In this document: positions 1-64,000 of the stretch, in pieces
Layout: each line of letters begins with the position of its first letter
Numbering within the stretch: the stretch's first letter is position 1
Source of the DNA: Pararhizobium qamdonense
GTDB taxonomy: Bacteria > Pseudomonadota > Alphaproteobacteria > Rhizobiales > Rhizobiaceae
NCBI RefSeq assembly: GCF_029277445.1
Contig: NZ_CP119570.1
Span: forward strand, 1-64,000
Direction of reading: 5' to 3'
DNA length: 64,000 nt
Program-made: the position numbers and the translations under genes
The notes under the pieces: generated by a model
Seen by the model: the letters and a program-made list of their open reading frames with translations, nothing else
The model's database searches: none
What the model was told of the DNA's origin: nothing

Positions 1-39
1 CACGCTGCCATTAGAGCTGCGATCTCCAAGTAAATTTTT

Positions 40-90
40 CGAAATACCAAGGCCAAACTGACTATTCAGTAGTCAGTAAAAATTGACTAA
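40..90 (+). promoter_or_regulatory. Phage promoter plus palindromic operator
   Basis: A degenerate promoter (GAAATACC, 11 bases, GACTAT) is followed by the phage-wide palindrome at 71-90 (AGTCAGTAAAAATTGACTAA). The palindrome ends 10 bases before the ATG at 101, so the ribosome site GAGGA directly follows it and transcription must begin in or near it. Confidence 0.55.
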
Positions 91-100
91 CGAGGAATGA

Positions 101-604
101 ATGGCAAAGCAACCCAAGACGCCGATCAGCGAAGAGGCAAAGGCTCTCACCACTCGCGTCGGCAATCGTATCATCGAAGCGATCAAAGCGATCGATGAGG
201 CCTTCGCCGTTGAGGGCGTTCACCAGCGTTCGGTGATGAAGCTCGAAAACGGCAACCAGGTCGGCTACCGGACAAAACCGCTGCTGCCAGGGAGCGAGCA
301 TTTCATCGACAGCTTTTATCTCGGCGCCAAGGGCCAGCTCATCTTCAAAGCCATTCCGACCGAGACCCGCGAATACGCCTGGGCCGACGTGGACGAGCCG
401 GCAATGGACAATGTGTTTCCCCTCGTCGGCTCGTCCCTATCCGAAGCCCTTGGCATCGATGAGTGCGAGGATTTCAAGGAGATCGCTTCGACAGTCAGAG
501 CTCGCCTCATCAAAGAGGATGAGGACGCGGCCGTCGAGGCGCTCGAGGAGAAAAAAGAGGCAGACAAGGCCTATGAAAATAACCCCAACTACGGAAGGTT
601 TTGA
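101..604 (+). CDS. Hypothetical protein with C-terminal PNYGRF tail
   Basis: A 167-residue soluble, acidic protein of no recognised family. The last third is a charged helix rich in Glu, Lys and Ala, and the protein ends in NNPNYGRF. The same tail closes four other proteins of this phage (at 24154, 26746, 28672 and 29310), so it is probably a shared docking or processing signal and not chance. Start ATG 101 follows a GAGGA site. The gene leads a transcription unit and overlaps the next, RuvC-like gene by four bases. Confidence 0.85.
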   Translation: MAKQPKTPISEEAKALTTRVGNRIIEAIKAIDEAFAVEGVHQRSVMKLENGNQVGYRTKPLLPGSEHFIDSFYLGAKGQLIFKAIPTETREYAWADVDEPAMDNVFPLVGSSLSEALGIDECEDFKEIASTVRARLIKEDEDAAVEALEEKKEADKAYENNPNYGRF

Positions 605-1179
605 CCTTGAAGATCAAAATTGCGGGCCTTGACGGCTCACTGCGAAATTTCGGCATCGCAAAAATGCTTTACGACACGGACACCGGCGCGCTGTCGGTGG
701 ATGATCTGCTGCTGATCGAGACCGAGAAAGAGCAGACCAAGAAGATGCGCGCCTCCTCCGATACCTTCGAGCGCGCTAAGAAGCTCGCCGAACAAGCCGA
801 TGCCTTCACAAAGGATTGTGTTGTCACCTTCGCAGAAGTCCCGTTTGGCGGAAAGTCATACGATGCCGTTCTCGGTTTCGGGATCGTCATCGGCATCTAC
901 GCTTCGCTGACTGTTACACCCGAGGAGGTGGCCCCGGCGCAGACGAAGATCGCGGCCGTCGGCACGCGCACGGCATCCAAGGAAGAAATGATCCACTGGG
1001 CCTTCAACCTTTATCCGGACGCGCCGTGGCTGACTACCAAACGCGGCGGGGTAATGGTGCCGACGCAGAAGAATGAGCACCTGGCCGACGGCTGTGGTGT
1101 TGTTCATGCAGGCATCAAACTGCCATCCTTCCGGCAGGCTATTCAGATGATCGCCGCGAGCCAAAAGCTGGCAGCATAA
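601..1179 (+). CDS. RuvC-like Holliday junction nuclease
   Basis: A 192-residue protein with the RNase H fold of RuvC-type resolvases. The N-terminus reads KIAGLDGSLRNFGIA, matching the first RuvC motif with its catalytic Asp; FAEVPFG about residue 80 supplies the second acidic residue and HLADGCGVVHAG near residue 160 the C-terminal Asp. Such phage enzymes cut branched DNA during replication, recombination or before packaging. It starts at TTG 601 inside the stop of the preceding gene, so the two are translationally coupled. The family is clear; the exact substrate is inferred. Confidence 0.8.
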   Translation: MTLKIKIAGLDGSLRNFGIAKMLYDTDTGALSVDDLLLIETEKEQTKKMRASSDTFERAKKLAEQADAFTKDCVVTFAEVPFGGKSYDAVLGFGIVIGIYASLTVTPEEVAPAQTKIAAVGTRTASKEEMIHWAFNLYPDAPWLTTKRGGVMVPTQKNEHLADGCGVVHAGIKLPSFRQAIQMIAASQKLAA

Positions 1180-1203
1180 ACTGCGTAAAATTCAAGCCTA
1201 TGC

Positions 1204-1223
1204 AGTCAATCAATATTGACTTA
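1204..1223 (+). promoter_or_regulatory. Palindromic operator upstream of nrdB
   Basis: A consensus copy of the phage palindrome, AGTCAATCAATATTGACTTA, preceded by GCCTATGC as a possible -10. It ends 41 bases before the nrdB start, leaving room for a normal leader. It probably controls the nrdB-nrdA-glutaredoxin operon. Confidence 0.65.
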
Positions 1224-1264
1224 GTATAAGCGTCCTTTGAAATTCTAACATCACGAGACATACC

Positions 1265-2227
1265 ATGCTCTTTGAACGTCAAGTCGAGCGGCTGCCGGAT
1301 TATTACCCGTGGACGCAGGACTTTATCGAAGCCATGCAAGACGGCTTCTGGACTGCCAAGAAATTCACCTTCGACACCGACAAGACGGACTACGAGCTCA
1401 ACCTCAGCGAGGACAAGCGCCTGATGGTCACGCGCTGCCTGGCCGCAATCGCGCAGATCGAAATCGCCGTGAAGGAGTTTTGGAAGCGCCTTGGCGATCA
1501 CCTGCCCCACCCGTCTATCAAGGATCTCGGGATTACGATGGCCTACATCGAGGTCATCCATAACAACGCCTACGAGAAGCTCCTGAAGAAGCTCGGCTTG
1601 ATCGACGTCTTCAAGGAGAACATGAATGTTCCGGCTGTTGCTGGTCGCGTCGGCTATCTCAGCAAGCACAGTGAGCGCGTCTACACCGACAACCGCAAAC
1701 AATATATCTACAGCCTGATCCTCTTCACGATGTTCGTGGAGAACGTCAGTCTGTTCAGCCAGTTTTACGTAATTCTCTGGCTCAACCGTTTTGAAAACGT
1801 GCTCAAAGATGCCGCTCAGCAGGTGAAATACACCCGCAACGAGGAGCTGCTTCACGCCCAGGCCGGCGCCAAGATCATCAACACGCTGCGCAAGGAATAC
1901 CCGGACCTCTTCGACGAGGAGATGGAACGCAAGATCAAGCACGAATGCCACGTCGCGTTCGGCGCTGAATGCGAGCTGATCAATTGGATGGTCGGTGATT
2001 TCCAAGGTGAAAAGCTCAATGCGGAGCTTCTCAAGGGTTACGTCGCGCAGCGCTTCAACGAGAGCCTCGAAATGGTCGGCTATGTGCCGGTGTTTCATGT
2101 CGAGGCGTCTGTCCTGGAAGCGACCTTCTGGATGACAGAGGGGCTCTATGCTCCGTCCAAGGTCGATTTCTTCCACTCCGAGCCAACCGAATACGCCCAG
2201 GCTGAAGCCGCGGACGACGAATTTTAA
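1265..2227 (+). CDS. nrdB: Ribonucleotide reductase class I, small subunit
   Basis: A 320-residue R2 subunit that holds the di-iron centre and tyrosyl radical used to make deoxyribonucleotides. Metal and radical residues are visible: Glu96, His99 and Tyr103 in EVIHNNAY, a Glu in FVENVSLFSQF, and Glu/His in NEELLHAQAG. The extreme C-terminus, which in this family docks into the large subunit, reads AADDEF. It lies 14 bases before nrdA and shares a promoter region with it. The radical Tyr is present, so an ordinary class Ia-type enzyme is likely. Confidence 0.95.
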   Translation: MLFERQVERLPDYYPWTQDFIEAMQDGFWTAKKFTFDTDKTDYELNLSEDKRLMVTRCLAAIAQIEIAVKEFWKRLGDHLPHPSIKDLGITMAYIEVIHNNAYEKLLKKLGLIDVFKENMNVPAVAGRVGYLSKHSERVYTDNRKQYIYSLILFTMFVENVSLFSQFYVILWLNRFENVLKDAAQQVKYTRNEELLHAQAGAKIINTLRKEYPDLFDEEMERKIKHECHVAFGAECELINWMVGDFQGEKLNAELLKGYVAQRFNESLEMVGYVPVFHVEASVLEATFWMTEGLYAPSKVDFFHSEPTEYAQAEAADDEF

Positions 2228-2241
2228 CGAGGAAACATCAC

Positions 2242-3924
2242 ATGCGAATTGATTATGCCTGGCTGAACCAGGTGTCTCTTATCACGCTCTCGCGCGGCTA
2301 TCTGCGCGAGGGCATTGCGCCTGAAAACCTGAAAGACGAGGCGATCAAGCGCGTAAACGCCATCGTTGATCGCGCCGAAGAAATCCTTGGCTTCGAGCTG
2401 CCGACGCTGCGATACGGCATCAAACGCGGTTGGGTATCACCCGCCTCCCCGATCTGGTCGAACTTTGGCGCCGGTCGCGGTCTGCCGATTAGCTGCAACG
2501 GCAGCTTCATGGACGACAACATGGATTCGATCCTCTTCAAGAATGCCGAGATCGGCATGATGACAAAGGAAGGCGCCGGCACGTCGGTCTACATGGGCAA
2601 ACTGCGTGCATTCGGCAAGCCGATCTCCGGTGGCGGGCGCTCGGAAGGCCCAACTCACTTTGCCCGTCTGCCGCAGGAGCAGGTCACGGTCGTTTCGCAG
2701 GGCAACACCCGGCGCGGCAACGCTGCCGTCTACATCGATATTGAGCACGAAGACGCCGATCGTTGGATGGATATGCGCTCGATCTCCGGTGGCGTGCATC
2801 ACCCGATCCAGCATCTGTCGTTTGGCGTGGTCATCGGTGATGACTGGATGAACGCTATGCTGGCGGAAGAAAAGGGCGGCCCGAAGCGCAAGCTGATGGC
2901 GAAGATCCGTAATAAGCGCCGCGAGACCGGCTTCCCCTACATCGTGTTCCGCGACAATGCCAACAACGCCCGGCCGGAAGTTCTCAAGCGCCTTGGTTTG
3001 ATGATCTACGCGTCGAACCTCTGCACCGAGATTATGCTGCCATCCGGTCCGGATGAAAGCTTCGTCTGCGATCTGTCGTCCGTCAATCTGCTCTACTATG
3101 ATGAGTGGAAGGGCACGCCGTTCGTCCGCGAAATGATCTACCTGCTCGATGCTGTGATGACCGAATATATCGACAAGATCGAAGGCGTGCGCCTGCTCGC
3201 CGATGCGCGTCGGTTTGCTGTGCGCTGGCGTGCGGTCGGCCTCGGCGTTCTCGGCTGGCATTCGTATCTGCAGTCGAAAATGATCGACATTGAGAGCGAC
3301 GAAGCCCGCGCTCTCAACATCGAAATCAGCCACTATGTCGCTGTTGAGTCGCACGCCGCATCCCGCGAGCTTGCGGAGCTCCTTGGTGAGCCGGAAGGCC
3401 TGAAGGGCACCGGCTATCGTAACCTCACGGTCAATGCGATCGCGCCGACCACCTCGTCTTCGATCATCTGCGGCCAGGTCTCGCAGCAACGCGAGCCGTG
3501 GACGGCGAACATTTTCGAGAACGATAATGCCAAGGGTGTCTTCACCCAACGCAACGAGTTCCTCGAAAAGCTTCTCGAGGAGAAAGGTCACAATACCCAG
3601 GAAGTGTGGCTGTCGATCCTGCAGAACGCCGGCTCAGTTCAACATCTCGATATCCTGACGTCGCACGAGCGCGACGTGTTCAAGACCTTCGCAGAAATCG
3701 ACCAGGCGGAACTTATCCGACAAACGGCCGACTGCCAGAAGTTCATCGACCAGGGCATCAGCCACAACATCATCTTGCCACCCGAAGCGACGATGAAGGA
3801 AGACGTCGATCTGATCGTGTTGGCGTGGCGATCGGGGCTGAAGTCACTCTATTACCGCAAGGGCCTCAACAAAGCGCAGGAACTCGCTCGACAGAACGCT
3901 TCTTGCGTGGCGTGCGAAGCGTAA
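2242..3924 (+). CDS. nrdA: Ribonucleotide reductase class I, large subunit
   Basis: A 560-residue R1 catalytic subunit. The active-site loop SNLCTEIMLP carries Cys261; SCNGSF and ESFVCDLSSVNL supply the substrate-reducing cysteine pair; SLYYRKG carries the paired Tyr of the radical path; and CVACEA at the end is the flexible CxxC that is re-reduced by a glutaredoxin. At 560 residues it is about 200 shorter than E. coli NrdA, because the N-terminal ATP-cone is missing; overall activity should therefore not be switched off by dATP. The RBS GAGGAAA precedes ATG 2242. Confidence 0.95.
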   Translation: MRIDYAWLNQVSLITLSRGYLREGIAPENLKDEAIKRVNAIVDRAEEILGFELPTLRYGIKRGWVSPASPIWSNFGAGRGLPISCNGSFMDDNMDSILFKNAEIGMMTKEGAGTSVYMGKLRAFGKPISGGGRSEGPTHFARLPQEQVTVVSQGNTRRGNAAVYIDIEHEDADRWMDMRSISGGVHHPIQHLSFGVVIGDDWMNAMLAEEKGGPKRKLMAKIRNKRRETGFPYIVFRDNANNARPEVLKRLGLMIYASNLCTEIMLPSGPDESFVCDLSSVNLLYYDEWKGTPFVREMIYLLDAVMTEYIDKIEGVRLLADARRFAVRWRAVGLGVLGWHSYLQSKMIDIESDEARALNIEISHYVAVESHAASRELAELLGEPEGLKGTGYRNLTVNAIAPTTSSSIICGQVSQQREPWTANIFENDNAKGVFTQRNEFLEKLLEEKGHNTQEVWLSILQNAGSVQHLDILTSHERDVFKTFAEIDQAELIRQTADCQKFIDQGISHNIILPPEATMKEDVDLIVLAWRSGLKSLYYRKGLNKAQELARQNASCVACEA

Positions 3925-3942
3925 GTTGGGAGATAGATCATA

Positions 3943-4182
3943 ATGGGCATCCATCTCCTGATCCGTTCCAAGCCGCATTGCGCCTATTGTGTGAGGACCA
4001 AGGCGCTGCTCGAGCGTAAGGGATTGGCGTTCACCGCTGAAGATCATGAAACGCCAGAAAAGGTCGAGGCGTTTAAGAATGCCGGTCACCGCTCTTTTCC
4101 GCGCGTGTTTATTGACGGCGAGATGATCGGCGGGTTTGAAGACCTGGAAAAGCATCTCTCACGGGAAGATGACGAATTTTAA
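3943..4182 (+). CDS. Glutaredoxin (NrdH/GrxC-type) for ribonucleotide reductase
   Basis: A 79-residue thioredoxin-fold protein with the redox pair CAYC at residues 12-15 and the glutathione-site loop GGFEDL near the C-terminus. It lies 18 bases after nrdA and most likely re-reduces the CxxC tail of that enzyme. Its last four residues, DDEF, are identical to the last four of NrdB. In NrdB this tail is the docking peptide for the large subunit, so the glutaredoxin may use the same pocket (inference). Confidence 0.9.
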   Translation: MGIHLLIRSKPHCAYCVRTKALLERKGLAFTAEDHETPEKVEAFKNAGHRSFPRVFIDGEMIGGFEDLEKHLSREDDEF

Positions 4183-4195
4183 GGTCGTCAGAGAG

Positions 4196-4226
4196 GGACT
4201 AGGGCTGAGTTTCGGCCCTAGTCCTT
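4196..4226. terminator. Bidirectional terminator between convergent genes
   Basis: A perfect 10-bp stem, GGACTAGGGC and GCCCTAGTCC, with a 9-base loop sits between the converging glutaredoxin and the 4218-4739 gene, whose stop codon lies inside it. The T-run is short, so it may rely on stem strength. Confidence 0.7.
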
Positions 4227-4739
4227 CTGCATGAATTGAGCAAACTTTTCGAACGGCATCATCGAGAGCTTGGTGAGCAGGGCAACTGCGACCATCAGAT
4301 TGAGCCGAACAGCAATCCACTTGGCATGACGCTTCTCGCCATTGGCAAGCGCCTCCGTATACTCTTCACGAGCATCGATAATCATCTGCCCGATAACACG
4401 CTCATACATTTTCTTTGGCAAAACAAAGCGCATGATACCGGAAAGCGTGTAGCCGGGCGGTCTGTGAATCTTCCTTTTCTTCTTGCTAACACCCAAATTG
4501 GCAGCTTCAATTGCCAACGCTACCTCAAGACCGGGAAGTTCAATTTTACTCGTCGCATCGGCATATTTGATATTCATCGCCTCATACAATGAAATTGCCT
4601 CAACCACGTCTTTGCCCGTTTTTATTTTGTTCAAATCGAACGAGTGTATAGGGACAAGTTTTGCCTCGATGATGCTCGACCAGTCTTTTACGTCACTCAG
4701 GTCAATAAAAGGAATTTTCCCGTCAAATTCGTCTTTCAT
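4218..4739 (-). CDS. Hypothetical protein paired with a PadR-type regulator
   Basis: A 173-residue protein not recognised as a known family. The C-terminal region around WIAVRLNLMVAVALLTKL is hydrophobic and could be a membrane-associated helix; the centre is basic (KKKRKIHR). It overlaps the upstream PadR-like gene by four bases and is preceded by GGGAG, so the two are made together. Pairs of a small PadR regulator with a membrane-linked partner are common in bacteria, which suggests a sensor or effector role (inference). Confidence 0.8.
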   Translation of the reverse strand: MKDEFDGKIPFIDLSDVKDWSSIIEAKLVPIHSFDLNKIKTGKDVVEAISLYEAMNIKYADATSKIELPGLEVALAIEAANLGVSKKKRKIHRPPGYTLSGIMRFVLPKKMYERVIGQMIIDAREEYTEALANGEKRHAKWIAVRLNLMVAVALLTKLSMMPFEKFAQFMQKD

Positions 4740-5038
4740 GCAAGTGCTCCCGAAAATCCGGTGAATGCGTTTTGAGCCGCACGAGCCGCGCTATGAGCGC
4801 GCTGTCCCTCGCCGGTGAGATAGTAGCGTCTGCGCGCCATGCCCGATTCCCCAGGCACCTGCTCAGCCTCAGACCGAAGCCAGTTTTTGTCTTCCAGGCG
4901 GCCCAGATGCACGTAGATCGTGGCCCGCTTGAGTTTCGTGGATGCTTTCACCATTTCCAATCCATACATTCCGTTGTTGCCGACAAGCAGGTCGAGAATC
5001 TCGAACTGAATGTCAGGGACGTTGAGGTTGAAGGTCAT
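4736..5038 (-). CDS. PadR-family transcriptional regulator
   Basis: A 100-residue winged-helix protein. The pattern YGLEMVKASTKLKRATIYVHLGRLE followed by ARRRYYLTGEG matches the recognition helix and wing of PadR repressors. I start it at the ATG ending at 5038 because CGGAGC lies five bases upstream; a longer form from 5068 lacks a ribosome site. It is divergent from the main transcription and faces a pair of inverted repeats at 5079-5123, probably its own operator. Confidence 0.8.
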   Translation of the reverse strand: MTFNLNVPDIQFEILDLLVGNNGMYGLEMVKASTKLKRATIYVHLGRLEDKNWLRSEAEQVPGESGMARRRYYLTGEGQRAHSAARAAQNAFTGFSGALA

Positions 5039-5078
5039 GCTTGCTCCGGGTTTTGCGGGTTTATTCATTGGTTAGAGT

Positions 5079-5123
5079 CAGTCTTACCTCGTGTAAGTGT
5101 CAGTCTTACACCCTGTAAGACTG
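5079..5123. promoter_or_regulatory. Tandem inverted repeats, probable PadR operator
   Basis: The right copy is perfect: CAGTCTTAC, five bases, GTAAGACTG (5101-5123). The left copy at 5079-5102 is imperfect: CAGTCTTAC, CTCGT, GTAAGTGTCAG. Both lie just upstream of the PadR-like gene, where an autoregulatory operator is expected. Confidence 0.6.
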
Positions 5124-5162
5124 AAAGACAACCCACTCATATTTTGATTTTCTCGCTTGCGT

Positions 5163-5203
5163 CCCATCGCTGCGCTTGTTAGTAAGTAAACATTGATTGA
5201 TTA
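5163..5203 (+). promoter_or_regulatory. Phage promoter plus palindromic operator
   Basis: GTCCC, 11 bases and TGTTAG fit the phage promoter spacing; the palindrome AGTAAGTAAACATTGATTGA follows immediately from 5181. It points toward the lipoprotein gene at 5506, leaving an unusually long leader of about 300 bases (5204-5505). That leader holds short G+C-rich hairpins (for example GCCGGG...CCCGGC at 5290-5317) but no convincing gene. Confidence 0.55.
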
Positions 5204-5505
5204 CATCAAGCGCAGAAACACAAACAGCGAGGTGCGAATGAAGCAGTAAGTGACCGTCGGATCCAGTCCAAATTGATTGAACAAAGACGAGCCGGGATCG
5301 TCAGAAAATAAGCCCGGCCCTTATGGAAGCGCCTGACGGGACAGAATCCCGGTTGCAGTTGGCAGCGGCGAAGGTGGGTAAGCCAATAGCTCATCGGATC
5401 AGACGTTTCACATAAGGGACTGCGCGAGACTGTTAGCTGAACTGCCAACGCCGGAGCTCGCCTTCCCTTTTCGAGAATACCCGTCAACAACAGAAAGGAA
5501 CTGCC

Positions 5506-5823
5506 ATGAACTTCAGATCGACCTCGCTTGCCCTCATGCTTCTTGCCTCGGCCTCGCTTGCAGCGTGTTCTTCGACACACACCAGCGGCCGCGCTGATCG
5601 CACGTCTGTCGCCACCGCAACGCCGAGCGCCAAGCCGACCAGCAAGGCAAATGATAAAGCGACCAGCAAGGCGAACGACAAGCCATCCAAGCCGACCGGT
5701 GAAGTCAAAGACCGGAGCTGGACGAGTGACAACGGTCATCGGTATGGCCTTCACAATGGCATCGGCGTCCTCGGTCACGAAAACCGCGGTTACGACACTT
5801 CGAAGAGCGTTCCCTTTCGGTAA
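5506..5823 (+). CDS. Small lipoprotein
   Basis: A 105-residue exported protein. A short charged N-terminus, a hydrophobic segment and the lipobox LAAC (Cys21) mark a lipoprotein signal peptide. The mature part is a Lys/Ser/Thr/Pro-rich linker with two copies of SKANDK, then a short Gly-rich end. The RBS AAAGGAA precedes ATG 5506. Role unknown; phage lipoproteins of this type are sometimes lysis or superinfection-exclusion factors, but nothing here proves it. Confidence 0.8.
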   Translation: MNFRSTSLALMLLASASLAACSSTHTSGRADRTSVATATPSAKPTSKANDKATSKANDKPSKPTGEVKDRSWTSDNGHRYGLHNGIGVLGHENRGYDTSKSVPFR

Positions 5824-5838
5824 GACCGCCTAAACGAT

Positions 5839-5869
5839 GACGCCGGCAGTCAAAAATGGCTCCGGCGTC
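5839..5869 (+). terminator. Stem-loop after lipoprotein gene
   Basis: An 8-bp stem, GACGCCGG and CCGGCGTC, with a 15-base A-rich loop. There is no T-run, so termination is uncertain. Confidence 0.4.
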
Positions 5870-5871
5870 AT

Positions 5872-5888
5872 AAGTCAACTTTGATTGA
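5872..5888 (+). promoter_or_regulatory. Palindromic operator
   Basis: A shorter copy, AAGTCAACTTTGATTGA, ending nine bases before the ATG at 5898. No clear promoter box is seen in front of it. Confidence 0.5.
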
Positions 5889-5897
5889 GGAACTGCG

Positions 5898-6179
5898 ATG
5901 TCTGCCACTGTTTTGCAATTTGTGCCGCGACCAAAGCCCGAGGCAAAGCCTGTTGAGGCCGCTCCTGCAATCGACGTCAGCCAGGCCGAGTGCCGGCTAC
6001 TCGATGCGACAAGAGCGGTGACAGACCGTATCCTCGATGTCGTCAACACCGACACCCGTATCATTCGCGACTTCCTTGCCTGCAAAGGCATTGTCGGTGC
6101 GACTTTCAAACACCTCGGCCGTGAGTATCACCTGCGCGTGTCCCTTGAAGATGCGAATGACGGCCCAAGGATCGCTTAA
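5898..6179 (+). CDS. Hypothetical protein
   Basis: A 93-residue protein with a Pro/Lys-rich N-terminus and a mixed alpha/beta C-terminus; no family recognised. It begins directly after the palindromic operator and overlaps the next gene by one base (TAATG), heading a run of small genes that ends in thyX. Confidence 0.75.
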   Translation: MSATVLQFVPRPKPEAKPVEAAPAIDVSQAECRLLDATRAVTDRILDVVNTDTRIIRDFLACKGIVGATFKHLGREYHLRVSLEDANDGPRIA

Positions 6180-6400
6180 TGGGCCTCTCGACGAACGGCA
6201 AGCCAATCACACCTTACGTCGGCTCTTGGGCCTGGAAGTTGGAGCAGCGCCGCAAACTCGGCGAGCTCCGCGAGCAAGAAACCACCCTCTTCATTCATGG
6301 CAGGCGCGCTGAAGCCGCAAGGCTCGCGGACGACGCCGCAGTTCTCGAAAGGAGTCTCAATCGTGAACGATCGTCGCATCACCACGAAGACCGAACATGA
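6179..6400 (+). CDS. Hypothetical protein
   Basis: A 73-residue, highly charged protein with a helical Arg/Glu/Ala-rich centre, unrecognised. Its start overlaps the previous stop and its tail overlaps the next gene's start by 38 bases. Confidence 0.65.
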   Translation: MGLSTNGKPITPYVGSWAWKLEQRRKLGELREQETTLFIHGRRAEAARLADDAAVLERSLNRERSSHHHEDRT

Positions 6401-6581
6401 ACCGGACAACCGGCTGAAGCACATCGCCGGTCTCGTCAAGAAACTCACCTTCGCCGAAATGAACGAGTTGGCGAAGCTCATTCACGAGGACGTCGATGTT
6501 AGCGACAAGCGGGTTGTTCCGTATGGCCTGCTGAAAATCGCCGACCGCATTCTCGAAACCAAGACAGGAATTTCCCTTTGA
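6363..6581 (+). CDS. Hypothetical protein
   Basis: A 72-residue protein. I place the start at GTG 6363 because AAAGGAG lies seven bases upstream; the longer reading frame from 6297 has no ribosome site. The predicted helical body (HIAGLVKKLTFAEMNELAKLI) suggests a small interaction domain. It is coupled to thyX by overlapping stop and start. Confidence 0.7.
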   Translation: MNDRRITTKTEHEPDNRLKHIAGLVKKLTFAEMNELAKLIHEDVDVSDKRVVPYGLLKIADRILETKTGISL

Positions 6582-7543
6582 CCTTGCAGCTTACCTTTGA
6601 TCCGCAGATTAAGCTCGTTCTCGACTCCATCAGTCCGGATGGCATCCGACTGCCAACGGTCCAGTTCCGGCAGCCGCGCATGATCCATGCCGACTTCCTG
6701 ACGCACCGTGTTTTCTCGCGCAACGGTCGCTCCTCGCGCGCCGTGCCGGCTATCACGCTGCTCGAAGAGGCACGCTTCCCCTATGTGCCGCACTTCCTGA
6801 AGAACAAGCCGGGTATGTCTGCCTCGGAAGAGTTCACCGACCTCGAGTTCGCCGAAATCGAAGGCGTCTGGCGCGACATGGCCGAATATACCCGGCTTGG
6901 CGTCATGAAGCTGAACGAGCTCGGCTTGCACAAGCAGTGGGCAAACCGCCCGCTCGAGTGGTTCGGCTACATCGACGTGCTCCTGTCCGCGAACGACTGG
7001 GATAACTACTTGGAACTGCGCGATCACGAAGCCGCGCAGCCTGAGATCCAGCAGATCGCCCGCGCAATCAAGGAAGTGCTCGATCAGTCCGAGCCGCAGA
7101 TCCTTCGTCATGGCGAATGGCACCTGCCCTACATCGAGGAAGGTGACTGGGATCTCGCCTACACATATCTGCAGAAGGATCGCAAATTCCGCTCGCTGCC
7201 GTCCGACGCCGAGATCCTCGATCTCCTCAAGAAGATTTCTGCGGCGCGCTGCGCCCGTCTAACAATCAAGCCATTCGATGGCGACGGATCGTTCGACAAG
7301 GAATTGCAACGCTACGCCATGCTGATCGAGAGCCGGCCGGTGCACGCTTCCCCGGTCGAGCACCAGGCGACGCCGGACACCAAGAGTTTCCAGCGCACAC
7401 AGAAGGAAGTGAATGGCGCCTGGCAGACGGTCAGCGAGGGCTGGGAGTTCGACAACAAGGAACTGCACGGCAACTTCACCGGCTGGATCCAGAACCGCAA
7501 GACCGTGCCTTACGAGGCCGTCACACCGAGCTGGGCAGCGTAA
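6578..7543 (+). CDS. thyX: FAD-dependent thymidylate synthase
   Basis: A 321-residue ThyX enzyme making dTMP from dUMP with methylene-tetrahydrofolate and FAD. The signature THRVFSRNGRSSRAVP near residues 42-57 is the phage version of the ThyX motif RHRxxSxNxxSxRY. It starts at TTG 6578 overlapping the previous stop. Together with nrdAB, dut and the MazG-like gene it makes the phage self-sufficient for thymidine nucleotides. Confidence 0.92.
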   Translation: MTLQLTFDPQIKLVLDSISPDGIRLPTVQFRQPRMIHADFLTHRVFSRNGRSSRAVPAITLLEEARFPYVPHFLKNKPGMSASEEFTDLEFAEIEGVWRDMAEYTRLGVMKLNELGLHKQWANRPLEWFGYIDVLLSANDWDNYLELRDHEAAQPEIQQIARAIKEVLDQSEPQILRHGEWHLPYIEEGDWDLAYTYLQKDRKFRSLPSDAEILDLLKKISAARCARLTIKPFDGDGSFDKELQRYAMLIESRPVHASPVEHQATPDTKSFQRTQKEVNGAWQTVSEGWEFDNKELHGNFTGWIQNRKTVPYEAVTPSWAA

Positions 7544-7558
7544 GCGCGCCAATATTTC

Positions 7559-7576
7559 TCAATCATCTTTGACTTA
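7559..7576 (+). promoter_or_regulatory. Palindromic operator fused to a ribosome site
   Basis: TCAATCATCTTTGACTTA runs straight into GGAGG, so the right end of the palindrome borders the Shine-Dalgarno of the small gene at 7587. Binding here would cover the translation start region. Confidence 0.55.
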
Positions 7577-7586
7577 GGAGGTCAAA

Positions 7587-7745
7587 TTGTTCGAACGAAA
7601 AACCGAAACCGTTGAGCGCTCAAGCTGGAAGTGGACCGATCCGACCCCAACCAACGCCAATGGCAAAGCCTTCAACGGCAACTGGGTGCCGGTGGCTGCG
7701 GCACTCCTTTTCGTCGCCGTCTTCACAGTCGGCATTTTCGCTTAA
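7587..7745 (+). CDS. Small single-span membrane protein
   Basis: A 52-residue protein beginning at TTG 7587, seven bases after GGAGG. A hydrophilic Thr/Asn-rich N-terminus is followed by one strong membrane segment (WVPVAAALLFVAVFTVGIFA) at the very C-terminus, as in tail-anchored proteins. Function unknown; grouped with the two exported proteins that follow. Confidence 0.7.
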   Translation: MFERKTETVERSSWKWTDPTPTNANGKAFNGNWVPVAAALLFVAVFTVGIFA

Positions 7746-7769
7746 CTCCAACCCGCAACAAGGAAACCA

Positions 7770-8204
7770 ATGTCCAATATCAAACTCGTCGGCTTCACTT
7801 TGCTCGGCTTTGTCGGGCTCGGCGCTCTGTCGCTGGCATCCGGCGCATTCAGCTACGTGACAGCGCCCTTTTTCGGCCGTGTCCAGGCTGAGCGGCAGCT
7901 CGAGAGCGGCGCATCCCGCGTGGCCCTCTACAACCAGTTCTTCGACCTGTGCGCCGGCGTGCAAGCACTGGAAGGTCAGATGGACGTCCAGACTGCGCTC
8001 TACGAGAGCCAGGCCGGCGAAGACCGCAATCGCACAGCCGTCAATATCGCCGGTCTGAACGCTCGCCGCTTCCAGATCATCACGCAATACAACGCCGATG
8101 CAGCCAAGAGCTACACCGCTGCGCGCTTCCTCGACGCCAAGCTGCCATATCAGCTCAGCCTCGCCACCTACTCGGGCCAGACCAAGACCGTCTGCGCTCA
8201 GTAA
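7770..8204 (+). CDS. Membrane-anchored hypothetical protein
   Basis: A 144-residue protein with an N-terminal hydrophobic span (LVGFTLLGFVGLGALSLASG) and a helical, Gln/Ala-rich outside part with two cysteines (FDLCAG and KTVCAQ) that could pair in the periplasm. The RBS AAGGAA precedes ATG 7770. Unrecognised. Confidence 0.75.
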   Translation: MSNIKLVGFTLLGFVGLGALSLASGAFSYVTAPFFGRVQAERQLESGASRVALYNQFFDLCAGVQALEGQMDVQTALYESQAGEDRNRTAVNIAGLNARRFQIITQYNADAAKSYTAARFLDAKLPYQLSLATYSGQTKTVCAQ

Positions 8205-8236
8205 TCCACCCTTCGAACCCAACAGGAGAACTACCT

Positions 8237-8812
8237 TTGAAATTCCTCTCTCGACTTTCGGCGCTTGTCGCCATCGCCCTTTGCGGCGTCTTCCTTGCGG
8301 CGTGTGAGCCTAGCCAGGCCGGTGAAGCCTCTCGTGCTGCCGCGCGTGCTGAACAGGCCAATGTCACGGCGCAGCAAGACGTTATGGCGCGGGCAACCGC
8401 CCAGACGCCTGTGCCGGTGATCAAGAACTTCCTGGCGCGCAAGAACCTCGCCGAATATATGAAGCGCATGGATGATCCGGCGAAGACCTGGTATGTCTAC
8501 ATCCTCGCGGATAACGGCGCCAAGCTCGGCTATTACGTCGCTTCGACCTATCCGCAATCGTCGTGCTCGTTCATGACGCCGCCCGAACAGGTCAAGACGA
8601 TCGAGGACGTGAATGGCGTTGATCCTGCAGTCGTCGTGTCTGCTCCGTCACTGATGGGTGTTTATTACAAGGGCGGTGGCTGCGATAACACCTTCTTCTT
8701 TGACGCCAGTTCGAATGCGCTGATCATTCTCACCGGCGTCAAGACCTGGGCCAGCGACGTGCCGCTGAATGTTGACGCTCCCCTGATCACGGTCGCGAAA
8801 ACCCAGTCGTAA
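8237..8812 (+). CDS. Lipoprotein, hypothetical
   Basis: A 191-residue protein starting at TTG 8237 after AGGAG. The hydrophobic stretch ends in the lipobox LAAC, so it should be lipid-anchored. The mature domain contains two later cysteines and a compact beta-rich region. A longer reading frame to the left is an overlap with the 7770 gene and is not used. Together with its two neighbours it forms a cassette of three cell-envelope proteins between thyX and dut. Confidence 0.75.
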   Translation: MKFLSRLSALVAIALCGVFLAACEPSQAGEASRAAARAEQANVTAQQDVMARATAQTPVPVIKNFLARKNLAEYMKRMDDPAKTWYVYILADNGAKLGYYVASTYPQSSCSFMTPPEQVKTIEDVNGVDPAVVVSAPSLMGVYYKGGGCDNTFFFDASSNALIILTGVKTWASDVPLNVDAPLITVAKTQS

Positions 8813-8858
8813 CCCACATTTTTCTTTGCTAGAACTAGTCAATAAATATTGATTGACT
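8807..8858 (+). promoter_or_regulatory. Phage promoter plus palindromic operator
   Basis: TCGTAACCC, 11 bases and TGCTAGAAC match the phage promoter, followed by the long palindrome at 8837-8858, whose arms read AGTCAAT and ATTGACT around AAATATTG. It drives the dut-containing unit from 8880. Confidence 0.65.
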
Positions 8859-8879
8859 AGTTCTTTTCATTTAAGGAGC

Positions 8880-9101
8880 ATGTCTATGGACGACAACGAG
8901 AAGGTTGACTTTGAAATCGAGGAACACACCAGCGACCTGATCGCGCAGCGGTTTGGACAAGGTTGGTTCTATAGCTTCGATGGCGACATCAAGACCGGTC
9001 CGTTTGAGACGCAAGAAGCGGCTCGCAACGCGGCGATTGAGCTGATCGAGCAGTCCGTAGCTGAAGCTCTGACGGCATCACTCTTTGGAGAAAAAGCATG
9101 A
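8880..9101 (+). CDS. Hypothetical protein
   Basis: A 73-residue acidic protein. Start ATG 8880 follows AAGGAG; a longer frame from 8853 would begin inside the operator region. The motif FYSFDGDIKTGPFETQEAARNAAIE resembles small domains that pack as beta-beta-beta-alpha, but no family is assigned. It overlaps dut by four bases. Confidence 0.7.
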   Translation: MSMDDNEKVDFEIEEHTSDLIAQRFGQGWFYSFDGDIKTGPFETQEAARNAAIELIEQSVAEALTASLFGEKA

Positions 9102-9559
9102 GAATTGGTTTTAAGAAACTTCACCCCGCAGCCCGCGTGCCGACCTATGGCACAAAGCAGGCTGCCGGAGCCGACCTCTACGCAAATATCGGCGCAACGA
9201 TCGGGGACAAATTCACGCAGATCATTGTCGGGCCAGGCGAGCGCCGCTTGGTCAAGACCGGCATTGCAATCGAATTGCCAGCCGGTCTTGAGGCCCAGAT
9301 CCGCCCGCGTTCGGGTTTGGCATTCAAGAGTGGCGTCACGGTGCTGAATGCGCCAGGCACAATTGATGCTGACTATCGCGGCGATATTGGCGTGATTCTT
9401 CTGAACACGTCCCAATTTGACTTCGTGATTGCCGATGGCGACCGGATCGCCCAGCTCGTGATCGCAGCCTATGTGCCGGGGTTCTTTGTCGAAAAGGCAG
9501 AGCTGCATCAGACAGCACGCGGCGAAGGCGGCTTTGGCAGCACCGGAGTTTCGGCTTAA
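9098..9559 (+). CDS. dut: dUTP diphosphatase (dUTPase)
   Basis: A 153-residue trimeric-type dUTPase that hydrolyses dUTP to dUMP, keeping uracil out of DNA and feeding ThyX. All five family motifs are visible: AGADLYA, RPRSGLA, NAPGTIDADYRGDI, GDRIAQLVI and the closing RGEGGFGSTG. Length is typical. It overlaps both neighbours by one to four bases. Confidence 0.95.
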   Translation: MRIGFKKLHPAARVPTYGTKQAAGADLYANIGATIGDKFTQIIVGPGERRLVKTGIAIELPAGLEAQIRPRSGLAFKSGVTVLNAPGTIDADYRGDIGVILLNTSQFDFVIADGDRIAQLVIAAYVPGFFVEKAELHQTARGEGGFGSTGVSA

Positions 9560-9804
9560 TGGCGAAACTCTCCAAGCTCATCGCGGAGTGCGTCGCGATC
9601 AAGCAGGGCAACAAGGAGTTTGCCCTGTTCTATGCAGATTACGATGCTCCTGGCTTTAAGCCTTGGCGCGCAGAGATCGGCAACACCTCATCAGCGGTTT
9701 CGCTGGGCGAGGCTGAAGCTGAGTTCTGCGGCGATGGCATGACGCCCAAGGAAGCAATGATCGACCTGCAGACCAAGCTTCTGACCAACGAAAGGGCAAA
9801 CTGA
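9559..9804 (+). CDS. Hypothetical protein
   Basis: An 81-residue protein of unknown function. A short beta-rich N-terminal half is followed by GDGMTPKEAMIDLQTKLL, a pattern seen in small HicB-like or DUF1902-like domains, though too weak to name. Coupled to dut through TAATG and to the next gene through TGATG. Confidence 0.7.
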   Translation: MAKLSKLIAECVAIKQGNKEFALFYADYDAPGFKPWRAEIGNTSSAVSLGEAEAEFCGDGMTPKEAMIDLQTKLLTNERAN

Positions 9805-10424
9805 TGCTGTATGGCGTTTGCGGAACACACCGCTCCGGCAAGACGACGGCCGCGAAGCTCCTTGCTGAACAGCTCGGCATCGAGTTTCTCGACTCCTCCT
9901 TCGATGTCGCCAAGAAGTTCGGCTACAATCCTGTCGGTGACTTGAGCCTGACCGACCGCCTGGCGATGCAGATCCTCGTTCTTGAGGATCACATTGAAAA
10001 GCTGAAGGCAGCGCCCCGGCCGCTCGTGACAGACCGGACGCCGCTTGACTACTTCGCCTACACGCTGGCGCAGTTCGGCATGATGTCGCATCAGCAGACA
10101 GAGCCGCGCATTCTGGAAGCAGCTCACGCTTTCGCGCAGAAATGCCTGGAAGAGACGAAGACTTACTACGACATGGTTTTCGTCCTTGATCCGCTGACGG
10201 TCTACACGCCGGACCCGAGCAAGGCGACGCCGGTGGCCAATCCCGCCTTCCAACTGCACATTCACGCCCTCATTCACGGCGCCGTATCGCAGATCCATCG
10301 CGAAATCAACTATGCAATGGTGCCGGTCATGCCGCTGCAGGATCGCGTCGATTTCATCGCCCAGCAGATCGTTGAGCGGATGAACGACATTGACGACCTG
10401 CGACAGGTCGAGGGAATGCACTAA
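9804..10424 (+). CDS. P-loop nucleoside or nucleotide kinase-like ATPase
   Basis: A 206-residue protein with Walker A motif GTHRSGKTT at residues 7-15 and a DRTPLDYFAYT motif near residue 75, as in deoxynucleoside and NadR-type kinases (the D-R pair binds substrate). The C-terminal half is helical. Its place after dut and thyX supports a role in nucleotide salvage, but the substrate cannot be told from sequence alone. Confidence 0.75.
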   Translation: MLYGVCGTHRSGKTTAAKLLAEQLGIEFLDSSFDVAKKFGYNPVGDLSLTDRLAMQILVLEDHIEKLKAAPRPLVTDRTPLDYFAYTLAQFGMMSHQQTEPRILEAAHAFAQKCLEETKTYYDMVFVLDPLTVYTPDPSKATPVANPAFQLHIHALIHGAVSQIHREINYAMVPVMPLQDRVDFIAQQIVERMNDIDDLRQVEGMH

Positions 10425-10441
10425 CACCGCAACAAGCCACG

Positions 10442-10484
10442 CGCAGCCCAACTGCGCGTGTGCTATTCAGTAAATATTGATTGA
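10442..10484 (+). promoter_or_regulatory. Phage promoter plus palindromic operator
   Basis: CGCAGCCC, 11 bases and TGCTATTC, then CAGTAAATATTGATTGA from 10467. It lies 34 bases before rIIA and is the probable promoter of the rIIA-rIIB unit. Confidence 0.6.
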
Positions 10485-10517
10485 TCGAACAACGATCGAC
10501 ACGAAAGGAAGATAGCA

Positions 10518-12899
10518 ATGGAAGTTTCGCAGATCGCGCAGCTCGACACCCATGCCGTCATTGGAGGCGGCAAAGCCGAAGCATTCGGCATGGATGACTC
10601 GGCTGAGCTCTACTCCCTCCTCTCCGACAAGATCTACCGCGACAAGATGCGCGCTGCGATGCGCGAGACAATCTGCAATGCGGATGATGCGCACAAGATG
10701 GTCGGCAAGACCGATGTGCCGATCGAAATCACAGTGACCAACACCGAGATCGTCATCAAGGACGTCGGCCCTGGTATTCCCGCAGAGCTGATGCACCCGA
10801 TTTACTGCATCTACGGCAAGTCCACCAAGGTGAAAGACGAAAACCAGACCGGTGGGTTTGGTCTTGGCTCCAAGGCTCCTTTCGCCGTTACCGACCATTT
10901 CAACGTCGTCAATCACCATGCCGGCTTCAAGACGGTCTACGCGATCTCGCGCGGTGGCGCTGCGACAGAGGGCAAGCCAGACATGCGCCCAATGGTGCGC
11001 GTGCCTACTGATCAGACGGGCATTACCGTCACCATTCCGATTCGTGATCCGAAGAACCGCTACCTGTTTGAGGCGCACATTCGCGCCGTTGTGAAGCAAG
11101 GCGGCATTCTTGCCACTCTGAACGGCGTCCCGCTTGAGCGCTTTGACTATACCGTGGCGCGCAAGACCGAATATTGCGTCATTGCAGCCGGCGATCTTAC
11201 CGAAAGCAAGGTCTACGTGCTCTACGGCGCCGTCATGTATCCGCTGACCACGACGGATACGAGCCTGATGCGCCTGGCCGACAAAGTGCTGCGCAACACA
11301 GGCGATATGTCACTGCTTGTGCTAATTGCGCCACCGAACTCTGTCGGCGTCACACCCAGTCGTGAAGCCCTCTCCTATTCGGACCAGACCACCGAAACCG
11401 TGAAGCGGTTGCTCAGAAAGGCGAAAAAGCAGCTTACGAACGCCATTCCTGGCGCCGGAAAGCGCTTTCTGGAAGCCTGGGTGAAAAAGCACGGTCGCGA
11501 GGCGCTCGACCTCCATATCCCAAGCGCGAAATACGCGCCGGGCCTTCTCTCCACGCCGGATATGATTGCCGATCACGCCGTTAGCAGTCATCCAAGCCTG
11601 CATATAACCGACAGCCGTCGCCGAATCTGCAAAATCGCCGGCAAGATGTTCAAGGACGATCGCCGCTTTTATCGCCGTGCAATGGCGACCTATGACAGAG
11701 CCGATGAATATACGTTCCGCCGCACGGCAATGCCGGTGCTCCGGATCGCGTCGAAGATGGGTCTGCTCAAGGATATGATGTTGTTCGACGTCTACCGCTA
11801 CACCAACGAACTATCTGGCGCAAAGACACGACGGATGGGTGAGTTTGAGCGGACTGGTCGTGTCGAAAACATCTTGTGCGTGGCGCGTAATCTTCGCGAC
11901 CTGCGCCCGACATTGAGCGGCGCGCGGCATCAAGTCAACGGCTATTCTCGCTACTTCCGCGAGGAAAACACCTATATTCCCGGCCTGGTGATGCGGCAGT
12001 GGACGGACAAGAACATCAAGGCTCTGCGTGAGCTTTGCGAACACCACAAGATCAGGCTGGAACTCTTCGACTACGAGGAGGCGAAGCGCAATCGCGCGCC
12101 GGTCAAGCGCGTGAAGACCGACGATAAATTCACTGTCCTTGAGGACTATGACACAACCAAGCATCGCTATAAGACCGAGGCGACCTGCTCGGAGCCGGGC
12201 TTTTACCTGATGACTTGGCAGCGTGACGAGCAGCCGCGCACGCCGTTCAGCACTCATCTTCTCGCCTCTATCGCAAAAGCCTACCCGAACACCGTTCTCA
12301 TCACGACCAAGCCGCAGGAAGAAAAGCTCAAGAAGCTGGGTGTGCGCAACCTGGCTGAGGTTGCAGCCGCGCGCCTGGTTGAACTGTCGAAGGTTCGTGA
12401 GGTCATCTACGGCGAAACCATCCGGCACAAGCGTCTTGTCAAAGAAGGCGGGGATGTCTGGCACGGCACACTTGAGGAAATGATCCTCGATCTGACGACA
12501 ATGGACATGCGCATCGCCAAGCTCCTCATTCCAGACCGCGCGACGCCAGGCGAAGCGCACGCCGAGGCTGCGATGCTCTGGGACTTTCTGCAAGGCGCGC
12601 AATCACTGTCGAAAGAAACGACTGCCATCGTCAAAGAGGCTATGTCGGGCTTGCGCAAGGCATGCAAAGAGATGTTTCCGCCCGTCAGCAAGGACTTGTT
12701 GGCAAAGCGCTTTACATATCTGGAAGTGCTGCGCGGATCGAAGATCATCGGCAGCTCCAACTATCGCCCAAAATCAAAGCTGGCAGACGATCTGATCGAC
12801 ACGATCAAGTTTCTTCAGCGCCGCAATAGTCAGTCAAAGTTTACTGATCAAAACAACGTGGCCGTTCCGGTCAGCAAAGCCCAAAAGGAGGCAGCATGA
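10518..12899 (+). CDS. rIIA: RIIA-like protein, GHKL-type ATPase
   Basis: A 793-residue homologue of the T4 membrane-integrity and exclusion protein RIIA. The N-terminal GHKL ATPase fold is recognisable: RETICNADDAH (metal-binding Asn box, about residue 49), VKDVGPGIP (about residue 86) and the lid GGFGLGSKAPFA (about residue 115). In T4, RIIA with RIIB prevents early lysis and counters a lambda-encoded exclusion system. It is followed with a four-base overlap by rIIB, the same order as in T4. Confidence 0.85.
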   Translation: MEVSQIAQLDTHAVIGGGKAEAFGMDDSAELYSLLSDKIYRDKMRAAMRETICNADDAHKMVGKTDVPIEITVTNTEIVIKDVGPGIPAELMHPIYCIYGKSTKVKDENQTGGFGLGSKAPFAVTDHFNVVNHHAGFKTVYAISRGGAATEGKPDMRPMVRVPTDQTGITVTIPIRDPKNRYLFEAHIRAVVKQGGILATLNGVPLERFDYTVARKTEYCVIAAGDLTESKVYVLYGAVMYPLTTTDTSLMRLADKVLRNTGDMSLLVLIAPPNSVGVTPSREALSYSDQTTETVKRLLRKAKKQLTNAIPGAGKRFLEAWVKKHGREALDLHIPSAKYAPGLLSTPDMIADHAVSSHPSLHITDSRRRICKIAGKMFKDDRRFYRRAMATYDRADEYTFRRTAMPVLRIASKMGLLKDMMLFDVYRYTNELSGAKTRRMGEFERTGRVENILCVARNLRDLRPTLSGARHQVNGYSRYFREENTYIPGLVMRQWTDKNIKALRELCEHHKIRLELFDYEEAKRNRAPVKRVKTDDKFTVLEDYDTTKHRYKTEATCSEPGFYLMTWQRDEQPRTPFSTHLLASIAKAYPNTVLITTKPQEEKLKKLGVRNLAEVAAARLVELSKVREVIYGETIRHKRLVKEGGDVWHGTLEEMILDLTTMDMRIAKLLIPDRATPGEAHAEAAMLWDFLQGAQSLSKETTAIVKEAMSGLRKACKEMFPPVSKDLLAKRFTYLEVLRGSKIIGSSNYRPKSKLADDLIDTIKFLQRRNSQSKFTDQNNVAVPVSKAQKEAA
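12829..12849 (+). promoter_or_regulatory. Degenerate palindrome inside the 3' end of rIIA
   Basis: GTCAGTCAAAGTTTACTGATC lies 47 bases before the rIIB start and inside the rIIA coding region. It matches the phage palindrome imperfectly and could be a secondary operator for rIIB. Confidence 0.3.
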
Positions 12900-14398
12900 G
12901 CAAGGTCCGCATTCTCGGTGCAATCGCATCACAGTCCGGCGTTACGCTTTATCTCGACAACGGTGAAGAACTGAATTTGCCGAAGGACACGCAGCGCACA
13001 AAGGAAATTCTCGATCAGACCATCGAAGCCTTGAAGCGTCATGAGCACGTCGAAATCGACATGACGACCTTCTCCATCGAAAAGACGATCGAGGAAAAGA
13101 CCAACGGCGTCGTCAAGTTCGTTCGCGGTCGTTTCTCGCAGCTCAAAGCGCTGTTCGGTGGCGCTGTCGAGGAGCCGACAATGACGACTGTCGTTCTTGG
13201 CAGCGTGAAGCCGTCGGCAAGTCCCGCTGCGCCGATCAACCACACGCCAAGCGGCCGCCCCGTTGCTCCTGAGGTGGCTGTTCCGGTCTACGAGCCGGAA
13301 GAACTGCACGCCGTCGTCAACGACAAGGTTATTCCGGGCATCGAGGCGCTCTCCCCTTACATGGACGCGATCAACAATGGCGAAGATGCGACCGGCTTCC
13401 AGAGGTTCATGGAGCGCATCGCGACCGTGGTCGATAAACGCTCGCACACGGTTAAGGAGCTGTTGAACTTCATGAAGAATGGCGACCTGCCCATCGCGGA
13501 TGATGGCTCGATCGTCGCATACAAGGTGCTGCAATCGTCGCAGAGCGGCTTTGTCGACTGCCATTCGAAGAAGGTGACGCAGAAACTCGGCTCCTTCGTC
13601 CAGATGGACGAGAAGCTGGTCGATCCGAACCGACGCAACGAATGCTCGACCGGCTTGCACATCGCTCGCCGCGGCTATCTCAGCGGCTTCAGCGGCGACA
13701 TTATCACGCTGGTTAAGGTCGCACCTGAAGACGTCATCGCGGTTCCGCCTGGCGAGCCGAACAAGATGCGGGCCAAGGGCTATCATATCGTCGGTGTTCT
13801 GCCCGCAGACGTCCACCCAACGCTGCGAAGCAACAAGCCCATGACTGGCAATGCCAAGGCATCAAAGCTTCTGGCTGACGTCGTGAAGGGCAACCACACG
13901 CCTATCCTGGAAATCGTCAATATCGGTGCAGCGAGGGGCGGCAACGTCACCGTCACGCCGGTTGATGGCGCCAAGAAAATGCCGCGCGCCCTGGTCGGCA
14001 CATCTGGTGAGGTGAAAGCGCTCGATGACCGCCCGGCCGCACCTGCTGAAGAAAAGGTCGTGGTCTCGATCAAGGATCTGCGCAAGCGCGTCGATGAAGC
14101 AGCGATGACCGGCGACATGAGCGCCGCGATCAACAATGCTCCGCAGGCGGCTCCCGCGAAGAAAGCCAAGTCCGTCACCAGGCCGAACGGCGTCGAGCCT
14201 GACGCGATCAGAGGGAAGGTGAAGATTCCTGCGCTCGTGAAGAAAAACGTCGCTGAGCAGCTTCCCGAAAAGCACACCAGGGCGCTCGCTCTGCACAAGG
14301 ATGGCAAGTCCAACCGCGCGATCGAGGCAGAGCTCAAAATCTGCCGCAAGACCTTGAAGAAGCTGTTCGACAAGCACGGTCTGAAGCCCAACGGCTGA
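12896..14398 (+). CDS. rIIB: RIIB-like protein with C-terminal DNA-binding-like domain
   Basis: A 500-residue protein. The central part (about residues 130-310) carries the RIIB pattern: NGDLPIADDGSIVAYKVL, DCHSKKV, NECSTGLHIARRGYLSGFSGD and DVIAVPPGEPNKMRAKGYHIVG. It is longer than T4 RIIB (about 310 residues) because of an N-terminal extension and a C-terminal tail. The tail ends in ALHKDGKSNRAIEAELKICR, a helix-turn-helix-like pattern, suggesting nucleic acid binding. Start overlaps rIIA by four bases. Confidence 0.85.
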   Translation: MSKVRILGAIASQSGVTLYLDNGEELNLPKDTQRTKEILDQTIEALKRHEHVEIDMTTFSIEKTIEEKTNGVVKFVRGRFSQLKALFGGAVEEPTMTTVVLGSVKPSASPAAPINHTPSGRPVAPEVAVPVYEPEELHAVVNDKVIPGIEALSPYMDAINNGEDATGFQRFMERIATVVDKRSHTVKELLNFMKNGDLPIADDGSIVAYKVLQSSQSGFVDCHSKKVTQKLGSFVQMDEKLVDPNRRNECSTGLHIARRGYLSGFSGDIITLVKVAPEDVIAVPPGEPNKMRAKGYHIVGVLPADVHPTLRSNKPMTGNAKASKLLADVVKGNHTPILEIVNIGAARGGNVTVTPVDGAKKMPRALVGTSGEVKALDDRPAAPAEEKVVVSIKDLRKRVDEAAMTGDMSAAINNAPQAAPAKKAKSVTRPNGVEPDAIRGKVKIPALVKKNVAEQLPEKHTRALALHKDGKSNRAIEAELKICRKTLKKLFDKHGLKPNG

Positions 14399-14463
14399 TC
14401 CCACTCAAACCCTAAAGGCCGGCGATGACGTCGGCCACCTCCCTCTCGAAATAAGGAAACGAA

Positions 14464-15057
14464 ATGCCTGTTACTCTTCCCGATCGCCCATTTGAAAGCT
14501 TCCAGAAGATCAACCGCGCCAAGACCGGCTTTGGCTGCGTCATCACCGAAAAGCTCGATGGCAGCAACGGTCAGATCGTCATCGAGGATAACAAAATCGT
14601 CGGCGTCGGATCGCGTCAACGCTGGATTAAGCCCGGCAGGGAAACCGACAACTACGGCTACGCCGCCTGGGTTGAGCGCAACGAGGAAGAACTCGTCACC
14701 AAGCTCGGCGACGGCACTCACTTCGGCGAGTGGTATGGCAACGGCATCCAGCGCAACTACGGCCTCGCGGAGAAGCGTTTTGCGTTGTTCAATTCCGGGC
14801 GCTGGTCTGACGCGAACGTGCGCCCTGCCTGCTGCGAATGCGTGCCGGTGCTCTATGCTGGCGAGTTTACCCGCGAAGCTGTCAACCAGGTTATGCGCGA
14901 CCTGGCAACAGAAGGCTCCCGCCAGGTGCCCGGCTTCATGAAGCCGGAAGGCATCATTATCTACCTGGCCGGCCCGCGCGTCCTGCTCAAGGAAACCTTC
15001 GAGCATTCTGACGGCAAGTGGAAGTCGGAGACCCCGGCTCTCAGCATCGCGGCGTAA
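14464..15057 (+). CDS. RNA ligase family nucleotidyltransferase
   Basis: A 197-residue covalent nucleotidyltransferase of the T4 RNA ligase 2 / DRAXIN-type group. The adenylated lysine lies in TEKLDGSNG (motif I, about residue 29), FGEWYGNG is motif III, EGIIIYL motif IV and LLKETF motif V. Such enzymes seal breaks in RNA, for example tRNA cut by host anticodon nucleases. It is short and lacks an obvious C-terminal domain. With RtcB at 20638 the phage has two unrelated RNA-joining enzymes. Confidence 0.8.
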   Translation: MPVTLPDRPFESFQKINRAKTGFGCVITEKLDGSNGQIVIEDNKIVGVGSRQRWIKPGRETDNYGYAAWVERNEEELVTKLGDGTHFGEWYGNGIQRNYGLAEKRFALFNSGRWSDANVRPACCECVPVLYAGEFTREAVNQVMRDLATEGSRQVPGFMKPEGIIIYLAGPRVLLKETFEHSDGKWKSETPALSIAA

Positions 15058-15078
15058 CGGCTGCTCCCAGGCAACTAT

Positions 15079-15100
15079 GGGTCGGCAATGGTGCCGACCC
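15079..15100 (+). terminator. Stem-loop after RNA ligase gene
   Basis: GGGTCGGC pairs with GCCGACCC around six bases. There is no T-run; it could also stabilise mRNA ends or hide the next start. Confidence 0.35.
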
Positions 15101-15117
15101 AACTCAAGAGGAAAGAA

Positions 15118-15222
15118 ATGCAGCACTACCGCGTCCGAAACCGCCTGCGTCGCAACTACCGTGGCGCCACTATTTTTCTCATCTTCGCCGTCATCCTGTT
15201 GGCGATCGACAAACTGCTTTAG
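15118..15222 (+). CDS. Tiny basic membrane peptide
   Basis: A 34-residue product: a strongly basic start (QHYRVRNRLRRNYRG) then one hydrophobic span (ATIFLIFAVILLAIDKLL). RBS AGAGGAAAG precedes ATG 15118 and the next gene starts 10 bases after the stop. The design is like a small inner-membrane regulator or holin-like peptide; function unknown. Confidence 0.6.
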   Translation: MQHYRVRNRLRRNYRGATIFLIFAVILLAIDKLL

Positions 15223-15231
15223 GAGAGACCC

Positions 15232-15885
15232 TTGCCCGAAATGACAAACGGCCAGCCCGTGCGCGGCCCCTACATGCACTCGGCGAACGGTCGCAAAATC
15301 TATCCGTTCGACCCACAGGCCAGTGAGGTTAACATCGATGTGGTCGCACATCACCTCGCCTGCAACGGTCGCTGGAACGGCGCTACGCAGCACAAGCAGT
15401 TCCGCAGCCGCATTTACTTCTCCGTCGCCGAGCATTCGGTTCTCGTCGCCCGCTACCTGCGCGAGGAAATGAACCGACCGGATCTCGAGCTGGAAGGCCT
15501 GCTGCACGATGCGCCGGAATACCTGCTCAGCGATATGATCCGGCCGATCAAGCACGATCCGCGCGTTCATCCGGTCTACAAGCCGCTTGAGGACAAGGCC
15601 GAGTATGCCATCGCAGGGCGGTTCAACCTCGTCTTCCCACTGCCCAAGGAAATCAAGATCGCCGATGATGCCGTCTGCGCCGCCGAGGCGAGGCAGATCG
15701 TTCCTAAGAGCGAACTCGAGACCTGGGAATCCAAAGACCTCCTGCACGACGATACGCTCGTGGCGCCTTATGAGATCGAAATGATGAACCCCTTCGAAGC
15801 GAAGATGTTCTTCCTCGACGCATACGAAGAAGCCATCGCGCGCCGCTCGAAATACGCTTCACTTCCATTCGTCGCTAAACTATAG
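15232..15885 (+). CDS. HD-domain phosphohydrolase (YfbR-like)
   Basis: A 217-residue HD hydrolase. Metal ligands can be followed through SVAEHSV, LLHDAPEYLLSD (the HD pair, about residue 87) and the later ADD (about residue 142). The arrangement is that of YfbR-like nucleotidases and other single-domain HD enzymes, which dephosphorylate nucleotides. The gene begins at TTG 15232 after AGGAGAG, or at ATG 15241. A role in nucleotide turnover is likely. Confidence 0.8.
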   Translation: MPEMTNGQPVRGPYMHSANGRKIYPFDPQASEVNIDVVAHHLACNGRWNGATQHKQFRSRIYFSVAEHSVLVARYLREEMNRPDLELEGLLHDAPEYLLSDMIRPIKHDPRVHPVYKPLEDKAEYAIAGRFNLVFPLPKEIKIADDAVCAAEARQIVPKSELETWESKDLLHDDTLVAPYEIEMMNPFEAKMFFLDAYEEAIARRSKYASLPFVAKL

Positions 15886-15904
15886 TCAGTCAACATTGAT
15901 TTAC
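15858..15904 (+). promoter_or_regulatory. Phage promoter plus palindromic operator
   Basis: TTCACTTCC, 11 bases and AACTAT, then AGTCAGTCAACATTGATTTA from 15884. The -35-like half lies inside the end of the HD gene. It ends 15 bases before ATG 15919. Confidence 0.55.
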
Positions 15905-15918
15905 AGAAAGAGCGTTCA

Positions 15919-16176
15919 ATGACTGTCTCCTCGGCGATTACTCCTGAAGCCGCTGAATGGCCGACGCACGTCGAGGAGCTCAGCCGCAAGGTCAACCACG
16001 AGCTCAAGCGCCGCGTTGACGCACACACGAAAAGCATCATCAGCGACCGGGAGCTTTATCTCCTGGTCAGCCTGCTTTGGGACGTCAGCGCCGGCCTCAT
16101 CTTCGAAAGCGACAGCCGCAATCTCGAAACCATTCACACTGCACTGCGCACGATCCTCAAGGGCCAGAAGAAATGA
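15919..16176 (+). CDS. Hypothetical protein
   Basis: An 85-residue mainly helical protein, unrecognised. First gene after an operator; overlaps the HNH gene by four bases. Confidence 0.7.
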   Translation: MTVSSAITPEAAEWPTHVEELSRKVNHELKRRVDAHTKSIISDRELYLLVSLLWDVSAGLIFESDSRNLETIHTALRTILKGQKK

Positions 16177-16742
16177 AATTCGACAAGGACGCCTGGCTGC
16201 TCGAGGCCATCCGGATCAAATACATCATTCCACGCGAGGACGGCACGGTCTGGCGCCGCAAGTGGATCAGCGCCGACCTGAAGTCGATGAGCCGCGAAGT
16301 CCATCTGATCAAGCAGCGCACGCACAAGGCGACGCAGCGGGTCTATTTCAATTTGACCTTCAAAGGCATCACGAAATCCGTCCTCGTGAACCGCGTGATC
16401 GCCCTGGCCTTTCTGCCGAACCCGCTGAAGCTGCCGCAGGTCAATCACATCGACGGTGACAAGAGTCACAACTACCTCAAGCAGCCCACACCGGAACTGG
16501 TCGAGAAGTGGGGCGAATATCAGCTTGAGTGGTCAACGGGGCGCGACAACGAGAAGCACGCCCACGCCAACGGCCTCAAGACCGGCCGTGGCTCGCAAAA
16601 CTCAAATGCAAAGCTCACCGCTCCGCAGGTCGTCGAGATACGCGCCTCGGCGGAGAGTCCCTCGGCGATCGCCAAGCAATACGGCGTCGCGAGATCGACA
16701 ATCGTCAACATCTTGGAGGGAAAAACATGGATTCACGTGTGA
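16173..16742 (+). CDS. HNH homing endonuclease-like protein
   Basis: A 189-residue HNH_3-type nuclease. VNHIDGDKSHN (about residue 92) and LEWSTGRDNEKHAHANG give the His-Asn-His core of free-standing phage homing endonucleases. The C-terminus (SPSAIAKQYGVARSTIVNILEGKTW) is a helix-turn-helix DNA-binding module of the NUMOD type. Such genes spread by cutting related phages at the insertion site. No intron was seen around it. Confidence 0.85.
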   Translation: MKFDKDAWLLEAIRIKYIIPREDGTVWRRKWISADLKSMSREVHLIKQRTHKATQRVYFNLTFKGITKSVLVNRVIALAFLPNPLKLPQVNHIDGDKSHNYLKQPTPELVEKWGEYQLEWSTGRDNEKHAHANGLKTGRGSQNSNAKLTAPQVVEIRASAESPSAIAKQYGVARSTIVNILEGKTWIHV

Positions 16743-16837
16743 ACCGCGACTGCCACATCATCTTGTGGAGCTCGATCGCCGCAGTGCTGATCGGCTTCAG
16801 CGCGCTCGCAACCTTCTGCCTGTGGGGTCAGGTATGA
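16727..16837 (+). CDS. Tiny membrane peptide
   Basis: A 36-residue product with one hydrophobic span (IILWSSIAAVLIGFSALATF). RBS GGAGGG lies seven bases before ATG 16727. It overlaps the end of the HNH gene by 16 bases and the next gene by four. Confidence 0.6.
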   Translation: MDSRVNRDCHIILWSSIAAVLIGFSALATFCLWGQV

Positions 16838-17277
16838 CCCTGAAACCTAAGCTGGACGATTTGTGCCTCATCGACGCTGGCGTTCTCGCGCGTGTTACGC
16901 GCCTGGACGACGAAGGTTTCGACTTCTTGTGCGTTAATGGCGCCTGGAACGGTCGCTTCGCCTTCGAAGGCGGTATCGTGTCTGTGGAAGGCGCTGAGAC
17001 GTTCCCCGGCCGAACCATTACCTGCGTTGACCAGCCACCCAAGGAAATTGCCAAAGATGGCTATAACGCGATCATTCCTTGGATGAGCGAGCGTGTGAGT
17101 GAGTCGAAAAAGGTCGAGCCTGTGATCGCGGCAGTTCTGAAGCCCGCTTCCGGATTGCCACCTGTTAATTGGCGTCCGCTGAAGGGCAGGAAGACGACCG
17201 CGAATTCATTGTCACCTGCACCGAAGTCCACACGGCAACCTACGCCATTCGAGCGCGGGACCGCGACGAAGCGATGA
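16834..17277 (+). CDS. Hypothetical protein with doubtful C-terminus
   Basis: A 147-residue reading frame from ATG 16834. The first 110 residues look like a real alpha/beta protein; from about 17170 the frame becomes Lys/Arg/Thr/Pro-rich low-quality sequence, while the +1 frame (17169-17363) then reads like a genuine protein. Either the two genes overlap by 109 bases or a frameshift links them. Confidence 0.6.
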   Translation: MTLKPKLDDLCLIDAGVLARVTRLDDEGFDFLCVNGAWNGRFAFEGGIVSVEGAETFPGRTITCVDQPPKEIAKDGYNAIIPWMSERVSESKKVEPVIAAVLKPASGLPPVNWRPLKGRKTTANSLSPAPKSTRQPTPFERGTATKR

Positions 17278-17363
17278 AGAAGTGGGAGCAGCTCGACTGG
17301 TCAGCCGCAACCGATCGCACGCTTCAGGATAGCGCCGATATGACGATCGAGGAAGCGGCGTAG
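17169..17363 (+). CDS. Hypothetical protein overlapping the previous gene
   Basis: A 64-residue frame from TTG 17169. The section EFIVTCTEVHTATYAIRARD followed by DEAMKKWEQL resembles small domains that couple a beta sheet with a helix. No strong ribosome site, so the start may be further in, or translation may reach it by frameshift from the previous gene. Confidence 0.5.
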   Translation: MASAEGQEDDREFIVTCTEVHTATYAIRARDRDEAMKKWEQLDWSAATDRTLQDSADMTIEEAA

Positions 17364-17647
17364 TGGCTTGGGGAGCTCGACACGATGAGGATGGCTCTTG
17401 GCGACTCTGTGAGCGGCGTGGGCGCACGATCCTGCAGTTATGCGGCTCACTGTCACCCGAGGTCGCTATTCGCTTTCCTGGGCGCGCTATGGCCGAAGAC
17501 TGCGCACACGCAATGAACGACCTCTGGGATAGCTACGATCGCGCCAAGCGCACCCACCCGCGCCCCTGGGAGATCATCGATATCATAGCGAAACACAAGG
17601 GCATCAGCCTGGACGAATTGAAACGACTGAAGGAAGAATTTGCATGA
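17363..17647 (+). CDS. Hypothetical protein
   Basis: A 94-residue protein starting at GTG 17363 overlapping the previous stop (TAGTG). The C-terminal half is helical and charged. It overlaps the exonuclease gene by four bases. Confidence 0.6.
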   Translation: MAWGARHDEDGSWRLCERRGRTILQLCGSLSPEVAIRFPGRAMAEDCAHAMNDLWDSYDRAKRTHPRPWEIIDIIAKHKGISLDELKRLKEEFA

Positions 17648-18204
17648 GCGAGCCAATCGAAGCAGGTTTCGATACCGAGACCACCGGCCTGGAATACGGC
17701 GATCACCGTTTTGTCGAGGTCTATGTCGGTCTCTACCGAGGCACCTCGCTGCTGAAGGCGCTGAATGAGCGGATCGACCCGCAGCGCTCGATCTCCAAGG
17801 ACGCACAGGAGATCCACAAGATCTCATCCGCGGATCTCGTCGGTAAGCCGACCTGGGAGACGGTTGCGCCAAAGGTGCACGCCTTTCTCACCAAGGCTGA
17901 TATCATCGTCGCGCACAACGCCTCGTTCGACGTCGATTTCGTCACCTACGAGTTCAAGCGAGTCGGGCTGGTCATGCCGAAGCGCGAGATTATTGACACC
18001 ATGCAATTCAGTTGGGCGACACCCGACGGCAAGAAGCCTTCGCTGAAGGAGCTGTGCCTTGCCTGTGACGTTAATTACGATCCGGCCTTGGCGCACGCCG
18101 CGGATTATGACGTGGACCGAATGATGCAAAGCCTCTTCCAGGCCCGTCGCTTCGGCATCGTGCCACCAGCAACAATGCCCGTCCAAATCCAGCACGCAGC
18201 CTGA
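17644..18204 (+). CDS. DnaQ-like 3'-5' exonuclease
   Basis: A 186-residue DEDDh exonuclease. FDTETTG at residue 9 gives the DxE, HNASFDVDF the central Asp, and HAADYDVD the closing His and Asp. This family proofreads or trims DNA and RNA 3' ends (DNA polymerase III epsilon, RNase T). As a stand-alone phage gene it may assist the phage polymerase or degrade nucleic acid; this cannot be told from sequence. Confidence 0.85.
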   Translation: MSEPIEAGFDTETTGLEYGDHRFVEVYVGLYRGTSLLKALNERIDPQRSISKDAQEIHKISSADLVGKPTWETVAPKVHAFLTKADIIVAHNASFDVDFVTYEFKRVGLVMPKREIIDTMQFSWATPDGKKPSLKELCLACDVNYDPALAHAADYDVDRMMQSLFQARRFGIVPPATMPVQIQHAA

Positions 18205-18293
18205 ATTATCCTACCGAGTTCCAATCAATGAAGCGCTATAAAGACAATGCAAGAGAAAACAACGACTTGAACGAACTCGAAAAGGAGACAGAA

Positions 18294-19073
18294 ATGACGA
18301 AGAACATGACCGCTCTCGCTGGCTCGACCGTAGCAGCCCTCGCCTATCTCGACGACATTCTCGATGACCTCGAGCTCGACGGGTTGGGCGGCGAAGAAAT
18401 CTCGGACGAGGTGGAGGAGGTTGTCGAAGCCTCGGCAGTTGTCGAAGACGAGCCTGCGGCCGTCGTCACGGACGAAGACCTCGAAAACGTCGATCTGGAC
18501 GAACTCGAAATGTCGATCGACCGCGAAGAAGGTTACGCCTCGCAGGAAAGCGAGATGAGCGTCGCCGAAAACGCGGCCCAGACTGCTGCCGCAGCCAAGA
18601 CCCAGCCGGCAACCACGCCCCGCGCGCCGCGCGCCCCGTCTGCTCCGCGCACTCCGCGCGACATGGCATCGCTCGACGCGAAGGTATTTGTGCTCGAAGG
18701 CGACGCATCGACGATGGAAGCTGATGCTCTTGAAAAGAACAAGGCGACTGTGATGGCTGCCCTGCCCTCGCAGAAGAAAATCGCCGAAAAGTTCGAAAAT
18801 CTCTTCGCCGCGCTGAACGCCGGCAAGCAGCCGTCGGTCTATGTCACCGCAGCCTTCAAGCTGCTGGACGAGAAGAAGACCATCACCGGCACGGACATCA
18901 CGACGATGTATAAGGCGACCTACAAGCAGGGCACTGCACAGTCGCAGTCCGGTCAGATCATGACGCTGTTCGAAGCGGCCAAGATCGCCACGCGCCAGAA
19001 GAATACCCTGGTGCTCAACGACAACTCGGCCGTCGCCGAACGCCTGCGCGAAATTTTCGCGAACGCAGCCTAA
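18294..19073 (+). CDS. Acidic protein with C-terminal winged-helix-like domain
   Basis: A 259-residue protein. RBS AAAAGGAG favours ATG 18294 over the upstream 18228. The first 100 residues are extremely acidic, followed by an Ala/Pro/Arg linker and a globular C-terminal domain. That domain (from about TMYKATYKQGTAQSQSGQ to the end NDNSAVAERLREIF) aligns loosely with the C-terminal domains of the 39840 and 41982 gene products, making a probable three-member family. DNA binding is an inference. Confidence 0.75.
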   Translation: MTKNMTALAGSTVAALAYLDDILDDLELDGLGGEEISDEVEEVVEASAVVEDEPAAVVTDEDLENVDLDELEMSIDREEGYASQESEMSVAENAAQTAAAAKTQPATTPRAPRAPSAPRTPRDMASLDAKVFVLEGDASTMEADALEKNKATVMAALPSQKKIAEKFENLFAALNAGKQPSVYVTAAFKLLDEKKTITGTDITTMYKATYKQGTAQSQSGQIMTLFEAAKIATRQKNTLVLNDNSAVAERLREIFANAA

Positions 19074-19111
19074 AATCACTGGCGCTGACGCTACAAACAC
19101 GTTAGCACCTA

Positions 19112-19130
19112 TCAATCAACTTTGACTGAC
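19112..19130 (+). promoter_or_regulatory. Palindromic operator
   Basis: TCAATCAACTTTGACTGAC, with CACCTAT just upstream as a possible -10. It lies 33 bases before ATG 19164. Confidence 0.55.
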
Positions 19131-19163
19131 CGCGCATTGTGGCGCGGTCAACAGCGGAAGGAA

Positions 19164-19379
19164 ATGCCAATGCCTAAGTTCAAAATCACTCGCCGACGCA
19201 TGGTCACGCAGTCGGTGACTTTCGAAATCACCGTCAAGGAAGGCGTGTCGCCGATGGAAGCTGGCGAAGCCAAGGCGATCAAGGAAAGCACCTGGTCGAA
19301 CGATGCAGTTTCGCCCCTGTCCACCGACGTTGCGCCAGTCGCCGAGCCGGAACCCGAAGCGGAGGCTATCGATGGTTGA
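19164..19379 (+). CDS. Hypothetical protein
   Basis: A 71-residue protein with a basic beta-rich start and an acidic Pro/Glu tail. ATG 19164 follows GGAAGGAA. It heads a string of five overlapping genes that ends in rtcB. Confidence 0.7.
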   Translation: MPMPKFKITRRRMVTQSVTFEITVKEGVSPMEAGEAKAIKESTWSNDAVSPLSTDVAPVAEPEPEAEAIDG

Positions 19380-19659
19380 GGTCACGCACCTCTTTTACGT
19401 TGAAGGCTCGAACAGTGACGGCGAAGACGTCGGCCTGTTCGTGCGCGCCGAGAGCCCCGAAAGGGCTTTCGAGCTGTGGAAGGAGTGGGAGCTAAGCGAC
19501 CCGGAAGGCTGGGAAAGTTCACTCTCGACCAAGCCTGCCGGTGATGCCGACGAAAACGATCTGCGTATCTTTCAGATCCCGGACGTTCAAAGCGAAGCCG
19601 TTCTCTCCTGGCACGCACCAACTGGCGTCAATGTGGTCGCGTTTGCGGAGGCTCGCTGA
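19372..19659 (+). CDS. Hypothetical protein
   Basis: A 95-residue acidic protein. HLFYVEGSNSDGEDVGLFVRAESPERAFELWKE suggests a beta-beta-alpha sensor-like fold, with no named family. Start overlaps the previous gene by eight bases, behind a GGAGG site. Confidence 0.7.
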   Translation: MVEVTHLFYVEGSNSDGEDVGLFVRAESPERAFELWKEWELSDPEGWESSLSTKPAGDADENDLRIFQIPDVQSEAVLSWHAPTGVNVVAFAEAR

Positions 19660-20033
19660 TGTGGATCAACCTCGATGACCAGCGCATGACGCTGATTGAG
19701 TCTGCGCTCGCCCGACGCATCAGCGGCGTCAAGCGCGATATTGAGCGCCTGATGGATGGCAACCAGGCGCTCAACAAAACCTATATCGACGGTCTCACCG
19801 AGACGCAAAAGGAGCTTCAGGCGGCGCTCGATCATTTCGGTGAGGCCCGAAAGGACTTCGATCCGGCCGATCCCTACCGTGCAGCGGCACAGGGCGGCGC
19901 AACCGATGAACTTGAAATCGATGACGACGCCATCGTCTCGCCTGGATCTGACCCCGGCGCCTGGGTTCATGCGTGGGTTTGGGTCACGAATGATGACGCT
20001 GGCGTCGAAACGAAGGAGGACGAGGATGACTGA
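19659..20033 (+). CDS. Hypothetical protein, helical and acidic
   Basis: A 124-residue protein: an N-terminal coiled-coil-like helix (about residues 10-65) and an acidic C-terminus. Starts within the previous stop (TGATG). Confidence 0.7.
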   Translation: MWINLDDQRMTLIESALARRISGVKRDIERLMDGNQALNKTYIDGLTETQKELQAALDHFGEARKDFDPADPYRAAAQGGATDELEIDDDAIVSPGSDPGAWVHAWVWVTNDDAGVETKEDEDD

Positions 20034-20379
20034 CATTTTCGTATTTGGATCGAACCTCGCCGGCATTCACGGCGCCGGCGCGGCAAAGTTCGCCAAGAAT
20101 TTTCATGGCGCGATCTACGGCCAGGGCATCGGCCTGCAAGGTAAGTCCTATGGCATTCCAACCAAGGATCGTCGCATCGAAACCTTGCCGCTCAGCGAGG
20201 TGCGTCGGCACGTCAACGACTTCATCGTGTTCGCCAAGAGCCGGCCCGACCTGACCTTCGAAGTCACACCGATCGGCTGCGGCCTCGCCGGCTATAAGCG
20301 TCTGCAGATCAAGCCGATGTTCGACGGTATGCCGGCCAACTGCCGCTTCAACAAGACCTGGGACGATCCCGATGGCTAG
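20026..20379 (+). CDS. Macro-domain-like phage protein
   Basis: A 117-residue protein. FVFGSNLAGIHGAGAAKFAKNFHGA followed by GQGIGLQGKSYGIPTKD has the glycine-rich phosphate loops of macro-domain relatives found in many phages and plasmids. Macro domains bind or hydrolyse ADP-ribose groups, so a role in reversing ADP-ribosylation or handling NAD-derived signals is possible. The start follows AAGGAGGACGAGG. Confidence 0.7.
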   Translation: MTDIFVFGSNLAGIHGAGAAKFAKNFHGAIYGQGIGLQGKSYGIPTKDRRIETLPLSEVRRHVNDFIVFAKSRPDLTFEVTPIGCGLAGYKRLQIKPMFDGMPANCRFNKTWDDPDG

Positions 20380-20641
20380 GGGTTACTACCTCCTGGCAAT
20401 CAGCCCTGCTGGCTATTCCTTCGTGTTGGGTCTTGAAGCCCGCACGAAGGCCGAATGCGATCAGACAATTCGCTGGATGCGCGTCGGTCAGTTCAACATG
20501 GAATACGCCATTACCTCCTACGATCCAGTCATGGCTTATTTCGTCGCTGAAGATGGCAACAGTTATCGCCCGAGCTACGAGCCTTACACCGAAACTGCGA
20601 AAAACAGATTCCAACTGCATTTGAAAGGAAGACGGAATTGA
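20372..20641 (+). CDS. Hypothetical protein
   Basis: An 89-residue protein with aromatic-rich beta segments, unrecognised. It overlaps both neighbours by four to eight bases, linking the macro-like gene to rtcB. Confidence 0.7.
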   Translation: MARGYYLLAISPAGYSFVLGLEARTKAECDQTIRWMRVGQFNMEYAITSYDPVMAYFVAEDGNSYRPSYEPYTETAKNRFQLHLKGRRN

Positions 20642-22092
20642 ACAACATTTCAGGCAAAACACTGACGACGTGGGGCTTGGAGCCTGGCGCCTGGTTTAAA
20701 GACGCGATCCCGCTCGCCAACCAGATGCGCGACGAAGGCAAGACCGATCGACAGATTATCGACCACCTGTTCACGCTGCGCGTTATGCCGGCCGTCACAG
20801 AGGGCATTCCGCTGCGAACGAACAATTTTTCGTTTGGACAGTTCATCGAGCCCGAGGGCGAGGACGAGATTCAGAACACCGCGTCCGTGATCGCACATAT
20901 GGACGCGCTCATGCGCACCCCTACGATCGAGCGTGGCGCCGTTATGCCTGATGCCTGCCCTTCCGGTAGCCAGATGGGCACAATCCCCGTCGGTGGCGTT
21001 GTGGCTACCAAAGACGCGATCCATCCGGGCTTTCACTCGGCCGACGTCTGCTGCTCGATGGCAATCTCGGTGTTTAAGCGCGGCGTCGATGTCGGGCCGG
21101 TGCTCGATGCGGCGATGAAGGTCACGCACTTCGGTCCAGGCGGTCGTCCCGTTGCAGCCTGGCACCACGCCGAGCTCAACCGCTTGATCGACCTCTTCCA
21201 GCACAATCCTTTCCTCGCCGGCCTCGAGAAATACGCCATCGAGCACTTCATGACCCAAGGCGACGGCAATCATTTCTTCTACACCGGCGAGGTCGAGTCC
21301 ACCGGTCAGACGGCGATCGTCACGCACCACGGCTCGCGTGGCCTCGGTGGGCAGGTCTACAAGCGCGGTAAGGCAGCAGCAGAGCGGCACACGCGCATCG
21401 TCGCCGGGCGCGTTCCGGCGCACAACGCTTGGATCAAGGCCGACAGCGAGCAAGGGCAGCACTACTGGAATGCGCTGCAGATCGTGCGGCAGTGGACGAA
21501 GCTCAATCACTACGCCATTCACGACGAAACTGCGATGGTGCTGGGGAACGCTGTGGTCGATCGCTTCTGGAACGAACATAATTTCGTGTTCCAGAAGTCT
21601 GACGGCCTGTTCTACCACGCCAAAGGTGCCACGCCATCCTACACGGGCTTTGCCGACGACAATCGCGGCCTGACGCTGATCCCCATGAATATGTCGCAGC
21701 CGATCCTGGTCGCGTCATCGCTGGTCAACAACGATGAGGCGCTCAACTTCGCTCCGCACGGCGCCGGCCGTAATCTGTCACGGACGGCGCATATCAAGCG
21801 ATTGATTGAAGAGTTTGGCGGTGACGCAAGAGGCCTGTCTCCGTTCAACGTGGCCGAGATCATGGAGCGCGAGACCAAGGGGCTCGACGTGCGCTTCTAC
21901 ACCGGCAGGCCTGACGTCTCCGAGCTACCCAGCGCCTACAAGAACGCCGAGCAGGTCCAGCGCCAGATCGAAAAGTTTGGATTGGCGCGCATCGAGGACC
22001 GCATCATGCCCCGTGGCTCGATCATGGCCGGCGAAATGCCCTGGCAGCGAAACAAGAAGAAGCCGAAAGCAGAGGCGCTCGCTGCCTCATAA
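20638..22092 (+). CDS. rtcB: RtcB-type RNA ligase
   Basis: A 484-residue RtcB, which joins RNA 2',3'-cyclic phosphate or 3'-phosphate ends to 5'-OH ends using GTP and manganese. Family marks are MPDACPSGSQMGTIPVGGVV, HSADVCCSMA (metal Cys), and THHGSRGLGGQ. It repairs tRNAs cut by toxins. The start is TTG 20638 overlapping the previous gene. The neighbouring macro-like gene and the second ligase at 14464 fit an RNA-repair or anti-defence role. Confidence 0.88.
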   Translation: MNNISGKTLTTWGLEPGAWFKDAIPLANQMRDEGKTDRQIIDHLFTLRVMPAVTEGIPLRTNNFSFGQFIEPEGEDEIQNTASVIAHMDALMRTPTIERGAVMPDACPSGSQMGTIPVGGVVATKDAIHPGFHSADVCCSMAISVFKRGVDVGPVLDAAMKVTHFGPGGRPVAAWHHAELNRLIDLFQHNPFLAGLEKYAIEHFMTQGDGNHFFYTGEVESTGQTAIVTHHGSRGLGGQVYKRGKAAAERHTRIVAGRVPAHNAWIKADSEQGQHYWNALQIVRQWTKLNHYAIHDETAMVLGNAVVDRFWNEHNFVFQKSDGLFYHAKGATPSYTGFADDNRGLTLIPMNMSQPILVASSLVNNDEALNFAPHGAGRNLSRTAHIKRLIEEFGGDARGLSPFNVAEIMERETKGLDVRFYTGRPDVSELPSAYKNAEQVQRQIEKFGLARIEDRIMPRGSIMAGEMPWQRNKKKPKAEALAAS

Positions 22093-22128
22093 AGCGGCAA
22101 ATGCCTGTCACACAAGGTCTACAATCAT

Positions 22129-22154
22129 AGGCGGCGCGTCCCAGGCGCCGCCTA
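22129..22154 (+). terminator. Terminator after rtcB
   Basis: A 10-bp G+C-rich stem, TAGGCGGCGC and GCGCCGCCTA, with a short loop. The T-run is poor, but it lies 37 bases after the rtcB stop. Confidence 0.6.
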
Positions 22155-22232
22155 TTCCGTCTAAATTGAAATTTTGACCCGTTAACGTATCGTTAAACTT
22201 TTTAAATGCCGCCCATTTCCGAGTATAACCAC

Positions 22233-22262
22233 CCGCAATCCTCATGATTTATTGCAATATTA
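22233..22262 (+). promoter_or_regulatory. Phage promoter without palindrome
   Basis: CCGCAATCC, 11 bases, TGCAATATT: an exact match to the promoter consensus. Only a half-site (TTAGTCAA) of the palindrome follows. It serves the gene at 22290. Confidence 0.65.
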
Positions 22263-22289
22263 CTTCATTAGTCAAAAATGGAGATCGAT

Positions 22290-22574
22290 ATGGCTTTGAT
22301 ATACGATGAGAGCGTGCGCGGAAACTTCAGCGGGATTTCCATCAGCCGAATGGATGGCACGAAGGCGTATCTTCGGCACTTCGAAAATAAGTTATATCTA
22401 ACATTCATCGCGGCCAATGGCACGCGCGATGAGAAGTGGCAGGCGGAGAAAGAACTGAAGATATGTGAGCGGTCGCTGACGTTTTGGGAAAAACATCCTA
22501 ACTACATTGGCGAGGAGGCTCGGAAGGGTATGGAGAAGCTGAACAAAGACTGGAAGAGTGGGGGCGCCAGGTAG
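22290..22574 (+). CDS. Hypothetical protein
   Basis: A 94-residue charged protein; ATG 22290 follows GGAG at six bases, preferred to the ATG at 22278. A beta-rich half is followed by helices. It is a single-gene unit, bounded by a promoter and a terminator, and somewhat more A+T-rich than its neighbours. Confidence 0.75.
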   Translation: MALIYDESVRGNFSGISISRMDGTKAYLRHFENKLYLTFIAANGTRDEKWQAEKELKICERSLTFWEKHPNYIGEEARKGMEKLNKDWKSGGAR

Positions 22575-22581
22575 CGCCCCT
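22559..22581. terminator. Terminator between convergent genes
   Basis: GGGGGCGC pairs with GCGCCCCT across a six-base loop; the stem overlaps the end of the 22290 gene and serves the converging 22598 gene too. Confidence 0.6.
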
Positions 22582-22597
22582 CTTGCATCACCGCTCG

Positions 22598-22828
22598 TTA
22601 TGCGGCTGCCGTGAGGGGTTTGATTTGTATGGCATCCTCTTGAACAGGAAAGGAATTTGCGCCGAAGAACATCATTTCGCGGCTGACGTCATCCAGGTTG
22701 GTCGAGGCTTGCGTCTCGTAGCCGGCTTTATCAAAGACCACACCTCTCGACTCGAAGAAGGTTGCGGTGTGAGCCAGGATTGAGGCTTTCAGTGATTGCA
22801 TTGTGTCTTCGAATACTCGCCGGTGCAT
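22598..22828 (-). CDS. Hypothetical protein
   Basis: A 76-residue protein on the reverse strand, alone among forward genes. AAGGGAA precedes its ATG. Unrecognised. Just upstream, 22856-22875 holds an inverted repeat (CTTAGGA and TCCTAAG) that may be its operator. Confidence 0.65.
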   Translation of the reverse strand: MHRRVFEDTMQSLKASILAHTATFFESRGVVFDKAGYETQASTNLDDVSREMMFFGANSFPVQEDAIQIKPLTAAA

Positions 22829-22993
22829 CTTAGTTCCCTTTCACTAGGTTATGCTCTTAGGATTACATTCCTAAGCTATTTCGAGCCGTGTGGCAACCCG
22901 AGTCTTTGATGTTTGGAAAATCCGCCCCTTTTAGGGCTCACAGTCAAATAAACTATCGGGAATCCGCACACAAGATGAACCGTTAAAAAAATC

Positions 22994-23020
22994 ACGCAAC
23001 CCGATGTCTAACTCGCTATT
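22994..23020 (+). promoter_or_regulatory. Phage promoter without palindrome
   Basis: ACGCAACCC, 11 bases, CGCTATTTT. It lies about 70 bases before the gene at 23090; the rest of the 260-base gap 22829-23089 shows only the inverted repeat near 22865. Confidence 0.6.
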
Positions 23021-23089
23021 TTAACTTAGAGACTAAACAATTTCCGGCGAGATCTTATCCCTAGATTTCGCTATTGAGAGAGGACCAGT

Positions 23090-23416
23090 ATGATCACCGA
23101 TGCCCTACGAATTATCGAAACCTCTATCGAAGAAGAGCCCACGGCGCGGGCTTTTGTCGTCAATGATGGCGACTGCGGGTTGGTAATCCGTAAGGATGGA
23201 ACCGTGGAATGTTTTCAACAACAAATTAACACGGCTGCCCTGCAAAAATTGCAAAGCTCGTTGACCTCCGAGGAACAGCAAACGCTGCTCAACGGTCAGC
23301 TTCTCATGGCTTTGTCGATTGTCGCACACTCGCCCGAGCTTCAGCAGACAATCCTGAACTTTGCCGTCAATGAAGGGGTAGCTGGGATTCCGGCTGCGAA
23401 TGCCAATGTCCAATAG
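23090..23416 (+). CDS. Hypothetical protein
   Basis: A 108-residue, mostly helical protein after GAGAGAGG. It has a short Gly/Asp turn-rich beta section and then Leu/Gln-rich helices. Unrecognised; overlaps the next gene by 17 bases. Confidence 0.7.
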   Translation: MITDALRIIETSIEEEPTARAFVVNDGDCGLVIRKDGTVECFQQQINTAALQKLQSSLTSEEQQTLLNGQLLMALSIVAHSPELQQTILNFAVNEGVAGIPAANANVQ

Positions 23417-23822
23417 CCCCAAGACCCTCGTAGAGCGGATTAACGATATGCCGGCGTCTGAGCGCACCGGCGAACAGATCGTGGCGCTCATCCGTCAATG
23501 CGCAATCAAGCGTCCCGATCTGATCGATGAGCTGTTCCCCGGCTGCCGACTGGTGAAAAAGCGAATGACGCCGGCTGAGCGCACGCAGCTTGCCAACAAG
23601 GCGTCAGCAGTGGCATCAAAGGCGGCCGCTCTTGAGCGGCACGATCGGATCATGCCGATTATCCAAAGGATCCTTGCCGACAACCCGACGGCCTCGCTCG
23701 CCGAAATTAAAACGGTCCTGGACAATAGCGGCGTGACCCCGCTCCGCTCTGCCAAATGGAGCCGAGCCAGCATCAACTTCATTATGACAAAGGCCGGCCT
23801 GCGTGCAAAAGATCAATCGTAA
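23400..23822 (+). CDS. Hypothetical DNA-binding-like protein
   Basis: A 140-residue basic protein. The C-terminal part, from AEIKTVLDNSGVTPLRSAKWSRASINFIMTKAGL, resembles the helix-turn-helix region of recombinase-type proteins (minus any catalytic domain). DNA binding is an inference. Starts at ATG 23400 or 23406. Confidence 0.65.
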   Translation: MPMSNSPKTLVERINDMPASERTGEQIVALIRQCAIKRPDLIDELFPGCRLVKKRMTPAERTQLANKASAVASKAAALERHDRIMPIIQRILADNPTASLAEIKTVLDNSGVTPLRSAKWSRASINFIMTKAGLRAKDQS

Positions 23823-24048
23823 ACGCCTCGAGTTCGCCTGCAATGCGTTCCTCACAACGATGACGAGGCAATTCTTTGCGCTCAATCCCGACGCAGACGA
23901 GTGCCCGGTCAAGGCTTTGGTTGACTACCCCGAAGATCAGCGCAGCGTTCTCATGCGTGCCGTGGGTGCTGCGCTGAAAAGCACTGACGTCGAGAGTGAC
24001 GCCTCCTTCGACGCCTGGGTCGCACAACAGACACAGCAAGCAGCCTGA
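23803..24048 (+). CDS. Hypothetical protein
   Basis: An 81-residue helical protein starting at GTG 23803, overlapping the previous gene by 20 bases and ending in the stem of a terminator. Confidence 0.65.
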   Translation: MQKINRKRLEFACNAFLTTMTRQFFALNPDADECPVKALVDYPEDQRSVLMRAVGAALKSTDVESDASFDAWVAQQTQQAA

Positions 24049-24077
24049 CCCGATCTTATCCGGTCAGGTTTTCTTTT
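24044..24077 (+). terminator. Rho-independent terminator
   Basis: CCTGACC and GGTCAGG stem followed by TTTTCTTTT; it closes the 23090-24048 unit, and the next operator starts six bases later. Confidence 0.8.
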
Positions 24078-24082
24078 GGTAT

Positions 24083-24108
24083 GGTCAGTCAATAAATATT
24101 GATTGACC
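24083..24108 (+). promoter_or_regulatory. Long palindromic operator
   Basis: GGTCAGTCAA, TAAATA, TTGATTGACC: the longest and most symmetrical copy in the window, preceded by GGTATG. It ends 45 bases before ATG 24154. Confidence 0.65.
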
Positions 24109-24153
24109 ACCGGCAAATGAGCCGCTATCAGCAAATCAACAACGGAGACACCA

Positions 24154-24708
24154 ATGGCCCTCAACTTTGACGCCGGTATCATCGGGCAGCTAATCAAGAA
24201 AGAGCACGACTGGCTGAGCCAGATCCAGCCGATGATGAACCGCTACGCAGACGAACGCCTGGTCACATATCAGATGCCGGCCAGGCGCCACGGCAAGTCC
24301 CAGGCGCCGCCTGTCACAAGATCGACGTTGGCTGGCACCAAACCGACGATCGCAATTCTCGATGAGATGAGCAGGGTCATGAATAGCACCAAGCTTTCCA
24401 TCGACGAGTTTTCGCGGGTATTGGCGCCTATTTCAGTTCTCGGGCCGGAGCTGGTCTACAAAGATTCGAAATGGCCCGGCAGCCGCGTTGAGGTGTGGCT
24501 CGTCGAGGTCGATAAGCGCGACCCGCGCAACCCAAATCCCCAGGCCGGCAAGACTGCCCGCTACGAGGTCCGTGGCGAGCGCGCCGTAGTTGAAACGTTC
24601 CGGTCTCTCGAGGAGGCCGATCGCCGCGCCCAGGGTTTGCACCAGATTGCCGTTCGCCAAGTGCAGCAGGAGATGAGGCAGGCCAACCCGAACTTCGGCC
24701 GCTTCTAG
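24154..24708 (+). CDS. Hypothetical protein with C-terminal PNFGRF tail
   Basis: A 184-residue protein, unrecognised. It begins with a helical region, has a Lys/Arg/Pro/Thr linker in the middle, and closes with a helix and NPNFGRF, the tail shared with four other phage proteins. ATG 24154 follows GGAGAC; it has its own operator and is followed by a new promoter. Confidence 0.75.
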   Translation: MALNFDAGIIGQLIKKEHDWLSQIQPMMNRYADERLVTYQMPARRHGKSQAPPVTRSTLAGTKPTIAILDEMSRVMNSTKLSIDEFSRVLAPISVLGPELVYKDSKWPGSRVEVWLVEVDKRDPRNPNPQAGKTARYEVRGERAVVETFRSLEEADRRAQGLHQIAVRQVQQEMRQANPNFGRF

Positions 24709-24722
24709 CCAGAACGATCCTA

Positions 24723-24768
24723 CCGCAATCCTGCACGCGTTATGCGATAAATAAACATTGATTGATCA
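24723..24768 (+). promoter_or_regulatory. Phage promoter plus palindromic operator
   Basis: CCGCAATCC, 11 bases and TGCGATAAA, running directly into ATAAACATTGATTGATC. AGGAGG follows at once, so the leader is only about 20 bases. Confidence 0.7.
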
Positions 24769-24778
24769 GGAGGTTACG

Positions 24779-25333
24779 ATGACAGTCTACTCCACCTATG
24801 GCGTTGCTCAAATTGCAAAGGCAGAAGCATTCGCAACTGCCGCGCACGAAGCGATCAACCAGCGCCGAAATTACAGCGGCGAGCCCTACATCGTGCATCC
24901 GCGCTCCGTCGCCGCTTTCGTTGGAGCGCTGCCCGATCACACCTGGCAGCAGGTTGTCTTGGCATGGCTGCACGATACGGTCGAGGACACCGGCGTTACC
25001 CTTCAGACGATCCGCACGCTGTTCGGCCCGGAGATCGCCGACGGCATGTATTTTCTGACGAATGTCGAGAAGTCAGCCGGCAATCGCATGAAGCGCCACG
25101 AACTCAACGTCGAGCGGCTCAAGAAGGCGCCTGGCCGGGTCCAGACCGTGAAGCTCGCGGACATTTACGACAACACCAAGAACATCGCCGAGCTGGCGCC
25201 GAGTTTCGCACCGGTCTTCTTGCGCGAGAAGGTGGACGTCATGGGCGTGCTGCTGCGCGCCGACAAGACGCTTTGGTCGATGACGATGGATCAGATCGAA
25301 CGCCAGCAGAAGGAGATTCGCCTTGAAGCCTAA
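24779..25333 (+). CDS. MESH1-like HD hydrolase of (p)ppGpp type
   Basis: A 184-residue single-domain HD enzyme of the SpoT/MESH1 group. NYSGEPYIVHPRSVA holds the first metal His, AWLHDTVEDTG (about residue 65) the HD and ED pairs, and VQTVKLADIYDNTKNI the last Asp/Asn. Members remove the 3'-pyrophosphate of (p)ppGpp or act on related nucleotides. A phage copy could cancel the stringent response or alarmone-based toxins. ATG 24779 follows AGGAGG. Confidence 0.85.
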   Translation: MTVYSTYGVAQIAKAEAFATAAHEAINQRRNYSGEPYIVHPRSVAAFVGALPDHTWQQVVLAWLHDTVEDTGVTLQTIRTLFGPEIADGMYFLTNVEKSAGNRMKRHELNVERLKKAPGRVQTVKLADIYDNTKNIAELAPSFAPVFLREKVDVMGVLLRADKTLWSMTMDQIERQQKEIRLEA

Positions 25334-25544
25334 AAAACTTGCAAAGCTGATGCGAAGCTGCACGCGCCATTACCTCAAATGCACCGAATGCGGTCGCGTT
25401 GAGGCCATCGAGGTCGTGCCGTTTAGTATCGTCAAGCCTTCCAGAAAGCCGATCTGCGGCTGCGAGGAATATTCGCTGACCCATATCAGCGAGAAAGACG
25501 CGATCGACGCCCTGGCGCGGCAGCATGTCGAGGCAGCAGCATGA
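25323..25544 (+). CDS. Small zinc-ribbon-like protein
   Basis: A 73-residue basic protein starting at TTG 25323. CTECG and CGCEE make a four-cysteine set typical of a zinc ribbon. It overlaps the MESH1-like gene by 11 bases and the next by four. Confidence 0.65.
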   Translation: MKPKKLAKLMRSCTRHYLKCTECGRVEAIEVVPFSIVKPSRKPICGCEEYSLTHISEKDAIDALARQHVEAAA

Positions 25545-25912
25545 GCGTCTCGATCATTAGCCTCGCTTGTGGCTGCTTCTTTGCCGGCCGCGAGCTTCAT
25601 GCGTGCGACAAGCATGAGGACGCCGAAGGCTGGCCGGAAGGCACCAAGGTCACAAAGATCGAAATCGACCTGGTGCAAACCTGCGGCGCCTGTCCCGAAC
25701 AATACGACGCATTCCGTGACGGCGAGCCCGTCGGCTATCTGCGGCTCCGGCACGGCTACTTCCGTGTCGATTATCCGGAATGCGGCGGGGAGACGATCTT
25801 CGACGGCCACCCAGAGGGTGACGGCTGCTTCACGACGGATGAACGCGACGGTTGGCTCGAACAGGCGAAAACCGCGATCGCGGCCCAACTGATCAAGGAA
25901 GGAAAGTTCTGA
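25541..25912 (+). CDS. Cys-rich hypothetical protein
   Basis: A 123-residue acidic protein with seven or more cysteines, including CGC at residue 10, CGACPEQ and ECGG, hinting at metal binding. Unrecognised. Confidence 0.65.
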   Translation: MSVSIISLACGCFFAGRELHACDKHEDAEGWPEGTKVTKIEIDLVQTCGACPEQYDAFRDGEPVGYLRLRHGYFRVDYPECGGETIFDGHPEGDGCFTTDERDGWLEQAKTAIAAQLIKEGKF

Positions 25913-26112
25913 TGAAGAAGCTGAAGCACCGGTCGCGCCCGAACCAGAAGAAACAGCGCGAGAAATCGACACAGCGAGTCACCAGCGCGAACCGCGATCA
26001 AAAGTGGGGCGACACGCGCAATCGCGTCAACGCTCTTCACAGCGCTTCAATGAGTCTCGCCCTCGCCAGCGTTGTGATGGGGGCTGCGTCAATTCGGGAT
26101 TGGGCACGATGA
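25912..26112 (+). CDS. Small basic protein
   Basis: A 66-residue protein: the first 40 residues are very basic (KKLKHRSRPNQKKQREK), followed by a hydrophobic Ala/Ser/Met segment. It could bind nucleic acid or lie at the membrane. Coupled on both sides by overlapping start and stop codons. Confidence 0.6.
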   Translation: MKKLKHRSRPNQKKQREKSTQRVTSANRDQKWGDTRNRVNALHSASMSLALASVVMGAASIRDWAR

Positions 26113-26396
26113 ACAAGCGCGAATATCTGCTCACCAAGCTAATCGAGGAATGCCTCGAGGTCGCTCAGCGCGCGACGAAGGCGCAGACGTTCGGCATCAA
26201 TGAGGTCGAACCCGGCCAAAAGCTCGACAATACCGAGCGGCTGAACCTCGAGTGGAACGACCTGCTCGCCACCGTCGAGCTGCTCCACGAGGAAGAAGGC
26301 ATTTCGCTGTTTGGCGATAGCGAGCTTATCCGGCGCAAGAAGCAGAAGATCCTGCAATTCATGAACTATTCACGCGAACAGGGCTGCCTGGCCTAG
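26109..26396 (+). CDS. MazG-like nucleotide pyrophosphohydrolase
   Basis: A 95-residue all-alpha NTP pyrophosphohydrolase-like protein. EECLEVAQR near residue 13 and EWNDLLATVELL near residue 48 supply the EExxE and ExxD metal residues of the family. Such enzymes clean up or lower nucleoside triphosphates; phage versions have been linked to ppGpp levels, which fits the MESH1-like gene four positions upstream. Confidence 0.7.
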   Translation: MNKREYLLTKLIEECLEVAQRATKAQTFGINEVEPGQKLDNTERLNLEWNDLLATVELLHEEEGISLFGDSELIRRKKQKILQFMNYSREQGCLA

Positions 26397-26410
26397 CCGA
26401 GGAGAGACGG

Positions 26411-26746
26411 ATGACGGAAGAGAAGACAGCCAAGATCCGCGAGCTCAATGACGCGCTGCGCGCCGGCAGAGGCAGCGGCTCGATCATTATCGCGGGTAGC
26501 ATGGCAAATGCCGACGTCGACGAGATCAGCGCGGCCGCAAAGCAGGTGCAGGAGTTCACTGCTTTCGAGGAAGGCAACGATCCGCACGGCGAGCACGACT
26601 TCGGCGCCTTCCAGATTGGCGATCAGAAATATTACTGGAAGATCGACTACTACCGTGACCGCAATATGCTCACCGGCTCGGATGATCCGGCCGATCCCAA
26701 GGTTACGCACCGGGTTCTGACGATCTTCTACGCCGAGGATTACTGA
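26411..26746 (+). CDS. DUF3768 family protein
   Basis: A 111-residue protein matching DUF3768 of alphaproteobacteria and their phages: RELNDALR at the start, FEEGNDPHGEHDFGAF in the middle, and WKIDYYRDR with DPADPKVTHRVLTIFYAEDY at the end. The molecular role of the family is unknown. RBS GGAGAG precedes ATG 26411. Confidence 0.75.
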   Translation: MTEEKTAKIRELNDALRAGRGSGSIIIAGSMANADVDEISAAAKQVQEFTAFEEGNDPHGEHDFGAFQIGDQKYYWKIDYYRDRNMLTGSDDPADPKVTHRVLTIFYAEDY

Positions 26747-27075
26747 TGGATCAGGAGGCGGTTCTCGAGGAGCGCCGGTGTGATCGCTATGTCGGCTTCC
26801 TAGTCGAAACGGAAGAATGGGAAGGTCTCGGCACGACGGATGATGGCGAAGCTGTCTCGATTAGAGAGCGAAGGTGGACCTGGCGCGTAACCGACCTTCT
26901 CACTGGCGCGACGACGGAAGGACCGATCCCTGACGGGCCGTATGAGGAAGTGGTCGAGCACTTCGACCGCACCTGGTTGATGTTCGCCGACAGCCCTTAC
27001 CGCCCGCCCGTGCCCGAGAAACCTGTCATTCCGGCCAGTCCATACGCCAGCCACCCGAACTACGGGCGGTTTTGA
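26746..27075 (+). CDS. Hypothetical protein with C-terminal PNYGRF tail
   Basis: A 109-residue acidic protein with a Trp-rich beta region (RRWTWRVTDLL) and a Pro-rich hinge (RPPVPEKPVIPAS) leading to the tail SPYASHPNYGRF. The 29310 gene ends in an almost identical hinge plus tail, which supports a tethered signal. Confidence 0.75.
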   Translation: MDQEAVLEERRCDRYVGFLVETEEWEGLGTTDDGEAVSIRERRWTWRVTDLLTGATTEGPIPDGPYEEVVEHFDRTWLMFADSPYRPPVPEKPVIPASPYASHPNYGRF

Positions 27076-27090
27076 TACCGAACGATCCCG

Positions 27091-27120
27091 ACAGTATCCC
27101 TGACGCTATCGTGCAATAAC
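27091..27120 (+). promoter_or_regulatory. Phage promoter without palindrome
   Basis: ACAGTATCCC, 11 bases, TGCAATAAC. It serves the gene at 27149. Confidence 0.55.
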
Positions 27121-27148
27121 TAAATAGAAACAACAGCATGAGGAATCA

Positions 27149-27403
27149 ATGAACGCTTTGAATTGCTTGCCGAAGAAGACGCGCCGAGTTCTCGAGGAGC
27201 TCGGTGACTGCTGGCGCCTAGACGAGGGCGCAAAGCACATTCGGATTTTCGTCAACGAGACGATGGCAGGCATTGTGCCAAAGAAGGTCCGAGGCGACGG
27301 CGGAATGCCCGGCCGTTCGGAACTCAACGTGATCGCCCAGATCCGTCGTGCGGCTCGGGGTGATGTCAGCAACCGGCGTGCTGTTCTCGCACCTGCCACA
27401 TAA
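27149..27403 (+). CDS. Hypothetical protein
   Basis: An 84-residue basic protein. DEGAKHIRIFVNETMAGIVPKK has the beta-hairpin and basic-residue pattern of small HicA-like RNA-binding domains, too weak to name. ATG 27149 lies nine bases after GAGGA. Confidence 0.65.
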   Translation: MNALNCLPKKTRRVLEELGDCWRLDEGAKHIRIFVNETMAGIVPKKVRGDGGMPGRSELNVIAQIRRAARGDVSNRRAVLAPAT

Positions 27404-27409
27404 ATCCAC

Positions 27410-27459
27410 CCGCAATCCACAACGCAATGTGCGAACGTTAGTAAGTCAATATTGACTTA
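27410..27459 (+). promoter_or_regulatory. Phage promoter plus palindromic operator
   Basis: CCGCAATCC, 11 bases, TGCGAACG, then AGTAAGTCAATATTGACTTA from 27440, which merges into the ribosome site GGAGAA of the gene at 27470. Confidence 0.7.
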
Positions 27460-27469
27460 GGAGAAGAAA

Positions 27470-27682
27470 ATGACCAAGACAGTTCCATCGATACCCAAGC
27501 ACATCGTCGTCATCGACCTCAACAAGCAACGTCCGGACGGCCAGTGGGAACACGCTGGCTACACGATGCATGAAGCTGCGCAGCTTGCTGTTGATGACGG
27601 CTCAGATCGCGCATGGGAATGGTTCAAGGCCTGGTTTGGCGGAAACCTCACCCAGGCCGGCACGACACCGGAGAAATGGTAA
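27470..27682 (+). CDS. Hypothetical protein
   Basis: A 70-residue protein with a Trp-rich helical C-terminus (AWEWFKAWFGG). First gene of a string of overlapping genes running to 29825. Confidence 0.65.
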   Translation: MTKTVPSIPKHIVVIDLNKQRPDGQWEHAGYTMHEAAQLAVDDGSDRAWEWFKAWFGGNLTQAGTTPEKW

Positions 27683-27942
27683 TGACTGCCGCTGCTCACA
27701 TTTTCACGCAAATTGCCCAGGACGCTGTTCGTCACGGTGAGGAGGGTAATGAGGGGCCACTGGAATGTCGCCTCAATATTACACTCCTCAGCGGCAAGAC
27801 CATCACGGGTTTTGAGCTGTTGAAGCTTCACAGCGATAATCACCTCGCGCACGGCTTTATCGGCGCGCCCGAGGGGCAGCCGCGAGAAATGTGGATTGTT
27901 CTCTCGCAGATCTCCCACGTCGAAGTGGAATGGCTGCAATGA
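27682..27942 (+). CDS. Hypothetical protein
   Basis: An 86-residue protein with an LSGKTITGFELLKL beta section that resembles small Sm-like barrels; not assigned. Start overlaps the previous stop. Confidence 0.6.
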   Translation: MTAAAHIFTQIAQDAVRHGEEGNEGPLECRLNITLLSGKTITGFELLKLHSDNHLAHGFIGAPEGQPREMWIVLSQISHVEVEWLQ

Positions 27943-28226
27943 TCAAGTGGCACGTCCAGCACGACGACGAGGTTTGGGCCGGTAGCGTTTCGCTTGGCGC
28001 AGCCAAGGACGAACAGCAGGCGCATGAGATCGTCGCGTTTCAAAACGCCGCTGTCGAACGCCTGAAGACAGCACCGGACGCCGGCGACCTGCTTCGCGCT
28101 TTCGACAATCTGACGTCCTGGCTGCTCGATTCCACCGAGACCGTGTTCGAGGAAGAACCGGATATCGACGAGGCGCGCTCGGCCATCTGGGAGAAGATTG
28201 AGGAACTCGAAAGGAAGGTGGCTTGA
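27939..28226 (+). CDS. Hypothetical helical protein
   Basis: A 95-residue acidic, helix-rich protein, unrecognised; four-base overlap with the upstream gene and one-base with the downstream gene. Confidence 0.65.
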   Translation: MIKWHVQHDDEVWAGSVSLGAAKDEQQAHEIVAFQNAAVERLKTAPDAGDLLRAFDNLTSWLLDSTETVFEEEPDIDEARSAIWEKIEELERKVA

Positions 28227-28675
28227 TGGGCGCGATCGGCAGACTGACACGCAAGATCGAAAAACGAAACCGCGGCTTCAATCGCGTAAACCGCGTGTTT
28301 GACGCGGCTCGCGCGGACAGCCGCAATGTTGAGCTGGAACCGCGCCCTATTACAGGCTTCTACGCCGGCATGACCGAGGAGCAACAGCTCGAGGTCGTCA
28401 CCGTGGGCGAAATCCAGCCGTCGCATCCCAGCCGCTATGAGAGCCACGGCTTAAAGTTTAAGGGGCGGGTCTTCAACGGCGAGTGCAATCGCGGCGCCTG
28501 CGACAACCGAAACGCGGTCTACTACAACGCCGGCACCTATTCCTATTACTGCCCACCCTGCGGTCAGGCCATCAATGGCGCCAGCCAGGGCCGCGGCACG
28601 CCGCTCTGCGCCCGCGTCTCGGAGAACCTGACGCACGAACGCATGAACGAGCTGGCGCGGGAGCAATACGCATGA
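28226..28675 (+). CDS. Hypothetical protein with Cys cluster
   Basis: A 149-residue protein with a basic N-terminus and a four-cysteine set CNRGACDN and YYCPPCG, a probable zinc site. ATG 28226 is preferred to the TTG three bases earlier. Confidence 0.65.
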   Translation: MGAIGRLTRKIEKRNRGFNRVNRVFDAARADSRNVELEPRPITGFYAGMTEEQQLEVVTVGEIQPSHPSRYESHGLKFKGRVFNGECNRGACDNRNAVYYNAGTYSYYCPPCGQAINGASQGRGTPLCARVSENLTHERMNELAREQYA

Positions 28676-28920
28676 GCGCGCCTTGCATCCAAAGCGTCTA
28701 CCGCGGCGATCAGCGCGATCAAACCCATGTCTTCGAGTTATATAAGTCGCCGGAGGGCTACCACGTTGACATAGTTCGTCTTCCAGAACTGTCATTGGTG
28801 CAGCGCATTGGTCTTGAAGTTCAGGACGAAGCAGACGCTTACAAAGAGCAATGGCGCCTGCAGAAGGAATGGGTGGATACGGCTCTTTACGCTGACAATC
28901 CAAACTTCGGAAGGTTCTAA
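28672..28920 (+). CDS. Hypothetical protein with C-terminal PNFGRF tail
   Basis: An 82-residue protein. The body is a small alpha/beta domain followed by a long helix, then ADNPNFGRF. The start ATG 28672 overlaps the previous stop; a longer upstream frame is only an overlap. Confidence 0.7.
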   Translation: MSAPCIQSVYRGDQRDQTHVFELYKSPEGYHVDIVRLPELSLVQRIGLEVQDEADAYKEQWRLQKEWVDTALYADNPNFGRF

Positions 28921-28923
28921 CTG

Positions 28924-29313
28924 ATGAGAAAACTCACCAAGAGTCTTCTCCTCGATCTGCACAAGTCGATTGCGACGAACGGTCAGCGCGGCGAGTTCAG
29001 CAATGATCGTTGGACGCTCACCTGGCGCTTTGGCACCCGTCGGATCGAGAATGCAGCGCGCGAAGGCGTCTTCTCGATCCACAACATCACGCTTGCCGGC
29101 CAGTCCCGCGGTCAAGGCTATCTCACAGAGCTCCTGCGCCATATAGACGAGTGCCCGCATCTGGGCGGCCGGCGTTTCGGCTGGGTCTACCTCGAGCAGG
29201 TGAACTTCCGGCTGGCCGGGCACCTCGGCCGAGAGCTGCAATACAAAGCCGACCACGGCCTGGTCATCGACTGCTGGCGCCAGGTCACAGGGCAGTTGGA
29301 GATGAAACTATGA
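28924..29313 (+). CDS. Hypothetical, GNAT-like protein
   Basis: A 129-residue basic protein. HNITLAGQSRGQGYLTELLRHI looks like the acetyl-CoA-binding strand-loop-helix (R/Q-x-x-G-x-G/A) of GNAT acetyltransferases. The rest is too short to be sure. Confidence 0.5.
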   Translation: MRKLTKSLLLDLHKSIATNGQRGEFSNDRWTLTWRFGTRRIENAAREGVFSIHNITLAGQSRGQGYLTELLRHIDECPHLGGRRFGWVYLEQVNFRLAGHLGRELQYKADHGLVIDCWRQVTGQLEMKL

Positions 29314-29825
29314 ATACGCCCGACTACGACAAGAACGCGCTCACACTAAAAGAGCAGACCTCGGAGTATGCGCTTTTCATCACGAGGCGGAATCCAAACT
29401 TTGGCTCGATCAGCCGGTTCATCGACGGTGATTGGGAGCATTTCGACGCCGGTGAAATTGAGGAAATGGACGCGATATTCGGGCGCGTGACCGGTAAGCC
29501 AGTTGTGGAGGGTGGCATTGGCTATGTCGAGTTCGACAGGCTGTTTCCCCACGGCGAATGGACAAACGATGAGAGCAACTTCGAGGTTTGCGGCATCACC
29601 TATGGTCTTTGGCGCCAACAAAACGTTCGGTCGCCAGACCAGCCCGCAGCCAGCGTATCCAGTTGGATTGACGATGATGGCGACTTTCACTGGAAGGTGG
29701 AAGCACGCGGCCGGCTGTCCGTGGTGAAGAAAGGATACGACGCCTTCAGAGCCGCAAACGAGCCGGCGCCAGCTCCTAAGCCGGCCAGCCCTTACGTCTC
29801 GCACCCGAATTTCGGGCGCTTCTGA
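29310..29825 (+). CDS. Hypothetical protein with C-terminal PNFGRF tail
   Basis: A 171-residue acidic protein beginning at ATG 29310 in the previous stop. It has an internal NPNFGSISRF near residue 30 that echoes its own end, a Trp-rich beta region, and a Pro/Ala hinge ending SPYVSHPNFGRF, almost identical to the 26746 protein's end. Confidence 0.7.
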   Translation: MNTPDYDKNALTLKEQTSEYALFITRRNPNFGSISRFIDGDWEHFDAGEIEEMDAIFGRVTGKPVVEGGIGYVEFDRLFPHGEWTNDESNFEVCGITYGLWRQQNVRSPDQPAASVSSWIDDDGDFHWKVEARGRLSVVKKGYDAFRAANEPAPAPKPASPYVSHPNFGRF

Positions 29826-29864
29826 CTATCTATTTAGGCAGTGAAAACAACCGCTTGCTGCCTA

Positions 29865-29893
29865 CCGTAATCCTCGATTTCGCTTGCTATGAT
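29865..29893 (+). promoter_or_regulatory. Phage promoter without palindrome
   Basis: CCGTAATCC, 11 bases, TGCTATGAT: the best -10-like sequence of the set. A half-site AGTCAACG follows. It serves 29923. Confidence 0.65.
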
Positions 29894-29922
29894 TAAACAT
29901 AGTCAACGAAAGGAAATACAAA

Positions 29923-30213
29923 ATGCGCACTTTGGAACAGTTGTTAAAGCACTGCGAAGCCAGCGGTCTCACCATGATCTGCGCCTATGAAGACAAGGAA
30001 GAGGCAGATTATGAGGGCACGAGCGCAGCTGAAGCCAAGGATGCGCTTGAGGCGTGCGACGAAATGCACGTCTGGATCGTCGATGAGCGCAAGAAGCACT
30101 GGGGTTACGCCTTCATCGTCAATGACGCAAATGGCGATCCGGAAGAGCAGATTGCCGACCATTCCACTAACGACCGGCTCGACGCCTGGATGAACGAAGG
30201 AGAAGCCGCATGA
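29923..30213 (+). CDS. Hypothetical acidic protein
   Basis: A 96-residue protein, acidic and helical, with a central beta motif MHVWIVDERKKHWGYAFIVND. Unrecognised. Own promoter; RBS AAAGGAA; overlaps the next gene by four bases. Confidence 0.65.
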   Translation: MRTLEQLLKHCEASGLTMICAYEDKEEADYEGTSAAEAKDALEACDEMHVWIVDERKKHWGYAFIVNDANGDPEEQIADHSTNDRLDAWMNEGEAA

Positions 30214-30392
30214 GCACCGACTGCAACCAGATCGCCAACAGGATCCTCGGCACAATCGAGGCGATGCAGGACTACGACACGCCGGATGCGATCATCATCG
30301 ATCAGCTTACCTTGGACGCCAATAAGCCCAACACCTTCACCTGCGAACACGCCGGCAAGGCATATCGCGTCATCGTCGAGGAGATCGCCTGA
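30210..30392 (+). CDS. Hypothetical protein
   Basis: A 60-residue protein, unrecognised, coupled to both neighbours by overlapping stop and start codons. Confidence 0.6.
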   Translation: MSTDCNQIANRILGTIEAMQDYDTPDAIIIDQLTLDANKPNTFTCEHAGKAYRVIVEEIA

Positions 30393-30868
30393 TGAGAACC
30401 GACGAGCAGATCGTCATGGAAACAAACGACCTGGCGCGATTGTTGCTCTCGGAGCTCGTCGGCACGGGCTATGAGGCGCCCGAGGGGCACAAGTTTTGGA
30501 AGGCAAGCGATCCGCGCTCGCAAAAGGCTTGGAACGCCGCTGTGAAGGTGATGGAGCTCGTAACTAAGACCGAGGTCGAGGACGCGCTCAGCAACTACCT
30601 GGCTGAACAGGACAAGCCGCGGCGCTACAAATCACCCACCGGCGCGCAGGTCATTGGCGTGTGCGAGCATGTTCTCGTCACGGCATGGGTTAGCGGCTTC
30701 AAGAGCGACGGCACGCCCCAGTATGCAGGGGACAGCAAGGTCCACTGGGACACGCAGAAGCCGCTCGCCGACGAAGACGGCGAGACCACCTATGAAGACG
30801 AGAATGGCGATTCTTGGAACTGGAATCAACTTTCGCCGATCGAGGAGATCACCGATGGAGCCGAATGA
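30392..30868 (+). CDS. Hypothetical protein
   Basis: A 158-residue acidic protein: helical first half, then a Trp-rich, very acidic second half (DEDGETTYEDENGDSWNW). No family recognised. Confidence 0.65.
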   Translation: MRTDEQIVMETNDLARLLLSELVGTGYEAPEGHKFWKASDPRSQKAWNAAVKVMELVTKTEVEDALSNYLAEQDKPRRYKSPTGAQVIGVCEHVLVTAWVSGFKSDGTPQYAGDSKVHWDTQKPLADEDGETTYEDENGDSWNWNQLSPIEEITDGAE

Positions 30869-31265
30869 ACTCTGGAAAGGTTTGAAGCTCGATCCGGAAC
30901 TGCAACCGTTCATTCTCTTGTCCGGCGCCGACGTCAGCGAGCTGACTGAGCTCGCCATGTGCGCGGATAAACCTGCTGACTGGCTGATCGAGGAGCTGCA
31001 CAAGCGCGCTAGGAAAAAGCGCGATCTAAAGGCGTTCTACAAGACCAAGCGCATGAAGCAAGACGCGGACAGGATCAGCAATCCCAGCTCCTGGCCGGTT
31101 TCGCGCCTGCCGCTCAAGACGCAGCCGTGGCAGAACGAGGATGGCAAGTCCATGCGCTTCGCCCACGGCTACAATAAGGACTACCTGATCGTTCATACCG
31201 TCGAAGGCAAGACCATCGTCTACGACACGATCGAGGAGCTGGTCGAAATGTGGAGCGTGGACTGA
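30855..31265 (+). CDS. Hypothetical protein
   Basis: A 136-residue protein with a strongly basic helix in the middle (HKRARKKRDLKAFYKTKRMK). ATG 30855 follows GGAG. Unrecognised. Confidence 0.65.
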   Translation: MEPNELWKGLKLDPELQPFILLSGADVSELTELAMCADKPADWLIEELHKRARKKRDLKAFYKTKRMKQDADRISNPSSWPVSRLPLKTQPWQNEDGKSMRFAHGYNKDYLIVHTVEGKTIVYDTIEELVEMWSVD

Positions 31266-31513
31266 TGAGGGACTTTCGCATTGGCTGGCCTCTTCTTGGC
31301 AGCGTCGATGACCTAGCGTGGGCAGGTCCTGGTGACGCGCTGTTCTTGAACGTCATCGAGCTCCCGCACGGCAGGCTACAGTATGCCGTCGCTTGCGCTA
31401 ATCGGCGGATTGCAGAGCGCGATGCACTTGATCATCGCGCAGTCGGTCGCCGAGTTCCTTATCGCATCCGCATCATTCCAAAGGCTTGGATCCAGGAGAC
31501 ATTGCCAGCATGA
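31265..31513 (+). CDS. Hypothetical protein
   Basis: An 82-residue protein, hydrophobic first half and basic end; unrecognised. Start shares a base with the previous stop. Confidence 0.6.
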   Translation: MRDFRIGWPLLGSVDDLAWAGPGDALFLNVIELPHGRLQYAVACANRRIAERDALDHRAVGRRVPYRIRIIPKAWIQETLPA

Positions 31514-31863
31514 AGATCGTTGACCGCAAAACCTTTCTCACCTTGCCTGCCGGCGCTGTCTATTGCCAGGCCTCTCAGCCTTACGGCTGGGATGACATTC
31601 GCATCAAGAGCGACACCGCATTTACCGAAGGCACCGGCGACTGGTATGAAACCTCGCTGACCAACATCGAGGCATCCGGCTCGGATGAGCTCTTTGATCG
31701 CTGGGACGATATGAAGAACAACGGCGTTTCCTATCCGCTCGATATCGAGACCGTGGGTCGTGACGGCCTGTTTCAATCGCAGGCCATTTTCTTGGTCTAC
31801 GAGAAAGAAGACTTGGCGAAACTCCGCGACTTCTTCGTCAAAGCTGTCTCGGAGTGCAAGTGA
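31510..31863 (+). CDS. Hypothetical protein
   Basis: A 117-residue acidic protein, beta-rich then helical. ATGA overlap with the previous gene. Confidence 0.65.
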   Translation: MKIVDRKTFLTLPAGAVYCQASQPYGWDDIRIKSDTAFTEGTGDWYETSLTNIEASGSDELFDRWDDMKNNGVSYPLDIETVGRDGLFQSQAIFLVYEKEDLAKLRDFFVKAVSECK

Positions 31864-32276
31864 TGCCCCAGGGTGGACGCTACATTTGCTGCGACCGGTG
31901 CAAGGAGAGCACCTTTTCGCTCAATCTACCGTGGAACCAGGACGGACGGACGAAACAGGCTGCCCGTGAGGCCGGCTGGAAGGTCGAACACGATCCGAGC
32001 AGCAACACCGGCGAGGACGTGTGTCCGACCTGCCTTGGGCCGACGATCTACGACGAGTTCGATGATTGCGTCTGGCACGGCTCCTACTGCGACAGCAAGA
32101 AGGCTCACGCCGCGATCATGGCGCTGGTCGCGGAGCACAATCTGGGCTTTCTGCACAATCCGGGCGGCGGGCAGTTCACCCGCATCAACGATAAAGGCGT
32201 CAGAGATTTCAACTGCCAGATCACGCTCTGCGACGAGGTGTTGGATCTCAACACGTTGAGAAAGGCATTGGCATGA
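31863..32276 (+). CDS. Zinc-finger-like hypothetical protein
   Basis: A 137-residue protein with a CCDRC cluster at residue 9 and CPTC about 40 residues later, likely one zinc site. The C-terminal half is helical. Unrecognised. Confidence 0.65.
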   Translation: MPQGGRYICCDRCKESTFSLNLPWNQDGRTKQAAREAGWKVEHDPSSNTGEDVCPTCLGPTIYDEFDDCVWHGSYCDSKKAHAAIMALVAEHNLGFLHNPGGGQFTRINDKGVRDFNCQITLCDEVLDLNTLRKALA

Positions 32277-32659
32277 CGCAACTCATCCTCACTCCCGATG
32301 CTCAGGCAGACGAGAAGGAGGTCTTCGACTTCACCGCGCCGGAAGACGTGCTGATCGAGGTTGTCATGCACGATCCACGCGGCCCTAAGCACCAGTGGAA
32401 GAACTTCAGCATCGAGGTTTGCACCGTGATCGCCGGCAAGGACGGTGTGACGGGCGCGGCCAACTACGAGCTATCCTACGGCGGATTCCTCGACTACACC
32501 ATCCAGGGTCTGATCCAGCCGCCTGGTAAGGGTTGGTTCGTGGTTCACGGCATCACTGCGGATTACCATCGCGGCGACGGCTGGATGACGGACGACTGCA
32601 TGAATTTCTACCACCAAGGCGTCCGACCGGCGACCCAAGAGGAGATTAACCAGGCATGA
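32273..32659 (+). CDS. Hypothetical protein
   Basis: A 128-residue protein, mostly beta, unrecognised; overlaps both neighbours by four bases. Confidence 0.65.
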   Translation: MTQLILTPDAQADEKEVFDFTAPEDVLIEVVMHDPRGPKHQWKNFSIEVCTVIAGKDGVTGAANYELSYGGFLDYTIQGLIQPPGKGWFVVHGITADYHRGDGWMTDDCMNFYHQGVRPATQEEINQA

Positions 32660-32847
32660 GCGCACTCAACGCCAAGATCAAACCCTATGTCGATGAACTG
32701 GATGAGGCAGTGGAAGCTGGCGATGCCACGGCCATACGCATTCGCAAGCTCTACATTGCGCATGTCGCCGACCCGTCCGACTTAGAGGCGCCTGCGCTGT
32801 GTGACGCGGCACTTGACGAGTGGCTGAAAGCTCGCACCAAGCACTAA
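32656..32847 (+). CDS. Hypothetical protein
   Basis: A 63-residue acidic helical protein; last gene of the overlapping run that starts at 29923. Confidence 0.6.
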   Translation: MSALNAKIKPYVDELDEAVEAGDATAIRIRKLYIAHVADPSDLEAPALCDAALDEWLKARTKH

Positions 32848-32917
32848 AGGACCGTGTCCTTGGAGCGGTTTAACCATTTATTAACCATAAAAGCGCCCCG
32901 CGTGTCGAGGTTAAATA

Positions 32918-32946
32918 ACGTCCGATAATGTTGCATTATCGGACGT
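32918..32946. promoter_or_regulatory. Perfect inverted repeat, operator or terminator
   Basis: ACGTCCGATAATG, three bases, CATTATCGGACGT: 13-bp arms without mismatch, flanked by TTAAATA and ATTTAA. No T-run suggests an operator more than a terminator. It lies in the 188-base gap before 33036. Confidence 0.55.
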
Positions 32947-33035
32947 ATTTAATTCAGGGGTGTAAAGGGGAGAATTGCACTCCGCGAGGCGCCAAAGTTG
33001 TGATAATCAACCTACGATGCAGTAGGAAACAGGCA

Positions 33036-33191
33036 ATGAGCGAAAAGAAAATCACGATCAAGAAGCCAGTGGCGAAGCCGGGCCGCGAGACGGCCTCTGG
33101 TATTGTAATAAAGGCCTACGGGTCGGATCTAAGACAAGGCTTCGCTAACCTGGCCGCAAAACCTGACCCGTCGAAAGAAACCAAAAAATGA
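33036..33191 (+). CDS. Small basic protein
   Basis: A 51-residue protein, Lys-rich at the start (KKITIKKPVAKPG). ATG 33036 follows AGGAAACAGG. It overlaps the membrane protein gene that follows. Confidence 0.55.
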   Translation: MSEKKITIKKPVAKPGRETASGIVIKAYGSDLRQGFANLAAKPDPSKETKK

Positions 33192-33679
33192 TTGAGGTTT
33201 TGATTGCGACGATTCACGCAACAATCCCCTATTATATCGACAAGTGGTTCCTGAATGACGGTTCAAGTTGGGCCGATTGGATTTCCACCGGCGCCAATGT
33301 TTTGATGGCACTGTCAGCGGTTTACGCTGCATGGTTCGGGATACAGCAGTATCGGCATTCCGTCGGTCTCGCCGAAATCGAGACACTGAGAAAACTCTCG
33401 GATGACATGGAGCAAATTCACGAACTGGTAGGCGCCGAAAATCAGACCCATCACGCCCATAGGATGTTTCTCAACAAAAGCGAACTCTATGCGGCCGCCC
33501 TTGAGAAGAACTACCTTTCCGATCTGGGAGCCGAATTTGCAAAGGGGTGGCTGGATGGCGATCTTGTCGCGTTATCGACTGATGAGCCATTCGCAACCAT
33601 GCTTAAACGCCCAAAGTCATACCAATACGTGAACAGATATCTCGCTAAGAAGAGAGACTTAAATTTGCGTGACGCCTGA
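33188..33679 (+). CDS. Membrane-anchored hypothetical protein
   Basis: A 163-residue protein with one hydrophobic span (about residues 33-52, ISTGANVLMALSAVYAAWFG) and a long cytoplasmic helical part. Such single-span proteins with a soluble coiled domain occur among phage exclusion factors, but this one is not recognised. Confidence 0.7.
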   Translation: MIEVLIATIHATIPYYIDKWFLNDGSSWADWISTGANVLMALSAVYAAWFGIQQYRHSVGLAEIETLRKLSDDMEQIHELVGAENQTHHAHRMFLNKSELYAAALEKNYLSDLGAEFAKGWLDGDLVALSTDEPFATMLKRPKSYQYVNRYLAKKRDLNLRDA

Positions 33680-33721
33680 AATTACCAGCCGACAGCCAAG
33701 CAAATAGTCGCTATAAATTAG

Positions 33722-33815
33722 AGGTTCGAGAGCGAAAGCAGCGTGCGTCGTGCCAGCCGGCGCGTCGGTGAGGATAGGCCGCACCGACACAGGCGAGTGG
33801 CCTCGCTCTCGAAAA
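33722..33815 (+). ncRNA. Candidate structured RNA
   Basis: A closing stem pairs TTCGAGAGCGA (33724-33734) with TCGCTCTCGAA (33804-33814). Inside, GTCGGTG pairs with CACCGAC, and a further G+C-rich arm is possible, giving a multi-branched shape. No protein reads through it convincingly. It lies directly before the ribosome site of the 29-residue frame at 33828, so it could also be a leader or regulatory element. Confidence 0.45.
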
Positions 33816-33827
33816 CGGAGGTGATCT

Positions 33828-33917
33828 ATGTGGTATCTGCCATTTAGCATCACGCTGACGCTAAGGAAAAACCGGACAGGCTGGCAAGCCACTGTCCGGT
33901 TCCAATTCCTAGCTTAG
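33828..33917 (+). CDS. Possible 29-residue leader peptide
   Basis: ATG 33828 follows GGAGGTG at a good distance. The peptide is basic and hydrophobic (WYLPFSITLTLRKNRTG). Its second half is also a strong hairpin (AACCGGACAG pairing with CTGTCCGGTT), so this may be an attenuator-type leader and not a gene with a useful product. Confidence 0.4.
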   Translation: MWYLPFSITLTLRKNRTGWQATVRFQFLA

Positions 33918-33927
33918 CAGTAAAGCG

Positions 33928-33954
33928 GAGGGTGGAGTGTCCAGCTCCACCCTC
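33928..33954 (+). terminator. Strong stem-loop
   Basis: GAGGGTGGAG pairs with CTCCACCCTC over seven bases. No T-run follows. Confidence 0.5.
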
Positions 33955-34016
33955 TACTCCGGTCAAGATAAACTTAACACGCCAATTTTTCAAGTCTGCT
34001 CGATCAGGATCCTCAA

Positions 34017-34550
34017 GTGCCTAATCCGTTTACCGTTGAAATCGCCGAGGTGCTCGAATGCAGGGTATGCAAAGAAGTTTTCCCTATTAATGTGACCGAC
34101 TGCCCGAAATGCGGCGAGTGGCATCACCGGCTCACCTTCGAAGATTTTTATGCGCAGCTTGAAACCATGCGGATCATGGATGCTCGCCTTGGTGGTCTGG
34201 TCCTGGGGCGTCCGGGCCCGGAAGACGATATTCCCATGTATGCCTACGCGACAGATGGTATCTTTGAAACTTGGGGCTTGATGCAGGGCGGCGAATACAT
34301 TCTTTCACATGAAGCGACCAAAAGGCATGGGCCGCTTTTAGAAGAAATAAACAGCGAAAAAGGCGCAGTGTCGGAGCTTAAATTTCCTTCTACGCCCATC
34401 ACCACGATTAACACCAATTTGATGCCGCTTTTCTCTGGACTTTGGATCCGTGGCAAGCAGTTCATCGTCAATCGCTTTGCCACGGCGGCGAACCTTGAGC
34501 TGCTGGAAAAACTGAACTTTGAGGCCAGTCCGGACGCCTTCAAGGACTAA
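34017..34550 (+). CDS. Zinc-ribbon hypothetical protein
   Basis: A 177-residue protein starting at GTG 34017 after AGGA. CRVCKEVFPINVTDCPKCG near residue 15 is a classic zinc ribbon; the rest is an alpha/beta domain of unknown type. Confidence 0.7.
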   Translation: MPNPFTVEIAEVLECRVCKEVFPINVTDCPKCGEWHHRLTFEDFYAQLETMRIMDARLGGLVLGRPGPEDDIPMYAYATDGIFETWGLMQGGEYILSHEATKRHGPLLEEINSEKGAVSELKFPSTPITTINTNLMPLFSGLWIRGKQFIVNRFATAANLELLEKLNFEASPDAFKD

Positions 34551-34568
34551 TATCCCTCGCGCTGCCGA

Positions 34569-34595
34569 CCGCAACCCTCGATGGCTCTTGCTACT
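34569..34595 (+). promoter_or_regulatory. Phage promoter without palindrome
   Basis: CCGCAACCC, 11 bases, TGCTACTGT. It serves the gene at 34631. Confidence 0.6.
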
Positions 34596-34630
34596 GTCAT
34601 CTTGTCAGCAACGAACAAGAGAGCACAGCG

Positions 34631-35059
34631 ATGATCCATCATCCGCAGATTACAATTCAGAACAGCACTGAAAGGCACGGCGACGGCTTTTTCCGCATAA
34701 AAATGGCAATTCCAGGTGAAATTGCTGAGCTGATAGGCTTGGCTTGCCAGGATGCTCGCAGTTCCATGTTTCATGGCATTTCCGCGATCGCCGGCGAGAC
34801 GATGGATGTTCACGACTTTGAATTTGATGCGAACGGCCTTCTTTGGGCGGATACGCGCATTGGTGAAATTCTCACCGGCGTTTCGCGCAACGATGATGGC
34901 TCCTTTGAGCTGAGCCTGGTTTGCGAAAAGATCCCCGAAGGTGATGATCGCTATGACTGGCACGGCTTCGAGCAGAAGATGAAGGGCAATTTGCCGGACA
35001 ACTTCTGGATTGAGCCTGCAAACCTCATCCGCAAACTCATCGCCGCGACGAAGCACTGA
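34631..35059 (+). CDS. Hypothetical protein
   Basis: A 142-residue acidic alpha/beta protein with its own promoter; unrecognised. Confidence 0.7.
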   Translation: MIHHPQITIQNSTERHGDGFFRIKMAIPGEIAELIGLACQDARSSMFHGISAIAGETMDVHDFEFDANGLLWADTRIGEILTGVSRNDDGSFELSLVCEKIPEGDDRYDWHGFEQKMKGNLPDNFWIEPANLIRKLIAATKH

Positions 35060-35179
35060 TCAGTTAGGCGCTTCACGGCGCCTCTCTGGCCGGTCGATCC
35101 CATGGATACCCGCGCTTTTCACCTTGCACGCCCATACCGGGGCTTCTATTCGACCTCATAGCAACAAACAGAGGTCAAC

Positions 35180-35479
35180 ATGAAAGCCCGCATCGCAACC
35201 GGTCTACTATTCCTCACCCTGGTGCCGGCAGCCCAGGCAGCCGAAATCGAATATACCGACGACACCCCTGCCCGCGCGATCGCCATTGTTCCGGAAGACG
35301 GCTTCAGCCCAATCTCTGTCACCACGACCGTTTTCACGATGGCGCAGTGCCGCGAAGTGCTGAAGACCAACGCCGAGGATCTGAAGAAGGAAGGTGCGAT
35401 TGCGATCATGTGCCTGCCGGCTGACATGCGGGCCGAGGGTAGCATCGAGGATCTGCCCTATGTTAACCTCACCAAGTAA
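35180..35479 (+). CDS. Exported hypothetical protein
   Basis: A 99-residue protein with a clear signal peptide (MKARIATGLLFLTLVPAAQA, cleavage after AQA). The 79-residue mature part has two cysteines (QCRE and IMCLP) that may form a disulfide. Periplasmic; role unknown. RBS is GAGG. Confidence 0.75.
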   Translation: MKARIATGLLFLTLVPAAQAAEIEYTDDTPARAIAIVPEDGFSPISVTTTVFTMAQCREVLKTNAEDLKKEGAIAIMCLPADMRAEGSIEDLPYVNLTK

Positions 35480-35506
35480 CAAGTGACTTGACTCTCGTGG
35501 GACTAT

Positions 35507-35521
35507 GTTCCTATTTTGTTC
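35507..35521 (+). promoter_or_regulatory. LexA (SOS) box of imuA
   Basis: GTTC-CTATTTT-GTTC is a perfect alphaproteobacterial LexA box. A TTGACT at 35488 with TATTTT 18 bases later forms the promoter, so LexA would cover the -10. The ATG comes two bases after the box, implying a nearly leaderless message. Confidence 0.8.
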
Positions 35522-35523
35522 TC

Positions 35524-36309
35524 ATGAGACCGCTTGTAGACCCACGTTTGATCGAGGCGCTCCGCGAGCAGGTGGAGCAGATAGAAGGCACCAAGGCGCG
35601 CAGACGCCGTGTGCTGCCGTTCGGTGTGCCCGCGATTGACGGCACCCTCCCCGACGGTGGCCTGGCGCTCAACAGCACGCACGAGTTCGCAGGAGGAGGC
35701 GCTGGGACCGTTATGCCGGCCGCTCCTACGCTCTTTGTCGCTGGTATCGCCGCGCGCACCAAAGGCCCGGTTCTGTGGATTCTGGAAAAGAACGATATCT
35801 ATGCCCCTGCCCTAACCCAGGCAGGCCTTCACCACAACCGCGTGATATATGTCGAGTGCAACAGCCCCGAGGATGTGCTTACATCGGCCGAGGATGCTCT
35901 AAGACACGGTGGGCTGGGCGCAGTGATACTTGAGGTGCCAAAACTCGACATGACAGCCTCCCGGCGCTTACAGCTCGTCGCAGAGAAAAGCGGCACGCCT
36001 GGTCTGATCATTCGCAAATGGCGACGGCTAGAAAATGCCAGGGATTTCGGCAATCCGACTGCCAGTCTGACCAAGTGGCGCATATCGCCACTACCATCAG
36101 CGCCGCTCCCCGTCCCTGGCGTAGGCCAGCATCGATGGCTGGTTGAGTTGATGCGAGCCAGGCAAGGCACGGGTGCCGACTGGGAAATTGAAGCGTGTGA
36201 CAGTAAGGGTAAAATGGAGTTGGTGCGCCATGATAGCAGCCGAGGATATGACGATCGATACGAGGATCTACCAGTTGTTGATCCATCAAAATGGCGAGAT
36301 ACTGGTTGA
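35524..36309 (+). CDS. imuA: ImuA-like SOS mutagenesis protein
   Basis: A 261-residue RecA/SulA-related ImuA homologue. Matching stretches are RVLPFGVPAIDGTLPDGGLAL, GPVLWILEKNDIYAPALTQAGL, DALRHGGLGAVILEVPKL, MTASRRLQLVAEKSG and LPSAPLPVPGVGQHRWLVEL. In bacteria ImuA works with ImuB and DnaE2 in damage-induced translesion synthesis; neither partner is in the window, so the phage protein may use, or block, the host ones. Start ATG 35524 is chosen because the longer frame would run through the LexA box. Confidence 0.85.
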   Translation: MRPLVDPRLIEALREQVEQIEGTKARRRRVLPFGVPAIDGTLPDGGLALNSTHEFAGGGAGTVMPAAPTLFVAGIAARTKGPVLWILEKNDIYAPALTQAGLHHNRVIYVECNSPEDVLTSAEDALRHGGLGAVILEVPKLDMTASRRLQLVAEKSGTPGLIIRKWRRLENARDFGNPTASLTKWRISPLPSAPLPVPGVGQHRWLVELMRARQGTGADWEIEACDSKGKMELVRHDSSRGYDDRYEDLPVVDPSKWRDTG

Positions 36310-36469
36310 GGGCACTTTTACCGAGGAGGAGGTCGAGGCGCACATTCAGAGAAGCGGCCCGGCCAGCCTTGAGCCCAAGCGGATCGTGATGCTTGCGGTG
36401 CTCAACCAGGGCCATCACTCGGTCGCGGGCTGGAACATCGTCCTGCACCGGGTCTACCGGAACATTTAG
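36230..36469 (+). CDS. Hypothetical protein
   Basis: A 79-residue protein overlapping the end of imuA by 80 bases in another frame. ATG 36230 is distant from GGAG; ATG 36248 behind GAGG is an alternative. Unrecognised; may share the imuA message. Confidence 0.55.
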   Translation: MIAAEDMTIDTRIYQLLIHQNGEILVEGTFTEEEVEAHIQRSGPASLEPKRIVMLAVLNQGHHSVAGWNIVLHRVYRNI

Positions 36470-36505
36470 GCTCGGCTAAAGTTCTCTGGCAACAGGAGAA
36501 AACTC

Positions 36506-36763
36506 ATGGAAGTCGAAGCACCTCGTTACCCGCCAAGCCACCCGGATCGTGACTTGGAATGTCAAGAAACGCTAGACAGCGTGATGCGGGATATCCTCGA
36601 CCAGGCAAACCAGAAAGGTTGGGGCACGGTCGAGATCATGAATGGCATGGAGATAGTTCTCAAACACTTGCGGCTAGCCTATGCTGAAGATCCTGATCCA
36701 GAGGAAGACCCGGAGCTTGAAGACCTGATCGACAAGGCTCTCGACCAATCTAGCGACGCCTAA
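36506..36763 (+). CDS. Hypothetical acidic protein
   Basis: An 85-residue helical, very acidic protein after AGGAGAAAA. Unrecognised. Confidence 0.65.
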   Translation: MEVEAPRYPPSHPDRDLECQETLDSVMRDILDQANQKGWGTVEIMNGMEIVLKHLRLAYAEDPDPEEDPELEDLIDKALDQSSDA

Positions 36764-36778
36764 AATAGAAGAGGTAAC

Positions 36779-37033
36779 ATGACGTTCTACGCTTGGACAA
36801 TCAGTGTTCCACCCTTGGCCGATATTGCCAGGGTCACAGAGCTGAAAGACCTCGAGGAGACGCTGCGCGCGCTCAACCTACCCGGCACAGCACCCGCCGA
36901 CTGGATCATTCATAGCGCCCAGATGGACGAGAACCAAGGTCGGGCTGAATACATTCACGATGAGAACGGATCGAACGAGTGGAGCCTCACCTGGACGAAG
37001 CTCGGCGAAGACGCACCTCCTCTGGCCGGCTGA
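36779..37033 (+). CDS. Hypothetical protein
   Basis: An 84-residue acidic protein after GAGG, converging on the next gene with no gap. Unrecognised. Confidence 0.65.
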   Translation: MTFYAWTISVPPLADIARVTELKDLEETLRALNLPGTAPADWIIHSAQMDENQGRAEYIHDENGSNEWSLTWTKLGEDAPPLAG

Positions 37034-37468
37034 TTACATCGAGCAGGGAAACTCCTGGCGGGCCGCCTCGAGCACCATGAGATAAGCCGGAGCTACTGCA
37101 GCGACATCTTCCGGCACACCCGGCGCCGCGCTCATGTTCACGATCTTTGTGGCGAGCTTCATCGCCACGTCGCCTGCATCCATCTCAGGCGGCAGGCAGA
37201 ACTGAATATTTTTGACCTGGCCCTTCGACAGCATCGGCTGCAGCGTCATGGAGTCCAGGATGCCCAAGATCGCACCATAACACCGTCCAGCCGCATAGAT
37301 GCCATCGTTCGTGATCGTAGCCCCTTCCCTGCCGTAAGCATCCATGGACTGGCACGCCTCTTTCAGCGCCGGCGCTTTGATGAAATACGAATAGCCATTG
37401 CCCTGAATAGCGACGGCGTCGGTTGCGATGAGGCCAGCAAGGGCCATAGACAGCATGGTGATCTTCAT
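37034..37468 (-). CDS. Secreted Rap1a/Tai-like protein
   Basis: A 144-residue exported protein with a signal peptide ending near AVA. The mature part carries spaced cysteines (EACQ, GRCYG, FCLP, FPCS) and the closing pattern AYLMVLEAARQEFPC that characterises Rap1a/Tai-type proteins, some of which are immunity proteins to type VI secretion effectors. A phage copy may protect the infected cell or act on the envelope (inference). Confidence 0.65.
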   Translation of the reverse strand: MKITMLSMALAGLIATDAVAIQGNGYSYFIKAPALKEACQSMDAYGREGATITNDGIYAAGRCYGAILGILDSMTLQPMLSKGQVKNIQFCLPPEMDAGDVAMKLATKIVNMSAAPGVPEDVAAVAPAYLMVLEAARQEFPCSM

Positions 37469-37635
37469 AAGCGCTTGAATAAGATAGACGGGAATCCTCC
37501 GTCAAGCGCAACCTTGCGTCACCCACATCGCAATTCCATCCATTTACCTACTCTAGCGATCTTGGCAGACAAATTGGCAGTTCCTATCTCCAAATAGCAG
37601 CAGTCCGCTGCGTCTTGAAGAACAGGAGAAATTTC

Positions 37636-37839
37636 ATGAGTAACGCGACCCAGGATACAGGTGATCTGCCGATCGCTGTGCAAGATCACGCCATTCACCT
37701 CGCCAAGTTTCTGACTGAGAAAACCGATAAGCTCGGCCTCAAACAATCAGAGCAGCTAATTTACGGCAGCTTTGTCACGCCGGAAGGTAAAGAGCGGAAA
37801 TACGAGGTGACGATCAAGGATCTCGGCTTCTCTGCATAG
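37636..37839 (+). CDS. Hypothetical protein
   Basis: A 67-residue protein; ATG 37636 follows AGGAGAAA. Unrecognised. Confidence 0.65.
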   Translation: MSNATQDTGDLPIAVQDHAIHLAKFLTEKTDKLGLKQSEQLIYGSFVTPEGKERKYEVTIKDLGFSA

Positions 37840-37867
37840 CATCGTGCTTGCCGGTTCGATCCATAAA

Positions 37868-37893
37868 GGAGCCAGCCGCGGCTCCTTTCTTTT
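37868..37893 (+). terminator. Rho-independent terminator
   Basis: GGAGCC and GGCTCC stem with six-base loop and TTTCTTTTC tail. Confidence 0.75.
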
Positions 37894-37976
37894 CAAATTC
37901 GCCATGGCGCCACATCTCGACAAGATTCTCCGTCGGCGCTAACTCTTTCGGCAACCCGGACGAAAGAGGAACCACC

Positions 37977-38207
37977 ATGATCACTGCACCAAAACAGCTC
38001 ACGCCCTACACCGACAAAGACCAGGACTGCCTCAAAGCCATGGCATCGACCTTTAACCAGGTCTTACACCTCGCCGAGCAATACGGCTGGACACGCCAAG
38101 AGGCAGCGGCCGCAATCCAAGAGCTCGCATATCAGCACCTCGCGGCAGAGGAAGAGACCCGGCTCACCACGATCTCATCGGCCGTAACCAGCCACGCCAG
38201 ACATTGA
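37977..38207 (+). CDS. Hypothetical helical protein
   Basis: A 76-residue protein after AGAGGA. Helical with Ala/Glu-rich end; unrecognised. Converges on the secreted protein gene. Confidence 0.65.
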   Translation: MITAPKQLTPYTDKDQDCLKAMASTFNQVLHLAEQYGWTRQEAAAAIQELAYQHLAAEEETRLTTISSAVTSHARH

Positions 38208-38210
38208 CAC

Positions 38211-38564
38211 TCAAGGGCAGGGAAAGACCTCAGCGAGCGCATCGAGCAAAGCGACGCCATACATGCCGGCCGGCCAAGTTCCTTTTACCGGATTCTTTTC
38301 CGCGTATCGCACTAGGATAACCCGGAGCTGATCGGACGTTAAAAGCAACGAGCCGGAGGTGCAGTAGAGCTTCGTTTTACCCTCGCGTTCCATTTGAATG
38401 TTGGCAACCTGCAAGCCTTCAGCCGCGCCTTCAATTCTCAGTAAAAACCGCTCTTCGTTCTCTGCTCGCCTGGCGAACTCAACGACGGTCAACTCTTGAG
38501 CCAACACGCTTGTTGCCATAAGGAACGGCAGACCCACACCCGCTACAATTCGCCCCAATCGCAT
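38211..38564 (-). CDS. Second secreted Rap1a/Tai-like protein
   Basis: A 117-residue exported protein; signal peptide (GRIVAGVGLPFLMATSVLAQ) follows a GGGAG site, so the longer frame from 38642 is not used. The C-terminal YCTSGSLLLTSDQLRVILVRYAEKNP and LLDALAEVFPC match the same family as the 37034 gene, of which it is probably a diverged copy. Confidence 0.65.
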   Translation of the reverse strand: MRLGRIVAGVGLPFLMATSVLAQELTVVEFARRAENEERFLLRIEGAAEGLQVANIQMEREGKTKLYCTSGSLLLTSDQLRVILVRYAEKNPVKGTWPAGMYGVALLDALAEVFPCP

Positions 38565-38663
38565 GACAGCTCCCAGGCCATGATTTCCCCAAGGCGGGTT
38601 ATACAAGGCGCAAGCTGTAGTAGTCCAGTGCCACTCAGGCAACCTTGCATTAGCACATCCTCA

Positions 38664-38795
38664 TGTTGACAGCTTGTCAACATAAAACGAGGCCTTTTGT
38701 CTAATGCGCATCCCCACAAGGCTTTTGATGTTGACGTAAGTTTACACTACGTTGACAAACTGACCTCCCAATTAAAATTTTCCCCGCTGTCAACA
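38664..38795. repeat. TGTTGAC repeats in a gene-free region
   Basis: Five copies of TGTTGAC or its complement: a palindrome TGTTGACA-GCT-TGTCAACA at 38664-38682, then 38729, 38750 and 38788. They start a 1.27-kb gene-free stretch (38565-39839) and could be an operator cluster or part of a replication origin. Confidence 0.5.
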
Positions 38796-38816
38796 TGCTG
38801 AAGCAGCTCTTCCAGG

Positions 38817-39160
38817 CTTAGCTAAAACTCTCGTAAAAGCTCGCAGACTCGATCCGACACGTAGAACACTCAGTGACAAGCAAAGCACGCACAGAACGCA
38901 TCACCAACGAACGTCGTAAGAAGCAGACACTAAGCCAACGCATAAGCTGAACACTCGACCAGACAACGCGCAAAAGACAATCGAACAGTAGAGAGCACAT
39001 AGAGCAGATCACCAAGCGAACGACACCACTAAGAGCACCATCACCCCAGAGAGACGATCACCGGTGTGTAGGTGTGAAGAGACCATGGTGTGTGCGTAGA
39101 GTAGAGGTGAGTGGTGTAGAGCAGCTATTAATGAGCTATTGAATCGAGCAGGTGAGGATT
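38817..39160. other. Gene-free, compositionally odd segment
   Basis: No credible gene. The top strand is A-rich and has no GG from 38817 to 39062, while CC occurs about ten times; from 39063 it changes abruptly to GT-rich sequence with several GTGTG runs. A 65-codon reverse frame here has no glycine or proline and is rich in Cys, Ser and Arg, so it is not convincing as a protein. Confidence 0.45.
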
Positions 39161-39369
39161 TGGGCGGCGCCACGCCTACGCCTCCTCACACCAAACCACC
39201 GCAGACCACCCATCCGCCGACTACCGTGTATAGCGCCGCAACACGCCTGTAGCGACCCAACGACGGTCAACTATCTACAGCATTGCACAATTCGATTGTG
39301 TAGCACGCATCTGTTCAGGTGTGTGTTGATCGCATACAGCGTGGTCGCACCGGACAGCGACCTTCCTTT

Positions 39370-39404
39370 CAAAAGGCGGGCTATGAAGGCTCGCCTTTCT
39401 TTTT
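39370..39404 (+). terminator. Rho-independent terminator
   Basis: AAAGGCG and CGCCTTT stem with CTTTTT tail, in the gene-free region 38565-39839. What transcript it ends is unclear, which hints at an untranslated RNA upstream. Confidence 0.7.
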
Positions 39405-39609
39405 GCCATGTCCGAATTTTCAGAAACCAAGCACTCCGGCTCCATAGACCACCAAACTCCGGTGTAGCTCCTGTCAGCGCCCGAGCCACGGACAACCCGT
39501 TCCGTTCCACCGGGCAGCCATGGATCGCCGCGGAAGACCGTGGACACACCATGGAGGGCGGCTCCCGGCTCACTCCGGTGAGATCCCTCATTCCGGAAGA
39601 GAGCTCAAT

Positions 39610-39677
39610 CCGGTCCGTCTCCCTTCATAGTGTTTAATAACTAAAAGAATAAAACATATAGAAGGGAGACGGCACGG
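39610..39677. repeat. Long inverted repeat with A+T loop, copy 1
   Basis: CCGGTCCGTCTCCCTTC pairs with GAAGGGAGACGG(CACGG) across a 34-base loop that is almost only A and T. A near-identical element is at 53400-53474. Confidence 0.7.
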
Positions 39678-39787
39678 AACGTGACAGGATTGTGTCCATG
39701 GATTCAGTCTCCGGCGTAAAGACGTGCCGTCTTAGTCCTGCCCATGCCAGATACTCTGCCTAGTCGTGTCGTCTTATGTTGTTTTCA

Positions 39788-39822
39788 TCGAAAGCGTTGA
39801 ACAATCTTTCGAAAGCGTCAAC
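39788..39822 (+). promoter_or_regulatory. Direct repeat before the 39840 gene
   Basis: TCGAAAGCGTTGA and TCGAAAGCGTCAA, 22 bases apart, directly precede the ribosome site AAAAGGAG; probably an operator. Confidence 0.4.
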
Positions 39823-39839
39823 AAAAAGGAGACAATCAC

Positions 39840-40538
39840 ATGAGCAAGAAGCAGTCCAATGCCACGCCGGCCGCAACGACGTCCAAGCCCGAGCAGGCCG
39901 CCTACATATTCGCCGATGCCGTCAAGGCGCATCCGGACGACCAGGCGCAGGCCTTTGCACTCGCCATCGGTGCCGCCTTCGACGAGCGCGTCGCCTTTGA
40001 GATCAGCCGGACAGCAAGCGGCTCTGCAGACATGCCCAAGGTGAAGAAGCTCAACAACTATCGCGCCAAGCTCGCCCTGCCCTCCCTGGCGAAGGTGATG
40101 ATGGAACTCGGCAAGACACCGGCGTTCATCAACGCGACCCAAGGCAAGGACACAGGCGGCGACCGGTTCAACATCTACGCGATCGACAAGGCGGTCGATA
40201 TCGTCCGGGCGCTCTCCGGTGTGCAAAAGCTGGATAACAAGCACAACATCGCCATTGCCAAGTCGATGCAGATCTTCGAAGATGCAGGCGCGACATTCAC
40301 CGCCGAAATGGCCTTGTGCGCCGCATCCGACAAAATCCGCAGCCAGGATCCAAACGCCAAGCTCTTGCGTAGGCACACCGTCGCTAAGGCGACTGCCGGC
40401 ACGCAGGCATCATCGACGCTCAACGCGCTCATGGCCCTTGGACTGATCATCAACACCGGCACCAAGCGGGCCGGCACGTATGTCTTCGCCAAGACCAACC
40501 AGGCGCAGGCATTCAAAGAGCTTCTGACAGCGGTCTGA
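39840..40538 (+). CDS. Hypothetical protein, paralogue of the GG/CC-free gene
   Basis: A 232-residue protein with a polar Ala/Thr N-terminus and a helical body. From about residue 75 it can be aligned by eye with the 41982-42545 product: for example LLRRHTVAKATAGTQASS / NALMALGLIINTGTKRAGTYVF against YFRRKDVFSSAKRHASM / RALVALNILKSASKDKYTV. The C-terminal domain has a winged-helix-like pattern. Normal codon use and glycine content. It sits alone between a direct repeat and a terminator. DNA binding is an inference. Confidence 0.75.
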   Translation: MSKKQSNATPAATTSKPEQAAYIFADAVKAHPDDQAQAFALAIGAAFDERVAFEISRTASGSADMPKVKKLNNYRAKLALPSLAKVMMELGKTPAFINATQGKDTGGDRFNIYAIDKAVDIVRALSGVQKLDNKHNIAIAKSMQIFEDAGATFTAEMALCAASDKIRSQDPNAKLLRRHTVAKATAGTQASSTLNALMALGLIINTGTKRAGTYVFAKTNQAQAFKELLTAV

Positions 40539-40567
40539 CCTCGCCGGCAGACCTAAGCAGAGGGGGA

Positions 40568-40596
40568 GGGCGGAGTGTGTGGCTCCGCCCTTTTTG
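40568..40596 (+). terminator. Rho-independent terminator
   Basis: GGGCGGAG and CTCCGCCC stem with TTTTTG tail, 30 bases after the 39840 gene. The rest of the gap to 40873 holds the CCATGG repeats and an 8-bp repeat cluster. Confidence 0.85.
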
Positions 40597-40814
40597 TTGG
40601 TTGGATCTCAGCCATGGAGAACCAAGGCGCCCAGAGGCGTAAATTGGGGAACCGGTGGGGTCCAAGGGACCGGGCGGCCGTGAAACCACGAGATCCCGCC
40701 CCATAGACTGCCATTCCCATAGCGCCATGGCTGATCCATGGTCCCTCCTCCGGCAGGCCATGGCAGGTCCACGCGTCGCCAGGCCGGTGCTCATGCCAGT
40801 CAACTCCTATTGAT

Positions 40815-40848
40815 CGCCTTAGCGATTTCGCTAAATTGCTATTTAACG
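40815..40848. repeat. TCGCTAAA-type repeat cluster
   Basis: CCTTAGCGATTTCGCTAAAT then TGCTATTTAA: two inverted units and a decayed third, ending 25 bases before ATG 40874. Probable operator of that gene. Confidence 0.6.
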
Positions 40849-40873
40849 ACAATGCGAACGAAAGACGCACCCG

Positions 40874-41176
40874 ATGACCAGATATCTTCATCCCGGTTTT
40901 CAAGATCCGAACTCCTACGACGTCGGCGTCGCCATTCCGAAGGACAAAATCTCCGAGGTGCAGCAAGAGACCGTGGTGTGGTTCGATCGCTACGGCAACG
41001 AGCTCTTTACCTCCTTGCCGGTGAGGACGACCGGAGGAACGAAATGGAACGCCCAGTTAGCGCCGATCGTTCACGAAACGACCCGTCTGCACTTCCGGAT
41101 CGAGATCGACTCCGTTGAAGCACTGATGCTTCTCTCCGGCCTGCTGGACAAGATGATGCGCGACGCCGGTTACTGA
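40874..41176 (+). CDS. Hypothetical protein
   Basis: A 100-residue alpha/beta protein, unrecognised, directly preceded by a TCGCTAAA-type repeat cluster. Confidence 0.7.
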   Translation: MTRYLHPGFQDPNSYDVGVAIPKDKISEVQQETVVWFDRYGNELFTSLPVRTTGGTKWNAQLAPIVHETTRLHFRIEIDSVEALMLLSGLLDKMMRDAGY

Positions 41177-41210
41177 CGCGCCCGCGAGCGCGCCGTCACT
41201 CGCCAGATTG

Positions 41211-41240
41211 CGCGATATCGCTATTTCGCTAAAATGCTAA
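41211..41240. repeat. TCGCTAAA-type repeat cluster
   Basis: GCGATATCGCTATTTCGCTA then AAATGCTAA: an inverted pair followed by two direct units, upstream of ATG 41270. The alternative start ATG 41234 falls within it. Confidence 0.6.
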
Positions 41241-41269
41241 GTGTCAACAACGAACGAAGCGAGCTTCAC

Positions 41270-41443
41270 ATGCACACCATCATTCCGGCACCCAAGCGCG
41301 TCATCCACCTTCAGCCGATCCTGGATCAGCAGAACCGTCGCACGCGCGACGCCATGCTGCAGACCAGCAAAGACCTGATGGCGCTCGCTGCCATCATCGC
41401 GTTCATCGCCTCCGTCTCCGTCATCTGCCTCATGATCAAGTAG
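41270..41443 (+). CDS. Small membrane protein
   Basis: A 57-residue protein: basic N-terminal half and one membrane span (MALAAIIAFIASVSVICLMI) at the C-terminus, tail-anchored style. Start ATG 41270 is preferred because ATG 41234 lies in the repeat cluster. Confidence 0.6.
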   Translation: MHTIIPAPKRVIHLQPILDQQNRRTRDAMLQTSKDLMALAAIIAFIASVSVICLMIK

Positions 41444-41467
41444 CCACGAAAGGAGGCTATAGCGAAC

Positions 41468-41499
41468 AGCCGGCGAGCCGCCTCACTCGCCGGCTTTTC
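41468..41499 (+). terminator. Rho-independent terminator
   Basis: AGCCGGCGAG and CTCGCCGGCT stem, with TTTTCT tail. Confidence 0.8.
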
Positions 41500-41693
41500 T
41501 GTGCGCTTTGTCAAACCATGGGGAACCAAGGCTAATAAATTTAGGAACCGAGGCGTCCCGTGCCATGGGCTGCCATCCTCCGGCGAGTCCCTCAGTGCGT
41601 CGCCTACGCGTGCCAAGCGCCTCCAAGCGACTGCTGTCCTAGTCGATGCTTATATAAGCAGATACGCAAGAGCGCGCTTTATCAGCGCGCTCT

Positions 41694-41717
41694 CATTTAG
41701 CGAATTAGCGATTTCTA
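41694..41717. repeat. TCGCTAAA-type repeat cluster
   Basis: TTTAGCGAATTAGCGATTTC: two direct units in reverse orientation at the 3' end of the 41715 gene. Confidence 0.5.
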
Positions 41718-41906
41718 TTCGTGGTAGCGCGTCTCATGACGCATATTCAGCATTTCGTATATGTCGCTTTGCTGATAATCGAAACGACGATCTAACAGCT
41801 CGATATTAGCGCTTTCTGAAACGCGCTTTTCTTCACGTCGCTTTTGACGTTGTAACAGTTCGCGCTGTGTGAGCGATACGCGCGCTTTTGAGAATGACTT
41901 GCTCAT
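41715..41906 (-). CDS. Small protein lacking Gly, Pro and Trp
   Basis: A 63-residue, highly charged helical protein (RELLQRQKRREEKRVSESAN) in the GG/CC-free island. The lack of glycine, proline and tryptophan follows directly from the DNA, since their codons are GGN, CCN and TGG. GAAAGAG precedes its ATG. A palindromic operator lies upstream at 41961. Confidence 0.65.
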   Translation of the reverse strand: MSKSFSKARVSLTQRELLQRQKRREEKRVSESANIELLDRRFDYQQSDIYEMLNMRHETRYHE

Positions 41907-41960
41907 GTGTGCTCTTTCGACTGTGTGACGCTGCTAGAGCGCTTTGACACGCTCTAGCTA

Positions 41961-41978
41961 AGTCAAGATTGATTGACT
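41961..41978 (-). promoter_or_regulatory. Palindromic operator on the reverse strand
   Basis: AGTCAAGATTGATTGACT lies between the two island genes, 55 bases before the start of the 41715-41906 gene; it is the only clear copy serving a reverse gene alone. Confidence 0.5.
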
Positions 41979-41981
41979 GTA

Positions 41982-42545
41982 TTACGCAGTAAAGCGCGCT
42001 TCAATCGCTTTAACAATGTCGTTGTCATTAACAGTGTATTTGTCTTTCGACGCGCTCTTGAGAATATTGAGCGCGACAAGCGCACGCATATTCATGCTTG
42101 CGTGACGCTTTGCAGACGAAAAGACGTCTTTGCGACGAAAATACAAGTGCGCACGCTCTTTTGCGACTTTGATATTCTTATCAAGCGCGATTTCAATATC
42201 GCTTGCGCTGAATTGTTCATTTGCTTTCTTGAAGTTGATCAGTGTGCGCAACGTCTCTTCAACGTTGCTCTTGAGCTTATCAACGTTGCGTGCGTCAACA
42301 GCGAACTCGAGCATGTGAGCGCAGTTCTCAAGCGCTTTCATGCAGAACGCGCTATTCGCTTGCACGCTGTCTTGAGCAAAGTCTGTCTTGACTTCGCAGT
42401 TCGCAAGCAACGTCGCAACTTTTTCTTGAGAAACGACGAGTGCGCATTTCGAAATGAAGTTTAACGAGTTTGCAGACTTCGCATTCTTCAGTTCAACATC
42501 GTAGCGTGCAGAAAGCGAAAGTGCGTATGCGTTAACAGTGTTCAT
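41982..42545 (-). CDS. GG/CC-free paralogue of the 39840 protein
   Basis: A 187-residue helical protein with no glycine, proline or tryptophan. Aligned by eye with the 39840-40538 product, it keeps the helical core and the C-terminal winged-helix-like region (RR..V..A...AS...RALVALNIL...SKDKYTV) while Gly and Pro positions are replaced. The end NDNDIVKAIEARF also resembles NDNSAVAERLREIF of the 18294 product. GAAAGAGAGAC precedes its ATG. The reading frame is intact over 188 codons despite the strange DNA, so the protein is under selection. Confidence 0.75.
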   Translation of the reverse strand: MNTVNAYALSLSARYDVELKNAKSANSLNFISKCALVVSQEKVATLLANCEVKTDFAQDSVQANSAFCMKALENCAHMLEFAVDARNVDKLKSNVEETLRTLINFKKANEQFSASDIEIALDKNIKVAKERAHLYFRRKDVFSSAKRHASMNMRALVALNILKSASKDKYTVNDNDIVKAIEARFTA

Positions 42546-42575
42546 GATAGTGTCTCTCTTTCGTTGTGTTGTTGT

Positions 42576-42611
42576 CTAGTGTCGTTGTTGACATGATCAT
42601 TTAGACACTAG
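42576..42611 (-). promoter_or_regulatory. Inverted repeat upstream of the GG/CC-free gene
   Basis: CTAGTGTC and GACACTAG with 20 bases between, 30 bases upstream of the 42545 start; probable operator. Confidence 0.45.
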
Positions 42612-42627
42612 TTCGAAACGTCCTGCA

Positions 42628-42655
42628 ATAGCTATTTCGCTAAATCGCTAAATAT
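42628..42655. repeat. TCGCTAAA-type repeat cluster
   Basis: ATAGCTATTTCGCTAAATCG then CTAAATAT: three units in tandem, 83 bases upstream of the 41982-42545 gene. The gap 42656-43093 holds no convincing gene. Confidence 0.6.
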
Positions 42656-43021
42656 TTTTCGTTGTCATATGAGCTGTGACTGAAACGCTCATATCGCGCA
42701 TTACAGACGCATAGACGCGCATGACATCAAACGCGCTGTGTCGCAGCGTCTTGCATGAGGGATCGAGCGTGTGACGCGCTGTGAGTCTGTGTGATGAGAG
42801 TTTGTCGTGTGAGATGCGAAGTCTTAGAGATTTGTGCTGAAGTCGAACATGATACCCACTGCTGCCCGGCAAATTTCCGGTATGGACTACCTATCCTCGT
42901 GCCTGACCTGGTCGGACGTGTTGACCTGGGTAGCGAACTGTCAATCAAATCCCCGGCGCCCAGTCTCCCCTGCCCCGCAGCCCAGACCTCAAAATTCCCA
43001 GACTACCCATCCTGATTTTAA

Positions 43022-43040
43022 TCAATCAATATTGACTGAC
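43022..43040 (+). promoter_or_regulatory. Palindromic operator
   Basis: TCAATCAATATTGACTGAC, 53 bases before ATG 43094; preceded by TGATTTTAA as a possible -10. Confidence 0.6.
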
Positions 43041-43093
43041 TGTGCTTGCTCGGATAGGTTCTGCCTATTCCAACTTTCAAGGACCACATTCCC

Positions 43094-43804
43094 ATGAAGA
43101 TCAACTTCCCCGAACGCGGCGACGTCCTCTATTCGAAAGATGAGGTCGGTATCGGCCGGTTCGTCAGCGCGCCGCTGCACGCATCGTTCCTGCTGAATCC
43201 GCAGGCTTGGATCGCGCTCGGACAGGATCATACCATCGAGGACGATGCCGGCACCTACCTCACCTACCGTCTGACGTCCTATACGATCCATCAGGATGAT
43301 TTTGCTCGTGGTGAAGGCTATCTGGTCGGCGTCACTCACAAGCCGATCGATGTGATCTCCACCAAGGAGCATGACGAGAAGATCTCTTCGGCGATCGACA
43401 AGGCGTTCGAAGCGGGCCAGGCTGTTGCTGAACAGGAGGCCAAGGAAGCCGCCCTCGAGCTCGTGGACTATTTCGACGAGCCGACGGACGTCTACGTCCG
43501 CTTCGCTGACGGGTCGTGCATGTATCACTCCGCGATGACGGGTATCTCCGAAGCCGGCGAGAGCCTCATGCTTGTTTCGGCCGAAGGCGCCTTCATCGGC
43601 ATTCATCCGTCCTGGCGCTCTTACGAGCTGATCGACATCGAGGACGAAGCCGAGATTGAAGGCGTGCCGATGACGGTCAACAGCTCCAATGAGCCGGACG
43701 CGCTCGATACCTGCAACTGCGACGGCTGCAAGAGCCAGAAGGGCGGCGAGCCTGCCTTTGCTGAAGCCATCCAGGCCGGCGATCTCGCCAACAAGGCTGT
43801 GTAA
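43094..43804 (+). CDS. Hypothetical protein
   Basis: A 236-residue acidic protein: a beta-rich N-terminal half, a Glu/Ala helix in the middle, a small beta domain, then a CNCDGC cluster near the end that may bind metal. No family recognised. Starts a forward unit that leads into the Acb2-like gene. Confidence 0.7.
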   Translation: MKINFPERGDVLYSKDEVGIGRFVSAPLHASFLLNPQAWIALGQDHTIEDDAGTYLTYRLTSYTIHQDDFARGEGYLVGVTHKPIDVISTKEHDEKISSAIDKAFEAGQAVAEQEAKEAALELVDYFDEPTDVYVRFADGSCMYHSAMTGISEAGESLMLVSAEGAFIGIHPSWRSYELIDIEDEAEIEGVPMTVNSSNEPDALDTCNCDGCKSQKGGEPAFAEAIQAGDLANKAV

Positions 43805-43810
43805 TTTTTT

Positions 43811-43836
43811 CGCGCAATCGCTAATTCGCTAAAACG
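43811..43836. repeat. TCGCTAAA-type repeat cluster
   Basis: CGCGCAATCGCTAATTCGCT then AAAACG: two tandem direct units 11 bases before ATG 43847. Confidence 0.6.
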
Positions 43837-43846
43837 GGAGATCCAT

Positions 43847-44431
43847 ATGACCGACACCAAAGCCCCCTCGCCGCCTTTCGGCTTTCCGCTGGAAGGCCTC
43901 CCCATTGCCGGCGATCTTTCGCTGCATGATGCGCCGAAAAAAAGGACGCACGACGAGTTGAATGCCATCTCGATCACGACAGACAAGCTTCCTTTCGGCA
44001 AGATCGAGCCAGGCGAGATCCTGATCTCCGGCACGACGACGCTGGCAGACTGGCGCTCCGGCTCTGACACGACCGCGATTGATGGTGGCAAGATCGAAAC
44101 TGCTGCAATCCGGCCTGGTCGCGTCATTGTGGATGGTCCTATCAAGCGCGACATGCTCCTGGTCGATCCGCCTATTGTGGTCGAGCGTCATACCGGTCTG
44201 CCGGTGAAGGGCTACACACCGCAGTCCGAAGAGAACGTCGCCCTCGTGAATCGGGCAAAGGAGCTCGAGGAGCGCGTTTTGCGCCAGGTGGACAAGATCA
44301 AGGCTGCTGGCGGGCAATACGATCAGCGCTTCGTTGCGATGGCGCTGAGCCACCTGCAGGTCGGCTTCATGCTGCTCTACCGCGGCGTCTTCCAGCCCGA
44401 GCGCATCAACCTGCCGGAGGATGAAGCTTGA
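43847..44431 (+). CDS. Protein with C-terminal Acb2-like domain
   Basis: A 194-residue protein. The last 60 residues (from NVALVNRAKELEERV through DQRFVAMALSHLQVGFMLLYRG to the end) match the pattern of Acb2, the phage sponge that binds cyclic oligonucleotides and blocks CBASS and related signalling defences. The first 130 residues are a Pro/Asp-rich region not found in stand-alone Acb2. A TCGCTAAT repeat cluster lies in front; it overlaps the HslV-like gene by four bases. Confidence 0.65.
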   Translation: MTDTKAPSPPFGFPLEGLPIAGDLSLHDAPKKRTHDELNAISITTDKLPFGKIEPGEILISGTTTLADWRSGSDTTAIDGGKIETAAIRPGRVIVDGPIKRDMLLVDPPIVVERHTGLPVKGYTPQSEENVALVNRAKELEERVLRQVDKIKAAGGQYDQRFVAMALSHLQVGFMLLYRGVFQPERINLPEDEA

Positions 44432-44880
44432 GCGTTGTCATCTACAAAGATGGCGTGATGGCTGCCGACAGCCGGGCTTACTCCGGCAGCTCGCACCCCG
44501 TCGGCGGCAAGCAGAAGATCCATCGAATGAAAGATGGATCGCTGCTCGGAGTTTGCTCCAATAGCGTCGGCATGCCTGAAAATCTGCGCGAATGGATCGA
44601 GGCCGGTGAAGACAAAGGCGGCTGGGCGCTCGAGAATCCAGTTTTCGAAGCCATCCGGGTCATGCCCAGCGGAGAGGTGTTCTTCTACAACGATTGCTAC
44701 GGCAAGACCGGTCCGCTTGAAGGTGACGTCTTCACCATCGGCTCCGGCAGGAAATACGCTCTCGGCGCCATTCGTGCCGGTGCGGACATTTACGAGGCAG
44801 TCCAGGTCGCGATCGAATGCGACGTCTGGTGCTCAGGTCCAACCCGAACCCTTTCACTCAACGAGGAAACCAATGTCTAA
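44428..44880 (+). CDS. HslV-like Ntn hydrolase
   Basis: A 150-residue protein of the proteasome beta/HslV type: VVIYKDGVMAADSRAYSG at the N-terminus, KIHRMKDGSLLGVCSNS and later FTIGSGRKYALGAIRAGAD. Removal of Met would expose Ser2 as the N-terminal nucleophile. Phage versions occur without the HslU ATPase, so the substrate is unknown. Starts at TTG 44428. Confidence 0.65.
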   Translation: MSVVIYKDGVMAADSRAYSGSSHPVGGKQKIHRMKDGSLLGVCSNSVGMPENLREWIEAGEDKGGWALENPVFEAIRVMPSGEVFFYNDCYGKTGPLEGDVFTIGSGRKYALGAIRAGADIYEAVQVAIECDVWCSGPTRTLSLNEETNV

Positions 44881-45076
44881 GTTCACCTTCCATGGCCGCG
44901 CGTTCCTGGCCGCTCTCATCCGCTTTGTTATCTTCCTGGCGCTCGTGCTGTTTGCCGCCGTCGCTCTGTCCGGTGTGATCGTCGTCGGTCTGCCGCTGGT
45001 CATTCTGATCGGTGTTGTCTTGGCTCTGACCGCGCTTGGCAGCCGTGTTGATCCGCGTTGGCGTCGTCCGTTTTAG
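44873..45076 (+). CDS. Small membrane protein
   Basis: A 67-residue protein with two closely spaced hydrophobic segments (LAALIRFVIFLALVLFAAVA and VIVVGLPLVILIGVVLALTA) and a basic end. RBS GAGGAAA precedes ATG 44873. It could be a holin-type or envelope protein; not proven. Confidence 0.65.
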   Translation: MSKFTFHGRAFLAALIRFVIFLALVLFAAVALSGVIVVGLPLVILIGVVLALTALGSRVDPRWRRPF

Positions 45077-45094
45077 CGATATCGCTAAATCGCG
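45072..45094. repeat. Perfect TTTAGCGATATCGCTAAA palindrome
   Basis: An 18-base perfect palindrome made of two opposed 8-bp units, followed by a partial third (TCGCGG), overlapping the stop of the 44873 gene. Confidence 0.6.
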
Positions 45095-45102
45095 GAATAA
45101 AG

Positions 45103-45126
45103 AAAGGGCGGTTTATCCGCCCTTTC
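45103..45126. terminator. Bidirectional terminator
   Basis: AAAGGGCGG, TTTAT, CCGCCCTTT between converging genes, with A-run on one side and T-run on the other. Confidence 0.8.
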
Positions 45127-45132
45127 TCGCGT

Positions 45133-45387
45133 TCAGCCGCCTTTGCGCGACTTGATCCAAGCCTCGAAGCACTCTTCGAGTAGATCCTTCATGCTGAGCC
45201 CGGCCGCGGTCGCCGTCATCTTGAACTTGGTGTGAAAGTCCGGATCGACCTTAAAATTCAGATCGCGCAACTTCACGCTTTCCATATTGTCGGCAACATA
45301 CGTCGGCTGCTCAGCCAGGGCGCCGAGGAATTTCATCGTCTGTGGCTTCTTAGGCACTGCGGCCTTGGTGACTTCGGGCTTCTTCAT
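45133..45387 (-). CDS. Ribbon-helix-helix partition or repressor protein
   Basis: An 84-residue protein: a flexible Lys/Pro-rich N-terminus and a ribbon-helix-helix domain (LNFKVDPDFHTKFKMTATAA then GLSMKDLLEECFEAWI). Size, tail and position just after a short ParA match ParG/omega-type centromere-binding proteins, which bind arrays of short 7-9 bp repeats and stimulate ParA with the tail. The TCGCTAAA repeats nearby are the natural candidates for its sites. Confidence 0.7.
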   Translation of the reverse strand: MKKPEVTKAAVPKKPQTMKFLGALAEQPTYVADNMESVKLRDLNFKVDPDFHTKFKMTATAAGLSMKDLLEECFEAWIKSRKGG

Positions 45388-46028
45388 GCGGCTACCTGTG
45401 TCAGCGTGTTGAGTTTATCGACGATCTCAGCGGCGAGCGTATCGGCCCGCTCGTTCAGAGTGGGGTATTTGGTCTCAGCAATCGAGAACCCGATATTCTG
45501 AGCCATTTGATAACCCGTCTTAGTCGCAAGATCGGTTTCGGCGACCTCAAAGCCTTGCGCTCGGAGAAACGTCATGGCGTCGCGCGTGGCAACGTCACTC
45601 TCAGTCGTCTTGTTGAGGACGAACAGGATCTTGTTGCGCGCAACGCCTTTGGCGATCAGCTCGTTACCGAAGCCCGCTTGTGGCTTCAGATCGTCATAGG
45701 TAAGGCCGGTGGGTATGACGACGAGATCGGCGACACGGGCCGCCTCGAGCGAGGTCACGTCGCTGTCCGGCTTGCCGTCGATCACCAGCAGGTCGTAGGG
45801 CTCGCTCTTGAGCTTCTTGACCGATGACATCGGCTGCGCGTCGATCGTCGGCTCGATGCCGCTGTTCATGCGCAGCGCCACCCAATCGACCGAGGTTAGC
45901 TGGTTGGTGTTGAAGTCGCATATCTTCACTGACCAGTCAGCGGATGCGAAAGTGCGCGCCAGAAGACGGGCGATCGTCGATTTGCCGACGCCGCCTTTCT
46001 GGGACAAACATGCGATGATGGTGCTCAT
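45384..46028 (-). CDS. parA: ParA-type partition ATPase
   Basis: A 214-residue ATPase with the deviant Walker A motif KGGVGKST (residues 11-18) and YDLLVIDGKPDSD as the Walker A'/B region. It lacks an N-terminal helix-turn-helix, as in the small ParF/Delta group that works with a ribbon-helix-helix partner, here encoded immediately downstream with a four-base overlap. Such systems segregate plasmids and phage-plasmids; in a lytic phage it may position or segregate replicating DNA. Confidence 0.85.
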   Translation of the reverse strand: MSTIIACLSQKGGVGKSTIARLLARTFASADWSVKICDFNTNQLTSVDWVALRMNSGIEPTIDAQPMSSVKKLKSEPYDLLVIDGKPDSDVTSLEAARVADLVVIPTGLTYDDLKPQAGFGNELIAKGVARNKILFVLNKTTESDVATRDAMTFLRAQGFEVAETDLATKTGYQMAQNIGFSIAETKYPTLNERADTLAAEIVDKLNTLTQVAA

Positions 46029-46043
46029 TCGCGAAATCCCTGT

Positions 46044-46066
46044 ATCGTTAATTCGCTAATTCGTAG
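46044..46066 (-). repeat. TCGCTAAT repeat cluster upstream of parA
   Basis: ATCGTTAATTCGCTAATTCG then TAG: two to three tandem units ending 16 bases before the parA start on the reverse strand, where a self-repression site or centromere is expected. Confidence 0.65.
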
Positions 46067-46232
46067 CGCCGAATGGTTAACGAATTTTTACAAGGATGGG
46101 AAGAGGGAGGTGACGCGGCCCATTTGCGTCAACAACGAACATCAATTCCGGCACTCCGCCTAGTGCCGCAACGGAGAGCTCTAAGGCCGCGTCTGCGATA
46201 TGCTCTGACACTTTTTCTACAAAGGTTCAACC

Positions 46233-47033
46233 CTATTGCCCAGCAACCATGGGTGTTCCCTCCGGCGTAGCTTGCTGACCCAAGAAAAAGTATTTGAGCT
46301 GTTCTGGGCCACCGGTAGTCACGGTGCTTTCCTCAAAAGAGATAAGGGCTGACGTGCGTGAGACGTAACCTGTTTCTGGGTTGTCCATTTGCGGGCAAGC
46401 GGGCGCCGATAATTGAACCAGATCATCCTTTCGAAGATCGACCATTGGGAATGTGTAACCAGTGCCGTCAGCCGTTAACGTTGGAGCACTGATCCAAGCC
46501 GCAATCATCTTGTTCGTTGCTTTATGTAATCCTATGCAGACTGCTACGGCCGCGTATGTCTTTTTCGCCCGCGGAGTCGGCGGCGGAACACCGGGAAGAG
46601 TTGATACGGGTGTTCTATTTTTCAACTCAATCTGCTTGGCGGTATTAGATACCGCGTCAATCACCGTTAGATAGGGGTCGCCGGTCGTCGCAAATACAAT
46701 GAAACCCTCCCCAACGATTTTGCGAAGCTGGACCGCATCAAGGTCGGGCAGAACGTTTGTCGCAACGGTATCGCACACAACAGCGCACTGTTGTTGAAGA
46801 ATTAAACCACCGATGCCCGCTTTGAGCTTGTCACCATTTCCCTCTGCTAGCCCCTGAACGATTTGGACGCCATACCCTATCGCAACGGCAGGGTTTATAG
46901 CCTGGATGACCGTGCTGCCTCCCGGCAAACAGAACCCAAAGCTATCCCTATAATAGCCCTGCTGGCAGGCAGCAGCTTGTTCCGCAAATAGCGTAAACAG
47001 CGCAAACACCATCAGTTTGAGTAAATTAGACAT
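46233..47033 (-). CDS. Exported hypothetical protein
   Basis: A 266-residue protein with a signal peptide (LLKLMVFALFTLFAEQAAA). The mature part is Gly/Val/Ala-rich with six or more cysteines, including CQQGYYRD and CAVVCD. A strong AGGAGG precedes its ATG. It is G+C-poorer than its neighbours and may be a later acquisition. Function unknown. Confidence 0.7.
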   Translation of the reverse strand: MSNLLKLMVFALFTLFAEQAAACQQGYYRDSFGFCLPGGSTVIQAINPAVAIGYGVQIVQGLAEGNGDKLKAGIGGLILQQQCAVVCDTVATNVLPDLDAVQLRKIVGEGFIVFATTGDPYLTVIDAVSNTAKQIELKNRTPVSTLPGVPPPTPRAKKTYAAVAVCIGLHKATNKMIAAWISAPTLTADGTGYTFPMVDLRKDDLVQLSAPACPQMDNPETGYVSRTSALISFEESTVTTGGPEQLKYFFLGQQATPEGTPMVAGQ

Positions 47034-47150
47034 GATAATCGCCTCCTATGGTTGCGATTTAATAATGCCAAATTTTAAGTAGCTGTCTAATCGATCAATG
47101 TAGCTAGTCCCAGAACTAGTCGGCAGTAAACTCACACCGCATTAGGGAAG

Positions 47151-47175
47151 CCGCTAATTAGCGCTTTCGCTAACC
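47151..47175. repeat. TCGCTAAT repeat cluster
   Basis: CCGCTAATTAGCGCTTTCGC then TAAC: an inverted pair and one direct unit, covering the end of the 47170 gene. Confidence 0.5.
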
Positions 47176-47352
47176 CTGGTCGAGAAGACCGCGCGCTCGG
47201 GCTCGCTCTACCAGACGGGTCAGTTTCTCGTTCTCGGCGCGCAACCCTTCGATAAGCTCGAGGTAGAAGCTTTCGGACAGGGCTGCCAGGCCACAGGAGT
47301 TGAAGAAGTGAATCGGATCGACAAGGCGGTCCTGCTGAGCTTGGATATTCAT
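47170..47352 (-). CDS. Small coiled-coil protein
   Basis: A 60-residue protein ending in a helix (LIEGLRAENEKLTRLVERARA) with leucine-zipper spacing. AAAGG precedes its ATG at 47352. It overlaps the end of the helicase gene and is probably co-translated with it. Confidence 0.65.
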   Translation of the reverse strand: MNIQAQQDRLVDPIHFFNSCGLAALSESFYLELIEGLRAENEKLTRLVERARARGLLDQG

Positions 47353-48950
47353 GCTGCGACCTTTCTGTTGGCTGCAAAAATGTGCCAGGGGAAGTCCTCG
47401 TTGGCCGGCAGGATGTTTTCTCTGAAGCCGGGCGTGGACTTGACGATGTTCTTGCGGGTGGTCGTATGCTCGGCCAGCGCAATGTTGTTGGAGCATGAAT
47501 AGTCGGCAACGAAGGCGTAGTTCGGCATATTTTTCTTCGCACGCAGCGCGCGGCCAATTCGCTGGCGCAATGCCACCTCTGCCTTGCCACCACCGGCGAG
47601 CTGCACCAGGCCGATGCCTGGAACGTCCACACCCACGTCAACGATGGTCGAGCCGATAATCGCGTCGATCTCACCGCGCTCGAGCTGTTCCAGGGCTGTT
47701 TCGCGTTCTGATTGATTGTTCTCGCCGCGCAGCATGACCGTGCGCAGGCCGACGTGCAGGAACTTCTTCAGAAGCACCTCTGCGTGTTCCATGCGCTGAA
47801 TGAGCGTTAGCACCGGTAGACCATAGCGCTTTGCCATCAGAGCATCCCGCACAATGTCTTTGTGCATGAAGCTGTTCTTGATGTAGCCAAACTCATAGGC
47901 GCGCGCCCAGGGCGACGAGCGGAAGAGGGTAGGGTGGGGCTGACTGGTGACGTATTTGAAGATCGGCTTGGCAAGCACGCCGGACTCGATGAGCTGCTCC
48001 TCGGTGATCCGGATAAGCACCGAACCGAAGGCTGCCATCAGACGCATGTTGTCTTCAGCCGAGTCGCGCATGAATGGCGTGGCCGTCAAGGCGACGCGGA
48101 TCGTCGCGTTCTTGCAGTGCTTGAGGATCTCGTAATAGCTGTTGCCGCCCGCTTCATGGGCTTCCTCGCCAATCACGACGTCAATCAAAGCGAGGAAAGC
48201 GATATAGCGATTTCGCTTTTTCGTTTTATCGTCAAACCGCTCCTGCGCTAATTCGCGGATCTTCTCCTTTGGCATGTTCGAATCCTTTTTCTTCGAACGA
48301 TGCTGCGACTTGGTTACGGCCAGAATTTCCTTCTGCAGGTTGGGCTCCTCAAGCGCCTCAACAAGCGTCTGCACCATCCCCAGGTTCACGCCTTTGACCA
48401 TCTTTTCGTTGCCGTCGCCAATGACGCCGGTATTGAGGCCGAGCGCATCGAGCTGCTTCTTCATCTGGTAGAGCAGCACCTTGCGGGTCGTCAGAAAGAG
48501 GGTAGGGCGCCGGTAGCGCAGCATGATCATCTTGGCGATCTTCGACTTGCCACCACCTGTTGCGACCTGGATGATGCCGCGACCGAACTTCTCCACCCGG
48601 CGCAGACTGTCAGGCTGGTGCGCATAGCGCGGGTCGCTGTTGCCGAAGTCATCCACGATCGGATCTTCCGGCCCCAGCGGCATGACCGGCGCTTTCCGAT
48701 AGATTTTCACCTGGTAGCCGAGCCGCATCAGCTCCTTGTGAACCATGAAGGCAAAGCCAGCCGGGAAGGAGTTGGTCTTGTATTCGTAAAACGACGATTT
48801 GCCGTCCCAGGTGCCTTGATTGAAGGCAAAGGTCTGCTCGGCACCCTGCACCATGTATGACAGGAGATCTGAAACGAGGTCGGCAACCTTCTCGGGAGGG
48901 TCGAGAAGCTGGGCCGTCACAGCGTTGTATGCCAATTTAATCGTTGTCAT
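47349..48950 (-). CDS. Superfamily 2 DNA/RNA helicase
   Basis: A 533-residue SF2 helicase. Motif I is ATGGGKSKIA (about residue 132), motif Ia FLTTRKVLLYQMKKQLDALG, motif II GEEAHEAGG (a DEAH variant), motif III ALTATPFM, and the C-terminal motifs are DAIIGSTIVDVGVDVPG and QRIGRALRAKK. It resembles the phage UvsW/XPB-type recombination helicases. It is transcribed away from the ParB-like genes. Confidence 0.88.
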   Translation of the reverse strand: MTTIKLAYNAVTAQLLDPPEKVADLVSDLLSYMVQGAEQTFAFNQGTWDGKSSFYEYKTNSFPAGFAFMVHKELMRLGYQVKIYRKAPVMPLGPEDPIVDDFGNSDPRYAHQPDSLRRVEKFGRGIIQVATGGGKSKIAKMIMLRYRRPTLFLTTRKVLLYQMKKQLDALGLNTGVIGDGNEKMVKGVNLGMVQTLVEALEEPNLQKEILAVTKSQHRSKKKDSNMPKEKIRELAQERFDDKTKKRNRYIAFLALIDVVIGEEAHEAGGNSYYEILKHCKNATIRVALTATPFMRDSAEDNMRLMAAFGSVLIRITEEQLIESGVLAKPIFKYVTSQPHPTLFRSSPWARAYEFGYIKNSFMHKDIVRDALMAKRYGLPVLTLIQRMEHAEVLLKKFLHVGLRTVMLRGENNQSERETALEQLERGEIDAIIGSTIVDVGVDVPGIGLVQLAGGGKAEVALRQRIGRALRAKKNMPNYAFVADYSCSNNIALAEHTTTRKNIVKSTPGFRENILPANEDFPWHIFAANRKVAA

Positions 48951-48991
48951 GAAATTTCTCGTTTGCCTGTTGCCTTGTTCGGCGTTTATGA

Positions 48992-49014
48992 TAAATCAAT
49001 ATTTACTGACTGAC
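48992..49014. promoter_or_regulatory. Palindromic operator between divergent genes
   Basis: TAAATCAATATTTACTGACT then GAC, preceded by TTATGATAA. It lies between the helicase (reverse) and the first ParB-like gene (forward) and could control both. Confidence 0.6.
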
Positions 49015-49037
49015 ATCAACTATTCAACAAGGCGCCG

Positions 49038-49790
49038 ATGACATATCCGAAGATGATGGAGCTTGATCCGACGCTCCTGCAGCCCAATCCCTGGAACACC
49101 AATATTCTCACGCCCGAGAACGAGGCGAAGCTGGAAGAGTCGATCAAGCGCCTCGGCTTCTTTAGACCGGCCGTCGTTCGCGAAATCGCTATTTCGCCTA
49201 ATAGCGATTTGCCGACGCATCAGATTTTGGGCGGGGAGCACCGGGCGCAGATCGCCGGCAAGATGGGCCATCTGACCATTCCGGTTATGAACCTCGGCCC
49301 GATCGACGATCTCAAGGCAAAGGAAATTGGTATCGCCGACAATGCCCGCTACGGGCTGGACGATCAGATGGCCTTTGCGGACCTCATCAAAAGCATGGGC
49401 AATGCTGATCAACTGAAGGATTTCCTTCCCTACACCGAACACGACTTCGCAGACCTGTTCACGACCACTGAGATAGATCTGGATTCGCTGGGTCTTGAGG
49501 AAAACTTCGAAAAGGATGAGGAAAAAGACGATGTGTCCGAGAAGCCGGTTCAGCCGAAAGCCCCAAAGACCCACACCATCATCCGCTACAAGGTTTCCAA
49601 CCGCGATGCCGAGGATCTGACAGCGCTGATCGAGCGCACAAAGACCGACAACGGCTTTACTTCCTCCGACGATCTGACCAATGCCGGCGACGCGCTGGTT
49701 CATCTGCTTCTCAACCGGCAGGCAACCGGCCAGGTCGAAGCTGATGCCGAGCTATTTGAGCTCGAAGACCTCGACGAGGCCGTCGAATGA
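49038..49790 (+). CDS. ParB-like protein 1
   Basis: A 250-residue protein with a ParB N-terminal (ParB/Srx) domain: LQPNPWNTN, ESIKRLGFFRPAVV and QILGGEHRAQIAGKMG. The C-terminal half is acidic with no ParB-type HTH. In phages such proteins occur near terminases or methylases and can be CTP- or ATP-dependent switches or nucleases. Its coding DNA contains one inserted-looking TCGCTATTTCGCCTAATAGCGAT repeat cluster (49183-49210). Confidence 0.8.
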   Translation: MTYPKMMELDPTLLQPNPWNTNILTPENEAKLEESIKRLGFFRPAVVREIAISPNSDLPTHQILGGEHRAQIAGKMGHLTIPVMNLGPIDDLKAKEIGIADNARYGLDDQMAFADLIKSMGNADQLKDFLPYTEHDFADLFTTTEIDLDSLGLEENFEKDEEKDDVSEKPVQPKAPKTHTIIRYKVSNRDAEDLTALIERTKTDNGFTSSDDLTNAGDALVHLLLNRQATGQVEADAELFELEDLDEAVE

Positions 49791-49969
49791 CCTTCATCAA
49801 GCCCAAGTTCGACGACTGCAAGAGCTGCGTTTATTTCCTCAAGAACCGGAAAAACCCGATTTGCTCGCCCTGCGGCGCCGGCGAGTTCTTCGAAGAGAAG
49901 ATCCGCGTGCGCGAGAAGACCAATCACGAACTCATGGAAATTTACGGGGAGCAATACGATGACGAATAA
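49787..49969 (+). CDS. Small Cys4 protein
   Basis: A 60-residue protein with CKSC and CSPCG, a probable zinc site, and an acidic helical end. Sits between the two ParB-like genes with overlaps on both sides. Confidence 0.7.
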   Translation: MTFIKPKFDDCKSCVYFLKNRKNPICSPCGAGEFFEEKIRVREKTNHELMEIYGEQYDDE

Positions 49970-50624
49970 GGCCGTCACGCTGATCGCTGTTGCCGATCTG
50001 GTGCCATATGCAAACAATGCCAAGAAGCATTCCGACGAGCAGATCGAGAAGCTGTCGGCGCTCATCAGCAAATACGGTTGGACCTCGCCAATCGTCGTTG
50101 ACAAGGATCTCGTTGTAATCGCCGGCCACGGCCGCCGACTGGCCGCCCTTAACATCGGGCTTGAAAAGGTTCCGGTCATCGTTCGCGACGATCTGACCAA
50201 GGAAGAGGCCAACGCTCTGCGCCTGGCCGACAACCGCATCGCATCGAGCGATTACGACCTCGAGCTTGAACAGGCTGAGCTGGCGCTTCTCGCTGACGTC
50301 GAAGGCATGGATCTGACGATGCTCGGCTATTCCGAACACGAGGTCAATTTCGCGACCCAGGATCTGCTCGACATGGAAGACACGATCTTCGTCGAGGATA
50401 TCGCCGGCGCCGTCGAACAGCAAAAGTCCGAAAACGACGCCAAGACCAAGGAAATCGATGACGTCGCAGCCCCGGTTGCCGACGCACTCGGCTTCAAGCG
50501 CGTCACGATCGCCGAGAGCCGCACAATCCGTGATCTCATGGGTCGCATTGAGAAGAACACCGGTCTCAAGGGTGTGGAAGCGCTGATCGGTTTTGTCTCT
50601 GAAGCGCTGGATATCGCCGCATGA
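49959..50624 (+). CDS. ParB-like protein 2
   Basis: A 221-residue second ParB/Srx-domain protein: LVPYANNAKKHSDEQIEKL, WTSPIVVDKDLVVIAGHGRRLAAL and LRLADNRI. It is closer to the plasmid and methylase-linked ParB group than the first copy. The C-terminal half is helical. The two copies may form a hetero-pair. Confidence 0.82.
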   Translation: MTNKAVTLIAVADLVPYANNAKKHSDEQIEKLSALISKYGWTSPIVVDKDLVVIAGHGRRLAALNIGLEKVPVIVRDDLTKEEANALRLADNRIASSDYDLELEQAELALLADVEGMDLTMLGYSEHEVNFATQDLLDMEDTIFVEDIAGAVEQQKSENDAKTKEIDDVAAPVADALGFKRVTIAESRTIRDLMGRIEKNTGLKGVEALIGFVSEALDIAA

Positions 50625-51043
50625 CCGATGAAAAGGTAGTCGATTTCCGCACTCGCCGCCCATACGCGATCGCCAAAGCGGAGGAAAACAAGGCCAAGCG
50701 CAAGGCGCGCAGCAAAGTGCGCAAGCAGGAGAGTGACAACAAGGCTGCTCACCGCGAGGCCTTGCTCGAAGTGCTGGGCAGCACGATCAAACTCGTCGAA
50801 GAAGGTCGCCTGGAAGGCCTTGTGATCCTGTCCCGCGAGGTCACGACCAAGCTGTTCTACACCGATGTAGTCCTCGATGACCGCGTTATTCCCTTGAACG
50901 ACCTGCACGCCTTTGTTGGCTGCCTGGAAACGCTGAAGATTGAGCTCGCCGACGGCGCAGCTATGGCGCCGGCACTCCTGGGTGACGGCAGCACAATCGA
51001 CCCTGGTCAGGATGCAGGCGGTGACTGGGAGGAATACGAATGA
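50621..51043 (+). CDS. Hypothetical protein
   Basis: A 140-residue protein with a very basic helix (KAEENKAKRKARSKVRKQE) near the start and an acidic end; unrecognised. Lies in the ParB-ABC ATPase operon with four-base overlaps. Confidence 0.7.
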   Translation: MTDEKVVDFRTRRPYAIAKAEENKAKRKARSKVRKQESDNKAAHREALLEVLGSTIKLVEEGRLEGLVILSREVTTKLFYTDVVLDDRVIPLNDLHAFVGCLETLKIELADGAAMAPALLGDGSTIDPGQDAGGDWEEYE

Positions 51044-51684
51044 CCGTCTACACCATCAATTGCGCCTTCAATTCGTCCGTCGAGCGCACCTCACGCGTTC
51101 TCGAGATTGCCGAGGCGTTCGGGCTGGGACTGGCCGAAAAGCAGTTCGTCATCTACGACGGGCTGAAGCTTGAGATCCGCGATACCGATGTGGTCTACAT
51201 CAACGGCCAATCCGGATCGGGCAAGTCGCTGCTTCTACGTGACCTGGTGCGCCAGATGCGCGGGGAGGGGAAGAAAGTCGCCGATCTTAACGAGGTCGTT
51301 CTGGACGACCGCCCGGTGATCGAGCAGCTTGGCACCAGCACCAATGACGCGCTCTATCTCCTGGCCCGCGCCGGCATCTCCGACGCCTGGATCTACATTC
51401 GCAAGCCCTCGGAGCTCTCCGACGGGCAGCGCTATCGCCTGAAGCTGGCAAAAGTCATGGAGACCGACGCTGATGTCTGGGCAGCCGATGAGTTCGGCGC
51501 CGTTCTGGACCGCGTGACGGCCAAAGCAATCGCCATGAGCGTCCAAAAGGTCGCTCGTGAACGCGGTAAAAACCTCATCATCGCAACAACCCATACCGAC
51601 CTGGAAGCAGAGCTGGCGCCTAACCTCGCCATCTACAAGCGCTTCAAGGAAAAGGTCGATATCACCACAGGAGAAAAAGCATGA
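51040..51684 (+). CDS. ABC-type ATPase
   Basis: A 214-residue soluble ABC ATPase: Walker A GQSGSGKS (about residue 54), signature LSDGQRYRLKLA, Walker B VWAADEFGAVLD and H-loop ATTHTDL. There is no membrane partner. It belongs with the phage and archaeal group in which such an ATPase is fused or adjacent to a GNAT domain; here the GNAT-like gene at 52271 is three genes on. Confidence 0.8.
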   Translation: MTVYTINCAFNSSVERTSRVLEIAEAFGLGLAEKQFVIYDGLKLEIRDTDVVYINGQSGSGKSLLLRDLVRQMRGEGKKVADLNEVVLDDRPVIEQLGTSTNDALYLLARAGISDAWIYIRKPSELSDGQRYRLKLAKVMETDADVWAADEFGAVLDRVTAKAIAMSVQKVARERGKNLIIATTHTDLEAELAPNLAIYKRFKEKVDITTGEKA

Positions 51685-51968
51685 CCGACTTTGGCACTGC
51701 ACTGCAGGCTCTCAAGACTGGCAAGCGCATCGCGCGCCGCGGGTGGAACGGCAAAGGCATGTTCGTTCACCTCAATCCGGGCTCCGTTCATGGGATCGTC
51801 AAAAGCCCTTTGATCGAAGGCGTGCATCCGCGTCTTTTCGAGGCGGGCGATCGCGATACCACGACCCGAATGCCGAACCTCAATCTTCGTGCAGCCGATG
51901 GCTCGACCGTCACCGGATGGCTGGCATCCCAGACCGATCTGCTCGCTGAAGACTGGGAGATCCTTTGA
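51681..51968 (+). CDS. Tad2-like protein (DUF2829)
   Basis: A 95-residue protein closely following the DUF2829 pattern: FGTALQALKTGKRIARRGWNGKGM at the start and LRAADGSTVTGWLASQTDLLAEDWEIL at the end. DUF2829 is Tad2, a phage protein that traps the cyclic ADP-ribose signal of Thoeris defence. It lies in an operon with the ABC ATPase and overlaps both neighbours. Confidence 0.85.
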   Translation: MTDFGTALQALKTGKRIARRGWNGKGMFVHLNPGSVHGIVKSPLIEGVHPRLFEAGDRDTTTRMPNLNLRAADGSTVTGWLASQTDLLAEDWEIL

Positions 51969-52174
51969 TGGCCCGGAAGAAAGCTCCGGTCTATCGCACA
52001 ACGCGTGACATCGTGATTCCAGCCGGCAGTGTTGTCGGCCGGGCGCCGCATAGAACCGAATACGGGACGCCGCACGGCGATATCGTCGTCGGGTTCGATA
52101 AGAACGCGATTGGCGACATGCGCTTTGACATCGAGGATGCGCTGAACGCCGGCGTCATTGAGGTGGTCAAGTGA
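51968..52174 (+). CDS. Hypothetical protein
   Basis: A 68-residue beta-rich protein (TRDIVIPAGSVVGRAP); unrecognised. ATG 51968 overlaps the stop of the Tad2-like gene. Confidence 0.65.
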   Translation: MARKKAPVYRTTRDIVIPAGSVVGRAPHRTEYGTPHGDIVVGFDKNAIGDMRFDIEDALNAGVIEVVK

Positions 52175-52214
52175 TCGCTAAATCGCTTTTTATATCATTC
52201 GCTATTTCGCTGCT
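52170..52214. repeat. TCGCTAAA-type repeat cluster
   Basis: GATCGCTAAATCGCT, 13 bases, ATTCGCTATTTCGCT: four direct units, the last cluster on the right. It also lies in the coding region of the small exported peptide. Confidence 0.6.
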
Positions 52215-52284
52215 GGTGAGCACTTGCACTGCGAGCGCACCCGCATTCGCAAAACTTGACGGAGCGCGGCGTGAGCGATCCTGA
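52171..52284 (+). CDS. Possible small exported peptide encoded across repeats
   Basis: A 37-residue frame from GTG 52171 (GTGA overlap, behind GAGGTGG). The first 27 residues look like a signal peptide (KSLFISFAISLLVSTCTASAPAFA). The hydrophobic part is encoded by the TCGCTAAA-type repeats, so either the repeat was adopted as coding DNA or this frame is accidental. Confidence 0.4.
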   Translation: MIAKSLFISFAISLLVSTCTASAPAFAKLDGARRERS

Positions 52285-53155
52285 GCTGATTGTGCAGCGT
52301 TTTGAAAACCCTCGAGCACGTTTCACGCTGGCCGAAGATATGTTCGTCGAGCGGGGCACGGCTGCGGACTGGGAACTGCTGCACGATCTTCACTACAAGG
52401 CAGAGGCTTTGCCGTTCGCGCCGAAGTTCTGGCGCCTGGTAATCGGCCGCGACACGATCGGCGTTTTGGTCACGGGGGCACCCAAGGGAATGCTGCGCGA
52501 GCGGCATATCACCTTTCCGAACCTGAAGCCGAACGGCCAAGACACCAAGATGACCAACACCAACCGATATAAGTTCCTCAACAAGAACTTCCGGGTAATC
52601 TCGCGCTTCGTCGTGGACACGATGTATCGTGGGATTGGCGCCGGCTACCGCATGATGAATCTTGTGTCGCGCATGGAAGCGGCCGAGGAAGCGAAGCCGC
52701 TGAAGGTGATCGAGATCCAATCGTCGATGTCGAAATTCAACATTTTCGGCCAGAAGGCAGGCTTTAAGTTCGCGCCGCCCCAGAACGCCAACAAATACGA
52801 CGCCGGGTTGAAGTTCTTCCGCTCGCACTTCGATGCGACGCCCCAGGACTTTGAGGCGGTCGTTACGGAAATCGAGACATCGAGCAACCAGGATAAACTC
52901 ATCCAGGCTTGCCGAGACTTCTACCTGCGCAATTCCGCGATGGAAAATACCGGTGCGGCCCGCGACCGCGCTCAGGAGAAAGTCGCCGGCATGAGCGTGC
53001 GCGATCTGATCAAGGGTATCCAGCAGGTAAGTCTGGCATCGCCGATGTATGGCGTCTGGAAGGTGGTGGACCGGCCTGGGAGTGTGCCCGCGCGCCTGCC
53101 TCTTCTCGCATTCGACTGTCAGGGAACGTCCGAGCCGCTGAAGTGGGCGCCATGA
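52271..53155 (+). CDS. GNAT-like acetyltransferase domain protein
   Basis: A 294-residue protein. I start it at GTG 52271, seven bases after GGAG. The region from ISRFVVDTMYRGIGAGYRMMNLVSRM (about residues 100-125) with the R-G-I-G-A-G loop is the acetyl-CoA-binding part of a GNAT fold. Related phage proteins partner with the ABC ATPase encoded just upstream; the acetylated target is unknown. Confidence 0.65.
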   Translation: MSDPELIVQRFENPRARFTLAEDMFVERGTAADWELLHDLHYKAEALPFAPKFWRLVIGRDTIGVLVTGAPKGMLRERHITFPNLKPNGQDTKMTNTNRYKFLNKNFRVISRFVVDTMYRGIGAGYRMMNLVSRMEAAEEAKPLKVIEIQSSMSKFNIFGQKAGFKFAPPQNANKYDAGLKFFRSHFDATPQDFEAVVTEIETSSNQDKLIQACRDFYLRNSAMENTGAARDRAQEKVAGMSVRDLIKGIQQVSLASPMYGVWKVVDRPGSVPARLPLLAFDCQGTSEPLKWAP

Positions 53156-53394
53156 GCAGAGTTCGTCGAGGCGAAAAGCATTCCGAGATCGCCGGTATCA
53201 TTCTGAAGGCTGCTGACGAGGGTAGGTTTCTGACTGTTACGGAAGTCCACGCAAGTCTTTCTTACGCCTGTGCATACGGTTCACTCCGGAAGATCCTTAA
53301 AACCTTTGAAGAGCGAAAGTGGATTACCAAAGAGCGAGCCGGACTGTCTGTTCTGATCAAGCCTAATCCGCTTTTATATCAGTGGTTCCGCTAA
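53152..53394 (+). CDS. Small winged-helix-like protein
   Basis: An 80-residue basic protein; SEIAGIILKAADEGRFLTVTEVH and LRKILKTFEERKWITKERAG look like a winged helix. A regulator role is possible. It precedes the second copy of the long inverted repeat. Confidence 0.65.
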   Translation: MSRVRRGEKHSEIAGIILKAADEGRFLTVTEVHASLSYACAYGSLRKILKTFEERKWITKERAGLSVLIKPNPLLYQWFR

Positions 53395-53399
53395 GCTAT

Positions 53400-53474
53400 C
53401 CGGTCCGTCTCCCTTCTATGTATTATATACTAAGTTTCTATATGTATAACATACTATGAAGGGAGATGGACCGG
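53400..53474. repeat. Long inverted repeat with A+T loop, copy 2
   Basis: CCGGTCCGTCTCCCTTC pairs with GAAGGGAGATGGACCGG (one mismatch) across a 41-base loop that is almost only A and T with several TATA-like words. The left arm is identical to that at 39610. Confidence 0.75.
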
Positions 53475-53515
53475 AACGAGTGCTGCGTGGTAAGATAAGT
53501 AAATATTGATTGACT
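53471..53515 (+). promoter_or_regulatory. Phage promoter plus palindromic operator of terS
   Basis: CCGGAA, 17 bases, GATAAG, then AAGTAAATATTGATTGACT. The -35-like part lies on the right arm of the inverted repeat, so hairpin and promoter share bases. Confidence 0.6.
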
Positions 53516-53524
53516 GGTTCCGTA

Positions 53525-54208
53525 ATGACTGATGAAACGACCACTCCGGCGAGCGATATTGCCGACAAAGCTAAACGCCTTTCGGAATCGGATTATGCCG
53601 AAGCCAAAGAGCTGTATGAGCTCGGCAAGATGCGTCTGTCTGACCTGGGTGAGAAGTTCGACGTCTCCCGGCAGGCGCTTCATCGTCGCTTCAAGGCAGA
53701 TGGCGTAGAATACGGCTCACGCGCGTCAGAGGTGCAAGCCGCAGTGTCGGCTGGTGTGAAGCAGGCTGTCGCGTCTACTGCGGGCCAGCAGGCTACTGCG
53801 GCGATTGAGCGTTATAACGACAAGCGCGCCGAATGGATCGAAGAGACCCGGACGAACGGCTACAAAGCGCTCAAGCAAGCCGACATGCTGGCAAAGAAGA
53901 TCGTAGCTGATGCGTTGAAAAACGCTGCGGCTGCCGGTGGATCTTCGACTGGGACGCTAGCCTCGACCGATGATGATCTCAAGGCTGTGCAGCGCTACCA
54001 GAAGATCCTGGTGGAAAACACAATTACCCGGCTCGATATTCTGCGCGCCAATGACCTGGTTGACGAGGACGATCTGCCGTCGATCCACTTCGAGGATCTG
54101 ACCGACGAAGACATCCTGGCGCACCATCGCGAAAACGGTCTTATCGGTGAGGGTGAAGATCCTGACGCAATCCTGGCTGAAATCAATTCGATCGAGATCG
54201 CAGAATGA
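53525..54208 (+). CDS. terS: Small terminase subunit
   Basis: A 227-residue protein placed before terL. LYELGKMRLSDLGEKFDVSRQALHRRF near residue 40 is a helix-turn-helix that would recognise packaging sites; the middle is helical for oligomerisation and the C-terminus acidic. ATG 53525 lies 10 bases after the operator. Four-base overlap with terL. Confidence 0.8.
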   Translation: MTDETTTPASDIADKAKRLSESDYAEAKELYELGKMRLSDLGEKFDVSRQALHRRFKADGVEYGSRASEVQAAVSAGVKQAVASTAGQQATAAIERYNDKRAEWIEETRTNGYKALKQADMLAKKIVADALKNAAAAGGSSTGTLASTDDDLKAVQRYQKILVENTITRLDILRANDLVDEDDLPSIHFEDLTDEDILAHHRENGLIGEGEDPDAILAEINSIEIAE

Positions 54209-55479
54209 CCGCGCCCCTTATCCTCAAGGCACATCGCGGCCAAAAGATCGTTCTGAAGGACAGGCGCCGCTTCAAGGTTATTGTCGCCGGCCGACGCTGG
54301 GGCAAGACGCAGATCTCCAAGATCGCGCTGATCAAGGCTGCGGTAACGCGAAAGAACCAGCTCTGCTGGTATGTGGCGCCGACCTATCAAATGGCCCGGC
54401 AGATTCTTTGGGACGATCTCAAGCGGTCGATCCCGAAAGCGCTTATCAAGTTCAACGGCATCAATGAAACCCGGATGACCATCCGGCTGATCAACGGCTC
54501 GCGCATCGAGCTGAAGGGTGCCGACAATCCGGATACGCTGCGCGGCGTGGGTATCAATTTCCTGGTGCTCGACGAGGCCCAGGACATGAAGGAAGAGGTC
54601 TGGAAGACAGTTCTGCGTCCGACGCTTGCCTCGACGGGCGGCCAGGTCATCTTCATTGGCACGCCGAAGGCTTTCAACTGGCTTTACGATATGTATGTCC
54701 AGGGTCAGCGGGGCGACACCTATAAGGACGAGAAGGGCAAGATTGTCGTCAACCAGTGGAAAAGCTGGCAGTTCCCGACAATCATGTCGCCGTTCATTCC
54801 GCGTGCCGAAATCGAGACGGCCCGGCGCGAAATGGACCCGAAGTCCTTCCGTCAGGAGTTCGAGGCGTCCTTCGAGTCCATGTCCGGTCGTGTCTACTAT
54901 CCCTTCGACCGGCGCACGCATGTTGGCGACTACCCATTCAATCCACGACTGCCGATCATCATCGGCCAGGACTTCAACATCGATCCGATGTCGTCGGTCA
55001 TCATGCAGGTGCAGCCCAATGGCGAGATTTGGGTGGTGGACGAAGCAATTCTGCCTGGCTCCAACACTCAGGAGACGGCAGATGAGCTTGGACGCCGCTA
55101 TCATCGCTATATCAATGCTATCACGATCTACCCGGACCCGGCCGGCAACAGCCGCACGCACGCTCGCGGCGAGTCTTCGCTCGAAATCCTGCGTGACGCC
55201 GGCTTCACCAGGATCAAGTTTAAGCGCAAGCATCCGGCTGTCGATGATCGGGTCAATTCGGTCAATCGTCTGCTGATGGACGCTGAGGGCACGATCCGGA
55301 TGCGTTTCGATCGCAAGGCTCAGCGCACGATCGACGCAATGGAGCAGACGATTTACAAAGCCGGGACACGCGACGTGGACAAGAAAGCCGGCGTCGAACA
55401 CCCAGCCGACGCGCTCGGCTACTTCACGGATTTCGAATACCCTGTTCGCAAGGTCAACATTCTCGGTGTCTCGCTGTAA
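54205..55479 (+). CDS. terL: Large terminase subunit
   Basis: A 424-residue packaging motor. The ATPase has VAGRRWGKT (residues 27-35) and NFLVLDEAQDM with Asp123-Glu124. The nuclease domain starts at IIGQDFNIDPMSS with its first catalytic Asp, and later YPDPAGNSRTH and HPADALGYF. It cuts and threads phage DNA into the prohead. This terminase type is found in siphoviruses and some small myoviruses. Confidence 0.95.
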   Translation: MTAPLILKAHRGQKIVLKDRRRFKVIVAGRRWGKTQISKIALIKAAVTRKNQLCWYVAPTYQMARQILWDDLKRSIPKALIKFNGINETRMTIRLINGSRIELKGADNPDTLRGVGINFLVLDEAQDMKEEVWKTVLRPTLASTGGQVIFIGTPKAFNWLYDMYVQGQRGDTYKDEKGKIVVNQWKSWQFPTIMSPFIPRAEIETARREMDPKSFRQEFEASFESMSGRVYYPFDRRTHVGDYPFNPRLPIIIGQDFNIDPMSSVIMQVQPNGEIWVVDEAILPGSNTQETADELGRRYHRYINAITIYPDPAGNSRTHARGESSLEILRDAGFTRIKFKRKHPAVDDRVNSVNRLLMDAEGTIRMRFDRKAQRTIDAMEQTIYKAGTRDVDKKAGVEHPADALGYFTDFEYPVRKVNILGVSL

Positions 55480-55489
55480 CGTTGACGAT

Positions 55490-55507
55490 AAGTCAATATT
55501 GATTTAC
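55490..55507 (+). promoter_or_regulatory. Palindromic operator
   Basis: AAGTCAATATTGATTTAC after GACGATA, between terL and the portal gene. Confidence 0.6.
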
Positions 55508-55535
55508 CATTGACGTTCAATCTTAAGGACCGATT

Positions 55536-57101
55536 ATGCACGAGGAACAGCTCAGGAGTTTTTACGATCGCCGGCACCCGGACTATGCCCGGTCTGTCGC
55601 GCACTGGGCGTTCCTGCAGCAGACCTACGAGGGCGGCCGTGGCTGGTTCGTCTCGAACGTGTTTCGGTATCACAAGGAAGGCGACATCGAGTATAATGCT
55701 CGCGTCGAGCGCGCTTACCGCTTCAACCACACGCGCGAAGTGGTCGATCTCGTCCAGAAATATTTGTTCAAGGGTGCCATCACCCGCGACACTGACAATG
55801 CCCCGGAACCCGTCAAGGAGTTCTGGAAGTGCGCCACCCTGCAAAACTTCCGCGTCGAGCAGTTGATGCGCTCGGCCGGCGCGTCCTCGTCGGTTAAGGG
55901 CAGGGTAGCGCTCATCGTCGATACCAATGTGCGCGAGGGCGCCATTTCGATCGCCGATGCGAAGAAAGCCAAACGCAAGATTTACGCCTATCCCGTCGAT
56001 GCCAGTGATCTGCTCGATTATGCCTACGACGAAGAGGGCGACGGTGGCCTGCTCTGGGTCAAAGTGCGCGAGTATTTCCGCGACGACGCCGACCCTATGA
56101 ATGGCACCGGGGAAGTCACGACGCGTGTTCGGCTTTGGACCCGCACTGACTGGACGCTGTTCGAGGAGCAGGAAGAGACATCGGCAAATACCCGTGGGCG
56201 CAAGAAGGTTGCGACCAAGGTTGTCGTTCTGGACGAGGGTGCCCACAATCTCGGCCGCGTGCCGATTGTCTTCCTTGATCACATCATCACGGACAATCCG
56301 TATCGCACGCCGGGCCTGATCGACGATATCGCCTATCTCGACCGTGCGGTTGCAAACTACCTCTCCAACCTGGATGCCATCATCCAGGATCAGACCTTTT
56401 CTCAGCTCGCCATGCCGGCTCAAAACCTCATGCCCGGTGACGACGGCTACAACAAGCTGATCGAAATGGGCACAAAGCGGATCTTCACCTACGACGCAGG
56501 CCTGGGCAACGGCAAGCCGGAATACCTCTCGCCCGATCCGAAGCAGGCGAACGTCATTCTTACGGTGATCAACAAGATCATCAACGAGATCTACCACACG
56601 ATCGGCCTGGCCGGTGAACGGACCAAGGAAGACAACGCGGTCGGCATCGACAATTCCTCCGGCGTCGCCAAGGCCTACGACTTTGAGCGTGTCAACTCGC
56701 TGCTCACTGCAAAGGGCCAGTCCTGCGAAAAAGTCGAAAACGAAATTGTCGAGCTAGTGTGCCTTTGGGCCGGCGTCGCAGCCCCGAGTGAGAAGCTCGT
56801 CAAGTATCCTGAAACCTATGACGTCATGCGCCTCATGGACGAGCTGGCTGTCGCTGAGCAGCTCGCCACAATCCAGGCTCCGGCTGAAGTTCGTCGCGAA
56901 CAGCTCCGTATCCTGGTCAACAAGCTCTTTCCGCGCCTGAAGGCCGACATCAAGGCCAAGATGGATAAGGACATCAACAAGTGGCTGGAAGGTGTCGATC
57001 TTCTGGGCGCTCCAACCAGCTTTGGCGCTGCCAAGTCTCCGGCCAGTCCCTCGCGACAGGGCCAGGTGACGAAGGATTCGCCAAACAAACAGGCCGCATA
57101 A
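55536..57101 (+). CDS. Portal protein
   Basis: A 521-residue portal of the SPP1/T7-like broad fold. It has the order typical for the family: N-terminal alpha/beta clip and wing region, a long region around NLSNLDAIIQDQTFSQLA and LAGERTKEDNAVGIDNSSGVAKA, and a helical end. It lies between terL and the scaffold. It forms the ring through which DNA enters the head. Confidence 0.85.
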   Translation: MHEEQLRSFYDRRHPDYARSVAHWAFLQQTYEGGRGWFVSNVFRYHKEGDIEYNARVERAYRFNHTREVVDLVQKYLFKGAITRDTDNAPEPVKEFWKCATLQNFRVEQLMRSAGASSSVKGRVALIVDTNVREGAISIADAKKAKRKIYAYPVDASDLLDYAYDEEGDGGLLWVKVREYFRDDADPMNGTGEVTTRVRLWTRTDWTLFEEQEETSANTRGRKKVATKVVVLDEGAHNLGRVPIVFLDHIITDNPYRTPGLIDDIAYLDRAVANYLSNLDAIIQDQTFSQLAMPAQNLMPGDDGYNKLIEMGTKRIFTYDAGLGNGKPEYLSPDPKQANVILTVINKIINEIYHTIGLAGERTKEDNAVGIDNSSGVAKAYDFERVNSLLTAKGQSCEKVENEIVELVCLWAGVAAPSEKLVKYPETYDVMRLMDELAVAEQLATIQAPAEVRREQLRILVNKLFPRLKADIKAKMDKDINKWLEGVDLLGAPTSFGAAKSPASPSRQGQVTKDSPNKQAA

Positions 57102-57216
57102 GCGACCGCCTAAGAACCCGTCGAGATACTGACGGCTTGCAGACGTGCCTACCCGAACGGCCAAGTGACCGGCCACCCCAAATCGAACGCCCGAGAGACT
57201 GGGCAAGGAAGAGAAA

Positions 57217-58131
57217 ATGACGAAGACTTTGATGACAGCCCTGCGTGCAACCGCTGCCATGGGCGCATTTGCTGCCGCTCCAATGTATCCGGGCGCACCC
57301 CGTATCGCATTCCAGACGCCTGATGAGAATGGCACCGGCAAGACCGCCGAAGAACTCGCTGCCGAGGCTGCCGCTGCTGCTGAAGCTGCAAAGAAGACCC
57401 CGCCTGTAAAGACCGCCGAGGAGCTCGCCGCTGAAGAAGAGGCTGCTGCTGCGGCTGCGGCTACCAACAAGACCGACGACAAGGATAAGGGTCTGCTCGC
57501 CGAAGTGATGGCGAAGAAGAACCGCATCAAGGAACTCGAAGCGACTGTCGCCAAGTTCGACGGCATCGATCCGGACGCCGTTCGCGCTCTCCTCGAGGAA
57601 AAGCGCACTGCTGAGCTCGCGGCCCAGGAGGCTGCTGGCAATTTCACCCGCGTCAAGGAAATGATGGCCGAACAGCATTCCGCTGCAACCAAGACCCTGA
57701 CCGATCAGATCGCCGACCTGCAAAAGCAGCTTGCCGGCAAGGACAGCACCATCAACGAGCTGACCGTCGGTCGCCGCTTTTCCGAGTCCAAGTTTATTGG
57801 CGAAGACCTGGTGCTTCCGCGTGCAAAAGCCCGAGCAATCTATTCCGCGCACTTCGAGGTCGTCGATGGTAATATCGTCGGCTACGACAAGCCGGCTGGC
57901 GCAAAGGATCGCACGCAGCTCATCGACGCCGCGGGTAAGCCGGTTGATTTCGAGGATGCGATCAAGCGCATTATCGACGCCGATCCGGAGAAGGATTCGC
58001 TGTATCGCGACAAGTCCAAGGCTGGTGCTGGATCCTCGTCGGCCAAGGTTGAAGCGCCCAAGACGCAAGAAAAGGACCGTGGTCTTTATGGTGTTTCGCG
58101 TATCCTCGCGGGCATGGAAAAAGGCAAATAA
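57217..58131 (+). CDS. Prohead scaffold-like protein
   Basis: A 304-residue acidic, Ala/Glu/Lys-rich protein with long coiled-coil stretches (about residues 85-180), right before the capsid gene. Composition and place are those of a scaffolding protein guiding head assembly. RBS AAGGAAGAG precedes ATG 57217. Confidence 0.75.
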   Translation: MTKTLMTALRATAAMGAFAAAPMYPGAPRIAFQTPDENGTGKTAEELAAEAAAAAEAAKKTPPVKTAEELAAEEEAAAAAAATNKTDDKDKGLLAEVMAKKNRIKELEATVAKFDGIDPDAVRALLEEKRTAELAAQEAAGNFTRVKEMMAEQHSAATKTLTDQIADLQKQLAGKDSTINELTVGRRFSESKFIGEDLVLPRAKARAIYSAHFEVVDGNIVGYDKPAGAKDRTQLIDAAGKPVDFEDAIKRIIDADPEKDSLYRDKSKAGAGSSSAKVEAPKTQEKDRGLYGVSRILAGMEKGK

Positions 58132-58154
58132 ATCGGTATAGCGCGATTCGCGGC

Positions 58155-58237
58155 AGTAAATCAATATTGATTTACATTTTTTTCTTGGCAAATGCGTATC
58201 CGTCGGGTTAGACTATGGTCAATCAATTTTGACTTAC
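58155..58237 (+). promoter_or_regulatory. Tandem palindromic operators of the capsid gene
   Basis: AGTAAATCAATATTGATTTA (58155) and GTCAATCAATTTTGACTTAC (58218). Between them TTGGCA, 18 bases, TAGACT give a sigma70-like promoter ending at the second palindrome. The same double arrangement precedes the tail tube gene. Confidence 0.65.
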
Positions 58238-58269
58238 TAATCCGACGGCCACGTAGAGGAGAAATCACA

Positions 58270-59172
58270 ATGCCGCTGCTGATCACTGAAGCCGAGAAAC
58301 TGTCCCAGGAGGACAAGGCTCGCGGTATCATCGAAGAAATCATCGATACCGAATCCCTTTTCGCCCTGCTGCCGTTCCAACACGTCAGCGACAAAACGTT
58401 TACCTACGTTCGCGAGGGCACGCTCTCCGAAGGTGAGTTCCTGGACGCCTACGAGGCCGTCCCGGAAGGCGCGGCCACGTTCGATGAAGTCACGACCAAG
58501 CTCAAGGTGCTTGCTGGTGACGTTGACATCGACAAGTTCACCGCCGCTACCCAGTCGAGCCTCAACCCGCAGGTTGCCATTCAGCTCGCTGCCAAGGCCA
58601 AGGGTCTCGGTCGCAAGTTCAAGCGCACGATCGTCAATGGCGATAGCGCCGTGAATGCGAAGTCCTTCGACGGCATCAAGAAGCTGACCCCAGCCGCTCA
58701 GACGCTCGTTGCTGGCGCAAACGGTGGTGCGGTTTCTGCCGAAATGCTCGACGAGCTGCTCGATGCCGTCAAGCTTGGCGCCGATGTGCTGATGATGCGC
58801 AAGGGCACCTGGCGCGCAATCCGCGGCATCATGCGCTCGTTCGGCGGTAATACCGGCGATATGATCCAGATCCCGAACTTCGGCAAGCCGGTCCCGGCCT
58901 ACGACGGTATCCCGGTCATCATCAATGACTTCCTCACCGCCGACGAAGTTCAGGGCTCGGCCAACAACACCGCCTCGATCTACGCTCTGCGTCTGAACGA
59001 AGCTGATGGCTTCCACGGCATCTACGGTGGTCCTTCCGCTGGTATCCAGTTCGAAGACATCGGCACGATCCAGAACAAGGATGCCAGCCGGTTCCGCGTC
59101 AAGTGGTATGCGGGCACTGCCCTCAAGGCCACTCACTCGGTTGCTCGCCTCAAGGGCATCCTCAACGTTTAA
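58270..59172 (+). CDS. Major capsid protein
   Basis: A 300-residue HK97-fold coat protein. ATG 58270 follows AGGAGAAA; the upstream extension from 58192 is not used. FTYVREGTLSEGEFLDAYEAVPE is the E-loop region and TGDMIQIPNFGKPVPAYDGIPVIINDF the later P-domain pattern usual in this group. It has the strongest leader in the region, consistent with abundant product. Confidence 0.88.
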   Translation: MPLLITEAEKLSQEDKARGIIEEIIDTESLFALLPFQHVSDKTFTYVREGTLSEGEFLDAYEAVPEGAATFDEVTTKLKVLAGDVDIDKFTAATQSSLNPQVAIQLAAKAKGLGRKFKRTIVNGDSAVNAKSFDGIKKLTPAAQTLVAGANGGAVSAEMLDELLDAVKLGADVLMMRKGTWRAIRGIMRSFGGNTGDMIQIPNFGKPVPAYDGIPVIINDFLTADEVQGSANNTASIYALRLNEADGFHGIYGGPSAGIQFEDIGTIQNKDASRFRVKWYAGTALKATHSVARLKGILNV

Positions 59173-59179
59173 CCTTTTC

Positions 59180-59199
59180 AGTCAATCAATATTGACTTA
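59180..59199 (+). promoter_or_regulatory. Palindromic operator before a terminator
   Basis: AGTCAATCAATATTGACTTA, a consensus copy, placed eight bases after the capsid stop and five bases before a terminator. A promoter here would be cut off at once, so the site may act on elongating polymerase. Confidence 0.6.
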
Positions 59200-59204
59200 C
59201 AATA

Positions 59205-59229
59205 GGGCGGGGCTTTCCCCGCCCTTTTT
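59205..59229 (+). terminator. Rho-independent terminator after capsid gene
   Basis: GGGCGGGG, CTTT, CCCCGCCC, TTTTT: the strongest terminator in the window. Confidence 0.9.
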
Positions 59230-59255
59230 GTATTCAACGCAAACAATGGTGACAA

Positions 59256-60299
59256 ATGCACTATCTCAAGATTATCTCGAATGGCTGGCAGGGCTACAAC
59301 GGTCAGCTCAATATCATCACGTTCCGCGATGGCATCTCGACCGAGCCGGTTCCTCCCCTGATCGCAGATCGCATCGCCGCCTCTGTTCGCGTTGTCGAGT
59401 GCGATGCCGCAGGTGAAGAGGGCGAGATTTCGGTCAATGTCGGCATTCAGCACCGCCTTATCGCGGGAGCTGCGGGCCGCGCTCCGATCGCCAGCACGCT
59501 GGGCACTCAGACGGAAGCCGAAAAGAGCATGGAAGCCAAGCTCGACGCTGCTCGCTCGCTGACGGCGCCGGTCGAAAGTCTGTTCACCCGCGCCGACCTC
59601 GAGAAGATCGCCGATGACAGTGGTATGAAGGGTCTTCGCGACATCGGCGACAAGTGGAAGGTGAAGGGTCGCGGCATTCCGGAACTTATCGAAAAGATCC
59701 TGGCTGCTCAATCGACCTTCCTTCAGCTTCGCAACCAGAAGATGGAAACGGCCGGTGGGCAGGTCTTGTCGGCGACGACCCTTGCGACCGACGAGGAAGT
59801 CGAACAGATTGCTGAGGTCCAGGAAGAAGAACTGGTCGTGGCCGGCTACGAAGGCCTGGCCGACGAATACAAGATCCTCGACGTCATCGTTCCGGGCTCC
59901 ACGCTGGCTGAAGGTGCACTGAAGAACTCCGGCAAGTCGCTCACGGGATGGAACAACCTGGCCGACCACGAGCGCAAGCTTCTGATCGACAAGGAAGTCG
60001 AGGCGCTCGAAAAGCACTACGACGCCAAGCTCCTGCCTTTCCTTTCCGAGCCTATCATCGCGGCCGCAATCAATGCCGAGACCATCGTCGCCTCTCAGAT
60101 CAGCGCCGAAACGCTGCTCGGATCCAGCGTGCTTGCGTCCAGCTACGATATCGCCGGTGAGACTGTTCAATTGGGCGATATCGTCGCGGCCGCTTTTGCG
60201 ACCTTCGGTGGCACCACTGCTGAGTGGAACGGCCTTGAAAACGAAAACCGCGAAGGCCTCCTGCGGCTTGAGCTCGACAAGCGCCTGGACGCAGAATAA
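59256..60299 (+). CDS. Virion structural protein
   Basis: A 347-residue acidic protein between the capsid and connector genes. A beta-rich N-terminal 80 residues is followed by helical segments, including a LEKIADDSGMKGLRDIGDKWKVKG motif of the SAP/HeH type often found in phage head proteins next to the capsid gene. Probably a head-decoration or connector protein. Confidence 0.65.
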   Translation: MHYLKIISNGWQGYNGQLNIITFRDGISTEPVPPLIADRIAASVRVVECDAAGEEGEISVNVGIQHRLIAGAAGRAPIASTLGTQTEAEKSMEAKLDAARSLTAPVESLFTRADLEKIADDSGMKGLRDIGDKWKVKGRGIPELIEKILAAQSTFLQLRNQKMETAGGQVLSATTLATDEEVEQIAEVQEEELVVAGYEGLADEYKILDVIVPGSTLAEGALKNSGKSLTGWNNLADHERKLLIDKEVEALEKHYDAKLLPFLSEPIIAAAINAETIVASQISAETLLGSSVLASSYDIAGETVQLGDIVAAAFATFGGTTAEWNGLENENREGLLRLELDKRLDAE

Positions 60300-60302
60300 G
60301 CC

Positions 60303-61133
60303 ATGATGAAGCTCTACCCCGAGAATTATGACGTCACGATCGATGTCCTCTTCACCGATAACAGCGGCAATCCGCTGGTAGTCACCGGCGTCACGGCCGA
60401 GCTGTATGACGGCGATGACGAGCAGATCGAAGACTTCGGCTCAATCCCGTTTGACCTGGCCGACGGCAAGGTGACGGTGACAGTGCCGGCCGACCTCAAT
60501 GTTCTCGGGGTGGGCGAGCTTTCTGCTGCGCGCACCCTGCGGGTCTATCTCGGAAACGGCACGATCGTTTTTCCGCGGTTTCATTCCTACATCATCGAGG
60601 CCGAAAGCCGCCTCGAGCTGCTCAACAACACCTTTCTGACGCTGCCGGCCGCTGAAGTGCTGGCGCGCGATAATCCGCGCCTGACCGCCTGGTCTGCCGC
60701 TACCGATGAGAAGAAGACGGCTGCGCTCATCAACGCCTACGGCCGGCTCTCGCGTGTGCAGCTTCGCTACGCAAGCCACAAGGTCGAGCACAAGGTCGTA
60801 TCGACCAGTAACCCGGTTCGGCACGACCGTGACCGTGATCGTTGCGATGTGGTGATCAAGCCGGGCGACTGGGCCGATATTACCAAGGCCGACTTTCTGG
60901 CAATGCCGATTGATCTGCGTAAGGCCCTGCGCGCCGCCCAGATTGTCGAAGCCAACGAGGTTTTGACCGATAATCCATATGAAACCCGACATCGCGCCGG
61001 CGTCATTTCCGAAACCGTTGGTGAAAGCTCGATCATGCTTCGCGGCGGGAAGCTCGAGCTCGGCGTCTCCTATGAGGCACTGCGAGCGCTCACTGGCTTT
61101 GTCTATTATTCGGTGAGGGTCGCCCGCGCATGA
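60303..61133 (+). CDS. Head-tail connector-like protein
   Basis: A 276-residue protein. The N-terminal 100 residues look like a beta domain, and the C-terminus (NPYETRHRAGVISETVGESSIML) is a pattern seen in phage connector and DnaT-like head proteins. Position between capsid and neck genes supports a connector role. Confidence 0.6.
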   Translation: MMKLYPENYDVTIDVLFTDNSGNPLVVTGVTAELYDGDDEQIEDFGSIPFDLADGKVTVTVPADLNVLGVGELSAARTLRVYLGNGTIVFPRFHSYIIEAESRLELLNNTFLTLPAAEVLARDNPRLTAWSAATDEKKTAALINAYGRLSRVQLRYASHKVEHKVVSTSNPVRHDRDRDRCDVVIKPGDWADITKADFLAMPIDLRKALRAAQIVEANEVLTDNPYETRHRAGVISETVGESSIMLRGGKLELGVSYEALRALTGFVYYSVRVARA

Positions 61134-61891
61134 TCTGCAATCACCTGACGGATCTCGCCAGCCAGGCTGCTGCACGATACGCTCTCTTCACCGACGGTCT
61201 GCGTGCAGTCTATCGCAATGCGCTCAACAGCCAGATTCTCGATGACGCCGGCGCCTCTCAAGAAGCGAGCCAGCTCGCAATGACCTTCCTTGGAAGCGAG
61301 AGCGCAGCACGCGAAGCCGCAATTCAGGAAATCGCTGAGATTGCGCACACAACGACGATTGACGAAATTGCGAGTAACGACACAGAATCTCTCTCCGACG
61401 AAGCCCTTGAGCATCTGAGCGTGTCGGGCAGCTATCTCGCTGATGAACTGCTCGCGCAAGCTTCACGCGACATTGCAACAATGCGCAGATCGATTCAAAG
61501 GGTGCGTCTGGAAGTATCGCTGGCATCACGCTCGTCCGGCCGTTCCCAGCGCGCGGCGCTGGTCGAATACATGATCGGCAACAAGGCCGATCTCGAGTTC
61601 TTCTTTCACGACAAGGCGTCTCGCAAATGGGAATCCAAGCTGTTTGTTCGCTCGGTATACAGACAGACACTCCTGTCGATCTACAACGAAGTCGTTCTGT
61701 TCACACTGGCTGATCATGGCCTCGACCGCGCGGTCGTCGAACATCATTCCCCCGACGCCCAGCATGACGGCATGATTATCGCGCTGTCGTCGAGCACGGA
61801 ACTTCCGACCTATTCAGAGATCCGCGAGACTGTCTTTCATCCGAATGCAAACGCCTGGCTTAGAAAAGGGTTTGCCAATGTTTACGCCTAA
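61130..61891 (+). CDS. Minor head protein
   Basis: A 253-residue helical protein ending in VEHHSPDAQHDGMIIALS and FHPNANAWL, similar to the C-terminal region of MuF/SPP1 gp7-type minor head proteins. Overlaps both neighbours. Confidence 0.6.
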   Translation: MICNHLTDLASQAAARYALFTDGLRAVYRNALNSQILDDAGASQEASQLAMTFLGSESAAREAAIQEIAEIAHTTTIDEIASNDTESLSDEALEHLSVSGSYLADELLAQASRDIATMRRSIQRVRLEVSLASRSSGRSQRAALVEYMIGNKADLEFFFHDKASRKWESKLFVRSVYRQTLLSIYNEVVLFTLADHGLDRAVVEHHSPDAQHDGMIIALSSSTELPTYSEIRETVFHPNANAWLRKGFANVYA

Positions 61892-62216
61892 CCAGATCGG
61901 CACCTATCAGCGTATGACCAAGCGCAATCTGGATGGCGAGGAGATTTACGGCGATCCGGCTTCATTGCCGCTGTCTGTCGTGCGTCTGGCTGCTCAGTCC
62001 GAAAAGACCTCTGTGCGATCCGACAGCTCGGCTTCCCGCGGCCAGGCGGATCAAATGGCAGCCGAGGCAAAGATCCTCACTAAGCTCGAGCTGAAGGTTG
62101 ACGATATCGTTCACGTCAATGGTCTGACCCTGCGCGTCACCGGCACGCATCCACGGTTCACGGCTTTCGGGGTCTTCGATCATCACGAAAGCGATTTAGA
62201 GTATGTGACGCCATGA
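61878..62216 (+). CDS. Head-closure (stopper)-like protein
   Basis: A 112-residue protein at the usual position of a neck stopper. LELKVDDIVHVNGLTLRVTGTHPRF fits a small beta barrel. AAAAGGG precedes ATG 61878; the longer frame from 61845 is an overlap. Confidence 0.65.
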   Translation: MFTPNQIGTYQRMTKRNLDGEEIYGDPASLPLSVVRLAAQSEKTSVRSDSSASRGQADQMAAEAKILTKLELKVDDIVHVNGLTLRVTGTHPRFTAFGVFDHHESDLEYVTP

Positions 62217-62647
62217 TCAGCATGAAGGTCACGGGAATCAAGGCTAACATTCTGCGCCTGCGCAACATCGAGAAGCGCGTGCATGAAAACGCCCGTAAGA
62301 CGATGCATGCCTCTGCCGATCGTATCGTTCAGACTGCAAAAAAGATGGCGCCGGTGGATGAGCACAACCTGGAAGAGGCGATCGCCAAAAAGGTTGGATA
62401 CGAGGGTTCGCGCCGGCGTCTGGCGATCGACATCGTGATCGAGCCCACTGTCAACGGCGTCCGAGTTGAGGACTATGCAACCTTCATGCACGAAGGCGAC
62501 TACAAGTTGGGTGAGAAATCGCAGGCGAAGAACGACAGTCAGGATGAAACTGTAGGTCCAGGCTTTCTGACGCGCGCCGCTGAACCGGAAGAAGAAAAGC
62601 TGAAGGCACGCCTGGTCGGCGTTATCAGAGAGGAGGTTGCCGAATGA
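62213..62647 (+). CDS. HK97 gp10-like neck protein
   Basis: A 144-residue protein with the HK97 gp10-type layout: N-terminal helix with TAKKMAPVDEHNLEEAI, a beta strand region, DYATFMHEG, then PGFLTRA. It belongs to the head-tail joining set. Confidence 0.75.
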   Translation: MISMKVTGIKANILRLRNIEKRVHENARKTMHASADRIVQTAKKMAPVDEHNLEEAIAKKVGYEGSRRRLAIDIVIEPTVNGVRVEDYATFMHEGDYKLGEKSQAKNDSQDETVGPGFLTRAAEPEEEKLKARLVGVIREEVAE

Positions 62648-63051
62648 TCTGGGATATTATCGTCAAGAAGATCGAAGACGCCGGGCTAGGGGAGGAGGGT
62701 GTCACGCTATTTCGCTCAACCATCCCCGCTGACAAAACCGTCGCGATCGGCCTTTTTGAGCCGCTCGACGGTATCCGCGTGGATCCGCATCTGCCACATT
62801 TCTACAAGCCCAATCTGAAGGTCATCGTTCGGCACAATAAGATTTCGGTCGGTCGCAAGCTTGCGAACGCTGTGATGGGGCTGCTGACGGTGACAGGAGA
62901 GGAAGTTTATGAAGCCAACGATGAGCGCGGCGCCGTGCACCTGAAAGTTTTTTACCCAAAATCCCTGCCGATTCAGTTTCCGGCCGCGAGCGGCAATGCG
63001 ACAGAATGGTCGCTGAACTTTCAAACAGCATTCACCCTAAAGCCCGTCTAG
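62644..63051 (+). CDS. Tail terminator-like protein
   Basis: A 135-residue alpha/beta protein in the place of the tail terminator, just before the tail tube gene; assigned mainly from position. Confidence 0.6.
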   Translation: MIWDIIVKKIEDAGLGEEGVTLFRSTIPADKTVAIGLFEPLDGIRVDPHLPHFYKPNLKVIVRHNKISVGRKLANAVMGLLTVTGEEVYEANDERGAVHLKVFYPKSLPIQFPAASGNATEWSLNFQTAFTLKPV

Positions 63052-63088
63052 CGGCCAAACCTACCGGTCTAAGCAAAGGTTTTGCATT

Positions 63089-63165
63089 AGTCAATCATTG
63101 TTGATTGATTTTTGTTGCGCGATCTCATTACGTGCCTCATACTATTGTCAATCAATTTTGACTTA
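63089..63165 (+). promoter_or_regulatory. Tandem palindromic operators of the tail tube gene
   Basis: AGTCAATCATTGTTGATTGA (63089) and GTCAATCAATTTTGACTTAC (63147), with TTGCGC, 18 bases, ATACTA between. The second palindrome is identical to the one before the capsid gene. Confidence 0.65.
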
Positions 63166-63190
63166 CCGATGGCCGTAGAGGAGAAGATCG

Positions 63191-64000
63191 ATGCCTTCGA
63201 ATACTGAGAACGTAAAACTGGGTGTTTGCACCGCCCTCTTCGACTCTGCTGACCTTGGCTATACCAAGGGCGGCGTGGAAGTCGAAGTTCAGACCAACAC
63301 CCATGAGGTGACGGTTGATCAGATGGGTGAAACCCCGATCGACGAAATTATCACGGGCCGCACGGTCCAGGTGACGGTTCCGATGGCCGAAACCACGCTC
63401 GAAAACCTTGCGCGCGTCATGCCGGGCTCCACGCTCGTCAGCGATGGCGTGAAGGCGCAGGGCACCGTTACGTTCGCAACCGCAGCTCCGGTTAATGCCG
63501 ACAAGATTACGATCGACGGTATCGACTTCACCTTCAAGACCACGCCGAGCGGTTCGCGCGACATGGCTATTCCGGCCTCGATCACCGCTGCCGCGGCGGC
63601 CCTGGCTGCGGCTGTCAACAACGCCTCAATCGGCATTACCGCAACTGCCGTTGCCGGCGTCGTGACGCTGAAGGCAAACTCGACCGGCGTTTCCGGCAAC
63701 GTGACTGTCGCCAAGACGGCCGCAACGCCTGCCAACGTCACCACGACCAACTTGACGGGCGGTCTGGATGCCACGAAGGCCAAGGTCGTTGTCGAAACCG
63801 GCACCAACATCTCGCTGATCAAGCTCGCCAAGAAGCTTGTCCTGCGTCCGAAGGGCGCTCTCGATGCGCGTGACGACTTCACCATCTTCAAGGCGATGAC
63901 GTCCGGCGCAATTCAGTTCGCCTACCAGACGGACCAGGAGCGGATTTTCAACGTGGTCTTCAAGGGCTACGCTGACGCATCGGGCAAGCTTTTTGCCGTC
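63191..64000 (+). CDS. Major tail tube protein, cut by the window end
   Basis: 270 codons open to the last base. It begins SNTENVKLGVCTALFDSADLGYTKGGVEVEV, followed by THEVTVDQMGETPIDEIITGR and AETTLENLARVMPGSTLV, the usual tail tube pattern. From about residue 95 to 195 lies a Thr/Ala/Val-rich insertion like an Ig- or BACON-type decoration domain, after which the tube fold resumes (TNISLIKLAKKLVLRPKG). RBS GAGGAGAAG precedes ATG 63191. Confidence 0.8.
   Translation, partial: MPSNTENVKLGVCTALFDSADLGYTKGGVEVEVQTNTHEVTVDQMGETPIDEIITGRTVQVTVPMAETTLENLARVMPGSTLVSDGVKAQGTVTFATAAPVNADKITIDGIDFTFKTTPSGSRDMAIPASITAAAAALAAAVNNASIGITATAVAGVVTLKANSTGVSGNVTVAKTAATPANVTTTNLTGGLDATKAKVVVETGTNISLIKLAKKLVLRPKGALDARDDFTIFKAMTSGAIQFAYQTDQERIFNVVFKGYADASGKLFAV

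What the first reader, a model, noticed from the sequence alone, without database searches (positions are those of the whole stretch)
41640..42854. A 1.2-kb island with almost no GG or CC on either strand
Reading base by base, 41724-42621 (898 bases, about 46% G+C) has no GG and no CC; the whole 1,215-base block has three exceptions. About 90 would be expected in the central part alone. Coding and non-coding DNA are both affected, and the two encoded proteins have no Gly, Pro or Trp. Something seems to have removed these dinucleotides at the DNA level, or to select against them. Candidates: avoidance of a GG/CC-dependent nuclease or PAM (Cas9 NGG, type I-F CC), a CC-targeting deaminase, a strand-transfer or priming requirement, or protection from an agent encoded by the phage itself. 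Edges are sharp, so it is a defined unit.
Basis: seen in the sequence. Interest (0 to 1): 0.95.

Follow-up and report, generated by a model that had tools for sequence, protein, structure and literature searches.

The report
Phage operon written without GG/CC
A small operon in a family of Rhizobium phages that carry plasmid-maintenance genes contains almost no GG or CC letter pairs, even in relatives whose proteins share only about a quarter of their residues; it is likely written this way so that its message would survive an agent, probably an RNA-cutting enzyme, that destroys ordinary messages.

Summary
In detail: 41724-42621 has 0 GG/CC (94 expected) and 41640-42854 has 4 (128 expected). 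The island is a minus-strand operon (187-aa gene, then 63-aa gene) in a 115,652-base phage-plasmid contig of the RHEph10/pLM21S1 kind. I read this locus in 22 distinct phages or plasmids; all are depleted. Of 21 counted, 19 hold 75 GG/CC against about 2,165 expected. Gene content differs between lineages and the main protein falls to 21-27% identity, yet 61 of 73 homologues have no Gly, Pro or Trp. A paralogue of normal composition lies 1.1 kb away. A bipartite element ending in CTAAGACTTCG marks the 5' edge (exact box in 21 of 22). In two lineages sense-strand CC has returned but GG has not (CC 40 of 114 expected, GG 2 of 69), so the two avoidances are separable and strand-aware. That favours selection on the transcript over a PAM or symmetric DNA reader. 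Best explanation, inferred and untested: a message immune to a GG/CC-specific agent, most likely an endoribonuclease. I identified no such enzyme; DNA-level rivals remain open.

The parts
41640..42854 (-). GG/CC-free operon (whole depleted block)
   Evidence: 4 GG/CC against 128 expected
42851..42856 (-). GGTATC, the window's form of the GGCATC element 29 nt before the box; GGCATC in the other 20 loci that have the exact box
42817..42827 (-). CTAAGACTTCG box at the 5' edge, promoter-like position; role inferred
   Evidence: exact in 21 of 22 distinct loci, one mismatch in L043
41982..42545 (-). 187-aa gene, no Gly/Pro/Trp; predicted protein with a C-terminal helix-turn-helix and beta wing, likely DNA-binding
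41933..41958 (-). inverted repeat between the two genes, built without GG/CC
   Evidence: read from the sequence
41715..41906 (-). 63-aa gene, no Gly/Pro/Trp
41669..41693 (-). terminal hairpin made of alternating G and C (AGAGCGCGCT-loop-AGCGCGCTCT)
   Evidence: read from the sequence; not listed by the terminator scan
42757..42765 (+). GAGGGATCG, an exception in the leader; related loci carry GAGGGA at a similar place on the other strand
   Evidence: GAGGGA or its complement in the leader of 8 of 22 loci
41695..41713 (+). left TTAGCGA double word, inverted relative to the right one
42627..42653 (+). right TTAGCGA double word
39840..40538 (+). 232-aa paralogue of normal composition (internal control)
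   Evidence: 42 GG and 55 CC; homology

Best explanation
This is a small minus-strand operon of a Rhizobium phage-plasmid that carries almost no GG or CC from its 5' box to past its terminal hairpin, most likely because its transcript has to stay intact and translated while an agent that recognises GG (and usually CC), probably a sequence-specific endoribonuclease of the phage or the host, is destroying other messages. Shown: the exclusion, its persistence across lineages, its fit to an operon rather than to particular genes, and the separability of sense GG from sense CC. Inferred: that the target is the transcript, that the agent is an RNase, and that the predicted winged-helix protein is needed while the agent is active. 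Not identified: the agent itself. It would be a natural counterpart of the ACA-less messages that survive MazF.
For: Depletion runs from a 5' element (exact box in 21 of 22 loci; nearest upstream GG/CC 3-27 nt before it) through the genes and past a hairpin. Different genes in the same operon are equally free: a 51-64-aa extra frame in L001, L002, L003 and L009 and an unrelated second gene in pLM21S1. Sense GG is kept out where sense CC has returned: L042 GG 2 / CC 30 (34 / 66 expected), L038 GG 0 / CC 10 (35 / 48 expected) (Fisher p 6e-6 and 0.002). The ribosome-binding regions read GAAAGAGA and GAAAGAGC, without GG. The paralogue in the same genome is normal. RtcB, an RNA ligase, is in 5 of 6 genomes compared (weak, circumstantial). 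Precedents: T4 RegB cuts GGAG/U in messages (PMC3014915 passages); ACA-less messages are translated in MazF-producing cells (PMC5408214 passages).
Against: In 19 of 21 counted loci CC is avoided as strongly as GG, which one GG-specific RNase does not explain. No transcript start or end is mapped. Depletion continues past the hairpin (first sense GG 18-242 nt after the last stop in 13 loci) and the order in which GG and CC return is mixed. No RNase of the RegB kind appeared among the 62 of 168 RHph_Y2_11 features scanned with Pfam (the third list was cut at 25 of 35 families). The other counted genes of the phage are rich in GG, so why only this message is protected must be assumed. A GAGGGA is tolerated in the leader of 8 of 22 loci.
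Confidence: 0.37

Rival explanations
1. A DNA-binding silencer or roadblock (host or phage protein) sits on GG/CC and stops transcription of everything else in one phase of the phage cycle; the operon is the one unit it cannot occupy. Orientation-dependent roadblocks would allow sense CC to be better tolerated than sense GG.
For: GG and CC are avoided equally in 19 of 21 counted loci, as expected for a double-stranded target; the island protein and its paralogue look DNA-binding; repeated TTAGCGA words flank the island.
Against: GG/CC stands 3 nt before the box in 9 of 21 loci, so the region next to the box is not cleared. A two-base target would cover host and phage DNA alike.
Confidence: 0.22
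2. A DNA nuclease, restriction-like system or DNA modification acts at GG/CC, and this operon must be free of sites, for example because it enters the cell first or must be read before modification is tolerated (like restriction sites missing from the first-entering DNA of T5, recalled).
For: B1VFA has fixed ends with 3.6-kb terminal repeats (PMC12509600, whole text), so an entry order is likely; the avoidance is two-stranded in most loci.
Against: Strand asymmetry in L038 and L042. No modification enzyme appeared in the Pfam lists of 62 RHph_Y2_11 proteins, and no methyltransferase gene was distinguished in pLM21S1 (PMC5537653 passages). T5 A1 homologues are in only 3 of 6 genomes and not in the window's contig, and T5 itself is not depleted in the part profiled. 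The position of the terminal repeats relative to the island is unknown to me.
Confidence: 0.17
3. A targeted mutational process, for example a CC-directed deaminase acting during transcription, removes GG/CC as they arise.
For: Near-zero counts in coding and non-coding parts alike; G+C is lower than around it (46% against about 57%).
Against: Relative to background, GC (1.81 against 1.18) and CG (1.77 against 1.26) gain while TC (1.07 against 1.26) and GA (1.24 against 1.22) do not (window); C-to-T change at CC would leave TC/CT and GA/AG. It would need a process confined to one operon.
Confidence: 0.08
4. The island is a zone without primase start sites, needed for initiation or direction of replication.
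For: Recognition of short motifs on one strand is usual for primases (recalled); these phages carry their own helicase, primase and RepC.
Against: repC lies about 50 kb away in RHph_Y2_11. One stray primer start should not be lethal. The edges follow the operon element.
Confidence: 0.04

Closest known systems
MazF single-protein production (ACA-less mRNA in E. coli)
   Same: A message lacking the motif of a sequence-specific RNase is still translated while that RNase acts (PMC5408214 passages).
   Different: That is an engineered message and a three-base motif; here it is natural, two bases, usually both GG and CC, and no RNase is known.
T4 RegB endoribonuclease
   Same: A phage enzyme that cuts messages inside a GG-containing motif early in infection (PMC3014915 passages).
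   Different: RegB needs GGAG/U plus context; here nearly every GG and CC is gone and no RegB homologue was seen in the Pfam lists.
CpG or UpA depletion in animal viruses (ZAP, RNase L; recalled)
   Same: A dinucleotide avoided in viral RNA to escape an RNA-directed agent.
   Different: Those are partial, genome-wide biases; this is near-absolute, confined to one operon, and costs three amino acids.
Missing restriction sites in first-entering DNA of T5 (recalled)
   Same: A defined part of a phage genome lacks recognition sites.
   Different: Sites there are longer and double-stranded; here the motif is two bases and strand-aware in two lineages. T5 itself shows no GG/CC depletion in the part profiled.

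Membership tests
RHEph10/pLM21S1-type Rhizobiaceae phage-plasmids | RepC replication gene, ParA/ParB-like genes and phage structural genes in one 115-122 kb replicon | tested here: met
   RHph_Y2_11 has RepC, ParA, ParB-like, terminase, capsid and tail genes. The window carries the ParA-type frame and its contig is 115,652 bases. repC was not separately searched in the window's own contig.
RHEph10/pLM21S1-type Rhizobiaceae phage-plasmids | DNA similarity to RHEph10 at this locus | tested here: met
   78.5% identity over 82% of the block to RHEph10
winged-helix DNA-binding proteins | C-terminal helix-turn-helix with beta wing | tested here: inconclusive
RegB-type GG-specific endoribonuclease system | RegB homologue in the phage | tested here: inconclusive
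   No RegB family among the Pfam hits listed for 62 of 168 RHph_Y2_11 features (one list cut at 25 of 35 families); the window's own phage proteins were not scanned.
RegB-type GG-specific endoribonuclease system | cleavage of messages at GG motifs | not testable with these tools
   needs RNA end mapping
PAM or restriction-site avoidance | avoidance symmetric on both DNA strands | tested here: not met
   Symmetric in 19 of 21 counted loci, but L042 and L038 keep out sense GG and not CC
T5 A1 host-DNA degradation system | A1 homologue in every phage with an island | tested here: not met
   Found in RHph_Y2_11, G412 and G414; not in the window's contig, B1VFA or G415 (BLASTP E <= 1e-4)

The most novel reading that the evidence does not exclude
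These phages write one operon in a GG/CC-free dialect, giving up glycine, proline and tryptophan, so that it is the message left standing when a dinucleotide-specific RNase clears the cell: a natural single-protein-production system, and the footprint of an undescribed defence or host-shutoff ribonuclease in Rhizobiaceae.
Probability: 0.28. Interest if true: 0.96.

Novelty: categorically new. Interest (0 to 1): 0.91.

Why it matters
I know of no system that removes a two-base word from a whole kilobase of coding and non-coding DNA and keeps it out while the proteins diverge to about a quarter identity. Something appears to punish nearly every GG in this operon and not elsewhere in the phage. 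Finding that agent would reveal either a new RNA- or DNA-level defence or a new takeover mechanism, and could give a tool for expressing one chosen gene while others are shut off. The normal paralogue, the strand-asymmetric lineages and the near-invariant 5' element make the question directly testable.

Tried and rejected
Assembly or sequencing error: rejected, 22 distinct loci from separate deposits. Protein-composition effect: rejected by re-coding (58 expected, 0 seen) and by the non-coding parts. Gene-specific effect: rejected, extra or replaced genes in the operon are also GG/CC-free. Host mutation bias: unlikely, neighbouring genes and the paralogue are normal; one truncated homologue in a large Rhizobium replicon (P0073, 137 aa) carries 15 Gly/Pro/Trp, but I could not read its DNA. 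Whole-genome depletion: rejected. Phage DNA modification: no enzyme in the lists seen. T5 A1 as the general agent: rejected.

Gene loss explaining the return of CC in L042: 31 B1VFA open frames have hits in G414 and G415 but not in G412 (L042's record). Five of them are hit in all the other five genomes; one of these is an annotated gene (B1VFA_111, 76 aa, in the block before the lysozyme-like region, only 32-36% identical in two genomes, so its absence may be a detection limit), and four overlap annotated genes in other frames. Not pursued.

Fold and family searches gave no function: PDB none at E <= 0.001; viral library two, one a close homologue and one uncharacterised; PHROGs only weak hits for the 187-aa protein and none for the 63-aa protein. 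Scans of genome contigs found no relative; the genome search found the island gene in none of 25 other genomes of the genus and 393 others of the family. The profile hit to the paralogue was listed and not. In one search the island gene of RHph_Y2_11 dropped out because the gene filter needed hits in two other genomes. Literature listings (open-access library only) showed nothing about such an island. The order in which sense GG and CC return past the hairpin is mixed. Rfam, padloc and host CRISPR searches were not run.

Full report
WHAT IS THERE. The stretch 41724-42621 has no GG and no CC in 898 bases at 45.8% G+C, with 94 expected. The 1,215-base block 41640-42854 has four such steps at three places. 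The lowest of 20,000 shuffles of the core had 59. Outside the block the longest interval without GG/CC is 74 bases in the window and 76 in the slices of the rest of the contig. The window is the first 64 kb of a 115,652-base contig in a five-contig, 6.24-Mb assembly. It is related to Rhizobium phage RHEph10 and to the plasmid-like prophage pLM21S1, which carries RepC (PMC4447125 and PMC5537653 passages).

ANATOMY. The island is a minus-strand operon among plus-strand genes. In order: an element GGTATC (GGCATC elsewhere), 23 nt later a box CTAAGACTTCG (42817-42827), a leader, the 187-aa gene (41982-42545), an inverted repeat, the 63-aa gene (41715-41906) and a terminal hairpin of alternating G and C (41669-41693). 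Neither protein has Gly, Pro or Trp. The ribosome-binding regions read GAAAGAGA and GAAAGAGC, without GG. Relatives L001, L002, L003 and L009 carry an extra 51-64-aa frame between the two genes inside the depleted stretch. pLM21S1 has an unrelated second gene inside a 1,334-base interval free of GG/CC. So the constraint belongs to the unit, not to particular genes.

CONSERVATION. I read 22 distinct loci: the window, L001-L004, L006-L009, L015, L017, L018, L022, L023, L033, L034 and L038-L043 (L005, L016 and L024-L032 repeat some of them). All are depleted, L042 for GG far more than for CC. Counting from box to last stop in 21 of the 22 (L040 left out), the 19 loci other than L038 and L042 have 35 GG and 40 CC against about 1,060 and 1,105 expected. 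Seven relatives differ from the window at 325-368 aligned positions (identity 69-73%), while 25% of random substitutions in the block would create a GG or CC. The loci are related to one another, so these are not independent trials. Two protein searches gave 73 distinct homologues; 61 have no Gly, Pro or Trp, and 15 of the 35 such residues in total sit in one truncated copy, P0073. B1VFA's protein is 21-27% identical to the twelve other members outside its own close group in the alignment, with an 851-base interval free of GG/CC.

CONTROL IN THE SAME GENOME. The 232-aa gene at 39840-40538, 1.1 kb from the block, is a paralogue: BLASTP E 1e-8 to P0025, hhalign E 1e-4 with probability 56%, profile hit E 1e-5 (not listed). 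It has 42 GG and 55 CC. The hundred relatives listed for it (capped by candidate scoring) average 8.8% Gly+Pro+Trp, range 5.0-12.0, against 0.29% for the island family. The paralogue's ALGLI aligns with ALN in the island protein, and that Asn is invariant in 20 aligned island proteins; I read this as replacement of a turn glycine. Among 99 genes counted in the window's contig and 134 in B1VFA, the island gene has the lowest GG score.

EDGES. The box is exact in 21 of 22 loci, with one mismatch in L043; GGCATC stands 29 nt before it in 20 of those 21 and GGTATC in the window; the nearest upstream GG/CC lies 3-27 nt before the box. The depletion ends beyond the terminal hairpin: in 13 loci listed the first sense GG after the last stop is 18-242 nt away, and whether GG or CC returns first is mixed. 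The edges therefore follow a transcription unit, although no start site has been mapped. One recurrent exception, GAGGGA, lies in the leader of 8 of 22 loci, inverted in the window.

STRAND AWARENESS. In L042 the sense strand has GG 2 and CC 30 (34 and 66 expected); in L038 GG 0 and CC 10 (35 and 48 expected) (Fisher p 6e-6 and 0.002). L038 and B1VFA differ at 61 of 692 positions, so the relaxation looks recent, and it produced CC but no GG. Outside these two, 25 of 40 sense CC exceptions are ACC (15 of 15 in L015 and L017). A symmetric reader of double-stranded DNA does not predict this.

MECHANISM. I favour transcript-level selection: the message has to survive an agent that cuts or blocks RNA containing GG, and in most lineages CC. 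RegB shows that a phage can carry an RNase for a GG-containing motif (PMC3014915 passages), and ACA-less messages show that removing a motif can protect a message (PMC5408214 passages). RtcB, an RNA ligase, is in five of six genomes compared. Against this, CC avoidance needs a second specificity, no RNase was found, the rest of the phage is GG-rich, and a GG is tolerated in some leaders. A DNA-bound roadblock, a DNA nuclease acting on early-entering DNA, a deaminase and a priming-free zone are weaker but open rivals. The deaminase is disfavoured because GC and CG, not TC or GA, are the dinucleotides that gain.

WHAT I COULD NOT DO. No transcript data, no virion chemistry, no metagenome scans (cap zero), no host defence or CRISPR scan. 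In the listings (open-access papers only) I saw no description of such an island.

Noticed in passing
window 40819, 41217, 41697, 42635, 43817, 45073, 46052, 47165, 49185, 52174, 33141 and contig C5 81386, 91063, 104926: Clusters of TTAGCGA-type words (14 clusters with two or more), mostly in the 40-52 kb part; possible operators of a phage regulator.
   Followed up: partly
window 40601-40750, 41519-41640 and 42876-43025: GG/CC-rich intergenic stretches close to the island (150-base windows at 40601 and 42876 are among the three most enriched of the contig); CCATGG-GAACC-GGAACCG motifs recur in two of them.
   Followed up: partly
L022 9395-9600: B1VFA has a very G-run-rich non-coding stretch directly beside its GG/CC-free island.
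   Followed up: no
RHph_Y2_11 (L010-L012): Pfam matches to Lar, Acb2/Tad1 hairpin and Tad2-like domains suggest several anti-defence genes in these phages.
   Followed up: no
L011 2062-3921: A T5 A1 homologue (phrog_1745, E 5e-161) in RHph_Y2_11, also in G412 and G414 but not in the window's contig, B1VFA or G415.
   Followed up: yes
P0073: A 137-aa truncated homologue in an 882-kb Rhizobium replicon has 15 Gly/Pro/Trp, a possible decayed copy freed from the constraint; its DNA was not read.
   Followed up: no
island units of six loci: GTAC is absent (0 against about 15 expected, pooled over both strands of related sequences).
   Followed up: no
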